A stretch of DNA of 37,125 nucleotides from a virus. Positions 1-37,125 of the stretch are shown piece by piece. Both the position numbers and the translations under genes were made by a program. The stretch lies in IMG/VR virus record IMGVR_UViG_3300019776_000660, positions 1 through 37,125 of that record. The stretch is one strand, 5' to 3'. Positions within the stretch are counted from its first letter, which is position 1, and every line of letters begins with the position of its first letter. The notes below the pieces were generated by a model that was given only the letters and a program-made list of their open reading frames with translations, had not been told where the DNA came from and did no database searches.

Positions 1-99
1 GCGAGGAAGGGCGCGGGTCGCCCCGAAGGAACTGGCACGGGGCGCAAATCAGCAACCAAATCGATCACCATGACCATAAAGGCGTGGGAGAAAATCGAC
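1..99. repeat. Terminal direct repeat, left copy
   Basis: Bases 1-99 are identical to 37027-37125. The repeat begins and ends inside one small open reading frame that is continuous across the join, which suggests a circular assembly path reported with a 99-base overlap rather than a biological end. A genuine short terminal repeat cannot be excluded from sequence alone. Confidence 0.95.
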
Positions 100-150
100 G
101 CACGGCGCGGAGATCAAACGAGGGGCGCATACATTGCGACCAAAATCTAA
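1..150 (+). CDS. Small RHH-like DNA-binding protein, 3' part (5' part at 36997)
   Basis: This is the downstream part of a 59-residue protein whose start lies at 36997 on the other side of the circular join. The frame is open from base 1 and stops with TAA at 148-150. The joined protein has a basic N-terminus with the GGARKGAGRP motif often found at the start of small phage proteins. A short strand (SITMTIK) and two helical segments (around AWEKIDARRGD and RGAYIATKI) follow and look like a minimal ribbon-helix-helix fold. The stop shares an A with the next ATG (TAATG), so the two genes are probably co-translated. DNA binding is inferred from pattern. It is the first of five RHH-like genes in a row. 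Confidence 0.6.
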   Translation, partial: ARKGAGRPEGTGTGRKSATKSITMTIKAWEKIDARRGDQTRGAYIATKI

Positions 151-308
151 TGCCAAACCAAAGAGACCCCAAGAAGACGAGGATCGCCATCTGGCTACTC
201 CCCGAGGAACGCAAGATGCTTGCCGCCCTCGCCAAAAAAGAAGGCACAAACATGACCGAAATTATTCGCAGGAAATTGTCGGAAGTTCAAAAAGCCAAAA
301 AAAAATAA
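150..308 (+). CDS. Ribbon-helix-helix (CopG/Arc-like) protein
   Basis: A 52-residue protein whose ATG overlaps the preceding stop (TAATG). After an MPNQ leader, a strand (TRIAIWL) is followed by helix A (PEERKMLAALAKKEG) and helix B (NMTEIIRRKLSEVQ), the classic RHH arrangement. It has a polar cap (T/N-M-T) before helix B and a lysine-rich tail. RHH proteins bind short palindromes as dimers through the paired strands. It shares the MPNQ start with the gene at 422, suggesting duplication. A longer reading with an upstream start at 84 is possible in frame but would overlap the preceding gene extensively. The target is unknown; a role in controlling the early or lysogeny region is inferred. Confidence 0.75.
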   Translation: MPNQRDPKKTRIAIWLLPEERKMLAALAKKEGTNMTEIIRRKLSEVQKAKKK

Positions 309-389
309 TCGCCCGCCGAGCCAGTCTCCATGCGGGAGTCAAGTACAAAAACAACAAAAAATAGAAACCTTCAAAAAAATTGTGTTGCT

Positions 390-406
390 GGTTTTAGTAA
401 CCACAA
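390..406 (+). repeat. 17-bp repeat GGTTTTAGTAACCACAA, copy 1
   Basis: This copy is identical to 725-741 and shares its first 13 bases with 1937-1949. The first 13 bases have inverted ends (GGTT...AACC). It sits in the 113-bp non-coding gap (309-421), 15 bases before the ATG of the RHH gene at 422, so an operator role is plausible. The rest of the gap is A-rich with no convincing gene. Confidence 0.7.
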
Positions 407-421
407 TTAGGAATACACCCC

Positions 422-670
422 ATGCCGAATCAACACTCACCAGACAAAGAGGTGATTGGGTTTTATGTGCCAAGAACTCTCGCGATGAGAGTCCGAAGGG
501 CGGCAAAAACTCGTGGATTAACCATCACTGCTTTCATTGAAGAGACACTCACCCATGCAACAAGAAAAACCATCCTCACACCAGAAGACTACTTCCAAAT
601 CGCGCAAGCAACCAAAGACTCTATTCGCCATTCGGCTTCCAAGAGAACTGGTCGAAAAAATAAGAAGTGA
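422..670 (+). CDS. Ribbon-helix-helix protein with C-terminal extension
   Basis: 82 residues, starting MPNQ like the gene at 150. Residues about 10-45 hold the RHH pattern: a strand (EVIGFYVP), helix A (TLAMRVRRAAKTRG) and helix B (TITAFIEETLTHATRK). Residues 46-82 form a polar basic tail that overlaps the next gene (from 555) in another frame by 116 bases, which is unusual for this otherwise 4-base-overlap genome. One explanation is tandem duplication of RHH genes followed by loss of the original stop. No Shine-Dalgarno-like purine run lies before the ATG. The 17-bp repeat at 390-406 lies just upstream and may be its operator. Function beyond DNA binding is unknown. Confidence 0.65.
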   Translation: MPNQHSPDKEVIGFYVPRTLAMRVRRAAKTRGLTITAFIEETLTHATRKTILTPEDYFQIAQATKDSIRHSASKRTGRKNKK

Positions 671-746
671 AGCTCGACTTGGGAAACGACCGACCAGCAG
701 GCAAGTCGAATTTTTTTTGGAAAAGGTTTTAGTAACCACAAAATGA
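555..746 (+). CDS. Ribbon-helix-helix protein with basic N-terminal arm
   Basis: 63 residues when started at 555; an in-frame ATG at 537 is also possible. A basic, polar arm is followed by a strand (TLFAIRLP), helix A (RELVEKIRSEARLG) and helix B (TSRQVEFFLEKVL), matching the RHH layout. The stop TGA is at 744-746 and overlaps the next ATG (743). The last codons contain the second copy of the 17-bp repeat (725-741), so the DNA encoding VLVT may double as an operator for the following gene. The overlap with the gene at 422 is 116 bases in a different frame; both encode credible RHH cores, so I keep both. Confidence 0.6.
   Translation: MQQEKPSSHQKTTSKSRKQPKTLFAIRLPRELVEKIRSEARLGKRPTSRQVEFFLEKVLVTTK
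725..741 (+). repeat. 17-bp repeat GGTTTTAGTAACCACAA, copy 2
   Basis: This is an exact copy of 390-406, ending one base before the ATG of the RHH gene at 743. Both copies therefore lie directly upstream of RHH genes and may be autoregulatory sites. Confidence 0.7.
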
Positions 747-871
747 AACCATGCCGAACCCCACTATCCATCCGCCTCGAAAAGCAACTCGCGATTTGGG
801 CAAAGCGGGAAGCAAAGCGGACGGGACTCTCCCTCTCCGAGTTCATTCGACGAGCAGTCCTGCGCCAATGA
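743..871 (+). CDS. Minimal ribbon-helix-helix protein, 42 residues
   Basis: The gene starts with ATG overlapping the previous stop (ATGA, 743-746) and ends with TGA overlapping the next ATG (ATGA, 868-871). The product is a nearly bare RHH domain: a strand (TPLSIRLEKQ), helix A (LAIWAKREAKRTG) and helix B (SLSEFIRRAVLRQ). The GLSLSEFIRRAV segment is a textbook RHH turn and helix B. The double 4-base overlap and the match to the fold make it much more convincing than the longer alternative frame that starts at 751. It is the fifth RHH-like gene in the series. Its target is unknown. Confidence 0.75.
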   Translation: MKPCRTPLSIRLEKQLAIWAKREAKRTGLSLSEFIRRAVLRQ

Positions 872-1035
872 AACCCGCCTATCTTCGCCCAGAGGATGCG
901 GCGGCATACGCCTCCATCGGACTTCGCACACTCTATCGGTGGATCGAGTGCGGGAAGCTCAAGCCAGCAAAGATCGGTCGAGTCCGCCTTGTCAAGATTG
1001 CCGACCTCGACCGGCTAATTGAATCCCACCAATGA
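868..1035 (+). CDS. Excisionase / MerR-type helix-turn-helix protein
   Basis: 55 residues from the ATG at 868, chosen because it overlaps the preceding stop. The sequence YLRPEDAAAYASIGLRTLYRW, then a turn, GKLKPAKIGR and VKIADLDRLI, is the winged-HTH layout of the HTH_17/excisionase family. In these proteins a recognition helix is followed by a K/R-rich wing and a short helix. Such proteins act as recombination directionality factors or small regulators. With an integrase and attP about 3 kb upstream on the circular map, an Xis role is attractive but only inferred; a transcriptional regulator is the alternative. The stop overlaps the next ATG (1032). Confidence 0.7.
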   Translation: MKPAYLRPEDAAAYASIGLRTLYRWIECGKLKPAKIGRVRLVKIADLDRLIESHQ

Positions 1036-1130
1036 AGAAAATTATCGTCGCCATCGCCCTCTGGCTCGGGGTGGGGCGGTTCAAATCCGAGCCGACACAC
1101 AAATACACCTCCATCCTCAAAAGACTATGA
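1032..1130 (+). CDS. Very small protein with hydrophobic N-terminus
   Basis: 32 residues, linked by ATGA overlaps to both neighbours. The N-terminus (MKKIIVAIALWLGVG) is a possible signal anchor, followed by a short basic, polar tail. There are no recognisable motifs. It is supported mainly by the overlap pattern that every gene in this run follows. It could be a small membrane peptide or merely a translational coupler. Confidence 0.45.
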   Translation: MKKIIVAIALWLGVGRFKSEPTHKYTSILKRL

Positions 1131-1273
1131 ACCCCTTCACAAACCCTTTCGTTGCCAAGCTAATCATCACAGGTCTGTGCCTGTGCGCTTGCGGCGTCTC
1201 TTTCGTCCTCGGGCGTCTATCCACATGGGTATTCGACCAGACCGATGATGAAAACAACGAGGGGCAGGACTGA
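1127..1273 (+). CDS. Small single-pass membrane protein
   Basis: 48 residues, starting at the ATG that overlaps the previous stop. Residues about 9-35 form a hydrophobic segment (AKLIITGLCLCACGVSFVLG), followed by an acidic tail ending EGQD. No family is recognised. A position between regulators and the recombination genes is common for superinfection-exclusion or host-takeover membrane peptides, but nothing in the sequence proves that. The stop lies inside the loop of the perfect hairpin at 1259-1284. Confidence 0.5.
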   Translation: MNPFTNPFVAKLIITGLCLCACGVSFVLGRLSTWVFDQTDDENNEGQD

Positions 1274-1284
1274 CCCTGCCCCTC
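1259..1284 (+). promoter_or_regulatory. Perfect 10-bp hairpin over the stop of the small membrane gene
   Basis: GAGGGGCAGG (1259-1268) and CCTGCCCCTC (1275-1284) are exact inverted repeats around a 6-base loop. No T-run follows, so it is not a standard intrinsic terminator. It ends 20 bases before the RecT start and could act as an attenuator, an RNA-stability element or a break in translational coupling. Confidence 0.6.
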
Positions 1285-1304
1285 AATCAAAGCACAATAG
1301 AAAA

Positions 1305-2024
1305 ATGCAAACTACAGAAACATCACTTGTCGTCAAGCCACAACAAAAAGCATCGGCACTTGCAATCCTCGCAACCAGACTCTCGGTCGATCCAACCAAA
1401 CTCCTCGATACCCTCAAGGCAACTTGCTTTAAAGGCGCGACCAACGAGGAACTCCTCGCACTCGTCGCCGTGAGCAACCGGTATGGTCTTGACCCTCTCA
1501 CCCGTCAAATCTATGCTTTCCCGAGCAGGGGTGGCATCACGCCGGTAGTCTCGGTGGACGGGTGGTTGCACCTTCTCAACGCTCAACCTCAACTCGACGG
1601 GATTGAGTTCCACTACACCGACGATGCCAATGGCGACCCCTACTCGGTGACCGCCGTGATCCACCGCAAGGATCGTTCACACGCCACCAAGGTGACCGAA
1701 TACCTTGCGGAGTGCTATCGTCAGACCGAACCTTGGAAGCAGTTCCCGAGGCGGATGCTTCGCCACAAAGCGATCAAGGAGGCGGTGCGTGTTGCATTCG
1801 GCATCTCGGGAGTGACTGACGAGGATGAGGCGCGGGACATTGCTCGCAATGCCATCGTCGCCGAGCCGGTCGCGCCGGTCGCGGCAAAACCCATCTTCCG
1901 AAAGAAGAAAACCACCGAGGAAATTTCTGTGCCCGAGGTTTTAGTAACCCCGCCCGAGGTGACCGAGGCGGCGGAAGTGGTCGCGGATGCCGTAGAACTC
2001 AACTTTGAGGAGGTCTCCAAGTGA
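1305..2024 (+). CDS. recT: RecT/Bet-family single-strand annealing protein
   Basis: 239 residues from the ATG at 1305; the in-frame ATG at 1245 would overlap the preceding gene. Residues about 55-95 (GLDPLTRQIYAFPSRGG, VVSVDGWLHLLN) match the conserved core of phage recombinase Bet/RecT proteins, which bind ssDNA and anneal complementary strands. A middle segment (WKQFPRRMLRHKAIKEAVRVAFG) is also typical. The C-terminal third is a low-complexity A/V/E/P tail. It overlaps the following nuclease gene by GTGA. RecT-type annealases usually pair with a 5'-3' exonuclease, and the Cas4/RecB-like protein next door is the obvious candidate. The family call is confident; the subtype is less so. Confidence 0.85.
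   Translation: MQTTETSLVVKPQQKASALAILATRLSVDPTKLLDTLKATCFKGATNEELLALVAVSNRYGLDPLTRQIYAFPSRGGITPVVSVDGWLHLLNAQPQLDGIEFHYTDDANGDPYSVTAVIHRKDRSHATKVTEYLAECYRQTEPWKQFPRRMLRHKAIKEAVRVAFGISGVTDEDEARDIARNAIVAEPVAPVAAKPIFRKKKTTEEISVPEVLVTPPEVTEAAEVVADAVELNFEEVSK
1937..1949 (+). repeat. 13-bp partial copy of the GGTTTTAGTAACC repeat
   Basis: This matches the first 13 bases of the repeats at 390 and 725. It lies in the RecT tail and encodes VLVT in the same codon phase as the 725 copy, so chance or coding similarity is possible here. Confidence 0.45.
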
Positions 2025-3100
2025 TCCCAGACATTCAATTCCCATTGCAGGATCGCGGAGACCGCCCTTCCTGCTCTTCTTTTGGTCGCTACTCGCTTTG
2101 CGCGGGTAGCTACCAAATCGGTCTCCTTGTCCCTCGGGACGAGGGAGGCGCGGCGGCGAAGTTCGGGGTCGATGTCCATGCCGCCCTTGCCGGTGAGCGG
2201 AACGCAACTCTGACCGAGGATGGCGAGAACATCTACAACCTTTGCCTGTGGCACTACGAAAAACTGAAAAGCGACCTCCTTGATGGTCGCGAAATCGAAA
2301 AGACCCTACTGGAGCAACGACTCTGGTGGGGCGACGAGTGGAGTGGTCAATCCGACCGAATCGACCTGTGGAACGACTACGCTTTGGTGGTTGATTGGAA
2401 GACGGGGCGCGGCGAGGTCGAACCGGCGGCAACCAATATGCAGTTGCGCGGATTGGCGGTTCTCGCCAAACGCCGGTTCCCGAAATTGCAGAAGGTGTAT
2501 GTCGCGATCATTGCGCCAATGGCGGGGGGCGTGACCCTTGCCGAATACGACGAGGAAGGGCTTGCCGCCGCCAAGGACGAGGTCTTGGAACTGATCTCCG
2601 AGATTTCCAAGGAACACGCACCTCGGAATCCCGCCCCGAGTGCTTGCAAGTATTGCCCTGCTCGGAGTGTGTGTCCCGAGATTTCGGAGAAAGCCTTCAC
2701 CCTTCCCGACTCTCCTGCTCCAACAACTCTCACCACCGAAAAGCTCGGGGAGTTGCTTCTGGTTGCCGAGTATGTGGAGGATTACATCGTCGCCCTTCGT
2801 TCCGAAGCGAAAAACCGCATTGCTCAAGGTGTGCCGATTCGCGGGTGGTATATGAAGGACGGGGCGAAAAAACGCGCCATCGAAGACCCGACCGCCGCCT
2901 ACAACATCCTTGCCGACAAAATGTCTCCCGAGGATTTCGCGGGGGCTTGCTCGGTCTCGGTGACGAGTCTGGAGAAAGCCTACGCAAAAGCAACCGGCTT
3001 GAAGGGTAAGTCTGCGAAGGAGGCTTTTGAGTCCGAACTCGCGCCGGTCATCACTACCAAGCAGAACTCATCCTCTCTCACTCGGGAGGTCTCCAAATGA
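2021..3100 (+). CDS. Cas4/RecB-like PD-(D/E)XK nuclease (DUF2800-type), likely RecT partner
   Basis: 359 residues from a GTG at 2021 that overlaps the RecT stop and is preceded by a GAGGAGG ribosome site. The nuclease core shows H53, the motif GQSDRIDLW (D112, D115), VVDWKTG (D125, K127) and a following Q (Q141), as in RecB-family PD-(D/E)XK enzymes. C27 with C209, C212 and C218 (CKYCPARSVC) forms the four-cysteine set that holds a [4Fe-4S] cluster in Cas4/AddB-type nucleases. The N-terminal SxSFGRYxxCxGS element is typical of phage DUF2800-like proteins. It probably resects DNA ends for RecT. No helicase domain is present. Confidence 0.8.
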   Translation: MIPDIQFPLQDRGDRPSCSSFGRYSLCAGSYQIGLLVPRDEGGAAAKFGVDVHAALAGERNATLTEDGENIYNLCLWHYEKLKSDLLDGREIEKTLLEQRLWWGDEWSGQSDRIDLWNDYALVVDWKTGRGEVEPAATNMQLRGLAVLAKRRFPKLQKVYVAIIAPMAGGVTLAEYDEEGLAAAKDEVLELISEISKEHAPRNPAPSACKYCPARSVCPEISEKAFTLPDSPAPTTLTTEKLGELLLVAEYVEDYIVALRSEAKNRIAQGVPIRGWYMKDGAKKRAIEDPTAAYNILADKMSPEDFAGACSVSVTSLEKAYAKATGLKGKSAKEAFESELAPVITTKQNSSSLTREVSK

Positions 3101-3459
3101 TCGCCGAGCAGATCGAAATGTGGGAGGGACTAATATGTCCCTCCCCAATCTTGGGGGAGGACAACTCTTTACCGGCAAGGTTTGAGAGGTTTGATGTGTT
3201 AAACCCCCAAGTCTACAAGGCATTGGTTTCATTGTCTCGGCGGATAAGGGGTAAACGACCAAATTCCACGATTGGCATCGGGATGCTCTATGAGGTCTTG
3301 AGGTGGCGTTGCTACATGGAGACCGACACCGAGGAACCATACAAGTTGTCCAACGATTTTCGAGCGTTTTACGCCCGAAAAATCATGCGGGAAGAGGCGG
3401 ATTTGAAAGGAATTTTTCAAACCAAAAAATCGATTGCAGACGAGGAAATATCGGAATGA
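3097..3459 (+). CDS. Conserved phage protein of unknown function
   Basis: 120 residues; the ATG overlaps the nuclease stop and the stop overlaps the next ATG. The middle has a helical segment (GIGMLYEVLRWRCYM). The C-terminal part (KLSNDFRAFYARKIMREE, LKGIFQTKKS) resembles a short motif I have seen in small phage proteins near replication genes, but I cannot name its function. Its place between two nucleases suggests an accessory role in recombination or replication, which is inference from neighbours only. Confidence 0.6.
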   Translation: MIAEQIEMWEGLICPSPILGEDNSLPARFERFDVLNPQVYKALVSLSRRIRGKRPNSTIGIGMLYEVLRWRCYMETDTEEPYKLSNDFRAFYARKIMREEADLKGIFQTKKSIADEEISE

Positions 3460-3872
3460 ATCTTCCACAAAAACTCATTGATTTAATGGCTCCGAGTGAT
3501 CGGGCGAAGTTGGGTAAGGCTGGTCGAACCTCGGTCGAGATTTACCGGCAAATCGAGGAGCAGTCCGAAAAAGACCTTCACAAGGATATCGTGCGCTACC
3601 TCAATATCCTCGGGGTTCCTTTCGCCCATGCGCGGATGGACAAGAAGTCCAGCATTGCCGTGGGATATCCCGATTTTTCATTTCCGTATCGGGGACGCTT
3701 TGTCGCATGGGAGGCGAAAGTCCGAGGGAGACCCCTTGATGCCGACCAGCAACGCTCCCGCGAAATGATCGAGAAGCACGGGGGGCAGTTTGCCGTCATC
3801 CGCCAGTTGGAAGACGCAAAGAACCATCTCCGCGAAATCAACGCCCTCTTGGAACCCAAAGTGAACCTGTGA
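3456..3872 (+). CDS. VRR-NUC domain nuclease
   Basis: 138 residues from the ATG at 3456 (ATGA overlap). A short helical N-terminus leads into a compact nuclease domain: helix with EKDLHKDIVRYLN, then GYPDFSF (catalytic D), FVAWEAKVRG (E-x-K), a QQRSREMIEKHGG helix and the strand FAVIRQLEDA. This order is that of VRR-NUC, a PD-(D/E)XK subfamily found alone in phages and fused in FAN1. Likely activity is a structure-specific endonuclease acting on branched DNA during replication or recombination. All expected catalytic residues are visible. Confidence 0.85.
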   Translation: MNLPQKLIDLMAPSDRAKLGKAGRTSVEIYRQIEEQSEKDLHKDIVRYLNILGVPFAHARMDKKSSIAVGYPDFSFPYRGRFVAWEAKVRGRPLDADQQRSREMIEKHGGQFAVIRQLEDAKNHLREINALLEPKVNL

Positions 3873-4519
3873 TGCACTACTACACATTTCATATGAAGGA
3901 CTACACGGCGGCAACCGCCCACCTCTCCAACGAGGAGGATTTGGTCTACCGGCGGTTGATAGACCTCGCCTTCGACGCCGAAGGGCCGGTTGCCGGTGAT
4001 GCCACCAGCATCGCCAGACGCATCCGCATTGCAGATGCAATGCGGGTGCAATGCATACTATCAGAGTTCTGGGTCGAGACCCCCGAGGGATGGGTCAACA
4101 ACAGGGTCATTCGCGAGTTGGAAAGGCACAAAGACCACATCGAGGCTAAGAAAAACGCCGCGAAAATCCGATGGAACAAGGTCAAGGCAAAGCAGATACC
4201 TGCTCCAGATGCAGGTGCATTGCAGGTGCAATTCACAAGCAATGCATCTGGTATGCTACCCATTACCCAATACCCAATATCTATATCTATAAAAGAAGCG
4301 GAAGAATTTGCCCGTGGGCAAGGTCTCCCGAGCGATTCCATCCCCGAATGGCATTCCCACAGGTCTTCCCAAAATTGGGAAAAGACCTCGGGCGTGAAGA
4401 TCACCGATTGGCGATCCGACCTCAAGGCGTGGATTTACCGCAATGCCCGTCAAGCCCCCCGCCAGAACGGAAACAAACCCAAAACCCCAGAGCAATCCAA
4501 GTATGCAGATCACTTCTGA
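3872..4519 (+). CDS. DUF1376-like phage replication protein
   Basis: 215 residues from the ATG at 3872 (TGATG junction). The N-terminus YYTFHMKDYTAATAHLSNEED followed by DLVYRRLIDLAF matches the DUF1376/YdaU family, a winged-helix domain of phage replication-initiation proteins. It is followed by a helical region rich in K/R and a C-terminal segment (VKITDWRSDLKAWIYRN) typical of DnaT/DnaD-like replisome organisers. It precedes a DnaC-like helicase loader, the usual pairing: this protein would bind the origin and the next would deliver the host helicase. The last 17 bases overlap the loader gene. Confidence 0.75.
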   Translation: MHYYTFHMKDYTAATAHLSNEEDLVYRRLIDLAFDAEGPVAGDATSIARRIRIADAMRVQCILSEFWVETPEGWVNNRVIRELERHKDHIEAKKNAAKIRWNKVKAKQIPAPDAGALQVQFTSNASGMLPITQYPISISIKEAEEFARGQGLPSDSIPEWHSHRSSQNWEKTSGVKITDWRSDLKAWIYRNARQAPRQNGNKPKTPEQSKYADHF

Positions 4520-5207
4520 ACATCACATTGCTATTTGCAAGAGGTGTGCAAACACCTTTGAATATCCTCCTGTGCATTACAACGGCAAAGAACTCTTCAC
4601 ACCGCAATGGTGCGACGAGTGCGTTACAATCCTAACGAAGGAGCGTGACCAGCAGGATCGCGAATCGCGCCAAAACGCCCGTGTAGCCTCTTTTTTAGAG
4701 TCCGTGCCGCCGGTATACCACAACACCGATCCCGAGCGCATACACGCCAACCTCGCGCAAATGGCAGGGCAATACCGATACGGATCAAAAGGTCTCGGGC
4801 TTATGGGAAGAAGTGGGGAAGGCAAAACCCGAGCCGCATTCTTGGTCGCCATGCGAATGGTCGCCGAGGGGCGCAAGGTCTACTGGATTGCCGCCACAGA
4901 CCTTGCCGCCGCCGCCGCCAACCTCTTTGCCGACGATCTGGAGGTGAAGAACCGATCCAACGCGAAAATCAAATCCGCCATGACCTCCGAGGTGCTGGTG
5001 CTGGATGACCTCGGCAAGGGCAAATTCACCGACCGATCCGAGTCCATGCTCTACGACCTTTTCGAGACCCGCACCGGCAACCTTTGCCCGACCATATGGA
5101 CGAGCAACAGCAACGCCAAACAACTTCACGCCATGATGTCGCCAGACCGAGCGGATGCACTTATCCGCCGCATGGGGAGTGAGTTCCATACCATTGTAAG
5201 AATATGA
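4503..5207 (+). CDS. DnaC-like helicase loader ATPase
   Basis: 234 residues from the ATG at 4503; an in-frame ATG at 4443 would deepen the overlap. Four cysteines (C12, C15, C37, C40) form a zinc-finger-like N-terminus. The AAA+ core shows Walker A GRSGEGKT (102-109), Walker B VLVLDDL (164-170), a sensor-1 TSN (190-192) and an arginine-finger-like ALIRRM near the end. These are the features of DnaC/IstB-type loaders, which place the replicative helicase on ssDNA with the upstream initiator protein. No phage helicase is seen, so it presumably recruits the host DnaB. The palindrome at 4542-4557 lies within codons 14-19. Confidence 0.85.
   Translation: MQITSEHHIAICKRCANTFEYPPVHYNGKELFTPQWCDECVTILTKERDQQDRESRQNARVASFLESVPPVYHNTDPERIHANLAQMAGQYRYGSKGLGLMGRSGEGKTRAAFLVAMRMVAEGRKVYWIAATDLAAAAANLFADDLEVKNRSNAKIKSAMTSEVLVLDDLGKGKFTDRSESMLYDLFETRTGNLCPTIWTSNSNAKQLHAMMSPDRADALIRRMGSEFHTIVRI
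4542..4557 (+). promoter_or_regulatory. Palindromic motif GGTGTGCAnACACC, site 1
   Basis: AGGTGTGCAAACACCT lies inside the start of the helicase-loader gene, with the 14-bp core at 4543-4556. The arms AGGTGT/ACACCT are perfect around a 4-base centre. The core begins at codon position 2. Confidence 0.65.
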
Positions 5208-5575
5208 TCGTTGCCGACCAATACAGACGGGAAATGGACGCTCGGGCGGTTCAGTCATGGGAATCCTTGCGCCGGTATGAGAATTTTTTGGTGAGTGTGG
5301 AGGAGAAATTCACCAGAGCCAGAATTGTGGCTCTTACCTCTCAAGAAGGGGAAATTGCAAAAAAGAAAAAGCGCAAGCGCACATCTGGAAAAAAGAACCG
5401 GCACAAAATTCAATTCCTTGATTTTAAAACGCCTTGCGCCCCTCGGAAAATAAAATGTCCAAAAAATATGCCACCTTTTGCAAACAAAGAAGAGCAAGAA
5501 TATTGGGAAAATAAATTTCATTGCGTTTTTTACTTCACCCCCTTTGGCGAAGTGACAAAGGGGAGACCTAACTAA
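5204..5575 (+). CDS. Hypothetical basic protein
   Basis: 123 residues; the ATG overlaps the helicase-loader stop. The N-terminal half is helical and charged, and the middle holds a very basic stretch (AKKKKRKRTSGKKNRHK). The C-terminal half has two cysteine-lysine motifs and an aromatic strand-like end. Base composition is more A-rich than its neighbours (poly-A codons for lysine), hinting at a separate origin. No family is recognised. Nucleic-acid binding is plausible from charge alone. Confidence 0.5.
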   Translation: MIVADQYRREMDARAVQSWESLRRYENFLVSVEEKFTRARIVALTSQEGEIAKKKKRKRTSGKKNRHKIQFLDFKTPCAPRKIKCPKNMPPFANKEEQEYWENKFHCVFYFTPFGEVTKGRPN

Positions 5576-5610
5576 AAGCCGAACCCCCCAATCTCTCTAT
5601 ACCAAATATT

Positions 5611-6039
5611 ATGAAAGAGAAACCGAAATTACTAACCCGAGGAAAGCGCAACGGAGATGCTGAAATTGAAAAGCGTGTTGCCCGTGTTGCGGAACTCCTA
5701 CTCAATGGATTAACCAACCGCCAAATTGTGGACATTTGTGGACACGAATTCAAAGCGTCCCGAACAACTTCTGTCCGTTACATCTCACAGGCAAACCAGA
5801 AGATCGCCGCCGAGTTTGACCTCAACCGAAAAGCCGAGGTCTCCAAGGCGGTCGAGAGACTTATGCGAATGCAACAGGAGTGTCTTGCCAGACAGGACTT
5901 CAAGACCGCCGCGAGCATCGAAGGACAACTCACCAAAATATACGGGTTGGAAAGGCAACAGGTCGAGGTCACTCACTCGGTGGAAGACCCAATCGCCAAA
6001 CTTATGCGCGAGATTCGCGATGGGAGGACTGACTTGTGA
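5611..6039 (+). CDS. terS: Probable terminase small subunit
   Basis: 142 residues, starting after a 35-base gap that carries no clear ribosome site. The N-terminal region (RVARVAELLLNGLTNRQIVDIC, then a second helix) reads as a helix-turn-helix. It is followed by a long helical oligomerisation region (SKAVERLMRMQQECLARQDFKTAASIEGQLTKIYGLE) and a short acidic C-terminus ending in an IAKLMREIRDGR peptide that could contact the large subunit. This matches small terminases that recognise the packaging site. The large subunit is about 950 bases downstream, separated by four small genes. The call is by architecture and position. Confidence 0.65.
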   Translation: MKEKPKLLTRGKRNGDAEIEKRVARVAELLLNGLTNRQIVDICGHEFKASRTTSVRYISQANQKIAAEFDLNRKAEVSKAVERLMRMQQECLARQDFKTAASIEGQLTKIYGLERQQVEVTHSVEDPIAKLMREIRDGRTDL

Positions 6040-6350
6040 GTAACACGCCAGATACGGACAAAATTGCCCAAGGCAACCAAGTTGTTCCTACCGAGTGGGC
6101 AGAGCAACTGGAACGCGAACGCAACAAGGCAAAACAGAAGGTTAAACGATTATTGCTCAAAATTGATGACATCAAATTCTGGATGCAGGAGGAAATAGAT
6201 GAACTTAATCGCACAATCGCCCGTTGGAACGGCATCTCTGTAGATCGTTACATTGCTGACATTACTCGCGTCATGGACGAAAGGGATGAGTTGAAAGCCA
6301 AATCAAAACGGCAAGCAAAACTGATCCGCGAACTGGAGGGCGCGAAATGA
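6036..6350 (+). CDS. Coiled-coil protein of unknown function
   Basis: 104 residues from a GTG at 6036 overlapping the terS stop (GTGA). Most of the protein is charged and helical (EQLERERNKAKQKVKRLLLKI; RDELKAKSKRQAKLIRELEG), consistent with two coiled-coil stretches around a short W-containing middle. No enzyme motif is present. Its place between the terminase subunits is typical of small accessory genes that vary between related phages. Confidence 0.55.
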   Translation: MSNTPDTDKIAQGNQVVPTEWAEQLERERNKAKQKVKRLLLKIDDIKFWMQEEIDELNRTIARWNGISVDRYIADITRVMDERDELKAKSKRQAKLIRELEGAK

Positions 6351-6508
6351 TCGACTACTGGAACGATCCCCCGTGGGAACCCGAGGTTCCCGAGTGCTGT
6401 GACCAAGAGATGCAAGTGCTGGACGATGGGGCTTGCGTGTGCAAGGTGTGCAAACACCGCATTGAACCAGACCCCGATCCAGACCCAAAGGCGTATGAAC
6501 CAACTTGA
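6347..6508 (+). CDS. Small zinc-ribbon-like protein
   Basis: 53 residues, with the ATG overlapping the preceding stop. The N-terminus is rich in W/P/E. A cysteine cluster follows (CC at 17-18, then CVCKVCKH), suggesting a zinc knuckle, and the tail is acidic and proline-rich (PDPDPDPK). The stop lies 14 bases inside the next gene. The third cysteine pair is encoded by the palindrome at 6444-6458. No named family. Confidence 0.55.
   Translation: MIDYWNDPPWEPEVPECCDQEMQVLDDGACVCKVCKHRIEPDPDPDPKAYEPT
6444..6458 (+). promoter_or_regulatory. Palindromic motif GGTGTGCAnACACC, site 2
   Basis: AGGTGTGCAAACACC has the same core as site 1 (core 6445-6458) but is read in a different codon phase (encodes K-V-C-K-H instead of R-C-A-N-T), which points to constraint on DNA rather than protein. 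Confidence 0.65.
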
Positions 6509-6674
6509 ACACTATCTGGATGCCACCGGCATACCAGAGGTCGCCGCGCTGAACTTCCTCCAGAACCACGGGATCATTTCCGACAACTGCATCACCGCCG
6601 CTCAGGTAGGAGATGCCGGTGCGGCGATCTCCTTCCTTAACCTCAACTACAAAACCAAACACACAAAACCATGA
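6495..6674 (+). CDS. Small hypothetical protein
   Basis: 59 residues from the ATG at 6495, overlapping the previous gene by 14 bases and the next by ATGA. The sequence looks like a compact helical domain (HYLDATGIPEVAALNFLQNHG; TAAQVGDAGAAISFLNL) with a UBA-like rhythm, but no family can be named. It is retained for its tight overlaps and typical codon use. Confidence 0.5.
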   Translation: MNQLEHYLDATGIPEVAALNFLQNHGIISDNCITAAQVGDAGAAISFLNLNYKTKHTKP

Positions 6675-6988
6675 TCACACTATCAATCGATGTCACCAAA
6701 CTGGACAAAAAACGCTTTAAGCCGGTCACCCGAAAGAACGGGGAGAAGGCAATTTTCTGCGAACTTGTCCTTATCGAAACCCCGACCGGCGAATTCGGCG
6801 ACTACATGGTCAAGCAAAGCGTTACCAAGCAGGAACGCGAAGGCGGGGTGCAACTTCCGATCCTTGGCAATGGGCGCGATGTTGTGCCTGTCAAACGCGC
6901 CGTCGAACAGGTTCGCAAGGCGGTCAACAAACCCGCGCCAGCAGAACTCGCCCAAGATTGGCAGGAAGGGGAGGACATCCCGTTTTGA
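6671..6988 (+). CDS. SSB-like single-stranded DNA-binding protein
   Basis: 105 residues, ATGA overlap at the start. The protein is rich in strands (TLSIDVTKL, FCELVLIETP, GDYMVKQSVTK, VQLPILGNG) as expected for an OB fold. It ends in the acidic tip EGEDIPF, matching the D-D-D-I-P-F type tail by which SSBs recruit partners. It is shorter than bacterial SSB (about 170-180 residues) but usual for phage versions. It would protect ssDNA in replication and cooperate with the RecT system. Confidence 0.7.
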   Translation: MITLSIDVTKLDKKRFKPVTRKNGEKAIFCELVLIETPTGEFGDYMVKQSVTKQEREGGVQLPILGNGRDVVPVKRAVEQVRKAVNKPAPAELAQDWQEGEDIPF

Positions 6989-8541
6989 AGGAGATGTGCA
7001 ATCCTCGGTGGCGGTTGTCCAATCTCTATGCCATCAAGAGTGAGGACACCGGCAAGCGCATCGCGTTTGCACCTCGGGCCGAACAGACCGAGGTCATCAA
7101 CCACCTTCTCGACCGCCCGACCGAACCACTCTACATTGTCAAGAGTCGCCGGTTGGGTATGTCCACAACCATCGGGCTTTTCATGGCGGATGCCGCCGCT
7201 TTCAATTCTGGGTTCAAGGGGTCTCTCATAGACCAGACTCAAGCCGATGCCCACCGAAAGATGGCGGACATCATGCGGTTTGGGATCATGTCACTTCCCG
7301 ATTCGATCAAAGCGAATCTGGAATTCCCCAAACGCAATGACGGGGAGATGACCATCCTCACCACGGGGCAACCAGAGACCAGCATCTCAACCCTCTATGC
7401 CGGTATGAATGCCCGAGGCGGAACCGCATCGATGTTGTGGGTCTCGGAGTGGGGGCCAATTGCCGCAACCGACTTTGCAAGGTCGCGGGAAATCCGCACC
7501 GGCGCATTGCCCTCGGCTCGGCAAGGGCGAAGGATTGTGGAGACCACTTGGTATGGAGGCAAGGGCGGTGACCTGTGGGAACTCATCAAGCCCATCCTTG
7601 AGCGTGATCCCAACGCCGAGGGGCGGGTGCTGTTTTTCCCGTGGCACGGCGACCCCGCTTGTGTGCGGTTTGCCGGTGAGGTCACCCCCGAAATGGAATC
7701 CTATTTCCGAGACCTTGGCGACCGGCTCGGGCGGTCATTCTCGCCAGAGCAGAAGAAGTGGTATGTGGCGCGGAAACTGGAGCAGGGAATCTTTGTCAAA
7801 CGCGAATACCCGTCCACTCTGGAGGAGGCAATGTCCGCGCCGGTCGAGGGCGCGATCTACGGGGATGCGATCACCGCACTCCGCGACCGAGGACGCATCA
7901 AGCCGAGCGAGGTGGATCACTCCGCACTCGTTCACACATTTTGGGACTTGGGATCACCCGAGAACACGATTGTGTGGTATGCTCAACTTGTCGCCGACGA
8001 GATCAGACTCATCGATATCGACTACGGGTTCGACGGCGACTTGGTGCAACGCATCTCGCATATGCAAAGCAAAGGGTATCCGCTCGGGACGCACTACCTC
8101 CCGCACGATGCCGCCGCGACCAAGACCTCGGGCCGGTCATTTCAAGCCGAACTCCGCGATGCCGGTCTCGCCAACACGCGAATCATCCCGAGGACGCAAA
8201 ACATTTGGGTGGGCATCAACCGACTCTTGCAGATGTTTCCGCGCCTCACCTTCCGCACACCGGCGACCGAGCAGGGCGTGGAGGCATTGGAGAACTACCG
8301 AACCAGACCGGCAACGCAAGGGGCGGTCAGCATGGATGAACCTGTCCACGATTGGGCGAGTCACGCATCGGACGCACTCCGCATGGTCGCCGAGGCGGTC
8401 ATGCATGGTCTTGTGGAAGGTGGCAATCGCGATGCCATGCTGGCTCGGCGAGCATTGCGCCATGCTGGCAATCAGGTGGTGATGGGATTCCGAGGAGATG
8501 AACCATCAACCCAACGCCGGTCAATTGTGATACAATCTTGA
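6985..8541 (+). CDS. terL: Terminase large subunit
   Basis: 518 residues from a TTG at 6985 that overlaps the previous stop (TTGA) and has a GGAAGGGGAGG ribosome site about 10 bases upstream. The ATG at 6994 is the alternative and differs by three residues. The ATPase has a Walker-A-like KSRRLGMSTT (53-62) and a Walker-B-like MLWVSEWG. The C-terminal nuclease shows TFWDLGSPENTIVW, YLPHDAA and HDWASHASDALR, supplying three acidic residues of an RNase-H-like site. It pumps DNA into the procapsid through the portal encoded downstream. Length and motif order are normal. Confidence 0.9.
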   Translation: MKEMCNPRWRLSNLYAIKSEDTGKRIAFAPRAEQTEVINHLLDRPTEPLYIVKSRRLGMSTTIGLFMADAAAFNSGFKGSLIDQTQADAHRKMADIMRFGIMSLPDSIKANLEFPKRNDGEMTILTTGQPETSISTLYAGMNARGGTASMLWVSEWGPIAATDFARSREIRTGALPSARQGRRIVETTWYGGKGGDLWELIKPILERDPNAEGRVLFFPWHGDPACVRFAGEVTPEMESYFRDLGDRLGRSFSPEQKKWYVARKLEQGIFVKREYPSTLEEAMSAPVEGAIYGDAITALRDRGRIKPSEVDHSALVHTFWDLGSPENTIVWYAQLVADEIRLIDIDYGFDGDLVQRISHMQSKGYPLGTHYLPHDAAATKTSGRSFQAELRDAGLANTRIIPRTQNIWVGINRLLQMFPRLTFRTPATEQGVEALENYRTRPATQGAVSMDEPVHDWASHASDALRMVAEAVMHGLVEGGNRDAMLARRALRHAGNQVVMGFRGDEPSTQRRSIVIQS

Positions 8542-8577
8542 AAAAGTATTTGCGCGATTTCCAGTTTGCAGTATCAC

Positions 8578-8593
8578 GGGTGTATGCACACCT
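8578..8593 (-). promoter_or_regulatory. Palindromic motif GGTGTGCAnACACC, site 3
   Basis: GGGTGTATGCACACCT on the + strand (core 8579-8592) is GGTGTGCATACACC read on the - strand. It lies in the 78-base gap between terL and the next gene. A weak promoter-like pair (TTGCGC 8550-8555, 16-base spacer, TATCAC 8572-8577) abuts it, so it may be an operator at the transcription start. Confidence 0.6.
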
Positions 8594-8619
8594 CAAAGAA
8601 ACCTTAACAACCGAACCAT

Positions 8620-8934
8620 ATGGGATTTTTAAAATCGTTTTTCAGCGGACACATTGCAGAGGCTTTTCGTGGGCCGAGCAAGAAAAGCTCAAATGACAAT
8701 AACAAAAACAGCAACCCAACGCCTAATCCTGCACCTATAGCAGTAAAGCCACCGCCACCGCCACCGCCACCGCCACCGCCACCGCCCACCTCACCCGATC
8801 CGACTGATTACTCGGACATGAAGCAGGAGGAGCTTAAAAACAAGCAAAAGAGGTTTGGCTACAGGGCAACCCTTTTGAACAACAACGATGCCGTCAACAC
8901 GGCAACGGGGTCTGGATCATTGCTTGGTAGCTAA
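8620..8934 (+). CDS. Small polyproline protein upstream of the portal
   Basis: 104 residues. The N-terminus (MGFLKSFFSGHIAEAF) is amphipathic and is followed by an N/S-rich linker, 13 consecutive prolines (about residues 44-56), then a polar helix. The C-terminus RFGYRATLLNNND...GSGSLLGS resembles the end of short proteins encoded before portal genes in other podoviruses. The proline run is encoded by a CCACCG repeat. Such runs stall ribosomes and need EF-P, so expression may be tuned. The stop shares an A with the portal ATG (TAATG). Confidence 0.6.
   Translation: MGFLKSFFSGHIAEAFRGPSKKSSNDNNKNSNPTPNPAPIAVKPPPPPPPPPPPPPTSPDPTDYSDMKQEELKNKQKRFGYRATLLNNNDAVNTATGSGSLLGS
8749..8787 (+). repeat. 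(CCACCG)n tandem repeat
   Basis: Six CCACCG units plus CCC encode 13 prolines in frame. Unit gain or loss would change the proline count without a frameshift. Confidence 0.9.
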
Positions 8935-10664
8935 TGGCATCCTACGACAAAACAGGAGCGAGTAATCAAGAACTCGCCAAGGCGATCCTTGCCCGTTACT
9001 CTCGCCTTGAATCGGATCGGAACTACTGGATGTCCATGTGGCAACAGATTTCCGATTTGGTCATGCCAAGGAAGAGTTATGTCCTTACGCAAACGATCAC
9101 GCCTTCCACCGACAAGGAAACACGACTCTTCGATTCCACCGCCGTCCGAGCCAACATGGTGCTGGCGGCGGGGTGTATGTCGTATATCACACCGGCGGAC
9201 TCGCGGTGGTTTTCGTTGGAAGCACCAGAAGGAATCGAAGATGGCGATGGGGTTTCGGAATACTTCTCCGAAGTTACCGAAATCATTTTGGAGACGCTCG
9301 CCCGTTCCAATTTTCACACCGCGATCCATGAACTTTATTTGGATCGGGGATGTTTTGGAACAGGTGTGATTTTTGTGGAAGGTGGAGAGACCACCTCGAT
9401 TGTTTTTAAGAATATCGACATCGGCACTTTTGTGCTGGCGGAAAACCATGAAGGCAATGTGGACACTTGTTTCCGAAAATTTGACATGACTGCTCGTCAA
9501 ATCGTTGAGGAATTCGGAATCGAGAATGTCTCCGACACCATTCGCAAGGCATACGAAGACCAGAAGAACCTCGACCAGAAGTTTGAGGTGATCCACGGGG
9601 TTTACCCCCGCTCGGAGAAGGAGAGGAACCCCAAGAAACTCGACGGGCAAAACAAACCTTTCGCCTCCTGCTACATTGAATGCCGGTCAAAGCACATTCT
9701 GCGCGAGTCTGGATACGACGAGAAACCTTTTTGTGCCACCCGCTACCTTAAATGGCAACAGGGGGTTTACGGGTGGTCGCCATCATGGGTTGCCCTCCCC
9801 GACATCCGCCAACTCAATTTTCTGCAAAAACAGATGGATGCCTTGGCGGAACTTGCCGCTTTCCCTCGGGTTCTGATCCCAGACGGGATGGAATCACAGG
9901 TCGATCTCCGAGCCGGTGGCATCACCTATTTCAACGCGAGCGATCCTTCTGCGAAGCCACAGGAATGGGCAACCCAAGGACGATACGATGTCGGTCTGGA
10001 GCGGGTTAAGGAAAAACAAACGCATATCAACGAGGCATTCTCCGTTCCCCTCTTTCAGATGTTCACGGCGGAAGAATCCAACACTCCGACTCGCATGACG
10101 GCAACCGAGGTCAATGCTCGCAACGCCGAGCGTCTCGCCAATTTTTCTCCAACTTTTGCACGACTCACGACCGAACTTCTCATCCCTCTTTTGCAACGGG
10201 TCTACGGCATCCTTGCACGACGAGGAGAATTGCCGACACCTCCCGATGCCCTCATTCAGCAAGACCCAAAAGGGGAATTGTATGTCCCCGAACCCAAGGT
10301 GGTTTTCAACTCGCGAATCGCCCTTGCCGTCCGCTCGATGGAACTTGCCGCCATCGAACCAACACTCAATCGGGCAGCGGCAATACAGCAAGCCACTCAA
10401 GACCCGAGCGTCATGGACAATTTCAATTTTGACAAGATAGTTCGAGAAGGAGCGTTGTCCGAAGGGGTCGATGCCGAATTTTTGCGACCCATGCAAGAGG
10501 TTCAGCAACTCCGCGCTGGTCGCGCCCAAGCACAGCAAGCCGCAATGGAACAGCAAAATCAGATGCTCCAAGCAGAGGTCGCCCACAAGACCGGCTCAAT
10601 CAAACCAGACTCCGTAGTGGGACAAAAACTGGCGCAAATGGATTTAGATTCTGACAATGAGTGA
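8934..10664 (+). CDS. Portal (head-tail connector) protein
   Basis: 576 residues, TAATG junction with the gene before. It has the signature start of T7-like connectors: a helical N-terminus with a YWMSMWQQISDLVMPRKS segment, LFDSTAVRANMVLAAGCMSYIT, and later YLKWQQGVYGWSPSWVALPDIRQLNFLQKQ and the MTATEVNARNAE motif. It fits the Head-tail_con family, which forms the dodecameric ring at one vertex and docks terminase and the tail. The C-terminus is a Q-rich helix. It overlaps the next gene by 8 bases. Confidence 0.9.
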   Translation: MASYDKTGASNQELAKAILARYSRLESDRNYWMSMWQQISDLVMPRKSYVLTQTITPSTDKETRLFDSTAVRANMVLAAGCMSYITPADSRWFSLEAPEGIEDGDGVSEYFSEVTEIILETLARSNFHTAIHELYLDRGCFGTGVIFVEGGETTSIVFKNIDIGTFVLAENHEGNVDTCFRKFDMTARQIVEEFGIENVSDTIRKAYEDQKNLDQKFEVIHGVYPRSEKERNPKKLDGQNKPFASCYIECRSKHILRESGYDEKPFCATRYLKWQQGVYGWSPSWVALPDIRQLNFLQKQMDALAELAAFPRVLIPDGMESQVDLRAGGITYFNASDPSAKPQEWATQGRYDVGLERVKEKQTHINEAFSVPLFQMFTAEESNTPTRMTATEVNARNAERLANFSPTFARLTTELLIPLLQRVYGILARRGELPTPPDALIQQDPKGELYVPEPKVVFNSRIALAVRSMELAAIEPTLNRAAAIQQATQDPSVMDNFNFDKIVREGALSEGVDAEFLRPMQEVQQLRAGRAQAQQAAMEQQNQMLQAEVAHKTGSIKPDSVVGQKLAQMDLDSDNE

Positions 10665-10929
10665 TCTCGAGAAAAAAGTCCGATCCGCCAAAACCCTGCT
10701 TGCATACGGGTGGTTCAACATTCCCGAGGGTGATCTGGTGCTTTCTGATTTGGAAAAATCTTTTGGAGTGAATTTGCCAGCATTCACCCCCAACGCCGAT
10801 GGGTCTTTCGACCCAATCCGCGCCGCCGTCCGAGACGGGCAAAGACAGGTGATCCTTCACATCCGCGCAATGGCGATAAAATCACATGAGCAAAACACCA
10901 CGCCAAAAGCAATCAGCAGAAAAGACTGA
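10657..10929 (+). CDS. Bbp19-like small phage protein
   Basis: 90 residues; the ATG overlaps the portal end. The middle part with DPIRAAVRDGQRQVILHIRAM resembles the small Bbp19-type proteins found directly after portal genes in BPP-1-like phages. The N-terminal part is charged and helical. The role is unknown; a minor head component is possible from position. The C-terminal 15 residues overlap the next gene in a different frame. Confidence 0.6.
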   Translation: MSDLEKKVRSAKTLLAYGWFNIPEGDLVLSDLEKSFGVNLPAFTPNADGSFDPIRAAVRDGQRQVILHIRAMAIKSHEQNTTPKAISRKD

Positions 10930-11089
10930 AATCCCCGCCGCGCCCGAGCAGGACATTCACCTCGGCGATCTCACCCCCGAATATATTATCTGGCACTCTG
11001 AATATCATTCCGAGGACATACACCGGCTACGCTATTTCGACCGCATCCCGCATGATTACGCCGAGCGTTTCGGCATCCAGAGGGTGTGA
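10886..11089 (+). CDS. Small hypothetical protein
   Basis: 67 residues. A lysine-rich start is followed by an acidic, aromatic C-terminal half (DLTPEYIIWHSEYHSEDIHRLRYF) rich in histidine and tyrosine. It overlaps the previous gene by 44 bases. No family is recognised. Its place between portal and scaffold genes suggests a head-assembly accessory protein, which is inference. Confidence 0.5.
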   Translation: MSKTPRQKQSAEKTEIPAAPEQDIHLGDLTPEYIIWHSEYHSEDIHRLRYFDRIPHDYAERFGIQRV

Positions 11090-11104
11090 CAATGGGAAAA
11101 ACTT

Positions 11105-12028
11105 ATGTTCACAAACGAAACAGCAACAAGTCCCGTCACGGACGGAAACGCCGCAATGGCGGCACAGGAAAACAACACATCCGCATCGAGCGGGATCACA
11201 ACTCCGACCAACAATGCGACGAGTGGTCTCCTTCAAGGGGATGGATCAAGCAACGCAACCTCGACAAATAGCACCGGCTACCTCGACTCCGATGGAAAAT
11301 TCACCGAGGGGTGGCTTGACCGGCTCAAGGGCTTTGAGGATTCCAAGCAAATCCTCGGTCAGTTCAAGGACATCGACGGGGTCTTCAAGACCCTTGTCTC
11401 TCAACAACGTCTTCTTGGCAAAAAAGCCGATGCTGTTCTCATGCCTAACGAAAAGTCCACTTCCGAGGAATGGAAGGAATTCAATAAACGACTCGGGGTT
11501 CCCGAATCCCCCGAAGGATATAAGACCGCGAAACCGGCGGTTCTCCCAGAGGGATCGGAGTGGAATGACCAAATCGCAACCAAGGCGGGGGAAATAGCCC
11601 ACAAGGCGGGGGTCACGACAAAACAATGGCAAACCATTCTTAACGCTTTTGGTGAAATTGAAGCGCAAAGCAAAGCGGAGGAAACCCAACGCGAAGCTCA
11701 AGAAATTGCACAAGGGCGCAAATCCCTTGCCGAGGAATGGGGTGAAAAATTCGACATCAACATCAGCAAGGCCAAACGACTTGTTCAACTTGGAGGAGGC
11801 GATCTCAACGACACTTCATTGCGTTCCGCCGGTATGGTGAAAATGCTTGCTCGCATCGCCGACACTTTGAGCGATGACAAGTTGGTTTCCTCGGATTCCG
11901 CCGCAACCATGCTTGTCGGCAAAACCCGTGCAATGGATATTATGAAAAACCCCGACAACCCTCTTCATAAAAGGTACACATCGGGGGACAGGGAGATCGC
12001 TTCCTTGGTTACAGACTTGCTGAAATAA
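11105..12028 (+). CDS. Scaffolding protein
   Basis: 307 residues. The N-terminal 60 residues are a low-complexity N/T/S/A stretch; the remainder is charged and helical (KSTSEEWKEFNKRLGVPESPEGYKT, AEETQREAQEIAQGRKSLAEEWG). The GVPESPEGY peptide recurs in podovirus scaffolds, and the position directly before the major capsid is canonical. Scaffolds direct procapsid assembly and then leave. The start at 11105 was chosen for frame; the ATG at 11092 belongs to another frame without homology-like features. A strong terminator follows the gene. Confidence 0.8.
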   Translation: MFTNETATSPVTDGNAAMAAQENNTSASSGITTPTNNATSGLLQGDGSSNATSTNSTGYLDSDGKFTEGWLDRLKGFEDSKQILGQFKDIDGVFKTLVSQQRLLGKKADAVLMPNEKSTSEEWKEFNKRLGVPESPEGYKTAKPAVLPEGSEWNDQIATKAGEIAHKAGVTTKQWQTILNAFGEIEAQSKAEETQREAQEIAQGRKSLAEEWGEKFDINISKAKRLVQLGGGDLNDTSLRSAGMVKMLARIADTLSDDKLVSSDSAATMLVGKTRAMDIMKNPDNPLHKRYTSGDREIASLVTDLLK

Positions 12029-12055
12029 CCCTTGGCAGGGAAGCGACAGCAAGAG

Positions 12056-12091
12056 GACTCCACCTTCCTATGGGGGTGGGGTCTTTTTTTT
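12056..12091 (+). terminator. Rho-independent terminator after the scaffold gene
   Basis: GACTCCACC (12056-12064) pairs with GGTGGGGTC (12075-12083) with one G-U, around a 10-base loop, and is followed by eight T (12084-12091). This is the clearest intrinsic terminator in the window. Confidence 0.85.
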
Positions 12092-12093
12092 AT

Positions 12094-12122
12094 TTGACGC
12101 AAATCTGTCTTGGGTGTATGCA
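12094..12122 (+). promoter_or_regulatory. Promoter candidate for the capsid operon
   Basis: TTGACG (12094-12099) and TATGCA (12117-12122) are separated by 17 bases, immediately after the terminator. The -10 half is weak (3/6) and lies within the palindrome at 12112-12127, so a bound regulator would block it. The remaining leader to the capsid ATG (12252) is about 125 bases without a gene. Confidence 0.55.
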
Positions 12123-12127
12123 CACCT
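12112..12127 (-). promoter_or_regulatory. Palindromic motif GGTGTGCAnACACC, site 4
   Basis: GGGTGTATGCACACCT is identical over 16 bases to site 3 (core 12113-12126). It covers the -10 element of the capsid promoter candidate. Confidence 0.7.
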
Positions 12128-12251
12128 TGACGGCTCCGAAGGACAACCAATCTTTCGGCCCATGTAGGAGCGTTGACCCGCGAAAAACGAACCCCATTCG
12201 GGACAACTCGGGCGAGCGGAACAAGCAGTTCAACTCAACTCAACTCCTACA

Positions 12252-13181
12252 ATGGCTAATATCACTCAAATTCCCGATCACTTCGTGATCCAATACGAAA
12301 CCAACTGGCAGATGCTGCTCCAACAAATGGATTCCCGTCTGAAAGAACGCACCAAAATGGTGCAAGCGAACGGCGCGGCGGTTCGCTTCAACCAGATGGA
12401 TTTGGCTTCCATGTCCGCAGTAACTACCCGCAACGGCGCGACCACCAACAACGATATCACCCTACCGGCTCGGTGGGCTTATCCTACACCTTACGACACC
12501 TCGTCTTGGTTCGACGAGTTCGACAACACCTTCCTCGGAAGTGTCGTTCTCCCGACCTCGGAGACCATGCAAGCGCAAGCCGCCGCATATGGTCGAACTG
12601 CAGACTCGGTGCTGATCACAGCTTTGCTCGGCAATGCGACGATAACCAACACGGCGAACACCTCGACCGGCTTCGGTCTCAACAACACCACCACCACGAT
12701 TGCTCTGCCCACCACCCAAAAAGTGGCGGTCAACTATGTCGGCGGCGGCGGAACTGCGACCAACACCGGCTTGACCATCGCCAAAATCCGCGAGGCGAAA
12801 CGCATCCTCGATTCCAACGAGGCTCCCGCCGAGGATCGCATCCTTGTGGTGAGCGCGAAGGAAATCGCTGACTTGCTTTCGACTCAAGAGGTCACGAACC
12901 AACTCTACAACTCTGTCCGCGCCCTTGTGGACGGCGAGGTGGATTCGTTCCTCGGATTCAAGGTGGTTCGCACCGAACTGCTCCCTGTCCCCTCGGGAGT
13001 CCGTTCCTGCATCGCCTACCAGAAGAATTCGGCGGTCATGGTCGATGGCGGTCGCAAGACCTACATGGACATCCTGCCACAGAATCGCCACTCGCTTCAA
13101 ATCCGCTCGACGGCGGTCTTGGGCGCATCCCGTCTCCTTGAGAAGGGTGTAGTGGAAATTCTTGCAGACACCACGAAGTAA
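12252..13181 (+). CDS. Major capsid protein
   Basis: 309 residues, starting MANITQIPDHFV. The pattern of an N-terminal helical arm (WQMLLQQMDSRLKERTKMV), a strand-rich middle, a helix with AKIREAKRILDSNEAPAEDRILVVSAKE, and a C-terminal strand block (VRSCIAYQKNSAVMVDGG) fits HK97-fold capsid proteins of BPP-1-like podoviruses. In these the DRILVVS strand precedes the A-domain helix. Position after scaffold and before tail tubular proteins agrees. Its own promoter and terminator fit the need for high expression. Confidence 0.85.
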   Translation: MANITQIPDHFVIQYETNWQMLLQQMDSRLKERTKMVQANGAAVRFNQMDLASMSAVTTRNGATTNNDITLPARWAYPTPYDTSSWFDEFDNTFLGSVVLPTSETMQAQAAAYGRTADSVLITALLGNATITNTANTSTGFGLNNTTTTIALPTTQKVAVNYVGGGGTATNTGLTIAKIREAKRILDSNEAPAEDRILVVSAKEIADLLSTQEVTNQLYNSVRALVDGEVDSFLGFKVVRTELLPVPSGVRSCIAYQKNSAVMVDGGRKTYMDILPQNRHSLQIRSTAVLGASRLLEKGVVEILADTTK

Positions 13182-13192
13182 TCAACCCGATT

Positions 13193-13218
13193 GGGGCGAC
13201 CTCGCAAGGGGTCGCCCC
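13193..13218 (+). terminator. Hairpin after the capsid gene, possible attenuator
   Basis: GGGGCGACC (13193-13201) and GGTCGCCCC (13210-13218) form a perfect 9-bp stem with an 8-base loop, followed only by TTTC. The short T-tract suggests partial termination, lowering tail-gene expression relative to capsid, or 3'-end protection. Confidence 0.6.
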
Positions 13219-13232
13219 TTTCACTATAAACT

Positions 13233-13823
13233 ATGGACTCGACGACAATTTGTAACCTCGCTCTCGCTAAAATTGGCGACCTGTCCATTTTGTCTTTGGA
13301 CGATCCCTCGCCCGAGGCGAGGTTTTCCAAACTCTTTTACCAACCAACGGCAAACGAGATTTTCCGTTTGCACAATTGGAATTGGGCGACTTCCCATTCC
13401 AAACTTTCCCCCGTCACTCCTTCCCCTCTTTACGATTGGGATTACGCTTACGGGTTACCTTCCGATTTTAGCCGGTTGCTGACCTTCAATTCATTTCCTG
13501 CATCCGCGCCCAATGACACATTTCAAATCGTCGGGGCGCAACTTTACACCGATGTTTCCGAGGCGGTCATCTCTTACACCCGAATTGTTGACGATCCCAA
13601 CCTATTCGACCCGCTTTTCATCGATGCCTTGGTCATGCGCCTTTCCGCAAAACTGGCGCGACCTCTTGCCGGTTCCCTCGAAATTGAGAGGGCGATGAAT
13701 TTGCAATATGAAAAATCCCTCGCCGAGGCGAGGCGCATCGATGCGGGGCAGGGGATTCCCCGTCGAAAAATGCTCTGGGTAAACTCTGACCTCGTCAACG
13801 CAAGGTTCTCTGGCATCACCTAA
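13233..13823 (+). CDS. Tail tubular protein A (gp11-like adaptor)
   Basis: 196 residues. The opening TTICNLALAKIGDLSILSLDD, then LHNWNWATSH and YAYGLPSDFSRLL, are hallmarks of T7 gp11-type adaptors, which form the ring below the portal and start the tail. The C-terminal half is helical with the typical QYEKSLAEARRIDAGQG segment. The length equals the family norm. It joins the next gene by TAATG. The spacing after the capsid hairpin is short, so the same transcript probably continues. Confidence 0.9.
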   Translation: MDSTTICNLALAKIGDLSILSLDDPSPEARFSKLFYQPTANEIFRLHNWNWATSHSKLSPVTPSPLYDWDYAYGLPSDFSRLLTFNSFPASAPNDTFQIVGAQLYTDVSEAVISYTRIVDDPNLFDPLFIDALVMRLSAKLARPLAGSLEIERAMNLQYEKSLAEARRIDAGQGIPRRKMLWVNSDLVNARFSGIT

Positions 13824-16243
13824 TGATCAACCAACTCATTTCCTCGTTCAATGCCGGTGAATTGTCTCCACTCCTTGAGGCCCGCACCAACCTCGACAAA
13901 TACCGCAACGGGTGCAGGGTTCTTGAAAACTTTCTAATCACTCCCTATGGGCCAGCAAACCGCCGAGCCGGTTTGCAGTATATCGGCAAGGCAAAGGTTG
14001 CATCCAAACGATGCCGGTTGGTTGGGTTGAACTTGACGGCAACCTCCCGCTTCATTCTGGAAATGGGGGAAGGGTATATGCGTTTCTGGAAAAACGGGGC
14101 GCAACTCACTCTGAATGGGAACCCCGTTGAAGCAACCGCCGTGGACTGGCAGGGGAATGTCATATCTCCTACTCCAACAGCATCCCATCCTTTTACGGAA
14201 TCCCAACTCCGCGATGTGTCCGTTTTACAGATCAACAATGTGATTTACTTCGCGCATCCAGATTGTCCTCCCTACAGGCTTTCCCGCTACTCCGATACCA
14301 ACTGGACAATCGGCGAGGTTCCTTGGTCTTTCCCGCCGGTCTTGGATCAAAATTACACCACCACAACGATCACCCCGAGCGCAACCACGGGGACGATCAC
14401 TCTCGTGGCATCGGCGGCACTCTTCGATCCTGTCAACCACATCGACTCCTATTGGCAACTGGATCATGTCCCAACCACTTCGCTTCTTTCGCATCCGATT
14501 TCCGCGAACAACACCTCTACAACGATTTCAATCCTCGGGGCGTGGCAAATCCAATCCTTTGGAAGCTGGACAGCAGAAATCCAACTTCAAGCGTCCACAG
14601 ACAACGGGGCAACTTGGGAAACCCGCCGAAACTATAAATCATTGGGGGGCGACTTCAATGTGGTTTCGACCGGCGAGGAGCAATCCCAAACGCTTTTTCG
14701 CTTTGTAGTCTCTGGATGGTTCAGCATCCAATCCGCAACTCCCGCACGAATTCAATTGGCGGCAATCGATCCCGTTTTAAAAGGGTGCGTCCGCATCACG
14801 GCAATTGCCTCCACAACCTCTGCAACCGCAAGAGTTGTCAAAACTCTTGGCGGAACAACTGCCACCTCTCGTTGGTGCGAGGGGGCGTTTTCAAAGAAAC
14901 AAGGGTATCCCAACGCCATCGGGTTGCATGAAAGCCGGTTGATTTTTGCGGGAACTGCAAGCCTCCCGAACACCCTGTGGGGGAGTTATTCCAACGATTT
15001 TGAAAATTTCCGCAAAGGATCATTCGATGACAATGCGTGGATGTTCACCCTTGCCAGCACGACCGGCGGTCGCATCAATTGGCTATTGGGCAAGAATGTC
15101 CTTCTCGTCGGCACATCGCTCGACGAGTGGTCGATTGGGGCATCCGATACAGGCAAGCCACTCACCGCAACCAATGTCTCCGCTCGCGCCCAGTCGCAGT
15201 ATGGATCGGATAACCTTCCCGCCCTCGTTGTCAACGACACAATCCTATATGTCCAAAGGATGGGCAGGAAAATCCGCGAATTGGTTTACACTTGGTCGAG
15301 CGAGACTTGGGTTTCCAACGATATAACCGCCCTTGCGGAACACACCTCCAGAGGGTTGATCAAGGAAATTGCCTACCAACGAGTCCCCGATGCGGTCTAC
15401 TGGTTTGTTCGCGGAGACGGGCAACTCGTTTCGATGACCTACGAACGCGAACAACAGGTTGTCGGATTTGCTCGGCATATCACCGATGGGACGATTGAAT
15501 CCATCGCGACCATCAACGGAATCGATGGCGAGGACGAGGTATGGGTCTCGGTAAATCGCACGATCAATAACCAATCAGTTCGTTACATCGAGCGATTCAA
15601 TCTTGGGATGCGAAACGCTCTTGATACGGGAGACAAGGCAAACTGGTTCTTTTTGGATGCAGGCGTATCAAAATCGGCAACCTATGTTGGAGGGGTTCCA
15701 ACGAGCAGTTCCACAATCTCGGGGCTTTCTCATCTGGAAGGCAAGGCTGTTTCGGTTTGGGGCGGGGTCTACAACGCAAACTCCAACGCAATCACCTACG
15801 GGGTCATCCCGCCGGTCATTAACCCGACAACCAACTTGCCTATGGTTGTCACCAATGGCCAAATCCTCCTGCAAACGCCGGTGGCATCCTATTGTGTCGG
15901 GTTGCCCTACACCTCGTTGATTTGCCCTCAACGGGTTGACCAGCAACTTGCCGATGGCACTTCGCAATCCCGCAAGATGCGAATCCCTCGCCTCAACATC
16001 AAACTCTACCAATCGTTTGCCGGTGAATACTCAAGCGACCAAGACAATTGGTTCCCAATGGTTTCCCGCAAAACAACAAACAGCATGGACGATTCCGCGC
16101 CCATCATCAACGATTGGACGAGGATGTATCTTTCCAGCAATTGGCAGGACGGGGTGGATATCTACATTCGGCAAAATCTCCCGATCCCTCTCACCATCGC
16201 CGCCATCGTCCCTGTATGGGAAGCATCCGAGGGACAAAATTGA
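13823..16243 (+). CDS. Tail tubular protein B (gp12-like nozzle)
   Basis: 806 residues. The N-terminus (SSFNAGELSPLLEARTNLDKYRNGCRVLENF, then PANRRAGLQYIG) is diagnostic for T7 gp12-type nozzle proteins. The rest is beta-rich with repeated W/Y strands as in the propeller of the family. It forms the tail tip through which DNA leaves and to which fibres attach. Length is near the 790-800 expected. It joins the next gene by TGATG. No enzymatic motif is visible. Confidence 0.9.
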   Translation: MINQLISSFNAGELSPLLEARTNLDKYRNGCRVLENFLITPYGPANRRAGLQYIGKAKVASKRCRLVGLNLTATSRFILEMGEGYMRFWKNGAQLTLNGNPVEATAVDWQGNVISPTPTASHPFTESQLRDVSVLQINNVIYFAHPDCPPYRLSRYSDTNWTIGEVPWSFPPVLDQNYTTTTITPSATTGTITLVASAALFDPVNHIDSYWQLDHVPTTSLLSHPISANNTSTTISILGAWQIQSFGSWTAEIQLQASTDNGATWETRRNYKSLGGDFNVVSTGEEQSQTLFRFVVSGWFSIQSATPARIQLAAIDPVLKGCVRITAIASTTSATARVVKTLGGTTATSRWCEGAFSKKQGYPNAIGLHESRLIFAGTASLPNTLWGSYSNDFENFRKGSFDDNAWMFTLASTTGGRINWLLGKNVLLVGTSLDEWSIGASDTGKPLTATNVSARAQSQYGSDNLPALVVNDTILYVQRMGRKIRELVYTWSSETWVSNDITALAEHTSRGLIKEIAYQRVPDAVYWFVRGDGQLVSMTYEREQQVVGFARHITDGTIESIATINGIDGEDEVWVSVNRTINNQSVRYIERFNLGMRNALDTGDKANWFFLDAGVSKSATYVGGVPTSSSTISGLSHLEGKAVSVWGGVYNANSNAITYGVIPPVINPTTNLPMVVTNGQILLQTPVASYCVGLPYTSLICPQRVDQQLADGTSQSRKMRIPRLNIKLYQSFAGEYSSDQDNWFPMVSRKTTNSMDDSAPIINDWTRMYLSSNWQDGVDIYIRQNLPIPLTIAAIVPVWEASEGQN

Positions 16244-16701
16244 TGAGAACACCGGCACAACGAAAAAGATTTGGGAAGAAAATCGATGCCTTGGAGTGCG
16301 CTCTTGTGGAATTGGGCCAAATCTCACCGGCAATTGCCAAAACTCACCACACTTTTGTAGACGGGATTTACATCCGAGAATTCTTTGCGGCGGCGGGGAG
16401 CGTGATCACCGGCATCACCCATCTGACCCGACACCCTTTTGTCCTTTCCAAAGGGGTTGTGGACATCGTGGACGAATACGGAGAAGTGACCCGCTACATC
16501 GCCCCTTTCACCGGCATCACCGAGGCGGGGACAAGACGAGTCCTTTTTGTTTTGCAGGATATCATTTGGACAACATTTCACCGCACCGATGCCACCGACC
16601 CCGATGAGTGGGCGCGGGAAAACACTCTTGTCGAAAACAAACAACTCCCCCTCGGGTATGAACCCAAAGGACTACTTCACAGAAAGGAACTGATCCCATG
16701 A
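16243..16701 (+). CDS. Cupin-like phage structural/assembly protein
   Basis: 152 residues from the ATG at 16243 (TGATG). The central part has a cupin-like order: HTFVDGIYIREFFAAAGSVITGITH, then a glycine/aspartate turn region and IWTTFHRTDATDPDEW, i.e. two strand-turn motifs with histidines that could bind a metal. Proteins of this kind sit between nozzle and internal virion genes in BPP-1-like phages; their function is not established. It overlaps the next gene by ATGA. Confidence 0.6.
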   Translation: MRTPAQRKRFGKKIDALECALVELGQISPAIAKTHHTFVDGIYIREFFAAAGSVITGITHLTRHPFVLSKGVVDIVDEYGEVTRYIAPFTGITEAGTRRVLFVLQDIIWTTFHRTDATDPDEWARENTLVENKQLPLGYEPKGLLHRKELIP

Positions 16702-17462
16702 GTTATTGGATAGCTGGAGCAACACTTGTTGTATCGGTCGCAGGAACGGCAACTTCCATGTATGGAGCAAACCAATCGGCAAAAGCTCAAAAAGCCGCCG
16801 CCTCCGAAAATGCCCGATTACAGAAAATGCAAGCCAAGGCGACCGCCGCCGTGCAACGATTCCAAGCGCAATTGAATTACAAGACGGCAATGGCGCAAGT
16901 GGATGTCTTTAACAACAATGCCATTGTGCTACGGAACCAAGAGGCGTCCACGCAAAAGCAGGGTTTTGAAGCAGTCAAAAGATTGATCATGGGCGAGAAA
17001 CAAGATCAGTCCGCAACCCGAGCCGCTTACGGGGCATCGGGAGTTGTTAACGACACGGGGTCTCCTCTGGTGGTCGAGGCTTACAATGCTGGAATGGCGC
17101 AACTCAATCGAATGGATGCCGCCTACAAAACCAACCTCGACGCCGATGCCCTCGATTGGGAGGCTCGGATGCAGAACTATCAAGCCGATCTTACAAAAGA
17201 AACTGCCAAGCAATATCTTTACGCAGAACAGATGGCGGATTGGACGGAAAAAACGGGGGTCATTGCTGGCAATGCTTCTCAAATGGCGGCAAACCAAATG
17301 GCAAACGCTTCACTTGTAAGTGGCTATGGCAATGCCGTAAGCAACCTCTCGTCGGGGGTGGCTAATTCCGTCCAGCTTTACTCCAATTTGAGGAACCCGA
17401 ATGCCAACACAGCACCGGCAAACCAACCAACGGCAACACCTCCACAAACATCGCGAAGGTAA
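16698..17462 (+). CDS. Internal virion protein (gp14-like)
   Basis: 254 residues. A hydrophobic, glycine/alanine-rich start (WIAGATLVVSVAGTATSMYG) is followed by long alanine/glutamine-rich helices. The conserved RAAYGASGVVNDTGSPLVV element is typical of gp14-type ejection proteins. These proteins leave the head first and form an outer-membrane pore for DNA entry. The C-terminus is a P/T/N-rich tail. It is followed directly by two larger internal proteins, the normal gp14-gp15-gp16 order. Confidence 0.8.
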   Translation: MSYWIAGATLVVSVAGTATSMYGANQSAKAQKAAASENARLQKMQAKATAAVQRFQAQLNYKTAMAQVDVFNNNAIVLRNQEASTQKQGFEAVKRLIMGEKQDQSATRAAYGASGVVNDTGSPLVVEAYNAGMAQLNRMDAAYKTNLDADALDWEARMQNYQADLTKETAKQYLYAEQMADWTEKTGVIAGNASQMAANQMANASLVSGYGNAVSNLSSGVANSVQLYSNLRNPNANTAPANQPTATPPQTSRR

Positions 17463-17468
17463 CATCCT

Positions 17469-19388
17469 ATGGCTCGAATCCCACTTGCAGAAATTCCCAA
17501 TGCCCCAATGGGCGGCAAACCCGCCCTTGCCAATCCGCAATTCCCGAGGGACGAGGTGGGAGGACAGGCTATTTCCCAAATCCGCGAGGGGTATCGGGAC
17601 ATGATGGTTGATTCAAGGGCGGCATCCGCGATGGGAACCGCCATGCAAAATGTCGGATCAGACATCGTTCAAACAGGAAACAATTTGGCGGATGCCACCG
17701 GCTATTACGCCAGAATGGTCAATGCCGAGGCAACTTCGCAGTTTCTCAATAATCTGACAGACCTCCAAGGGCAGATGAAACAAAATTTGGCGGGGGCAGA
17801 CCCTTCCATGTATCCCGTTATTGTCAAAAACACCTACCAGACCAAGGACGGGCAACTCAACCCCGCGCTCTTTGCTGGAATCTCGGATTTTGGAAGACGC
17901 TATGTGCAGGGGGATGCCGTTCGCTCCGCATCCAAAGACATGGCAGAGTATTCCTTGGCAGCGCATCTTGCCTCCTTGGAACAAGACGAGGGGCGCAAAC
18001 TCGCCTCCATGCAGACATTGATCAATTCGGGGAATTTCGATGACGCAAATTCCATGAACGATTCATTGTTGGCATCGCGAAGAATTGCGCCGAGCCAATA
18101 CGCAAGCCAGAAAGCCGCAATCGAAGGAGCAAGGGACAATTCAACTCTCATGCAAGCGATTGCCCAAGACCCTGTAATTATGGGGCAAAAACTGGAAAAG
18201 GCTTTTGCAACTGGCAAACCTCTGCCCGAAATCAAGAATATCTCGATTGAAAGCTACCCGAGATTCGCAAAGGCGGCGGAAATGGCTTACTCCCTACAAA
18301 CCACCGAAAAGATCACCACTCTCGCTTCTGCAATTGATTCCAAGGCAACGCCAACGCTTCCCGCCTTGCGCGAGAATCCTATTTTCAAAACGCTTGATCA
18401 AAAGAATAAAACCGCTCTTGAGCGTAGAATCACAAACAACAACGCCGGTTCCGCTCAAAGCGAGGCACTTATCAAGGAAGGGGCATTCAAACTCGCGGCA
18501 TTTCCATCAACGGAAAACCCCGCCCGTGAAATGCTTGAGATGCTCACATGGGCAACCGAGAACCTCCCCGATCCGCACCTTGACCCCATCGTGGAGGGTC
18601 TACAGAAAAAAGTGACGGAGATGTCGCAAAATGGCGGGGTTCTTAAACTTTCAAGCGATCTGGAACGATATGTTGCAAACAAAACGGATGTTTTTGCCAG
18701 CATTGGTCTATTTGGCGAGGTTCCTGTAAAAGCAAGCGGAGAAGCGCAATCTGAAGATTACGGGAAAAAGCAAAACGAAATCATTTCCCAAAAAATGAGT
18801 TTGCTTGAAAAATTCCGCAAAGCAGGGATCACCAACCAGAGGGATGCCGACGAGTTTCTAAATCAACAGATATTAGGATCACAGGCAAAAGCGGCACTCA
18901 AATCCGAAGCGGGATTTTTTAAAAAAACTTGGCGATCCATGTTTCCCCCCGATGCTCCCAAACCCGCCGGTTCACCGACTCCTCCTCCCTCTTCGCCAAA
19001 AACATCGAAGGCGGACGGGTTCCAACCGGCGGTCGCGACTTGGTTTGGAACAAGTCCCGATGGAACTCCAGACCCCGAGGACAATCAGAAGGGCAAATAT
19101 GCCGGTGCAAAGACCGGCGACCCGAACTACATGGGGGCATCGCTTTCCAAAGCGGCACTCGCCGAACATGGAATCCCCGAGGACAAGGCGGGGGATTACG
19201 ATGTCATCGTCAAAAAAAATGACAAACAGGTTCGCGTTCCCATTGCCGACCTCGGCCCCGCCGAATGGGTCGAACAACAAAACGGGCGAACGATTGATTT
19301 AACAGGGGCAGTTCATCGATCCCTCGGCACAAAAGGAAAAGAACAAATCACTTACAAGGTGGTTCCTCGCTATTCAGCAGACACATAA
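17469..19388 (+). CDS. Internal virion protein (gp15-like) with C-terminal DPBB domain
   Basis: 639 residues. Residues 1-480 are mostly helical with Q/A/D-rich segments (gp15-like channel protein). A P/S-rich linker (about 495-515) leads to a compact C-terminal domain, about 517-639. It contains ATWFGTSPDGTPDPED, YMGASLSKAAL, VPIADLGPAEW and GRTIDLTGAVHRSLG, the order of a double-psi beta-barrel as in RlpA/expansin-type proteins, with an Asp in IADLGP at the usual catalytic position. It could cut or loosen peptidoglycan during DNA entry. The domain call is good; activity is inferred. Confidence 0.75.
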   Translation: MARIPLAEIPNAPMGGKPALANPQFPRDEVGGQAISQIREGYRDMMVDSRAASAMGTAMQNVGSDIVQTGNNLADATGYYARMVNAEATSQFLNNLTDLQGQMKQNLAGADPSMYPVIVKNTYQTKDGQLNPALFAGISDFGRRYVQGDAVRSASKDMAEYSLAAHLASLEQDEGRKLASMQTLINSGNFDDANSMNDSLLASRRIAPSQYASQKAAIEGARDNSTLMQAIAQDPVIMGQKLEKAFATGKPLPEIKNISIESYPRFAKAAEMAYSLQTTEKITTLASAIDSKATPTLPALRENPIFKTLDQKNKTALERRITNNNAGSAQSEALIKEGAFKLAAFPSTENPAREMLEMLTWATENLPDPHLDPIVEGLQKKVTEMSQNGGVLKLSSDLERYVANKTDVFASIGLFGEVPVKASGEAQSEDYGKKQNEIISQKMSLLEKFRKAGITNQRDADEFLNQQILGSQAKAALKSEAGFFKKTWRSMFPPDAPKPAGSPTPPPSSPKTSKADGFQPAVATWFGTSPDGTPDPEDNQKGKYAGAKTGDPNYMGASLSKAALAEHGIPEDKAGDYDVIVKKNDKQVRVPIADLGPAEWVEQQNGRTIDLTGAVHRSLGTKGKEQITYKVVPRYSADT

Positions 19389-19391
19389 TTT

Positions 19392-22300
19392 ATGGCATCA
19401 GACCCGTTCCGCACCGACATCCTTTCAGAGCAAAATCCACTTGCTCCTCAAAACTCACAAAGCAACGAATCGTTTGTTGATGTTTTTGGGTATGGGGTGA
19501 CCCCAAGCACTCCACCTCCCGCGCCACCTCCGAAACCAGAGGACAGACCACTTAACGAGGTCTTCGCCGGTCGCAGGGCAATTGACTTTAACGAACAGGT
19601 CACCGGCAACAACAATCCTTTCGGAGACCAATGGAGTTCCGCAAAAAGCTACCGGCAAGAGGCGAAGGACATCACGGCAATGCTTTCGGATCGCGACAAC
19701 CTTGGTGGGGTTGCCCCAGATGTGGTTGACCTCGCAACTAATTCCTACGACCCGCAAGCATTCAAAGACATGGCGACCAACTGGAGGGCGACCGCTTTCA
19801 TGCTGGATGTGCCGGTTGAGCAACTAAAGGATTCCGATTACACCCTCTACAAAAAACTGGTCGCCGCGAAGCTCGGGAAGAACGCGCCGAAGACCGAGGG
19901 GGACTACCGGCAAATGCTGGCGGATCACTTCAATAACCGGCAAACGACCGAAAAGGCACTCGATGACCTCAACATGATGGCGGTCATGGATGCCCTCAAT
20001 GCGACCAACTACGGGCAAGAATTCCCGATGGTTCGCGACCAAGGGCGGACACTTTCCGAGTGGATGGCAAAATACCCAGAACTCGCCACTCCCGACCGGC
20101 AATGGCTTTTGGCTCGGAATGCCGGTGAGATGTATCGCAACACGCTCGATGACCTCAAGGATGTGCGGCAATTCGCCGCACCCACTTTCAAGACCCTTGT
20201 CGATTTTACACAAGGCAAGGCGACCCAAGACCAATTGGATGACCTCGGGCGCAATCTCCGCGACCTCACTCCAGAGCAATTCACCAAGGTCTCGCAATAT
20301 GTGTCCCTTGCCGCCGAGGCGGGACAGATCGACCGAGGGGCATTCACTCAACTCGCCAAGAACCTCGGGGAATCCCTCTCCCGTGGATTTGATTGGATTC
20401 CTGCCACCGACATTTTCTTGGGGCAAGCCGAAGCGGCATACCGACTCAAAGCAGTCGAGAAGGATGATGTATGGGTTCCCGTTGGATCAGAATCCCTTCC
20501 TGCCGGTTCTTACCAGAATCCTCGCACGGCGCAGGAACTACCAAAATACCTCCAGATGGCATCGATGGGGAACCCTGACAAAGGCTACGAGGAACCACTC
20601 CAAGGCAATTGGAGGAAGGCGACTCCCGAGGAAAAAGAACTCATCCGCCAGAATGCCGAGGAAGGCATGAAAACGATGAAGATGGTTCGCAAGCTACGGA
20701 ACCTTGCCAAGACCGGCGTTGATCCCATCAAGCCACTTGCACAAGGCGGTCTCATCGGGGCGGTCGAGCGTGGCGCGTATGGGCTTGCCGGTAGCATTCC
20801 TCTCATGGGGGCGGTTGCCGTGAACCCTTTCTTTGGTGTGTTGGCATACCAACAAAACGAACTCGACCGAATCCTCCTCGAAAACGAGGACATGGATTTG
20901 GGCGCGGCATCGGCCCTCGCTCTTGTTGAAGGTGGCATGAATGCCGTGATCGACCGATTCCAGATTTCGTCCCTTGCAGGAAAGTCCAAAATCTTTGGCG
21001 GGGTTCTTAAAGGTATGCAAAAAGGCGGAGTCGCCAATTATCTAAAGCGGGTTGGCGTAATCCAGACCGAACAATTCCTACAAGAGGGGGCGCAAGACTT
21101 GATTGCGCCGGTTGTTGAAACGATTGCCGCCTCGCTTCGCAAAGATATGCCCGACAAGGATTTCATGGCAGAACTCGGGAAATGGGGAGAGACCCGCCCC
21201 GAGGTTTTCTTTGCCGTCCTTCCTCTCGCCCTCATCGGCGGCGGGTTTGCCTCGACCGGCGACCTCAAGAATGTGAACACCGAGGTCACCCGCGAACGCT
21301 TGCGGGGAGCAGGAATCTCCGATGAAAAAATCGATTTCATCCTGTCCTCCGAGACCCGAGCCGAGATGGATGAACGCATCCAAGAGGCATGGCAGTCCCG
21401 CACCGAGGAGGACAAGGCGAAGGGGTTGGAATACTACAACGAGCAACTCGGGCAGTTAAGACAAAACCCGAATGACCATCGACTTTCATTAGAAAGCAAA
21501 GCAGACGGCACTCCCGAGTGGGTGGTGACGGATTACAAGGGCAATGAGGTTGGAAGGTTCGCGGATGGCGATGCGGCACTTGAAATCGTGTCGCAAAACA
21601 CCGCCGCAAACATCGAAAAAGACCGCCTCACAATTGTGGAGGCTTTTAACTTTGCGTCCAAAAAAATTCTGAACAATCCCAATGTTGTTCTCGATGAACC
21701 ATCGCTTTCACTAAAGCAAGCGATGGATGAAATGAAAGTCACAGGTGACGAGGCAAGACTTCAGAATTTGTTTAACCGAATCAAATACGGAGACCTTGAA
21801 GGGAAAGACCCTAACAAAATTTGGATTCTTGGAGAGACCACCATTGAGCAAATGAAGGACGGCATCTACAGGGCGGTAATTAAAATGCGAGAAAACTCCT
21901 CGCCGCGAGATGCTCTGGAGGAAATCAACCACGGGTTTTTCAAGACCGCCGTGGCAAACGGGGTCTACACTTTCGACCAATACAAATCTTGGTTGGAGCA
22001 GACCGAAAAAGCTACAGGAAGAACGCTCAAGCGTGATTCCGAAATGGAGATCATCGAATCTTTGGCGCAAGTAGCGGAAGACTATGTCATGGGTCGAGTA
22101 GACGACACTATGATGCCAATGTCACTTGTCGGCTACATCAAGAGCATGATTGAAATCTTCAAGGAGGCACTCCTTCGATTCCTCAAAATGGACGAGGCAT
22201 TCAAGACCGGCGCAATTGACGCCGACTTCCAGACCGCCCTTGAGCAATCCCTCGGCATCGATCCACAGGTTCGACTTGAGCGCATCAGCGACCAGACCGC

Positions 22301-25300
22301 CGCCTCTGTGGAAACAAATCCCACAACCACACAATTACCGGCGTATTCCATCAAAGTCCAAACAACCGCCGCAAACATCCTTGCAGATAATTTGGGCGTT
22401 CCAAAAATGATTCCAAAAGAATATGTTGGACGGCAGTTTATTCCAATTGAGGCAGACCTTACTGCTGGCGGCGGATGGTTTACTCAAAAACCCGCACAAG
22501 GCGGCCCCGCATGGTCAGTTGACCCATTGAACTTTAAAAAAGGGGCGGCATGGGCATCCGCAAATGATGGGTTTTGGACTGGAAAATTAAATTTAGCGAA
22601 AGAGTCTGGCGCAATTTACATAGGGAAAGATGGGCGCGAAAAATTTTTGGTTGGAACATATGCAATGTTGCAAACCTCCCATGTTTCAAATCCAACCATT
22701 GCTGGAGAGAAACTTTCTGAAGTTGCTCGTTATGTAAAAGAAGGACGCATTTCCAACGAACAGGAGGCGGCACTTTCACAACTAATACGAGATGCGGCTC
22801 AAAGCCTTTACGATGCAAGTCTTGCGGAAAAAACAAAATACGAAAATGACAAATCCAGCAAAAACTATGAACGGGCGCGACAAGCAAACACCAAGGCAAG
22901 CGCACTAATCAATTTCCCCACCACATTCACGGCACAGCAATTGGAGCAATACATTGCAGACCTTTCTTTTGACCAAAGAGCATTTATTGCAACGCAACTT
23001 TCAACTGCCCAAGCAGAAATAATTGGCGCACCGCCGATGGGTCAAATTACCCGCGCCACTTTGGACGAGTCTTTTGCCGGAACCTCCCCATTGTCGTTAA
23101 TTTCTTTACTGGAAATCGATGTTAAAAGGCTTGAAGAGGGGATTGCAAACAAGACACTTACGGCAAAAGACTTTGGTATTGTTTCCCATAATAGCTATAG
23201 CTCGATTGCGCCAGGAAAAATTGTAACATTGTTTAGAACGCCAATTCCTTACGCATTGGCAATGCCAGATATTCGGAAGGGGTTGTTGGATTGGGATACC
23301 AAGAAAAAATATGTCAACAATCACGGGTATTTCCTTAAAGGCAGAATCCCAGTTGGATTACCAAGAACGCAAACCATTAGCACAAAAATGCGGGATTCTT
23401 GGGTAAAAACTCAAACCAACCTTCGCCCCAATCAAGCCAAAGCAATCGTTGCCGCTTTAAATCAAAAATGGACTCGTTTTGAAAGAGTGAATCAAGCCGG
23501 TCTGGTCGAATTCCCTCGCGCCCTTGTCAACAATGATGCCGCCGTCACTTTAACAAAGTACACCTTTGAAGAGGTAAAAGCCATGATGAAAGCGGGAACC
23601 ATGAAGGTTTACCGGCTCGGCGAAATGGATGTGTGGTTTGCCCTCAAACGACTCGGAGAAGACGAAAAGGATTTCGGAGACCCAAGCAAAGATTGGTCGA
23701 TTGTCTCGGTGGTAAACAACGAAAAGGGCGCAGCTGGAATGCTCCCTCTTATTATGTCCAAAGCACTTGCCGAGGGCGGAACCATTCTCGACTGCTATGC
23801 AGTCAAAAGCGCAAAATATCCAGACGGGTTATTGCCGACCCTCTATGCCAGAAGTGGGTTTGAGGTAACCGCCACCCTTGCGTTTGATCCACAATACCAC
23901 ACAGAGGCAGGTAAACTCCTCGACTTGGAACAAGTGTGGCATAGTCAAAAATGGGATGGCGTCGAAAAACCTTCTGTGGTATACATGAAGTGGAATCCCG
24001 AACTTCATGCAAAAATTGGAACCAACGCCAGAGACACAAACTCACGATCCGTCATCGGTGAATCTCGATCTGCAAAATCGGATGAGGGCGGCATGGCCGA
24101 AGGATCGACTGAAATCTCTGGGGGACTCTCAAGCGGATCGCTTGTCAGCATGGGTAGCGAGGGACAGGGCGAGCAAGGGGGACGAGTATCTGTCAGTTCC
24201 AGTCCTACAGGGGATGCTGGAGATGCTCGAAACATATTACCCCGAGGAATCGAGCAGATCGTTGCCGATTTAAGCAAACTCAATCAATACCAACTTCAAG
24301 CCTTGGGGTTGACCAAGGAAGAGGTCAAATCGGCGGTTGCAATTTACAACTCGGCAGATTCGGTTTCTTACTCTGTTCGCGAAGCATCTCCACTTCTTCA
24401 ACAATACAAAGGGTGGAAGAGTGTCGAAGTAACCAAAGAAGGTCGCGCATTTTCTCCAATCGTGCGGGATTTGTTGCAACGCCGGTCGAACGGAGAAGAC
24501 ATTCCTCGGGAAGTTATCGAGGAAGCAATCAACGAGCATTTCCCCGCGCAACTCGCGCCGGTTCCTCAATCTGAAAAAGACCTTCCCACACAGGAAGAGG
24601 TGGACAATGCAACGGCATCAAAACCGAATAAACGAATTTCTGCTTCCGAAATACCAGAACGGCAACCTGTCAACATCCGACAAGATGTTCCTGCATGGAC
24701 AGACTACGGGGTGGGAGTTGTTGTGATCGACACACCAGAAGGAAAAGCCTATTCCGCCGCCGCCGCCATCGACAATCCAAGGTTTGTGCTGAACGAAAAA
24801 AAGTCTCTGGCAATAGCACTCGGAGGGGCAAAAGGCCCACACATTGTTATCAAAGGAGATTGGGCAGAAGATCAATCTATGCCATTGGATTTGGATAGTT
24901 GGACTCAAGTTGGATACAATCCCGACCGGCATAGCTACTACTACGACCGATCTACAGGTCAGCAAATCACGGGAGCATCCAAAGCATACCAGATAGGCAA
25001 TGTGGTTTTTGTAACTGACCCACAATACGGGGATGGGAAGATTTCCGATCTCTCCTACAGCATCCGAGAAAACAACGATGTGGATCGCATCAAATTCTTA
25101 TCTCAAGAACTGGACGCTATGTATGAGGCGGGAGGAACCAACCCAAGAATTGGAACCTACGAAAGCGAATTGGAATCCCTTTTCCAGAAAATCGAATCCC
25201 AACAACAGGAGATGGAGGATGAGTCTTTTGAGGTGGATGAGGCGGTCGATTACAAGGATTCGGATTACGACCCCACCGGCATGATGCTTGAATCCGTTGA

Positions 25301-28300
25301 GGATTATTTGACAGGACGAGTGGACAACCAAGACCAAACGCTTTCCGAACACATCCGAGGGGTTGTTGCGTCAGAAGGGTCAATGAACCTCATCCCAAAC
25401 ATCACGGATGCACAAATCGAAGAAGGGGCAATGGAGTTGTACAACAACCGCCTTGCCCTCCGAAATCAACTTGCACCCGACCTCTCTACCCCGTTCTACA
25501 GCATCCGCGAACAAGGGGAAATCGACCGAGTCGCATCCGCCGTGGATGCCGTCAAACGCGGCCCCGAGGGTCGCCTTGCCGTTTACCAGAGGGCGAAGCT
25601 GAAGTTTCTGCAACTAATTCAGGACAACAAAGCGGCACTCGATGCTATCAAGGCGGCGGCGGTTTCTGACCCCGCACCGGCAATCGAGAAACTGGAGGAT
25701 GATCGAGCCGGTCGCCTTGCAGACATTGAGACCGAGGAGATCGCCGAGGTGCAAAGCGCACTCCAAGACAATGCCGTGCAATTCGCCTCCCGCATCGAGA
25801 ATGCCATCGCTCCCGAGGACAAGTCGCAACTTAACGCCGATGCCAAGGATCGGGCAAAGATTCTCGAAAAAGGTATCCGCGAAAAATACGCCGAGCGGAA
25901 GAAGAAGGTGGAGCAGGAAATTTCCGCTGAGAAGCGCAAGGTTTCCGAGGTTTCCGAGGCGCGTAGGGTCGCATCCAATGCGGTATACAGGGAGAAGGTG
26001 AAATACGAAAAACTTGCCCAAGCAGTCGCAGAACTCGACGGGTTGCTCAAGGTGCTTCCAAGAGAGGTCATCGGGAAAGTTGGCGGGTTCGCAACCCTTA
26101 CCAAGATTGGCGGCGGTGAGAAAGCCCTTGCCGACTTCTTTGTAAAACGGGTCGAGATGGTGGACGCTCAATTGGAACGATACCTCATCAAGGAATACGA
26201 CACCGAACTCAACCGAATTTTTGAACGCGCCAAACCGAAAAAAGCAAAAGCCGGTGAAAAGCCAAAAGGCATCGGAGCGGAAATCCAAAACCTTTTTGGA
26301 ATCTTAAAAGAAGCACGGGATTTTGATGCGCTTGAGGTGTCTGCACACCTCGCGGGAATCGATGACAAGTTGGCAACCGGCGACCTGTCAGCAGAAGTGG
26401 AGGCGGCACTCAAACAGGAGGCGGCACTTGTCACTCTTGTTGGAGATTGGCGGAATGCAGATTCAGATCGCCGAGCAACCGCCGTGGTTGAACTTCGCGA
26501 AACTTGGGCAAAAGGATTCGCCGATTATCGAGCGAGGGAAATTGATAAAAGACAGAAGAGGGAAGCGGGGCGGATGGAAGCGATCCAATCGACCGGCAAA
26601 ACTGGCGATATCAATTTGCGAAAAGAGAAATCGATAAAAGACAACGGCCTCGGAACGAAATTCCGAAATGCCCTCTTCAACCTTGTTTCTTGGGATCAAT
26701 TCACCGGCTTGCTGTTTGGAAACAATTCGGAAGTTTCCAACCGGCTTTCTGATTTGCAACGCCGAGCCGACAACCGAAAAGAGGATTCGATTCAACAAAA
26801 ATCCGAGGCAATTGAAAACCTTTTCACAAAACTTGCCGGTGGGAAAAAACTCGATGGCGAGGCACTCCGTTGGCAGATGTCGCAACCAAGCATGGTTGTG
26901 AATGGTTTCCCGCTTTCGGAACTGGAGGCACTCACAGCAACGATGATGTGGATGCAGGAGGACGGCAAAAAGCACATGGAGGGGCGTTTTGACGAGAACG
27001 GCAATGTCATTTCCAAGTGGTCATACAAACAAGATTTCATCGATCAGATCGAAGGAGCATTGTCTGAAGAAGCAAAAGAAGTCCGCCAGTTTCTGTTGGA
27101 TAATTACGATGCAGAATACTACCGAATCAACTCGGTTTACCGGCAACTAAACGGGATCGACCTCCCGCGAATTCAGTTCTACTCGCCCTTGATTGTTGCG
27201 CCACAGCAAGCCCCAATGGGAATGGTCAACGACCCAGTAACAAATGCCGCTGTATCAGCATCTTCTGTAAGTCCTGGTTCTTTGCGTACTCGCAACAGCA
27301 TGGCAATCGCCGAACCTCAATTCCGAGATGCCCTTCAGACATTCATCGCCCATACCAAGCAAATGGAGCATTGGATCGCTTACGCGCCGGTTCTTTCAGA
27401 GATTAACGGCATCTTGCGAAACAGAGATGTGCAAGATGCCATTGAAGAAAAAGGAGGCAAGGAGGCAAAAGTTGTTTTGAACCTCTGGCTCGATTTCTTC
27501 GCGCAAGGGGGCAACAGGGATGCCAGCAACCAACTCGACCTATCGAAACAGATCACCGGCATGGCGGGGCGAGGAGCGCAAATGGCACTTGTCGGTCGCC
27601 TCGGGACTCTGCTGATTCAAAGCACACAACTTGGCGCGGCAATCGCCGAGATGCCCACAGGGGCTTATGCGGTGCGGTTTTCCAAATTACTTGCCGGTCG
27701 CCTCGGTTGGGGAGAGGCACTTTCTTCGCCATACATCCAACGCCGCATCCGCGAGATGCCGCCAATTGTGCAACAGGCATTGGAGGGTCTCGCCTCGACA
27801 CAACCCAACCGACTCAAATACGAGGTTGCAAGAATCGGAAGACTCATTGCTGGAACTGATGGTCTAATGACGGCGGGAACTTTTGCCATCGTATTCGATT
27901 ACCATTTTACCCAAGCAAAAAAGATGGGGTTCTCCGACCAGAATGCGCGAGAGTATGCAACGACAATTGCAGAACGGGCAACCGACCGCCTCGCACAACC
28001 TACACGCATGGGGGCGCGTTCGATTTTTGAACTTTCCCAGACCAATGCCTACGCAAAAGTTGGTTGGGCATTCGCCTCGGAAGCGAGGAAAAACCTTGCT
28101 CTCGCGGCATATGCCGTTGCCAATAAATCCAAAGGTGATGCCACCAGAACTATTGCCGGTCTTGTTATTTTGAACACGCTTTTTGGAGCATTGATTCGGA
28201 ACGCATGGAAAGATGCGCGAGACGAGGAGGATGATGAGTGGTTCGATGACCGCAACTGGTCTGTCAAGCGCATGATACTTGCCGCCGCGACCGAGCCATT

Positions 28301-28595
28301 TTACGGGTTGCCATTCATCGGATCGGCAATTGAAGAAGGAGCGTATGTTGCCGCAGGGGAATACAACATGATGGGATCAGTCCTTTCACCGACCCGTGCG
28401 GTTCGCGCCATGCTCAAATTGCCAGACACATTAAACGGAGAGCGCGATGTGGAAGACATGATGAAAGACCTTCAAGCGATCATTTCGTTCATGGGTCTCT
28501 TCAACCACAATCTTGCCGCAACGACATCGCTTTCCAATATGGCGGTGGATGCTTTTACATTCGGCAAAAACACCAAAGACAATTTGGAAAAATAA
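19392..28595 (+). CDS. Giant internal virion / polyvalent ejection protein, 3067 residues
   Basis: This gene takes a quarter of the genome and follows the gp14- and gp15-like genes, where the gp16-type ejection protein belongs. The N-terminus is proline-rich, then helical. Around residues 455-500 there is a hydrophobic glycine/alanine stretch. Domain-like blocks are separated by the short linker YSIK/YSVRE/YSIRE (near residues 985, 1658, 1887, 2035), as in phage polyvalent proteins. Residues about 1400-1520 look faintly GNAT-like (GAAGMLPLIMSKALAEGG; LLPTLYARSGFEV). About 1835-1885 carries the WTQVGYNPDRHSYYYDR motif of such proteins. About 2035-2430 is coiled coil. The C-terminal 500 residues include hydrophobic helices. 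It is probably ejected to form a trans-envelope conduit carrying effector domains. Confidence 0.75.
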   Translation: MASDPFRTDILSEQNPLAPQNSQSNESFVDVFGYGVTPSTPPPAPPPKPEDRPLNEVFAGRRAIDFNEQVTGNNNPFGDQWSSAKSYRQEAKDITAMLSDRDNLGGVAPDVVDLATNSYDPQAFKDMATNWRATAFMLDVPVEQLKDSDYTLYKKLVAAKLGKNAPKTEGDYRQMLADHFNNRQTTEKALDDLNMMAVMDALNATNYGQEFPMVRDQGRTLSEWMAKYPELATPDRQWLLARNAGEMYRNTLDDLKDVRQFAAPTFKTLVDFTQGKATQDQLDDLGRNLRDLTPEQFTKVSQYVSLAAEAGQIDRGAFTQLAKNLGESLSRGFDWIPATDIFLGQAEAAYRLKAVEKDDVWVPVGSESLPAGSYQNPRTAQELPKYLQMASMGNPDKGYEEPLQGNWRKATPEEKELIRQNAEEGMKTMKMVRKLRNLAKTGVDPIKPLAQGGLIGAVERGAYGLAGSIPLMGAVAVNPFFGVLAYQQNELDRILLENEDMDLGAASALALVEGGMNAVIDRFQISSLAGKSKIFGGVLKGMQKGGVANYLKRVGVIQTEQFLQEGAQDLIAPVVETIAASLRKDMPDKDFMAELGKWGETRPEVFFAVLPLALIGGGFASTGDLKNVNTEVTRERLRGAGISDEKIDFILSSETRAEMDERIQEAWQSRTEEDKAKGLEYYNEQLGQLRQNPNDHRLSLESKADGTPEWVVTDYKGNEVGRFADGDAALEIVSQNTAANIEKDRLTIVEAFNFASKKILNNPNVVLDEPSLSLKQAMDEMKVTGDEARLQNLFNRIKYGDLEGKDPNKIWILGETTIEQMKDGIYRAVIKMRENSSPRDALEEINHGFFKTAVANGVYTFDQYKSWLEQTEKATGRTLKRDSEMEIIESLAQVAEDYVMGRVDDTMMPMSLVGYIKSMIEIFKEALLRFLKMDEAFKTGAIDADFQTALEQSLGIDPQVRLERISDQTAASVETNPTTTQLPAYSIKVQTTAANILADNLGVPKMIPKEYVGRQFIPIEADLTAGGGWFTQKPAQGGPAWSVDPLNFKKGAAWASANDGFWTGKLNLAKESGAIYIGKDGREKFLVGTYAMLQTSHVSNPTIAGEKLSEVARYVKEGRISNEQEAALSQLIRDAAQSLYDASLAEKTKYENDKSSKNYERARQANTKASALINFPTTFTAQQLEQYIADLSFDQRAFIATQLSTAQAEIIGAPPMGQITRATLDESFAGTSPLSLISLLEIDVKRLEEGIANKTLTAKDFGIVSHNSYSSIAPGKIVTLFRTPIPYALAMPDIRKGLLDWDTKKKYVNNHGYFLKGRIPVGLPRTQTISTKMRDSWVKTQTNLRPNQAKAIVAALNQKWTRFERVNQAGLVEFPRALVNNDAAVTLTKYTFEEVKAMMKAGTMKVYRLGEMDVWFALKRLGEDEKDFGDPSKDWSIVSVVNNEKGAAGMLPLIMSKALAEGGTILDCYAVKSAKYPDGLLPTLYARSGFEVTATLAFDPQYHTEAGKLLDLEQVWHSQKWDGVEKPSVVYMKWNPELHAKIGTNARDTNSRSVIGESRSAKSDEGGMAEGSTEISGGLSSGSLVSMGSEGQGEQGGRVSVSSSPTGDAGDARNILPRGIEQIVADLSKLNQYQLQALGLTKEEVKSAVAIYNSADSVSYSVREASPLLQQYKGWKSVEVTKEGRAFSPIVRDLLQRRSNGEDIPREVIEEAINEHFPAQLAPVPQSEKDLPTQEEVDNATASKPNKRISASEIPERQPVNIRQDVPAWTDYGVGVVVIDTPEGKAYSAAAAIDNPRFVLNEKKSLAIALGGAKGPHIVIKGDWAEDQSMPLDLDSWTQVGYNPDRHSYYYDRSTGQQITGASKAYQIGNVVFVTDPQYGDGKISDLSYSIRENNDVDRIKFLSQELDAMYEAGGTNPRIGTYESELESLFQKIESQQQEMEDESFEVDEAVDYKDSDYDPTGMMLESVEDYLTGRVDNQDQTLSEHIRGVVASEGSMNLIPNITDAQIEEGAMELYNNRLALRNQLAPDLSTPFYSIREQGEIDRVASAVDAVKRGPEGRLAVYQRAKLKFLQLIQDNKAALDAIKAAAVSDPAPAIEKLEDDRAGRLADIETEEIAEVQSALQDNAVQFASRIENAIAPEDKSQLNADAKDRAKILEKGIREKYAERKKKVEQEISAEKRKVSEVSEARRVASNAVYREKVKYEKLAQAVAELDGLLKVLPREVIGKVGGFATLTKIGGGEKALADFFVKRVEMVDAQLERYLIKEYDTELNRIFERAKPKKAKAGEKPKGIGAEIQNLFGILKEARDFDALEVSAHLAGIDDKLATGDLSAEVEAALKQEAALVTLVGDWRNADSDRRATAVVELRETWAKGFADYRAREIDKRQKREAGRMEAIQSTGKTGDINLRKEKSIKDNGLGTKFRNALFNLVSWDQFTGLLFGNNSEVSNRLSDLQRRADNRKEDSIQQKSEAIENLFTKLAGGKKLDGEALRWQMSQPSMVVNGFPLSELEALTATMMWMQEDGKKHMEGRFDENGNVISKWSYKQDFIDQIEGALSEEAKEVRQFLLDNYDAEYYRINSVYRQLNGIDLPRIQFYSPLIVAPQQAPMGMVNDPVTNAAVSASSVSPGSLRTRNSMAIAEPQFRDALQTFIAHTKQMEHWIAYAPVLSEINGILRNRDVQDAIEEKGGKEAKVVLNLWLDFFAQGGNRDASNQLDLSKQITGMAGRGAQMALVGRLGTLLIQSTQLGAAIAEMPTGAYAVRFSKLLAGRLGWGEALSSPYIQRRIREMPPIVQQALEGLASTQPNRLKYEVARIGRLIAGTDGLMTAGTFAIVFDYHFTQAKKMGFSDQNAREYATTIAERATDRLAQPTRMGARSIFELSQTNAYAKVGWAFASEARKNLALAAYAVANKSKGDATRTIAGLVILNTLFGALIRNAWKDARDEEDDEWFDDRNWSVKRMILAAATEPFYGLPFIGSAIEEGAYVAAGEYNMMGSVLSPTRAVRAMLKLPDTLNGERDVEDMMKDLQAIISFMGLFNHNLAATTSLSNMAVDAFTFGKNTKDNLEK
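26335..26350 (-). promoter_or_regulatory. Palindromic motif GGTGTGCAnACACC, site 5
   Basis: AGGTGTCTGCACACCT (core 26336-26349) has perfect 6-bp arms; on the - strand the core reads GGTGTGCAGACACC. It lies inside the giant gene (E-V-S-A-H-L). Confidence 0.55.
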
Positions 28596-28600
28596 CAATT

Positions 28601-28628
28601 GCACACACCTTCCATTGTGATAGGTGTG
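28601..28628 (+). promoter_or_regulatory. Inverted repeat between the giant gene and tail fibre
   Basis: CACACCT (28604-28610) and AGGTGTG (28622-28628) can pair across an 11-base loop within the 43-base gap. The right arm is also the left half of palindrome site 6, so the gap may hold two overlapping half-site pairs. No T-run follows, so it is not a standard terminator. Confidence 0.45.
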
Positions 28629-28637
28629 CATACACCC
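28622..28637 (+). promoter_or_regulatory. Palindromic motif GGTGTGCAnACACC, site 6
   Basis: AGGTGTGCATACACCC (core 28623-28636) ends one base before the tail-fibre ATG at 28639. It is the exact reverse complement of sites 3 and 4. Binding here would block both transcription and, as RNA, the start site. Confidence 0.65.
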
Positions 28638-28638
28638 T

Positions 28639-30159
28639 ATGGCTATAGCAACAACAGGATCACAGGTCGATTACACGGGGACAAACACGGCGAACCAAGT
28701 TTGCCCTTTCCCCTACATTTTCTTTGACAACACCGACCTCGTTGTCACCAAGCTATCAAGCACCAATGTATTGACCACCTTGGTGCTGAACACCGACTAC
28801 TCGGTAACCGGCGCGGGAGTTGCTTCTGGGGGTAGCGTCACTATTTTTGCGGCAACACCGACCAGCACAAAAATCACCATCGTCCGAGACCTTCCAGAGA
28901 CTCAACTTGTTTCACTCACGACCGGAGACCGATTGCCAGCAAGCACTCTGGAAAGGGCTTTCGACAAACTAACCATGCTGGTGCAGGAGTTGAGCCGAGG
29001 GCTTAACAAGGCACTTCGGTTTACCGATGCGGTTACTACGCAGCCTGCGATCACGCCTTTGCCATCATCAGTCCTCGGGACAAATGCGGCAAATCAGTTG
29101 GCTTTTACTTCAACAACCGGCGCAACAGGAACCCCTCCGTATTTTCTTGCCGCAACCGCCGCCGGTCAACCGGCTACATTTCAAACTTTGCCGCTTATTA
29201 CAACAGACCGAATTGCCGATTCCTCGGTCACCTCTGCAAAAATTGCCGATGCCTCGGTAACTACTTCAAAAATCGGAGGCAACCCCGCAAGTGGTCAATA
29301 TGTTCTGGGAACGACTGCTGGCGTCGTCACTTGGCAACTTCCATCAACCGCATCGGTTGCGGATTTTTCCATAACGACTTCCAAATTGGACAATGCCGCC
29401 GTCACCACAGAAAAGTTGGCAAACAATAGCGTCAACGGAAATAAGATTCTTGATGCGAATATCACAAACGCCAAATTGCAAAATGGTTGCGTCGATGCAA
29501 ATAAATTAGCAACCGGCGCGGTAACATCTGACAAAATTTTAGACGGCGCAGTAATCAATTCCAAAATTGCCTCTGGGGTGGATGCGGCAAAATTGACCAC
29601 CGGCACATTGCCTATTGACAGGATTGCCGATGCCAGCATCACGGCGGCAAAATTGCAACCCGCGATCATCACGGGCAGGGAATTAAGCGCAGGAGCGCAA
29701 ATCGCGCAGAAATTTGTGACCTCTTCTCCATATGCTGTCACAAATTTAAATTTCCCAGATGCTACATATTCTGGCATAGTGGATACCACGATTGGATTGC
29801 AAATCCTTGCCTTACCGGCGCACACCGCACTTGCGGGGTCTTTAATCTATTTGAGATTTAGCGCAAAATTTCATGCGTCAGTCGCCAATCTGAATTACGG
29901 GTTGGCGATCTTCGCGGGAACTACGCTCGTTTCCATTCAACGCTACCTTTCAAGTGCGACGGCAACCGCCCCAAATGTTGAATTCATTGAAGGGTTTTAT
30001 ACTGCTCCAACAACTCCCGCTCCAATTATTTATTCAGTTAGAATGTGGAAGTATAACGATACAACTGCCACCACTAATTTGATGCTGAATGGAAACACCA
30101 AATCTGATTTCAACGGCAACGCAAGGGCAATTCTCTATCTAACAGAAACCAAAGTATGA
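28639..30159 (+). CDS. Tail fibre protein, T7-like N-terminus with repeat shaft
   Basis: 506 residues from the ATG at 28639; a GTG at 28624 is in frame but falls in the palindrome. Residues 1-125 (FPYIFFDNTDLVVTKLSS, NTDYSVTGAG, LPETQLVSLTTGDRLPA, LERAFDKLTMLVQELSR) match the virion-attachment domain of T7-like fibres. Residues about 190-350 are short repeats of the form D-x-S-[IV]-T-x-x-K-[IL], a trimeric shaft. The last 150 residues are strand-rich and may be the tip domain. It would attach to the nozzle and recognise the host or carry the adhesins encoded next. Confidence 0.85.
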   Translation: MAIATTGSQVDYTGTNTANQVCPFPYIFFDNTDLVVTKLSSTNVLTTLVLNTDYSVTGAGVASGGSVTIFAATPTSTKITIVRDLPETQLVSLTTGDRLPASTLERAFDKLTMLVQELSRGLNKALRFTDAVTTQPAITPLPSSVLGTNAANQLAFTSTTGATGTPPYFLAATAAGQPATFQTLPLITTDRIADSSVTSAKIADASVTTSKIGGNPASGQYVLGTTAGVVTWQLPSTASVADFSITTSKLDNAAVTTEKLANNSVNGNKILDANITNAKLQNGCVDANKLATGAVTSDKILDGAVINSKIASGVDAAKLTTGTLPIDRIADASITAAKLQPAIITGRELSAGAQIAQKFVTSSPYAVTNLNFPDATYSGIVDTTIGLQILALPAHTALAGSLIYLRFSAKFHASVANLNYGLAIFAGTTLVSIQRYLSSATATAPNVEFIEGFYTAPTTPAPIIYSVRMWKYNDTTATTNLMLNGNTKSDFNGNARAILYLTETKV

Positions 30160-30344
30160 ATATAATTTCTGCACAATACTCTAACTTTGAACATTCTTGC
30201 GTGATTTTGCAAACCGGCGATTTCGGTGCTGTCTTTGTCGATTTGCGAACCAACCAAGACATGAGCGGGGGGTGGCTTGCGATTTACGCCGAGTGGTCAA
30301 AGACAAACCCCACAACACCTTACGATCCAGATCAGGTTTTTTAA
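30156..30344 (+). CDS. Small hypothetical protein in fibre cluster
   Basis: 62 residues, ATGA overlap with the fibre stop. Strand-like N-terminal half (SCVILQTGDFGAVFVDLR), then a W-rich helix (GGWLAIYAEWSKTN) and a P/D-rich end. No family is recognised. The coupling suggests an accessory of the fibre, for example a chaperone or small tail protein. Confidence 0.5.
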   Translation: MNIISAQYSNFEHSCVILQTGDFGAVFVDLRTNQDMSGGWLAIYAEWSKTNPTTPYDPDQVF

Positions 30345-30346
30345 TT

Positions 30347-30484
30347 ATGAAAATCGAAACATATTTCACAGGAACCAAAAGCGTAATCATCTCCACGCCA
30401 GATCAGTCTGGTGAATTAGATGACACCACAATGGTTGCCCCAGAACCAGAACCTCAACCAGAACCTCAACCCAAACCCAAGTAA
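30347..30484 (+). CDS. Short protein with P-E-P-Q repeat tail
   Basis: 45 residues. A small strand-like start (IETYFTGTKSVIISTP) leads to an acidic stretch and a tail of PEPEPQPEPQPKPK. Such extended tails act as spacers. The gene begins two bases after the previous stop. Function is unknown. Confidence 0.5.
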   Translation: MKIETYFTGTKSVIISTPDQSGELDDTTMVAPEPEPQPEPQPKPK

Positions 30485-30485
30485 A

Positions 30486-30782
30486 ATGGCAATCTACGAC
30501 GAGAATTCCGCTCCCGTGGCGGTGGCATCTACTTTGTCGATCACCTCGGCAAATACTGCCCAACAGATATTTACCGATCAAAAACGAAGCTATTTGCTGG
30601 TTCAAAACAATTCGGACACCGATATGTGGCTCGGCATTGGCGTGATCCCTTCCGTTGGCACAGGTATCCGACTCTTTGCAAACGGCGGTGGGTATGTTGC
30701 TGAAAGTGATTTCATCCCAAGTGGGGCGGTGCGGATCATCTGCTCGGCGGCGGGGAAGGCATTCTACGCTTTGGAGGGCTAA
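30486..30782 (+). CDS. Small beta-rich virion-type protein
   Basis: 98 residues from the ATG at 30486. The pattern KRSYLLVQNNSDTDMWLGIGVIPSVGTGIRLFANGGGYV is one common in small phage proteins near tail-fibre or head genes. It reads as a single beta-sandwich (strand, N-N-S-D turn, strand), ending AAGKAFYALEG. Likely a small structural protein; the exact location in the particle is not known from sequence. Confidence 0.6.
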   Translation: MAIYDENSAPVAVASTLSITSANTAQQIFTDQKRSYLLVQNNSDTDMWLGIGVIPSVGTGIRLFANGGGYVAESDFIPSGAVRIICSAAGKAFYALEG

Positions 30783-30784
30783 CT

Positions 30785-31078
30785 ATGGGATTTATTGTTC
30801 CACCTTCATCTGGCGGGGGCGGCGGCGGGGGAGTGACTGCTGTAACGGCATCTGCTCCGTTAGCTTCATCGGGAGGCACATCGCCACAAATCTCGATTCC
30901 TACGGCATCCTCGACGGCAAGCGGGGCATTATCTTCGACCGATTGGTCTGCATTCAACAACAAGGTTGGGAAAACGACTTCTGATACCACGCCGGTCAAC
31001 ACGATCCGCGCCATCACTCAAGCCGAATACGATGCCATTGTGACCAAAGACGCAAACACGATTTACTTCATCAAATAA
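30785..31078 (+). CDS. Small fibre-associated protein with glycine run
   Basis: 97 residues. The N-terminus MGFIVPPSS is followed by seven glycines, then VTAVTASAPLASSGGTSPQISI and GALSSTDWSAFNNK. The latter two motifs recur in fibres and baseplate-linked proteins of many phages. The C-terminus ITQAEYDAIVTKDANTIYFIK is another common fibre end. It is probably a short adaptor or collar piece for the adhesin encoded two bases later. Confidence 0.6.
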   Translation: MGFIVPPSSGGGGGGGVTAVTASAPLASSGGTSPQISIPTASSTASGALSSTDWSAFNNKVGKTTSDTTPVNTIRAITQAEYDAIVTKDANTIYFIK

Positions 31079-31079
31079 C

Positions 31080-32396
31080 ATGGCGGACTACATAAAAGCC
31101 TACCTTGGAGCGACTCCATTGTTTGCCACAGATACCAAGTGGACACGCTCCACCGATTGGTTGCCATTGCCATCCGTTCCCGCAGATGGGTTTGTTGGCA
31201 TTCATGCGGTCTTTGAAAGCGGCACTAATTACTGCGCGATCTTGATGCGGACAGATACTGGTACATACACAATCGATTGGGGCGATGGAAGTGCCATAGA
31301 AACCGCGACTTCTAACACTATCGTCAACCACAATTTTTCGTGGGCAGGGACAAGTTCATCAACAACAACATCTCAAGGCTACCGGCAAGCCATTGTCAAA
31401 GTTACTCCTGCAACTGGATCGAAATTCATATATTGTCAGATCAGCAACAAGGTGTCCACTCCGACAATTGCCCAGCAGTATAGTTCTGGGTGGCTTGACA
31501 TCGTTTTTAATTTGCCAAATTTGACGGCAACAGGAGGATGCTCGTTGCTGGTAGGCGGGGGATCGGTGAGGCATTCCTACCTCGAAAGGGTCACGATAAA
31601 TGCGTGGGGTGCAATGAATGCTTGCACAAATATGTTTGCTGATTGCAATGCGTTGCAATCCATTAACTCCTCGGCGTGGAACATGGCGGCAATCAATAGT
31701 CTGCAATCGATGTTTCAAAATTGCTGGGCATTGCAATACATAGATGGTTCAACTTGGAACACTTCCGCAGTTACTACCATGTTGAATTTTGCAAGGGAGT
31801 GCAAATCTTTGGTTCAAATCAATTGTTCAAATTGGAATCTTTTAAGCAATACATCTATTCGTTTTGCATTCTATAACTGCATATCGTTGCAGTTTTTAGA
31901 TGTTACAAATTGGAATACCAGCAATGTCATTACAACTGAAAACGCTTTTGTCAACTGCTCCAGTTTAGAAAAGCTCAATGTCCGAAATTGGAACATGGCA
32001 AAAAATGCCAACGCAAATTCCATGTTTGCCGGTTGCACCAATTTGCAAAATCTGGACATTTCACTCTGGAGCATTCCTCTGCTGACGATCGCTTCTTCCA
32101 TGTTCTCTGGATGCACGGCACTTGAAAAATTGGAAACCTGCAATTTTTCGGCTTGCACGAACATGACATCGTTTGCGGCGGGGTGCAATTCCCTTAAATC
32201 CGTAACACTCACAGGAATCAATACGAGTGTGGATTTCTCCAATTGTTACTTGAGCGGGACGGCATTGGATATTTTGTATGGGAATCTGTCTGCGACCGGT
32301 ACAGGAAAAACCTGCAACCAGACCGGCAATTTCGGGACGGCATCCGACACGCCTTCCATAGCAACTGCCAAAGGATGGACTTTGTCCACCCCGTAA
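31080..32396 (+). CDS. BspA/DUF285-type leucine-rich-repeat adhesin with PKD-like segment
   Basis: 438 residues. Residues about 55-100 contain TGTYTIDWGDGSAIETA, the core of a PKD-like strand pair. Residues about 175-385 hold eight imperfect repeats of 25-26 residues with the pattern MF-x-x-C-x-x-L-x-x-[IL]-[DN]-x-x-x-W-N, as in BspA-like/DUF285 leucine-rich repeats of bacterial surface proteins. Many cysteines line one face. The C-terminus ends in a G/T/S-rich cap. Its setting between fibre and esterase genes indicates a virion adhesin that binds a host surface molecule. Confidence 0.8.
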   Translation: MADYIKAYLGATPLFATDTKWTRSTDWLPLPSVPADGFVGIHAVFESGTNYCAILMRTDTGTYTIDWGDGSAIETATSNTIVNHNFSWAGTSSSTTTSQGYRQAIVKVTPATGSKFIYCQISNKVSTPTIAQQYSSGWLDIVFNLPNLTATGGCSLLVGGGSVRHSYLERVTINAWGAMNACTNMFADCNALQSINSSAWNMAAINSLQSMFQNCWALQYIDGSTWNTSAVTTMLNFARECKSLVQINCSNWNLLSNTSIRFAFYNCISLQFLDVTNWNTSNVITTENAFVNCSSLEKLNVRNWNMAKNANANSMFAGCTNLQNLDISLWSIPLLTIASSMFSGCTALEKLETCNFSACTNMTSFAAGCNSLKSVTLTGINTSVDFSNCYLSGTALDILYGNLSATGTGKTCNQTGNFGTASDTPSIATAKGWTLSTP

Positions 32397-32397
32397 T

Positions 32398-33840
32398 ATG
32401 CCAATTGCTTTTGGTTCTTCACTCCTATCTCCGTCAACAGCAAACCTCGATCAATACTCGACAAAGCGACTTCCAAAGACAGGCACGAACGGAGAAGCTG
32501 TTTTCTGCGCGGACTCGAAAGGATTCGGGCAAGGGGGTCTGGTGTATCGATCTGCTGGATCGTGGAAACAGATCGACAACTCAAACATCGTTCCAAGTGC
32601 GGCAAGCCTGTTCGATCAGTCATCGGGGATGTGCGATTTCAATCCAACCGGCACTCCTTTCAATGTTCAGATTCTTTCCAATTCTGTCACAGGCGGCATC
32701 CGAACGATCCAACTTTACATAGACATCACGATATTCGGTTACACTTTTCCGATTTATTGTCTTTACGCTTACCCAGACGGGCAAACAAATCTCCCGTGCA
32801 TCTTCTTTTCCGATGGGTGGCTTTCGACGGCAAACCCTCACACCGATTACAATTCTGATGGTTATGCAACTTTCTCTTACGATTACGGAGGCAACCCTGT
32901 AGGACAATCTGGATACCCTCCCTATTGGACGCAATATCCTACTGCTCTGGCTTACGGGAATCACCGCACAACTGCTGGGGGATACCGCATCAAAAACACC
33001 AATGATTCGACGGGACAACAAGTCACAGACCCAAAGCAAACCGACGAATACCTTTGGAACTGCATCATGCGGCGAGCGTTTGAATACATGATGACGCGCC
33101 CAGAAATCAACACGGCAAAAGTTGGCGCATGGGGATATTCTTGGGGGGGGACTATGGTATGGAACTTTGCAACCGAGGCGCGACTGAAAGCAATCGTGTC
33201 GTTCTTTGGGTGCGGCAATCTTGTATACTGGAGAGATCGGAGCGTTTGGAAGTACAACAATCCGTATGTAGAGCCTACGATGCAGACCGGCGAGTATTCG
33301 TTTCTCAATGCGCCGTCCGCCGAGGCTTACGCCAAAGATTGTGTGGTTCCCTTTTTGTGGATCAACGGAACCTCCGAATACCACGGGCAACAAGATCGCG
33401 GAGAAGACAATTTCTTACGGATGCCGAGTGGAATCCCGTGGGATTTTTCGCACGAACCAAACAAGGCGCACGACATTACAATCAATGTGGGCAACGCGAA
33501 ATTGTGGATCGATAAATATGTGAAAGGCACGGCAATTGTTTGGCCGAAGAAACCATCTGCCTGGTTGTCACTCAATGCAGGAACTCCGCAATTCAATGTG
33601 CGACCAGACACAACGATTGCAATTTCAAGCGTGCAATTCTGGAAAGCAGAAAAAGAACCCAACCCAACTGCCCGTATCTGGTCTGCGGTCACGACAACCA
33701 ACAACGGAGTGACTTGGACAGGATCGATGCCGGTCTCAAATCCAGCCGACTACCTTTTTGCTTTTGCCAATATCGTTTATTCAAACGGGGTAGTTACTTC
33801 CACATTCCTCAACGCCGCGATCCCATCCAAAATGACATGA
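32398..33840 (+). CDS. Alpha/beta-hydrolase (esterase-like), probable tail-associated depolymerising enzyme
   Basis: 480 residues. Residues 1-75 look like a virion-attachment region (KRLPKTGTNGEAVFC). A hydrolase core follows: strands LPCIFFSDGW and YATFSYDYGG, the nucleophile elbow GAWGYSWGGTMVW (S248), the strand VPFLWINGT, and H358 in NKAHDITI near the end of the fold. The order resembles acetyl-xylan-esterase/dienelactone-hydrolase-type enzymes. The last 90 residues are a separate strand-rich domain. It probably removes ester groups from host surface polysaccharide. There is no signal peptide. A run of eight G lies in the codons of the elbow. Confidence 0.75.
   Translation: MPIAFGSSLLSPSTANLDQYSTKRLPKTGTNGEAVFCADSKGFGQGGLVYRSAGSWKQIDNSNIVPSAASLFDQSSGMCDFNPTGTPFNVQILSNSVTGGIRTIQLYIDITIFGYTFPIYCLYAYPDGQTNLPCIFFSDGWLSTANPHTDYNSDGYATFSYDYGGNPVGQSGYPPYWTQYPTALAYGNHRTTAGGYRIKNTNDSTGQQVTDPKQTDEYLWNCIMRRAFEYMMTRPEINTAKVGAWGYSWGGTMVWNFATEARLKAIVSFFGCGNLVYWRDRSVWKYNNPYVEPTMQTGEYSFLNAPSAEAYAKDCVVPFLWINGTSEYHGQQDRGEDNFLRMPSGIPWDFSHEPNKAHDITINVGNAKLWIDKYVKGTAIVWPKKPSAWLSLNAGTPQFNVRPDTTIAISSVQFWKAEKEPNPTARIWSAVTTTNNGVTWTGSMPVSNPADYLFAFANIVYSNGVVTSTFLNAAIPSKMT
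33143..33150 (+). repeat. G8 homopolymer in the hydrolase active-site elbow
   Basis: Eight consecutive G encode the W-G-G after the nucleophile serine. Slippage by one would truncate the enzyme. Confidence 0.8.
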
Positions 33841-34121
33841 ATGACGCAATAATCCGAGCCACCGACTATGCCGCCCAACAATCCGACCGATGGATTTTTG
33901 TCGCACTCCTCATCATTGGGGTTTCATTTTCAACATTTCTATTTCGCTACTTTGCAAATGAAGTCCGCATCATTCGCGGGGAGATGAAGCACCAAAATGA
34001 CGAGTTCATCGCACATCTCAAAAACGCAAACAAAGAGATCACCGAGTTGGTCAAAACCGCACACGATACCATTGCCAGAAACTCTGTGGTCATGGAACGA
34101 GTCGAAAGGAAACTTCAATGA
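33837..34121 (+). CDS. Membrane-anchored coiled-coil protein, putative inner spanin or holin
   Basis: 94 residues from the ATG at 33837 (ATGA overlap). Residues about 19-40 (WIFVALLIIGVSFSTFLFRYF) form one membrane helix, and the remainder is a charged coiled coil ending VMERVERKLQ. This is the shape of an i-spanin (Rz-like), and the following overlapping gene encodes a small lipoprotein, the usual o-spanin partner. A class III holin is the alternative. No direct motif decides. Confidence 0.55.
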   Translation: MNDAIIRATDYAAQQSDRWIFVALLIIGVSFSTFLFRYFANEVRIIRGEMKHQNDEFIAHLKNANKEITELVKTAHDTIARNSVVMERVERKLQ

Positions 34122-34285
34122 AAACCAAAAATCTCGCCGCCGCAATTGTCATCGCAATTTTCGTTGCACTCGTTGCTTTCAGTCTTTGCTCTTGTGCGGG
34201 TGTGCAAACACCTCGATTCTGCATCGAAACCCAATACGGGAACTTCTGCTACGAACTTCCCGATTTGAAAGGACTCCAAAAATGA
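34118..34285 (+). CDS. Small lipoprotein, putative outer spanin
   Basis: 55 residues, ATGA overlap with the preceding gene. A basic start and hydrophobic stretch (NLAAAIVIAIFVALVAFSL) end at a lipobox-like LCSC (C26). The mature part of about 30 residues contains two more cysteines (C35, C44). Size, lipidation signal and overlap with a TM-coiled-coil gene suit an o-spanin that fuses with the inner-membrane partner at lysis. The cysteine in the third lipobox place is unusual. The palindrome at 34198-34213 lies over the lipobox region. Confidence 0.55.
   Translation: MKTKNLAAAIVIAIFVALVAFSLCSCAGVQTPRFCIETQYGNFCYELPDLKGLQK
34198..34213 (+). promoter_or_regulatory. Palindromic motif GGTGTGCAnACACC, site 7
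   Basis: GGGTGTGCAAACACCT (core 34199-34212) has the same core as sites 1 and 2 but starts at codon position 1, completing use of all three phases among coding copies. Confidence 0.65.
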
Positions 34286-34452
34286 AAGACCCAAAAACAA
34301 CCACACTCGGAATACTCACCCTTGTTGTCGCGATTGCGACCGCCGCACAGCAATATCTCTCCACCGGCACTTTGCCAGACTTCGGAATGCTTGTCACCTC
34401 GTTGACCGCCGGTTGGGGCTTAATCGTCGCAAAAGATGCTACCCCCAAGTAA
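34282..34452 (+). CDS. Small two-segment membrane protein, holin-like
   Basis: 56 residues, ATGA overlap. A first hydrophobic stretch (TLGILTLVVAIATAAQQYL) and a second (GMLVTSLTAGWGLIVAKDA) are separated by a short polar loop with TGTLPD. Small proteins of this form, ending in GLxxAKDA, are frequent in phage lysis cassettes and may be holins. It overlaps the candidate endolysin by 17 bases, which supports a lysis role. Confidence 0.6.
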   Translation: MKDPKTTTLGILTLVVAIATAAQQYLSTGTLPDFGMLVTSLTAGWGLIVAKDATPK

Positions 34453-34975
34453 GCCTCGCCTTGCCTCTTCCGAGGTCGAAAAAATCATCCGCCGCCACAA
34501 TGTCGATGCGCCTGTGGTGGTGGTAGGGATTCGCGGGTATTACCTCCAGGGCATGGGAGACCCCAACAAAAACGACCGAGGCATCTACGACGATGCAATC
34601 TTTGTCTGGTCAAACTCGCCGGTCTGTGCGGCATTCAACGGCAACACCGACCCATCGGTGACTCGCATAGGGATCGCTTCACTCGTCGAAGGGGTCTACC
34701 CATACCGGCGAGGGATGCACGGCATTTCCCGAGGGAATCCCTACCCAGCATTCCGACCGGCAACCCCGAATGAAGCATTGCCGGTGAGGCGGGACGGCGA
34801 GACGGAAATATCGGAAGGCATCGCGATAAACATCCACCGAGGCGGAATCAACACGACATCCTCGGCGGGGTGTCAAACGATCCCTCCTTTGCAATGGGAT
34901 TCATTCTATGCCCTCCTTGACGGCGAAATGCGGAGGCACAAGGTTTCGACCTTCCCATACATCCTTACATCCTAA
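34436..34975 (+). CDS. Candidate endolysin with L,D-transpeptidase-like motif
   Basis: 179 residues. The N-terminus (SEVEKIIRRHNVDAPVVVVGIRGYYL) leads to a strand-rich domain with GIYDDAIFVW and CAAFNGNTD. The segment INIHRGGINTTSSAGCQTI contains H...SxGC, the catalytic arrangement of YkuD-type L,D-transpeptidases and their hydrolase relatives. There is no signal peptide, so export would need the holin. Related sequences occur at the lysis position in other podoviruses, but I cannot name a characterised one. A peptidoglycan cross-link-cleaving enzyme is the best inference. Confidence 0.6.
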   Translation: MLPPSKPRLASSEVEKIIRRHNVDAPVVVVGIRGYYLQGMGDPNKNDRGIYDDAIFVWSNSPVCAAFNGNTDPSVTRIGIASLVEGVYPYRRGMHGISRGNPYPAFRPATPNEALPVRRDGETEISEGIAINIHRGGINTTSSAGCQTIPPLQWDSFYALLDGEMRRHKVSTFPYILTS

Positions 34976-34987
34976 TTTTTGCAAAAA

Positions 34988-35013
34988 TGTCACCAAGCAC
35001 CTATTTGGTGACA
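34988..35013 (+). repeat. Inverted repeat TGTCACCAA / TTGGTGACA near attP
   Basis: Perfect 9-bp arms (34988-34996, 35005-35013) flank an 8-base centre. The right arm with its flank reads AAAGTGTCACCAA on the - strand and recurs at 35173-35184, so these are likely arm-type binding sites of the integrase or Xis. Confidence 0.7.
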
Positions 35014-35030
35014 CTTTACAGATAAGAAAG

Positions 35031-35070
35031 GTGGGTTCGAATCCCACCCTCTCCGCTCTTTTTTAGGGTT
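35031..35070 (+). other. attP core: tRNA-Ser 3'-end mimic
   Basis: GTGGG-TTCGAAT-CCCAC (35031-35047) is a perfect T-arm. It is followed by CCTCTCC (acceptor 3' strand), G (discriminator, as in tRNA-Ser) and then CTC instead of CCA, and a T-rich end. There is no 5' tRNA half upstream, so this is not a complete tRNA. Next to an integrase it is best read as the phage half of a tRNA attachment site that restores the host gene on integration. The exact crossover cannot be seen. Confidence 0.8.
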
Positions 35071-35077
35071 CCCCCTC

Positions 35078-35089
35078 TGTATGCACACC
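35078..35089 (-). promoter_or_regulatory. Partial palindromic motif upstream of integrase
   Basis: TGTATGCACACC lacks only the first two bases of the 14-bp core (GGTGTGCATACA on the - strand). It lies between attP and the integrase start. Confidence 0.45.
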
Positions 35090-35172
35090 ATACCGCAAAC
35101 CCTCTCCAGCAAAGGATCGGCAAGCAAATGCCAAGCACCGGCGCGTCATGGCATGAATTGACAAAAACAGGC

Positions 35173-35194
35173 AAAGTGTCACCATAGTGTCACC
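35173..35194 (+). repeat. Tandem AGTGTCACC sites before integrase
   Basis: AAAGTGTCACCA (35173-35184) and AGTGTCACC (35186-35194) are direct repeats 11 bases apart, matching the inverted repeat at 34988-35013. They end six bases before the integrase ATG, so integrase bound here could also repress its own gene. Confidence 0.7.
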
Positions 35195-35199
35195 GCCAC

Positions 35200-36201
35200 A
35201 TGAAAACGCCCAAGTATCGACTGCTTGCTCCCAAGTTCGACGCCTCCAAAGACCGATGGGTTGTCGATGTGCCGCAATCCCTCCACGGGAAACGATCCCG
35301 CCGGTTTTTCCGAACCGAGGCGGACGCCCTGCGCGCCTCGGGGGAGATTGCCATTGCTCACTCCCTCGGCTCAAAGAAGACCGGCAAGCGGGGAGGGGAT
35401 ACGATCCGCGATCTCGCCGCCGAGTTCCTTGCCGAAAAAAAAATCGAGGTTGCTGAAGACACCCACCGGCAATTGGCGTGGGGAATCAAAATGCTTGTGG
35501 AACGATTCGGTAACAACGCACCGGCGGACTTGAATGAAGCGATCACCAAACGATGGGTCGCCGGTTTGGAACTCTCGACCCGTGGACGATTCAATGTCTT
35601 TGCGGTTTGCCGGTCACTCTACAGGTGGCACGGGGTTCGCGCCGTGTGCCGCGACAACCCATTCTTTACAGCACCGGCGCGTGACGATGGCAGGGTCGAG
35701 ATTCTTACGCCCGACCAGATGGCGATCCTGCTCAAGACCGAGTTCCCGCAATGGTTCCGAACCTACCTTGTGTGCGGCGGGTTTGCCGGTCTCCGTTCCA
35801 TTGAAATGACCCGCATGGATCACGCTTCGTTTGATTGGCAGTACAAGGAAATCCTCGTCCGCAAATCCGACTCCAAGCAAGGGGACGCCGCGAAACCCAG
35901 GAGCATCACCATCCAACCGGCATTTGAAAGGCACATGGCGCAAGACCTCGATGGAGACTTGCTCGCCGGTTCCAGCAAAAAAAGATTCGCGAACTGCTTC
36001 AAACAAGTTTGCGCCCTCCTCGGCATTGAGGAATGGCTCAAGAACTCGCTTCGCCACTCGTTCGCAAGCTACCACCTCGCGCATTTCCGCGATGCCGCGA
36101 AGACCTCGTTTGAGATGGGGCATGAGTCACCAAAATTACTCTACAAAACCTATGCAAATTTGGTCTCTCGGCGGGATGCGGAAAAGTGGTGGAATTTGTG
36201 A
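35200..36201 (+). CDS. int: Tyrosine recombinase (integrase)
   Basis: 333 residues. An N-terminal arm-binding region (1-60) and a helical SAM-like core-binding domain (about 66-160) precede the catalytic domain. Visible residues are R199 (GGFAGLRSIE), K222, R285 (LRHSFASY), H308 (MGHES) and the nucleophile Y318 (YKTYANL). The box II histidine is replaced: N282-S-L-R instead of H-x-x-R. This variant with RHSFASYHLA is one I associate with Verrucomicrobiota integrases. It catalyses integration at the adjacent attP. The start is supported by position six bases after the arm sites; no clear ribosome site is seen. Confidence 0.9.
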   Translation: MKTPKYRLLAPKFDASKDRWVVDVPQSLHGKRSRRFFRTEADALRASGEIAIAHSLGSKKTGKRGGDTIRDLAAEFLAEKKIEVAEDTHRQLAWGIKMLVERFGNNAPADLNEAITKRWVAGLELSTRGRFNVFAVCRSLYRWHGVRAVCRDNPFFTAPARDDGRVEILTPDQMAILLKTEFPQWFRTYLVCGGFAGLRSIEMTRMDHASFDWQYKEILVRKSDSKQGDAAKPRSITIQPAFERHMAQDLDGDLLAGSSKKRFANCFKQVCALLGIEEWLKNSLRHSFASYHLAHFRDAAKTSFEMGHESPKLLYKTYANLVSRRDAEKWWNL

Positions 36202-36289
36202 AAAAATAATTTCAAAAAATGTCCTGGCCTCACGCCGAGCCTGTATTTATGCGGTTCTGCGGGGCATCAAAAAATCTTGAAAAAAAGCA

Positions 36290-36317
36290 TTGACGATAAT
36301 CAAGAGGGGTGTAGATT
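36290..36317 (+). promoter_or_regulatory. Promoter candidate for the early operon
   Basis: TTGACG (36290-36295) and TAGATT (36312-36317) are separated by 16 bases, in the gap after the integrase. It would drive the genes from 36375 across the join into the RHH cassette. No clear terminator is seen between the integrase stop and this site. Confidence 0.6.
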
Positions 36318-36374
36318 GGTCGAAGTTCGATGGCACAACGCCACCGGCAAAAAACCAAAAACCCAAACAAAAAA

Positions 36375-36728
36375 ATGCAAAATATCCACCGCACATCACT
36401 CAAAAATTTCATCCGCGACCTTCGCGAAATTAATGCCAACAAATCTGTATCCATGCTCCTTGGGCAAGGATTCACCCTTGCGGTGAAAGGTCAGATCAGC
36501 ACCATCTCCCGTCAAGGTGAGGGGTTCAACTTCTCTGGCACTTGGAATCGGGGGGTGTCCTACTGGACTCAAGAAGTGGCTACCAAAGGCGCGGCTCAAC
36601 TTCAGTCATCCCTTCCTTTCGAGATCGAGGTCATTCACCATAACGACATCCGAGACCGACATGAAAAGGTCGCTCGCGAAATGGTCTGCACCCTCTTCAA
36701 GCATCGCCACAACATCGCCCTTGCCTAA
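36375..36728 (+). CDS. Hypothetical early protein
   Basis: 117 residues if started at 36375. The alternative ATG at 36330 would lie only about 6 bases after the expected transcription start, so I prefer 36375. The N-terminal region is helical (SLKNFIRDLREINAN), the middle is strand-rich with G/W/T residues, and the end is a charged helix with several histidines (EVIHHNDIRDRHEK). No family is recognised. As the first gene after the early promoter it may be a host-takeover or lysogeny factor, which is inference from position. Confidence 0.55.
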   Translation: MQNIHRTSLKNFIRDLREINANKSVSMLLGQGFTLAVKGQISTISRQGEGFNFSGTWNRGVSYWTQEVATKGAAQLQSSLPFEIEVIHHNDIRDRHEKVAREMVCTLFKHRHNIALA

Positions 36729-36736
36729 TCAACCAC

Positions 36737-36759
36737 GGCGCGGGTTCGACCCCCGCGCC
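36737..36759 (+). other. T-arm-like hairpin in the gap before the next gene
   Basis: GGCGCGGG (36737-36744) and CCCGCGCC (36752-36759) form a perfect 8-bp stem with the 7-base loop TTCGACC, identical in form to a tRNA/tmRNA T-arm. It is followed by ACCAACCAACCA, so CCA ends are present. No 5' half of a tRNA lies upstream (the region is coding). It may be a relic of a tRNA or tmRNA attachment event, a tRNA mimic, or a regulatory hairpin. Confidence 0.5.
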
Positions 36760-36776
36760 ACCAACCAACCAACACC

Positions 36777-36977
36777 ATGAGCAAACCAGAAAAAATCCAA
36801 CAAGCAGGCGGACATGATTTCAATGGAAACGCCGGTTTCATAAAGACCCGCAAGAACACATATGTTTTCAACCAATACGAAAACCTTCCTTGGGCGAGGC
36901 AGGACGGCATTCGTGGAGTTCTGCATTTCCGCAACGAATCCGTTCAGTTTGTCCCTGTAGGGCTTTTTGAAAACTAA
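36777..36977 (+). CDS. Small hypothetical early protein
   Basis: 66 residues. A polar start (SKPEKIQQAGGHDFNGNAG) leads to strand-like segments (NTYVFNQYENL, GVLHFRNESVQFVPVGLF) and a W-containing turn. It could be a small beta-barrel. It has no match I can name. It follows the T-arm-like hairpin and precedes the RHH gene at 36997 by 19 bases. Confidence 0.5.
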   Translation: MSKPEKIQQAGGHDFNGNAGFIKTRKNTYVFNQYENLPWARQDGIRGVLHFRNESVQFVPVGLFEN

Positions 36978-36996
36978 CCATCAACGGGGAGGTTCT

Positions 36997-37125
36997 ATGA
37001 AAAAGAAAACGAACACGCACGGCGGGGCGAGGAAGGGCGCGGGTCGCCCCGAAGGAACTGGCACGGGGCGCAAATCAGCAACCAAATCGATCACCATGAC
37101 CATAAAGGCGTGGGAGAAAATCGAC
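36997..37125 (+). CDS. Small RHH-like DNA-binding protein, 5' part (continues at 100-150)
   Basis: The ATG at 36997 follows a strong GGGGAGG ribosome site (36985-36991). The frame runs open to the window end. Because the last 99 bases repeat the first 99, it continues at base 100 and stops at 150, giving 59 residues. This part carries MKKKTNTHGGARKGAGRP and the first strand of the RHH-like region. See the entry at 1-150 for the fold. Confidence 0.65.
   Translation, partial: MKKKTNTHGGARKGAGRPEGTGTGRKSATKSITMTIKAWEKID
37027..37125. repeat. Terminal direct repeat, right copy
   Basis: Identical to bases 1-99, closing the sequence into a circle of about 37,026 bp. Confidence 0.95.

Follow-up and report, generated by a model that had tools for sequence, protein, structure and literature searches.

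In both immunity and bacterial adhesion, arrays of leucine-rich repeats (LRRs) serve as a standard scaffold for evolvable binding, exemplified by variable lymphocyte receptors and internalins. The BspA/DUF285 (PF03382) and TIGR02167 PARCEL surface proteins of bacteria and protists resemble the product of the phage gene described here (positions 31080–32396) in their 26-residue unit and in the solenoid class of the structures 4fs7 and 4gt6. Unlike these proteins, it has neither a signal peptide nor an anchor and lies in a tail operon, and it combines the repeats with a phage-specific N-domain, a proposed docking hairpin and a C-cap. Among phages, annotated DUF285 proteins include "tail protein I" of Klebsiella phage ST16-OXA48phi5.4, Pseudomonas phage OBP_145 and Sphingomonas phage PAU gp103. 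These also carry DUF285-type arrays, at least one of them in an annotated tail protein, but have other architectures that lack the DWL.LP/FVGL/DWGDG N-domain. The same holds for ORF287 of Vibrio phage pir03, annotated as a "BspA family leucine-rich repeat surface protein" (PMC7765460). Phage LRR proteins having thus been annotated before, the category is not new; beyond genome annotations, we found no DUF285 or LRR phage receptor-binding protein in the literature searched.

The best structural match (E = 1.6 × 10−23) was to "Bacterial surface protein 26-residue repeat" proteins of uncultured Caudovirales (BFVD A0A6J5NAQ5 and others), which probably belong to the same family, although A0A6J5NAQ5 differs in length (697 residues). 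In Mycobacterium, Gordonia, Paracoccus, Rhizobium and Lactobacillus phages, PF24243 proteins and the minor tail proteins that follow them show the same two-gene order and the same YLG-type hairpin start, but the distal module is glycine-rich, an SGNH/GDSL hydrolase, BNR-annotated or Mtd-like rather than LRR. The family, its two-gene platform and its mode of variation appear to be undescribed in the literature searched.

The window, by which we mean the entire stretch of 37,125 nucleotides analysed, is an IMG/VR virus record derived from environmental DNA and belongs to a podovirus with a phrog_332 head-tail adaptor, the tail tubular proteins phrog_394 and phrog_376, RecT and an exonuclease. 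Genes in the tail region run in the order fibre, small ORF, 120-aa protein, 97-aa PF24243 protein, LRR protein, hydrolase, holin-like protein and a lysis-region gene, with the following features:

28624–30159, plus strand: tail fibre with a T7 gp17-type N-terminus (PHROG 1640 tail protein, E = 1.2 × 10−34)
30420–30782, plus strand: 120-aa protein forming the conserved left border of the variable slot (74% identity to L017:7146-7445)
30785–31078, plus strand: 97-aa tail protein ending in PF24243 Phage_tail_C (E = 4.5 × 10−14), the proposed docking partner
31080–32396, plus strand: putative LRR tail adhesin gene, an ORF of 438 aa (Pfam DUF285 E = 6 × 10−25, TIGR02167 E = 8 × 10−25)
31092–31124, plus strand: proposed N-terminal docking hairpin IKAYLGATPLF, residues 5–15 (YLG/PF24243 pairing; similar motif in cultured-phage tail proteins)
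31140–31574, plus strand: N-terminal beta-domain, residues 21–165, of the R..DW..LP...FVG..AVF...DWGDG family (alignments A1 and A2, predicted strands 37–149, at least 188 viral contigs)
31275–31292, plus strand: DWGDGS motif, residues 66–71 (WGDG invariant across the family alignments)
31581–32234, plus strand: predicted LRR solenoid, residues 168–385, seven 26-aa units plus half-units (periodicity, predicted strands, LRR-only model)
32235–32393, plus strand: family-conserved C-terminal cap ending IATAKGWTLSTP (alignments A1 and A5; helix 393–402 predicted)
32398–33840, plus strand: alpha/beta hydrolase with a GYSWGG nucleophile elbow, in the same slot (Pfam DLH, E = 5 × 10−7)
33837–34121, plus strand: 94-aa membrane-type protein (holin/spanin-like), conserved right flank (79% identity to L017:8717-9064)

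The gp17-like fibre and the PF24243 protein bear out the tail-fibre cluster in which a preliminary description, made from the sequence alone, had placed the gene. Its ATG falls 1 nt past the stop of the PF24243 gene, the gap to the co-directional hydrolase gene is likewise 1 nt, and the gene is situated in a tail-tip/fibre module beside its proposed docking partner, as would be expected of an adhesin gene. An ORF of 3067 aa (19392–28595) lies between internal virion-type genes and the fibre; it matched no PHROG, nor any Pfam model above its cut-off, and a sister phage encodes a long protein at the equivalent position.

On its profile scores, the LRR protein is a member of the DUF285/TIGR02167 family, exceeding both cut-offs (DUF285, Pfam, 87.8 bits against 25, E = 6 × 10−25; TIGR02167, NCBIfam, 86.1 bits against 30, E = 7.9 × 10−25), DUF285-type repeats having been proposed in the preliminary description. 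The tally given there of eight repeats of about 25 residues was fair as a count, since seven full units are accompanied by half-units at the ends, but the period is 26 residues, with a mean BLOSUM score of 1.15 at lag 26 compared to a best value of 0.09 in 5,000 shuffles. The full units start at residues 184, 210, 236, 262, 288, 314 and 340 (span 184–365) and are flanked by an N-terminal half-unit (about 168–183) and a C-terminal partial unit (366 to about 385). The unit consensus is roughly MF..C..L..[IL]....W[NS]; the "MF" of the motif noted earlier occurs in only four of the seven units. Mean identity between units is 38% and the array contains no long DNA repeats shared by its units, arguing that it was not recently expanded in this phage. 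With respect to the palindromes of PARCEL elements, the inverted repeats observed are weak (16–24 nt, 70–88% complementary) and do not recur per unit.

Structure prediction, which had been suggested as a check, yielded an LRR solenoid for the C-terminal part of the protein. The AlphaFold model of the full protein, computed with 12 aligned family members (pLDDT 84, pTM 0.84), places one short strand in each 26-residue unit (194, 220, 246, 272 and 298), and the LRR-only model reached a pLDDT of 92.4 and a pTM of 0.90. When the LRR-only model was compared to the PDB with Foldseek, nearly all hits with E < 0.001 among the matches listed were LRR proteins, including BspA-type 4gt6 and internalins, but their TM-scores were low (0.2–0.46), leaving the curvature of the solenoid uncertain. 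The full two-domain model, in contrast, gave no PDB match below 0.001. The family profile matched the BspA-type chain 4fs7 with E = 3 × 10−25. The segment in front of the repeats had been called PKD-like: the DWGDGS motif is present, but the gene product has no Pfam match to the PKD domain (PF00801) at E ≤ 0.1, so the label relies on the motif and the predicted beta-structure only.

At the N-terminus, YLG-type starts pair with upstream PF24243-type endings in seven of eight members, compared to 0 of the 84 others (Fisher p = 9 × 10−10, a descriptive value only, because the members compared are not independent of one another and the pattern was defined with the data already in view). Likewise, for named or complete phages with a PF24243-type C-terminal motif, the next gene opens with a similar hairpin in seven of eight cases; the hairpin-starting genes are Tiger gp5, Waits gp8, Chidiebere gp30, Pyei1 p63, RHph_I3_11 105, CL2_26 and cr56_1 gp51, those of Tiger, CL2 and cr56_1 being loose matches only. 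Of seven upstream proteins tested against the PF24243 Pfam model, five scored above its cut-off, and the pairing was seen in mycobacteriophage, Gordonia, Paracoccus, Rhizobium, Lactobacillus and crAss phages. Several of the second genes are annotated as minor tail protein, host range and adsorption protein (CL2_26), or Mtd-like tail protein, and cr56_1 gp51, annotated as similar to major tropism determinant, adjoins a reverse transcriptase. Given this pairing, found also in cultured phages, the most likely role of the LRR protein is that of an exchangeable adhesin docked at the tail tip.

A viral-contig search with the full LRR protein returned no matches, because exact peptide patterns are too specific; a degenerate DNA pattern for FVGxxAVF then recovered full-length homologues sharing the N-domain (R..DW..LP...FVGL.AVF...DWGDG), the array and the C-cap, with the cap motif ..ATAKGWTV. 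A profile search placed the family in at least 188 IMG/VR viral contigs, 80 of which were retained, and in 13 bacterial-genome contigs. The initial view that such LRRs are unusual as phage receptor-binding proteins is right for named phages, where 56 of 50,697 records match the LRR protein and none significantly matches the N-domain, but applies less to environmental phages. We identified 111 N-domain ORFs (97 non-redundant), including 78 distinct proteins with 4 to 30 LRR motifs by a strict pattern; units are mostly 24 residues long, the 26-residue type being found in the present protein and a few others. In some proteins (L041, L090, L124) DUF285-type motifs are missing and the N-domain is instead joined to other phage domains.

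The genomic setting of the family is that of tail genes, and it recurs across many unrelated phages. Across 59 loci, including the present one, the immediate upstream neighbours included nine collagen-like, six PF24243, two tail collar and one Mtd_N protein, tail-fibre types dominated among their PHROGs, and the gap to the upstream gene was at most 20 nt in 82 of 92 family cases. Members occur in podovirus and lambda-like settings; in a Zoogloea MAG, one (L127) is found in a lambda-like prophage, where gpK, gpI, gpJ and a collar-type fibre precede it and an integrase lies close by. Many members are followed by a small conserved gene that has the motif YPVDGWYWF (24 of 97 by motif; for example L127:9379-9786, L123:3272-3484 and L064:7795-8007). 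One phage contig carries two paralogous LRR adhesin genes in tandem (L103:9860-12570).

Comparison of repeat number among relatives, also proposed at the outset, revealed whole-unit differences. The L156 and L158 proteins are identical save for exactly one 24-residue unit, a difference that is possibly an assembly artefact, given near-identical units and a DNA identity above 99% on one side. Four units separate L144 from L148; their DNA is about 84% identical, indicating different phages, and units in each resemble those of their own protein more than their counterparts in the other. Repeat-unit variation, as anticipated, is supported by the relatives, whereas the array in the window shows no recent exchange. 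Between L156 and L163, dS is 0.04 in the N-domain and 0.35–0.46 in the array and cap (array values being subject to register errors), a pattern consistent with a distal part swapped by recombination. A search for positive selection in the array was negative, with dN/dS below 1 in every computable region. Relatives display the variable distal part and conserved attachment part expected of an adhesin, with unit number changing behind near-identical N-domains.

A similar modularity is seen at the level of the locus. The relative L003/L017, whose tail tubular protein B is 68% identical, has retained the 120-aa protein (74% identity), the holin-like protein (79%) and the genes that come after it (80% and 74%), but its slot holds unrelated proteins of 321 and 121 aa and the LRR gene is absent. 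The gene is also absent from a second relative (L018), so that among the relatives of this podovirus examined the longest have no LRR gene. This comparison shows that the whole slot, consisting of the 97-aa protein, the LRR protein and the hydrolase, is exchanged between sister phages. The hydrolase, for which we found no relatives among named phages, the PDB or the loci collected for the family, is perhaps a surface-modifying partner or surface esterase acting with the adhesin.

Together, these data make it likely, in our judgement, that the LRR protein is a distal tail adhesin composed of a docking hairpin, a beta-domain spacer and an LRR binding surface, diversified through its units and by swapping. 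We infer that it is present in the virion, docks physically and binds a receptor. In such a mechanism, the YLG hairpin would attach the protein to the PF24243 "tail tip" domain that ends the upstream-encoded protein, the DWGDG beta-domain would act as a spacer, and the exposed DUF285-type solenoid would bind a host-surface ligand that is probably a primary or accessory receptor. In relatives, diversity would arise as repeat units are gained, lost and homogenised, and as the array and its cap are swapped behind a conserved N-domain. More broadly, we see about an even chance of a widespread class of tail adhesins, diversified by repeat-unit recombination, in which a two-gene tail-tip platform (PF24243 plus YLG hairpin) accepts several interchangeable distal modules, the DUF285 solenoid among them; such a class would parallel, on the basis of repeats, the receptor-binding proteins that are DGR-driven or depolymerase-based.

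Several observations speak against the adhesin reading: positive selection was not seen, the window's own array bears no trace of recent unit exchange, and the longest relatives examined have no LRR gene. The gp17-like fibre encoded by the same phage, moreover, could be the main receptor-binding protein, and it raises the alternative that the LRR protein decorates the virion, concentrating the phage near hosts through weak, broad adhesion to polysaccharide, mucus or particles while the fibre supplies specificity. An Ig/PKD-like beta-domain joined to repeats and the collagen-like neighbours in relatives would suit such a role. We nevertheless regard it as unlikely, as the PF24243-YLG slot of named phages holds proteins annotated as minor tail, host-range or Mtd-like, and unit-number changes and slot exchange fit specificity.

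The phage is probably temperate, given an integrase-like gene at 35200–36201 (weak Pfam match, E = 0.00025) that adjoins a tRNA 3′ end at 35012–35051 (GGTTCGAATCC T-arm, serine-like), probably the attP. Bacterial BspA/DUF285 proteins being surface proteins, the LRR protein could in principle be displayed on the lysogen, where it might, for instance, prevent superinfection or promote host adhesion. We consider such lysogenic conversion quite improbable: a BspA-type secretion signal or membrane anchor was not found, as the 438-aa protein lacks any hydrophobic or signal-peptide-like stretch (its highest mean hydropathy over 19 residues is 1.38) and has no visible lipobox at its N-terminus; the gene sits within the late tail operon with 1-nt gaps; a promoter of its own is unsupported, promoter-like sites not being in excess; and the N-terminal docking motif is common to tail proteins. 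A tail assembly factor or chaperone outside the mature particle is very improbable, for although small accessory genes beside fibres are often chaperones and the small YPVDGW gene is found behind many members, known tail chaperones do not resemble a solenoid of variable length with conserved ends, and fused forms exist on other phage proteins (L041, L090).

A large environmental family varying by whole units would be a natural system for studying how recombination alters phage host range. Should the PF24243-YLG pairing prove to be a genuine docking interface, it would provide a simple rule to find the terminal adhesin in many uncultivated phages. As a separate observation, the gp17-like fibre of a relative (L017:4695-6911) carries an unusual distal module, an RCC1-type beta-propeller behind the fibre N-terminus (Pfam RCC1-like, E = 3 × 10−49).
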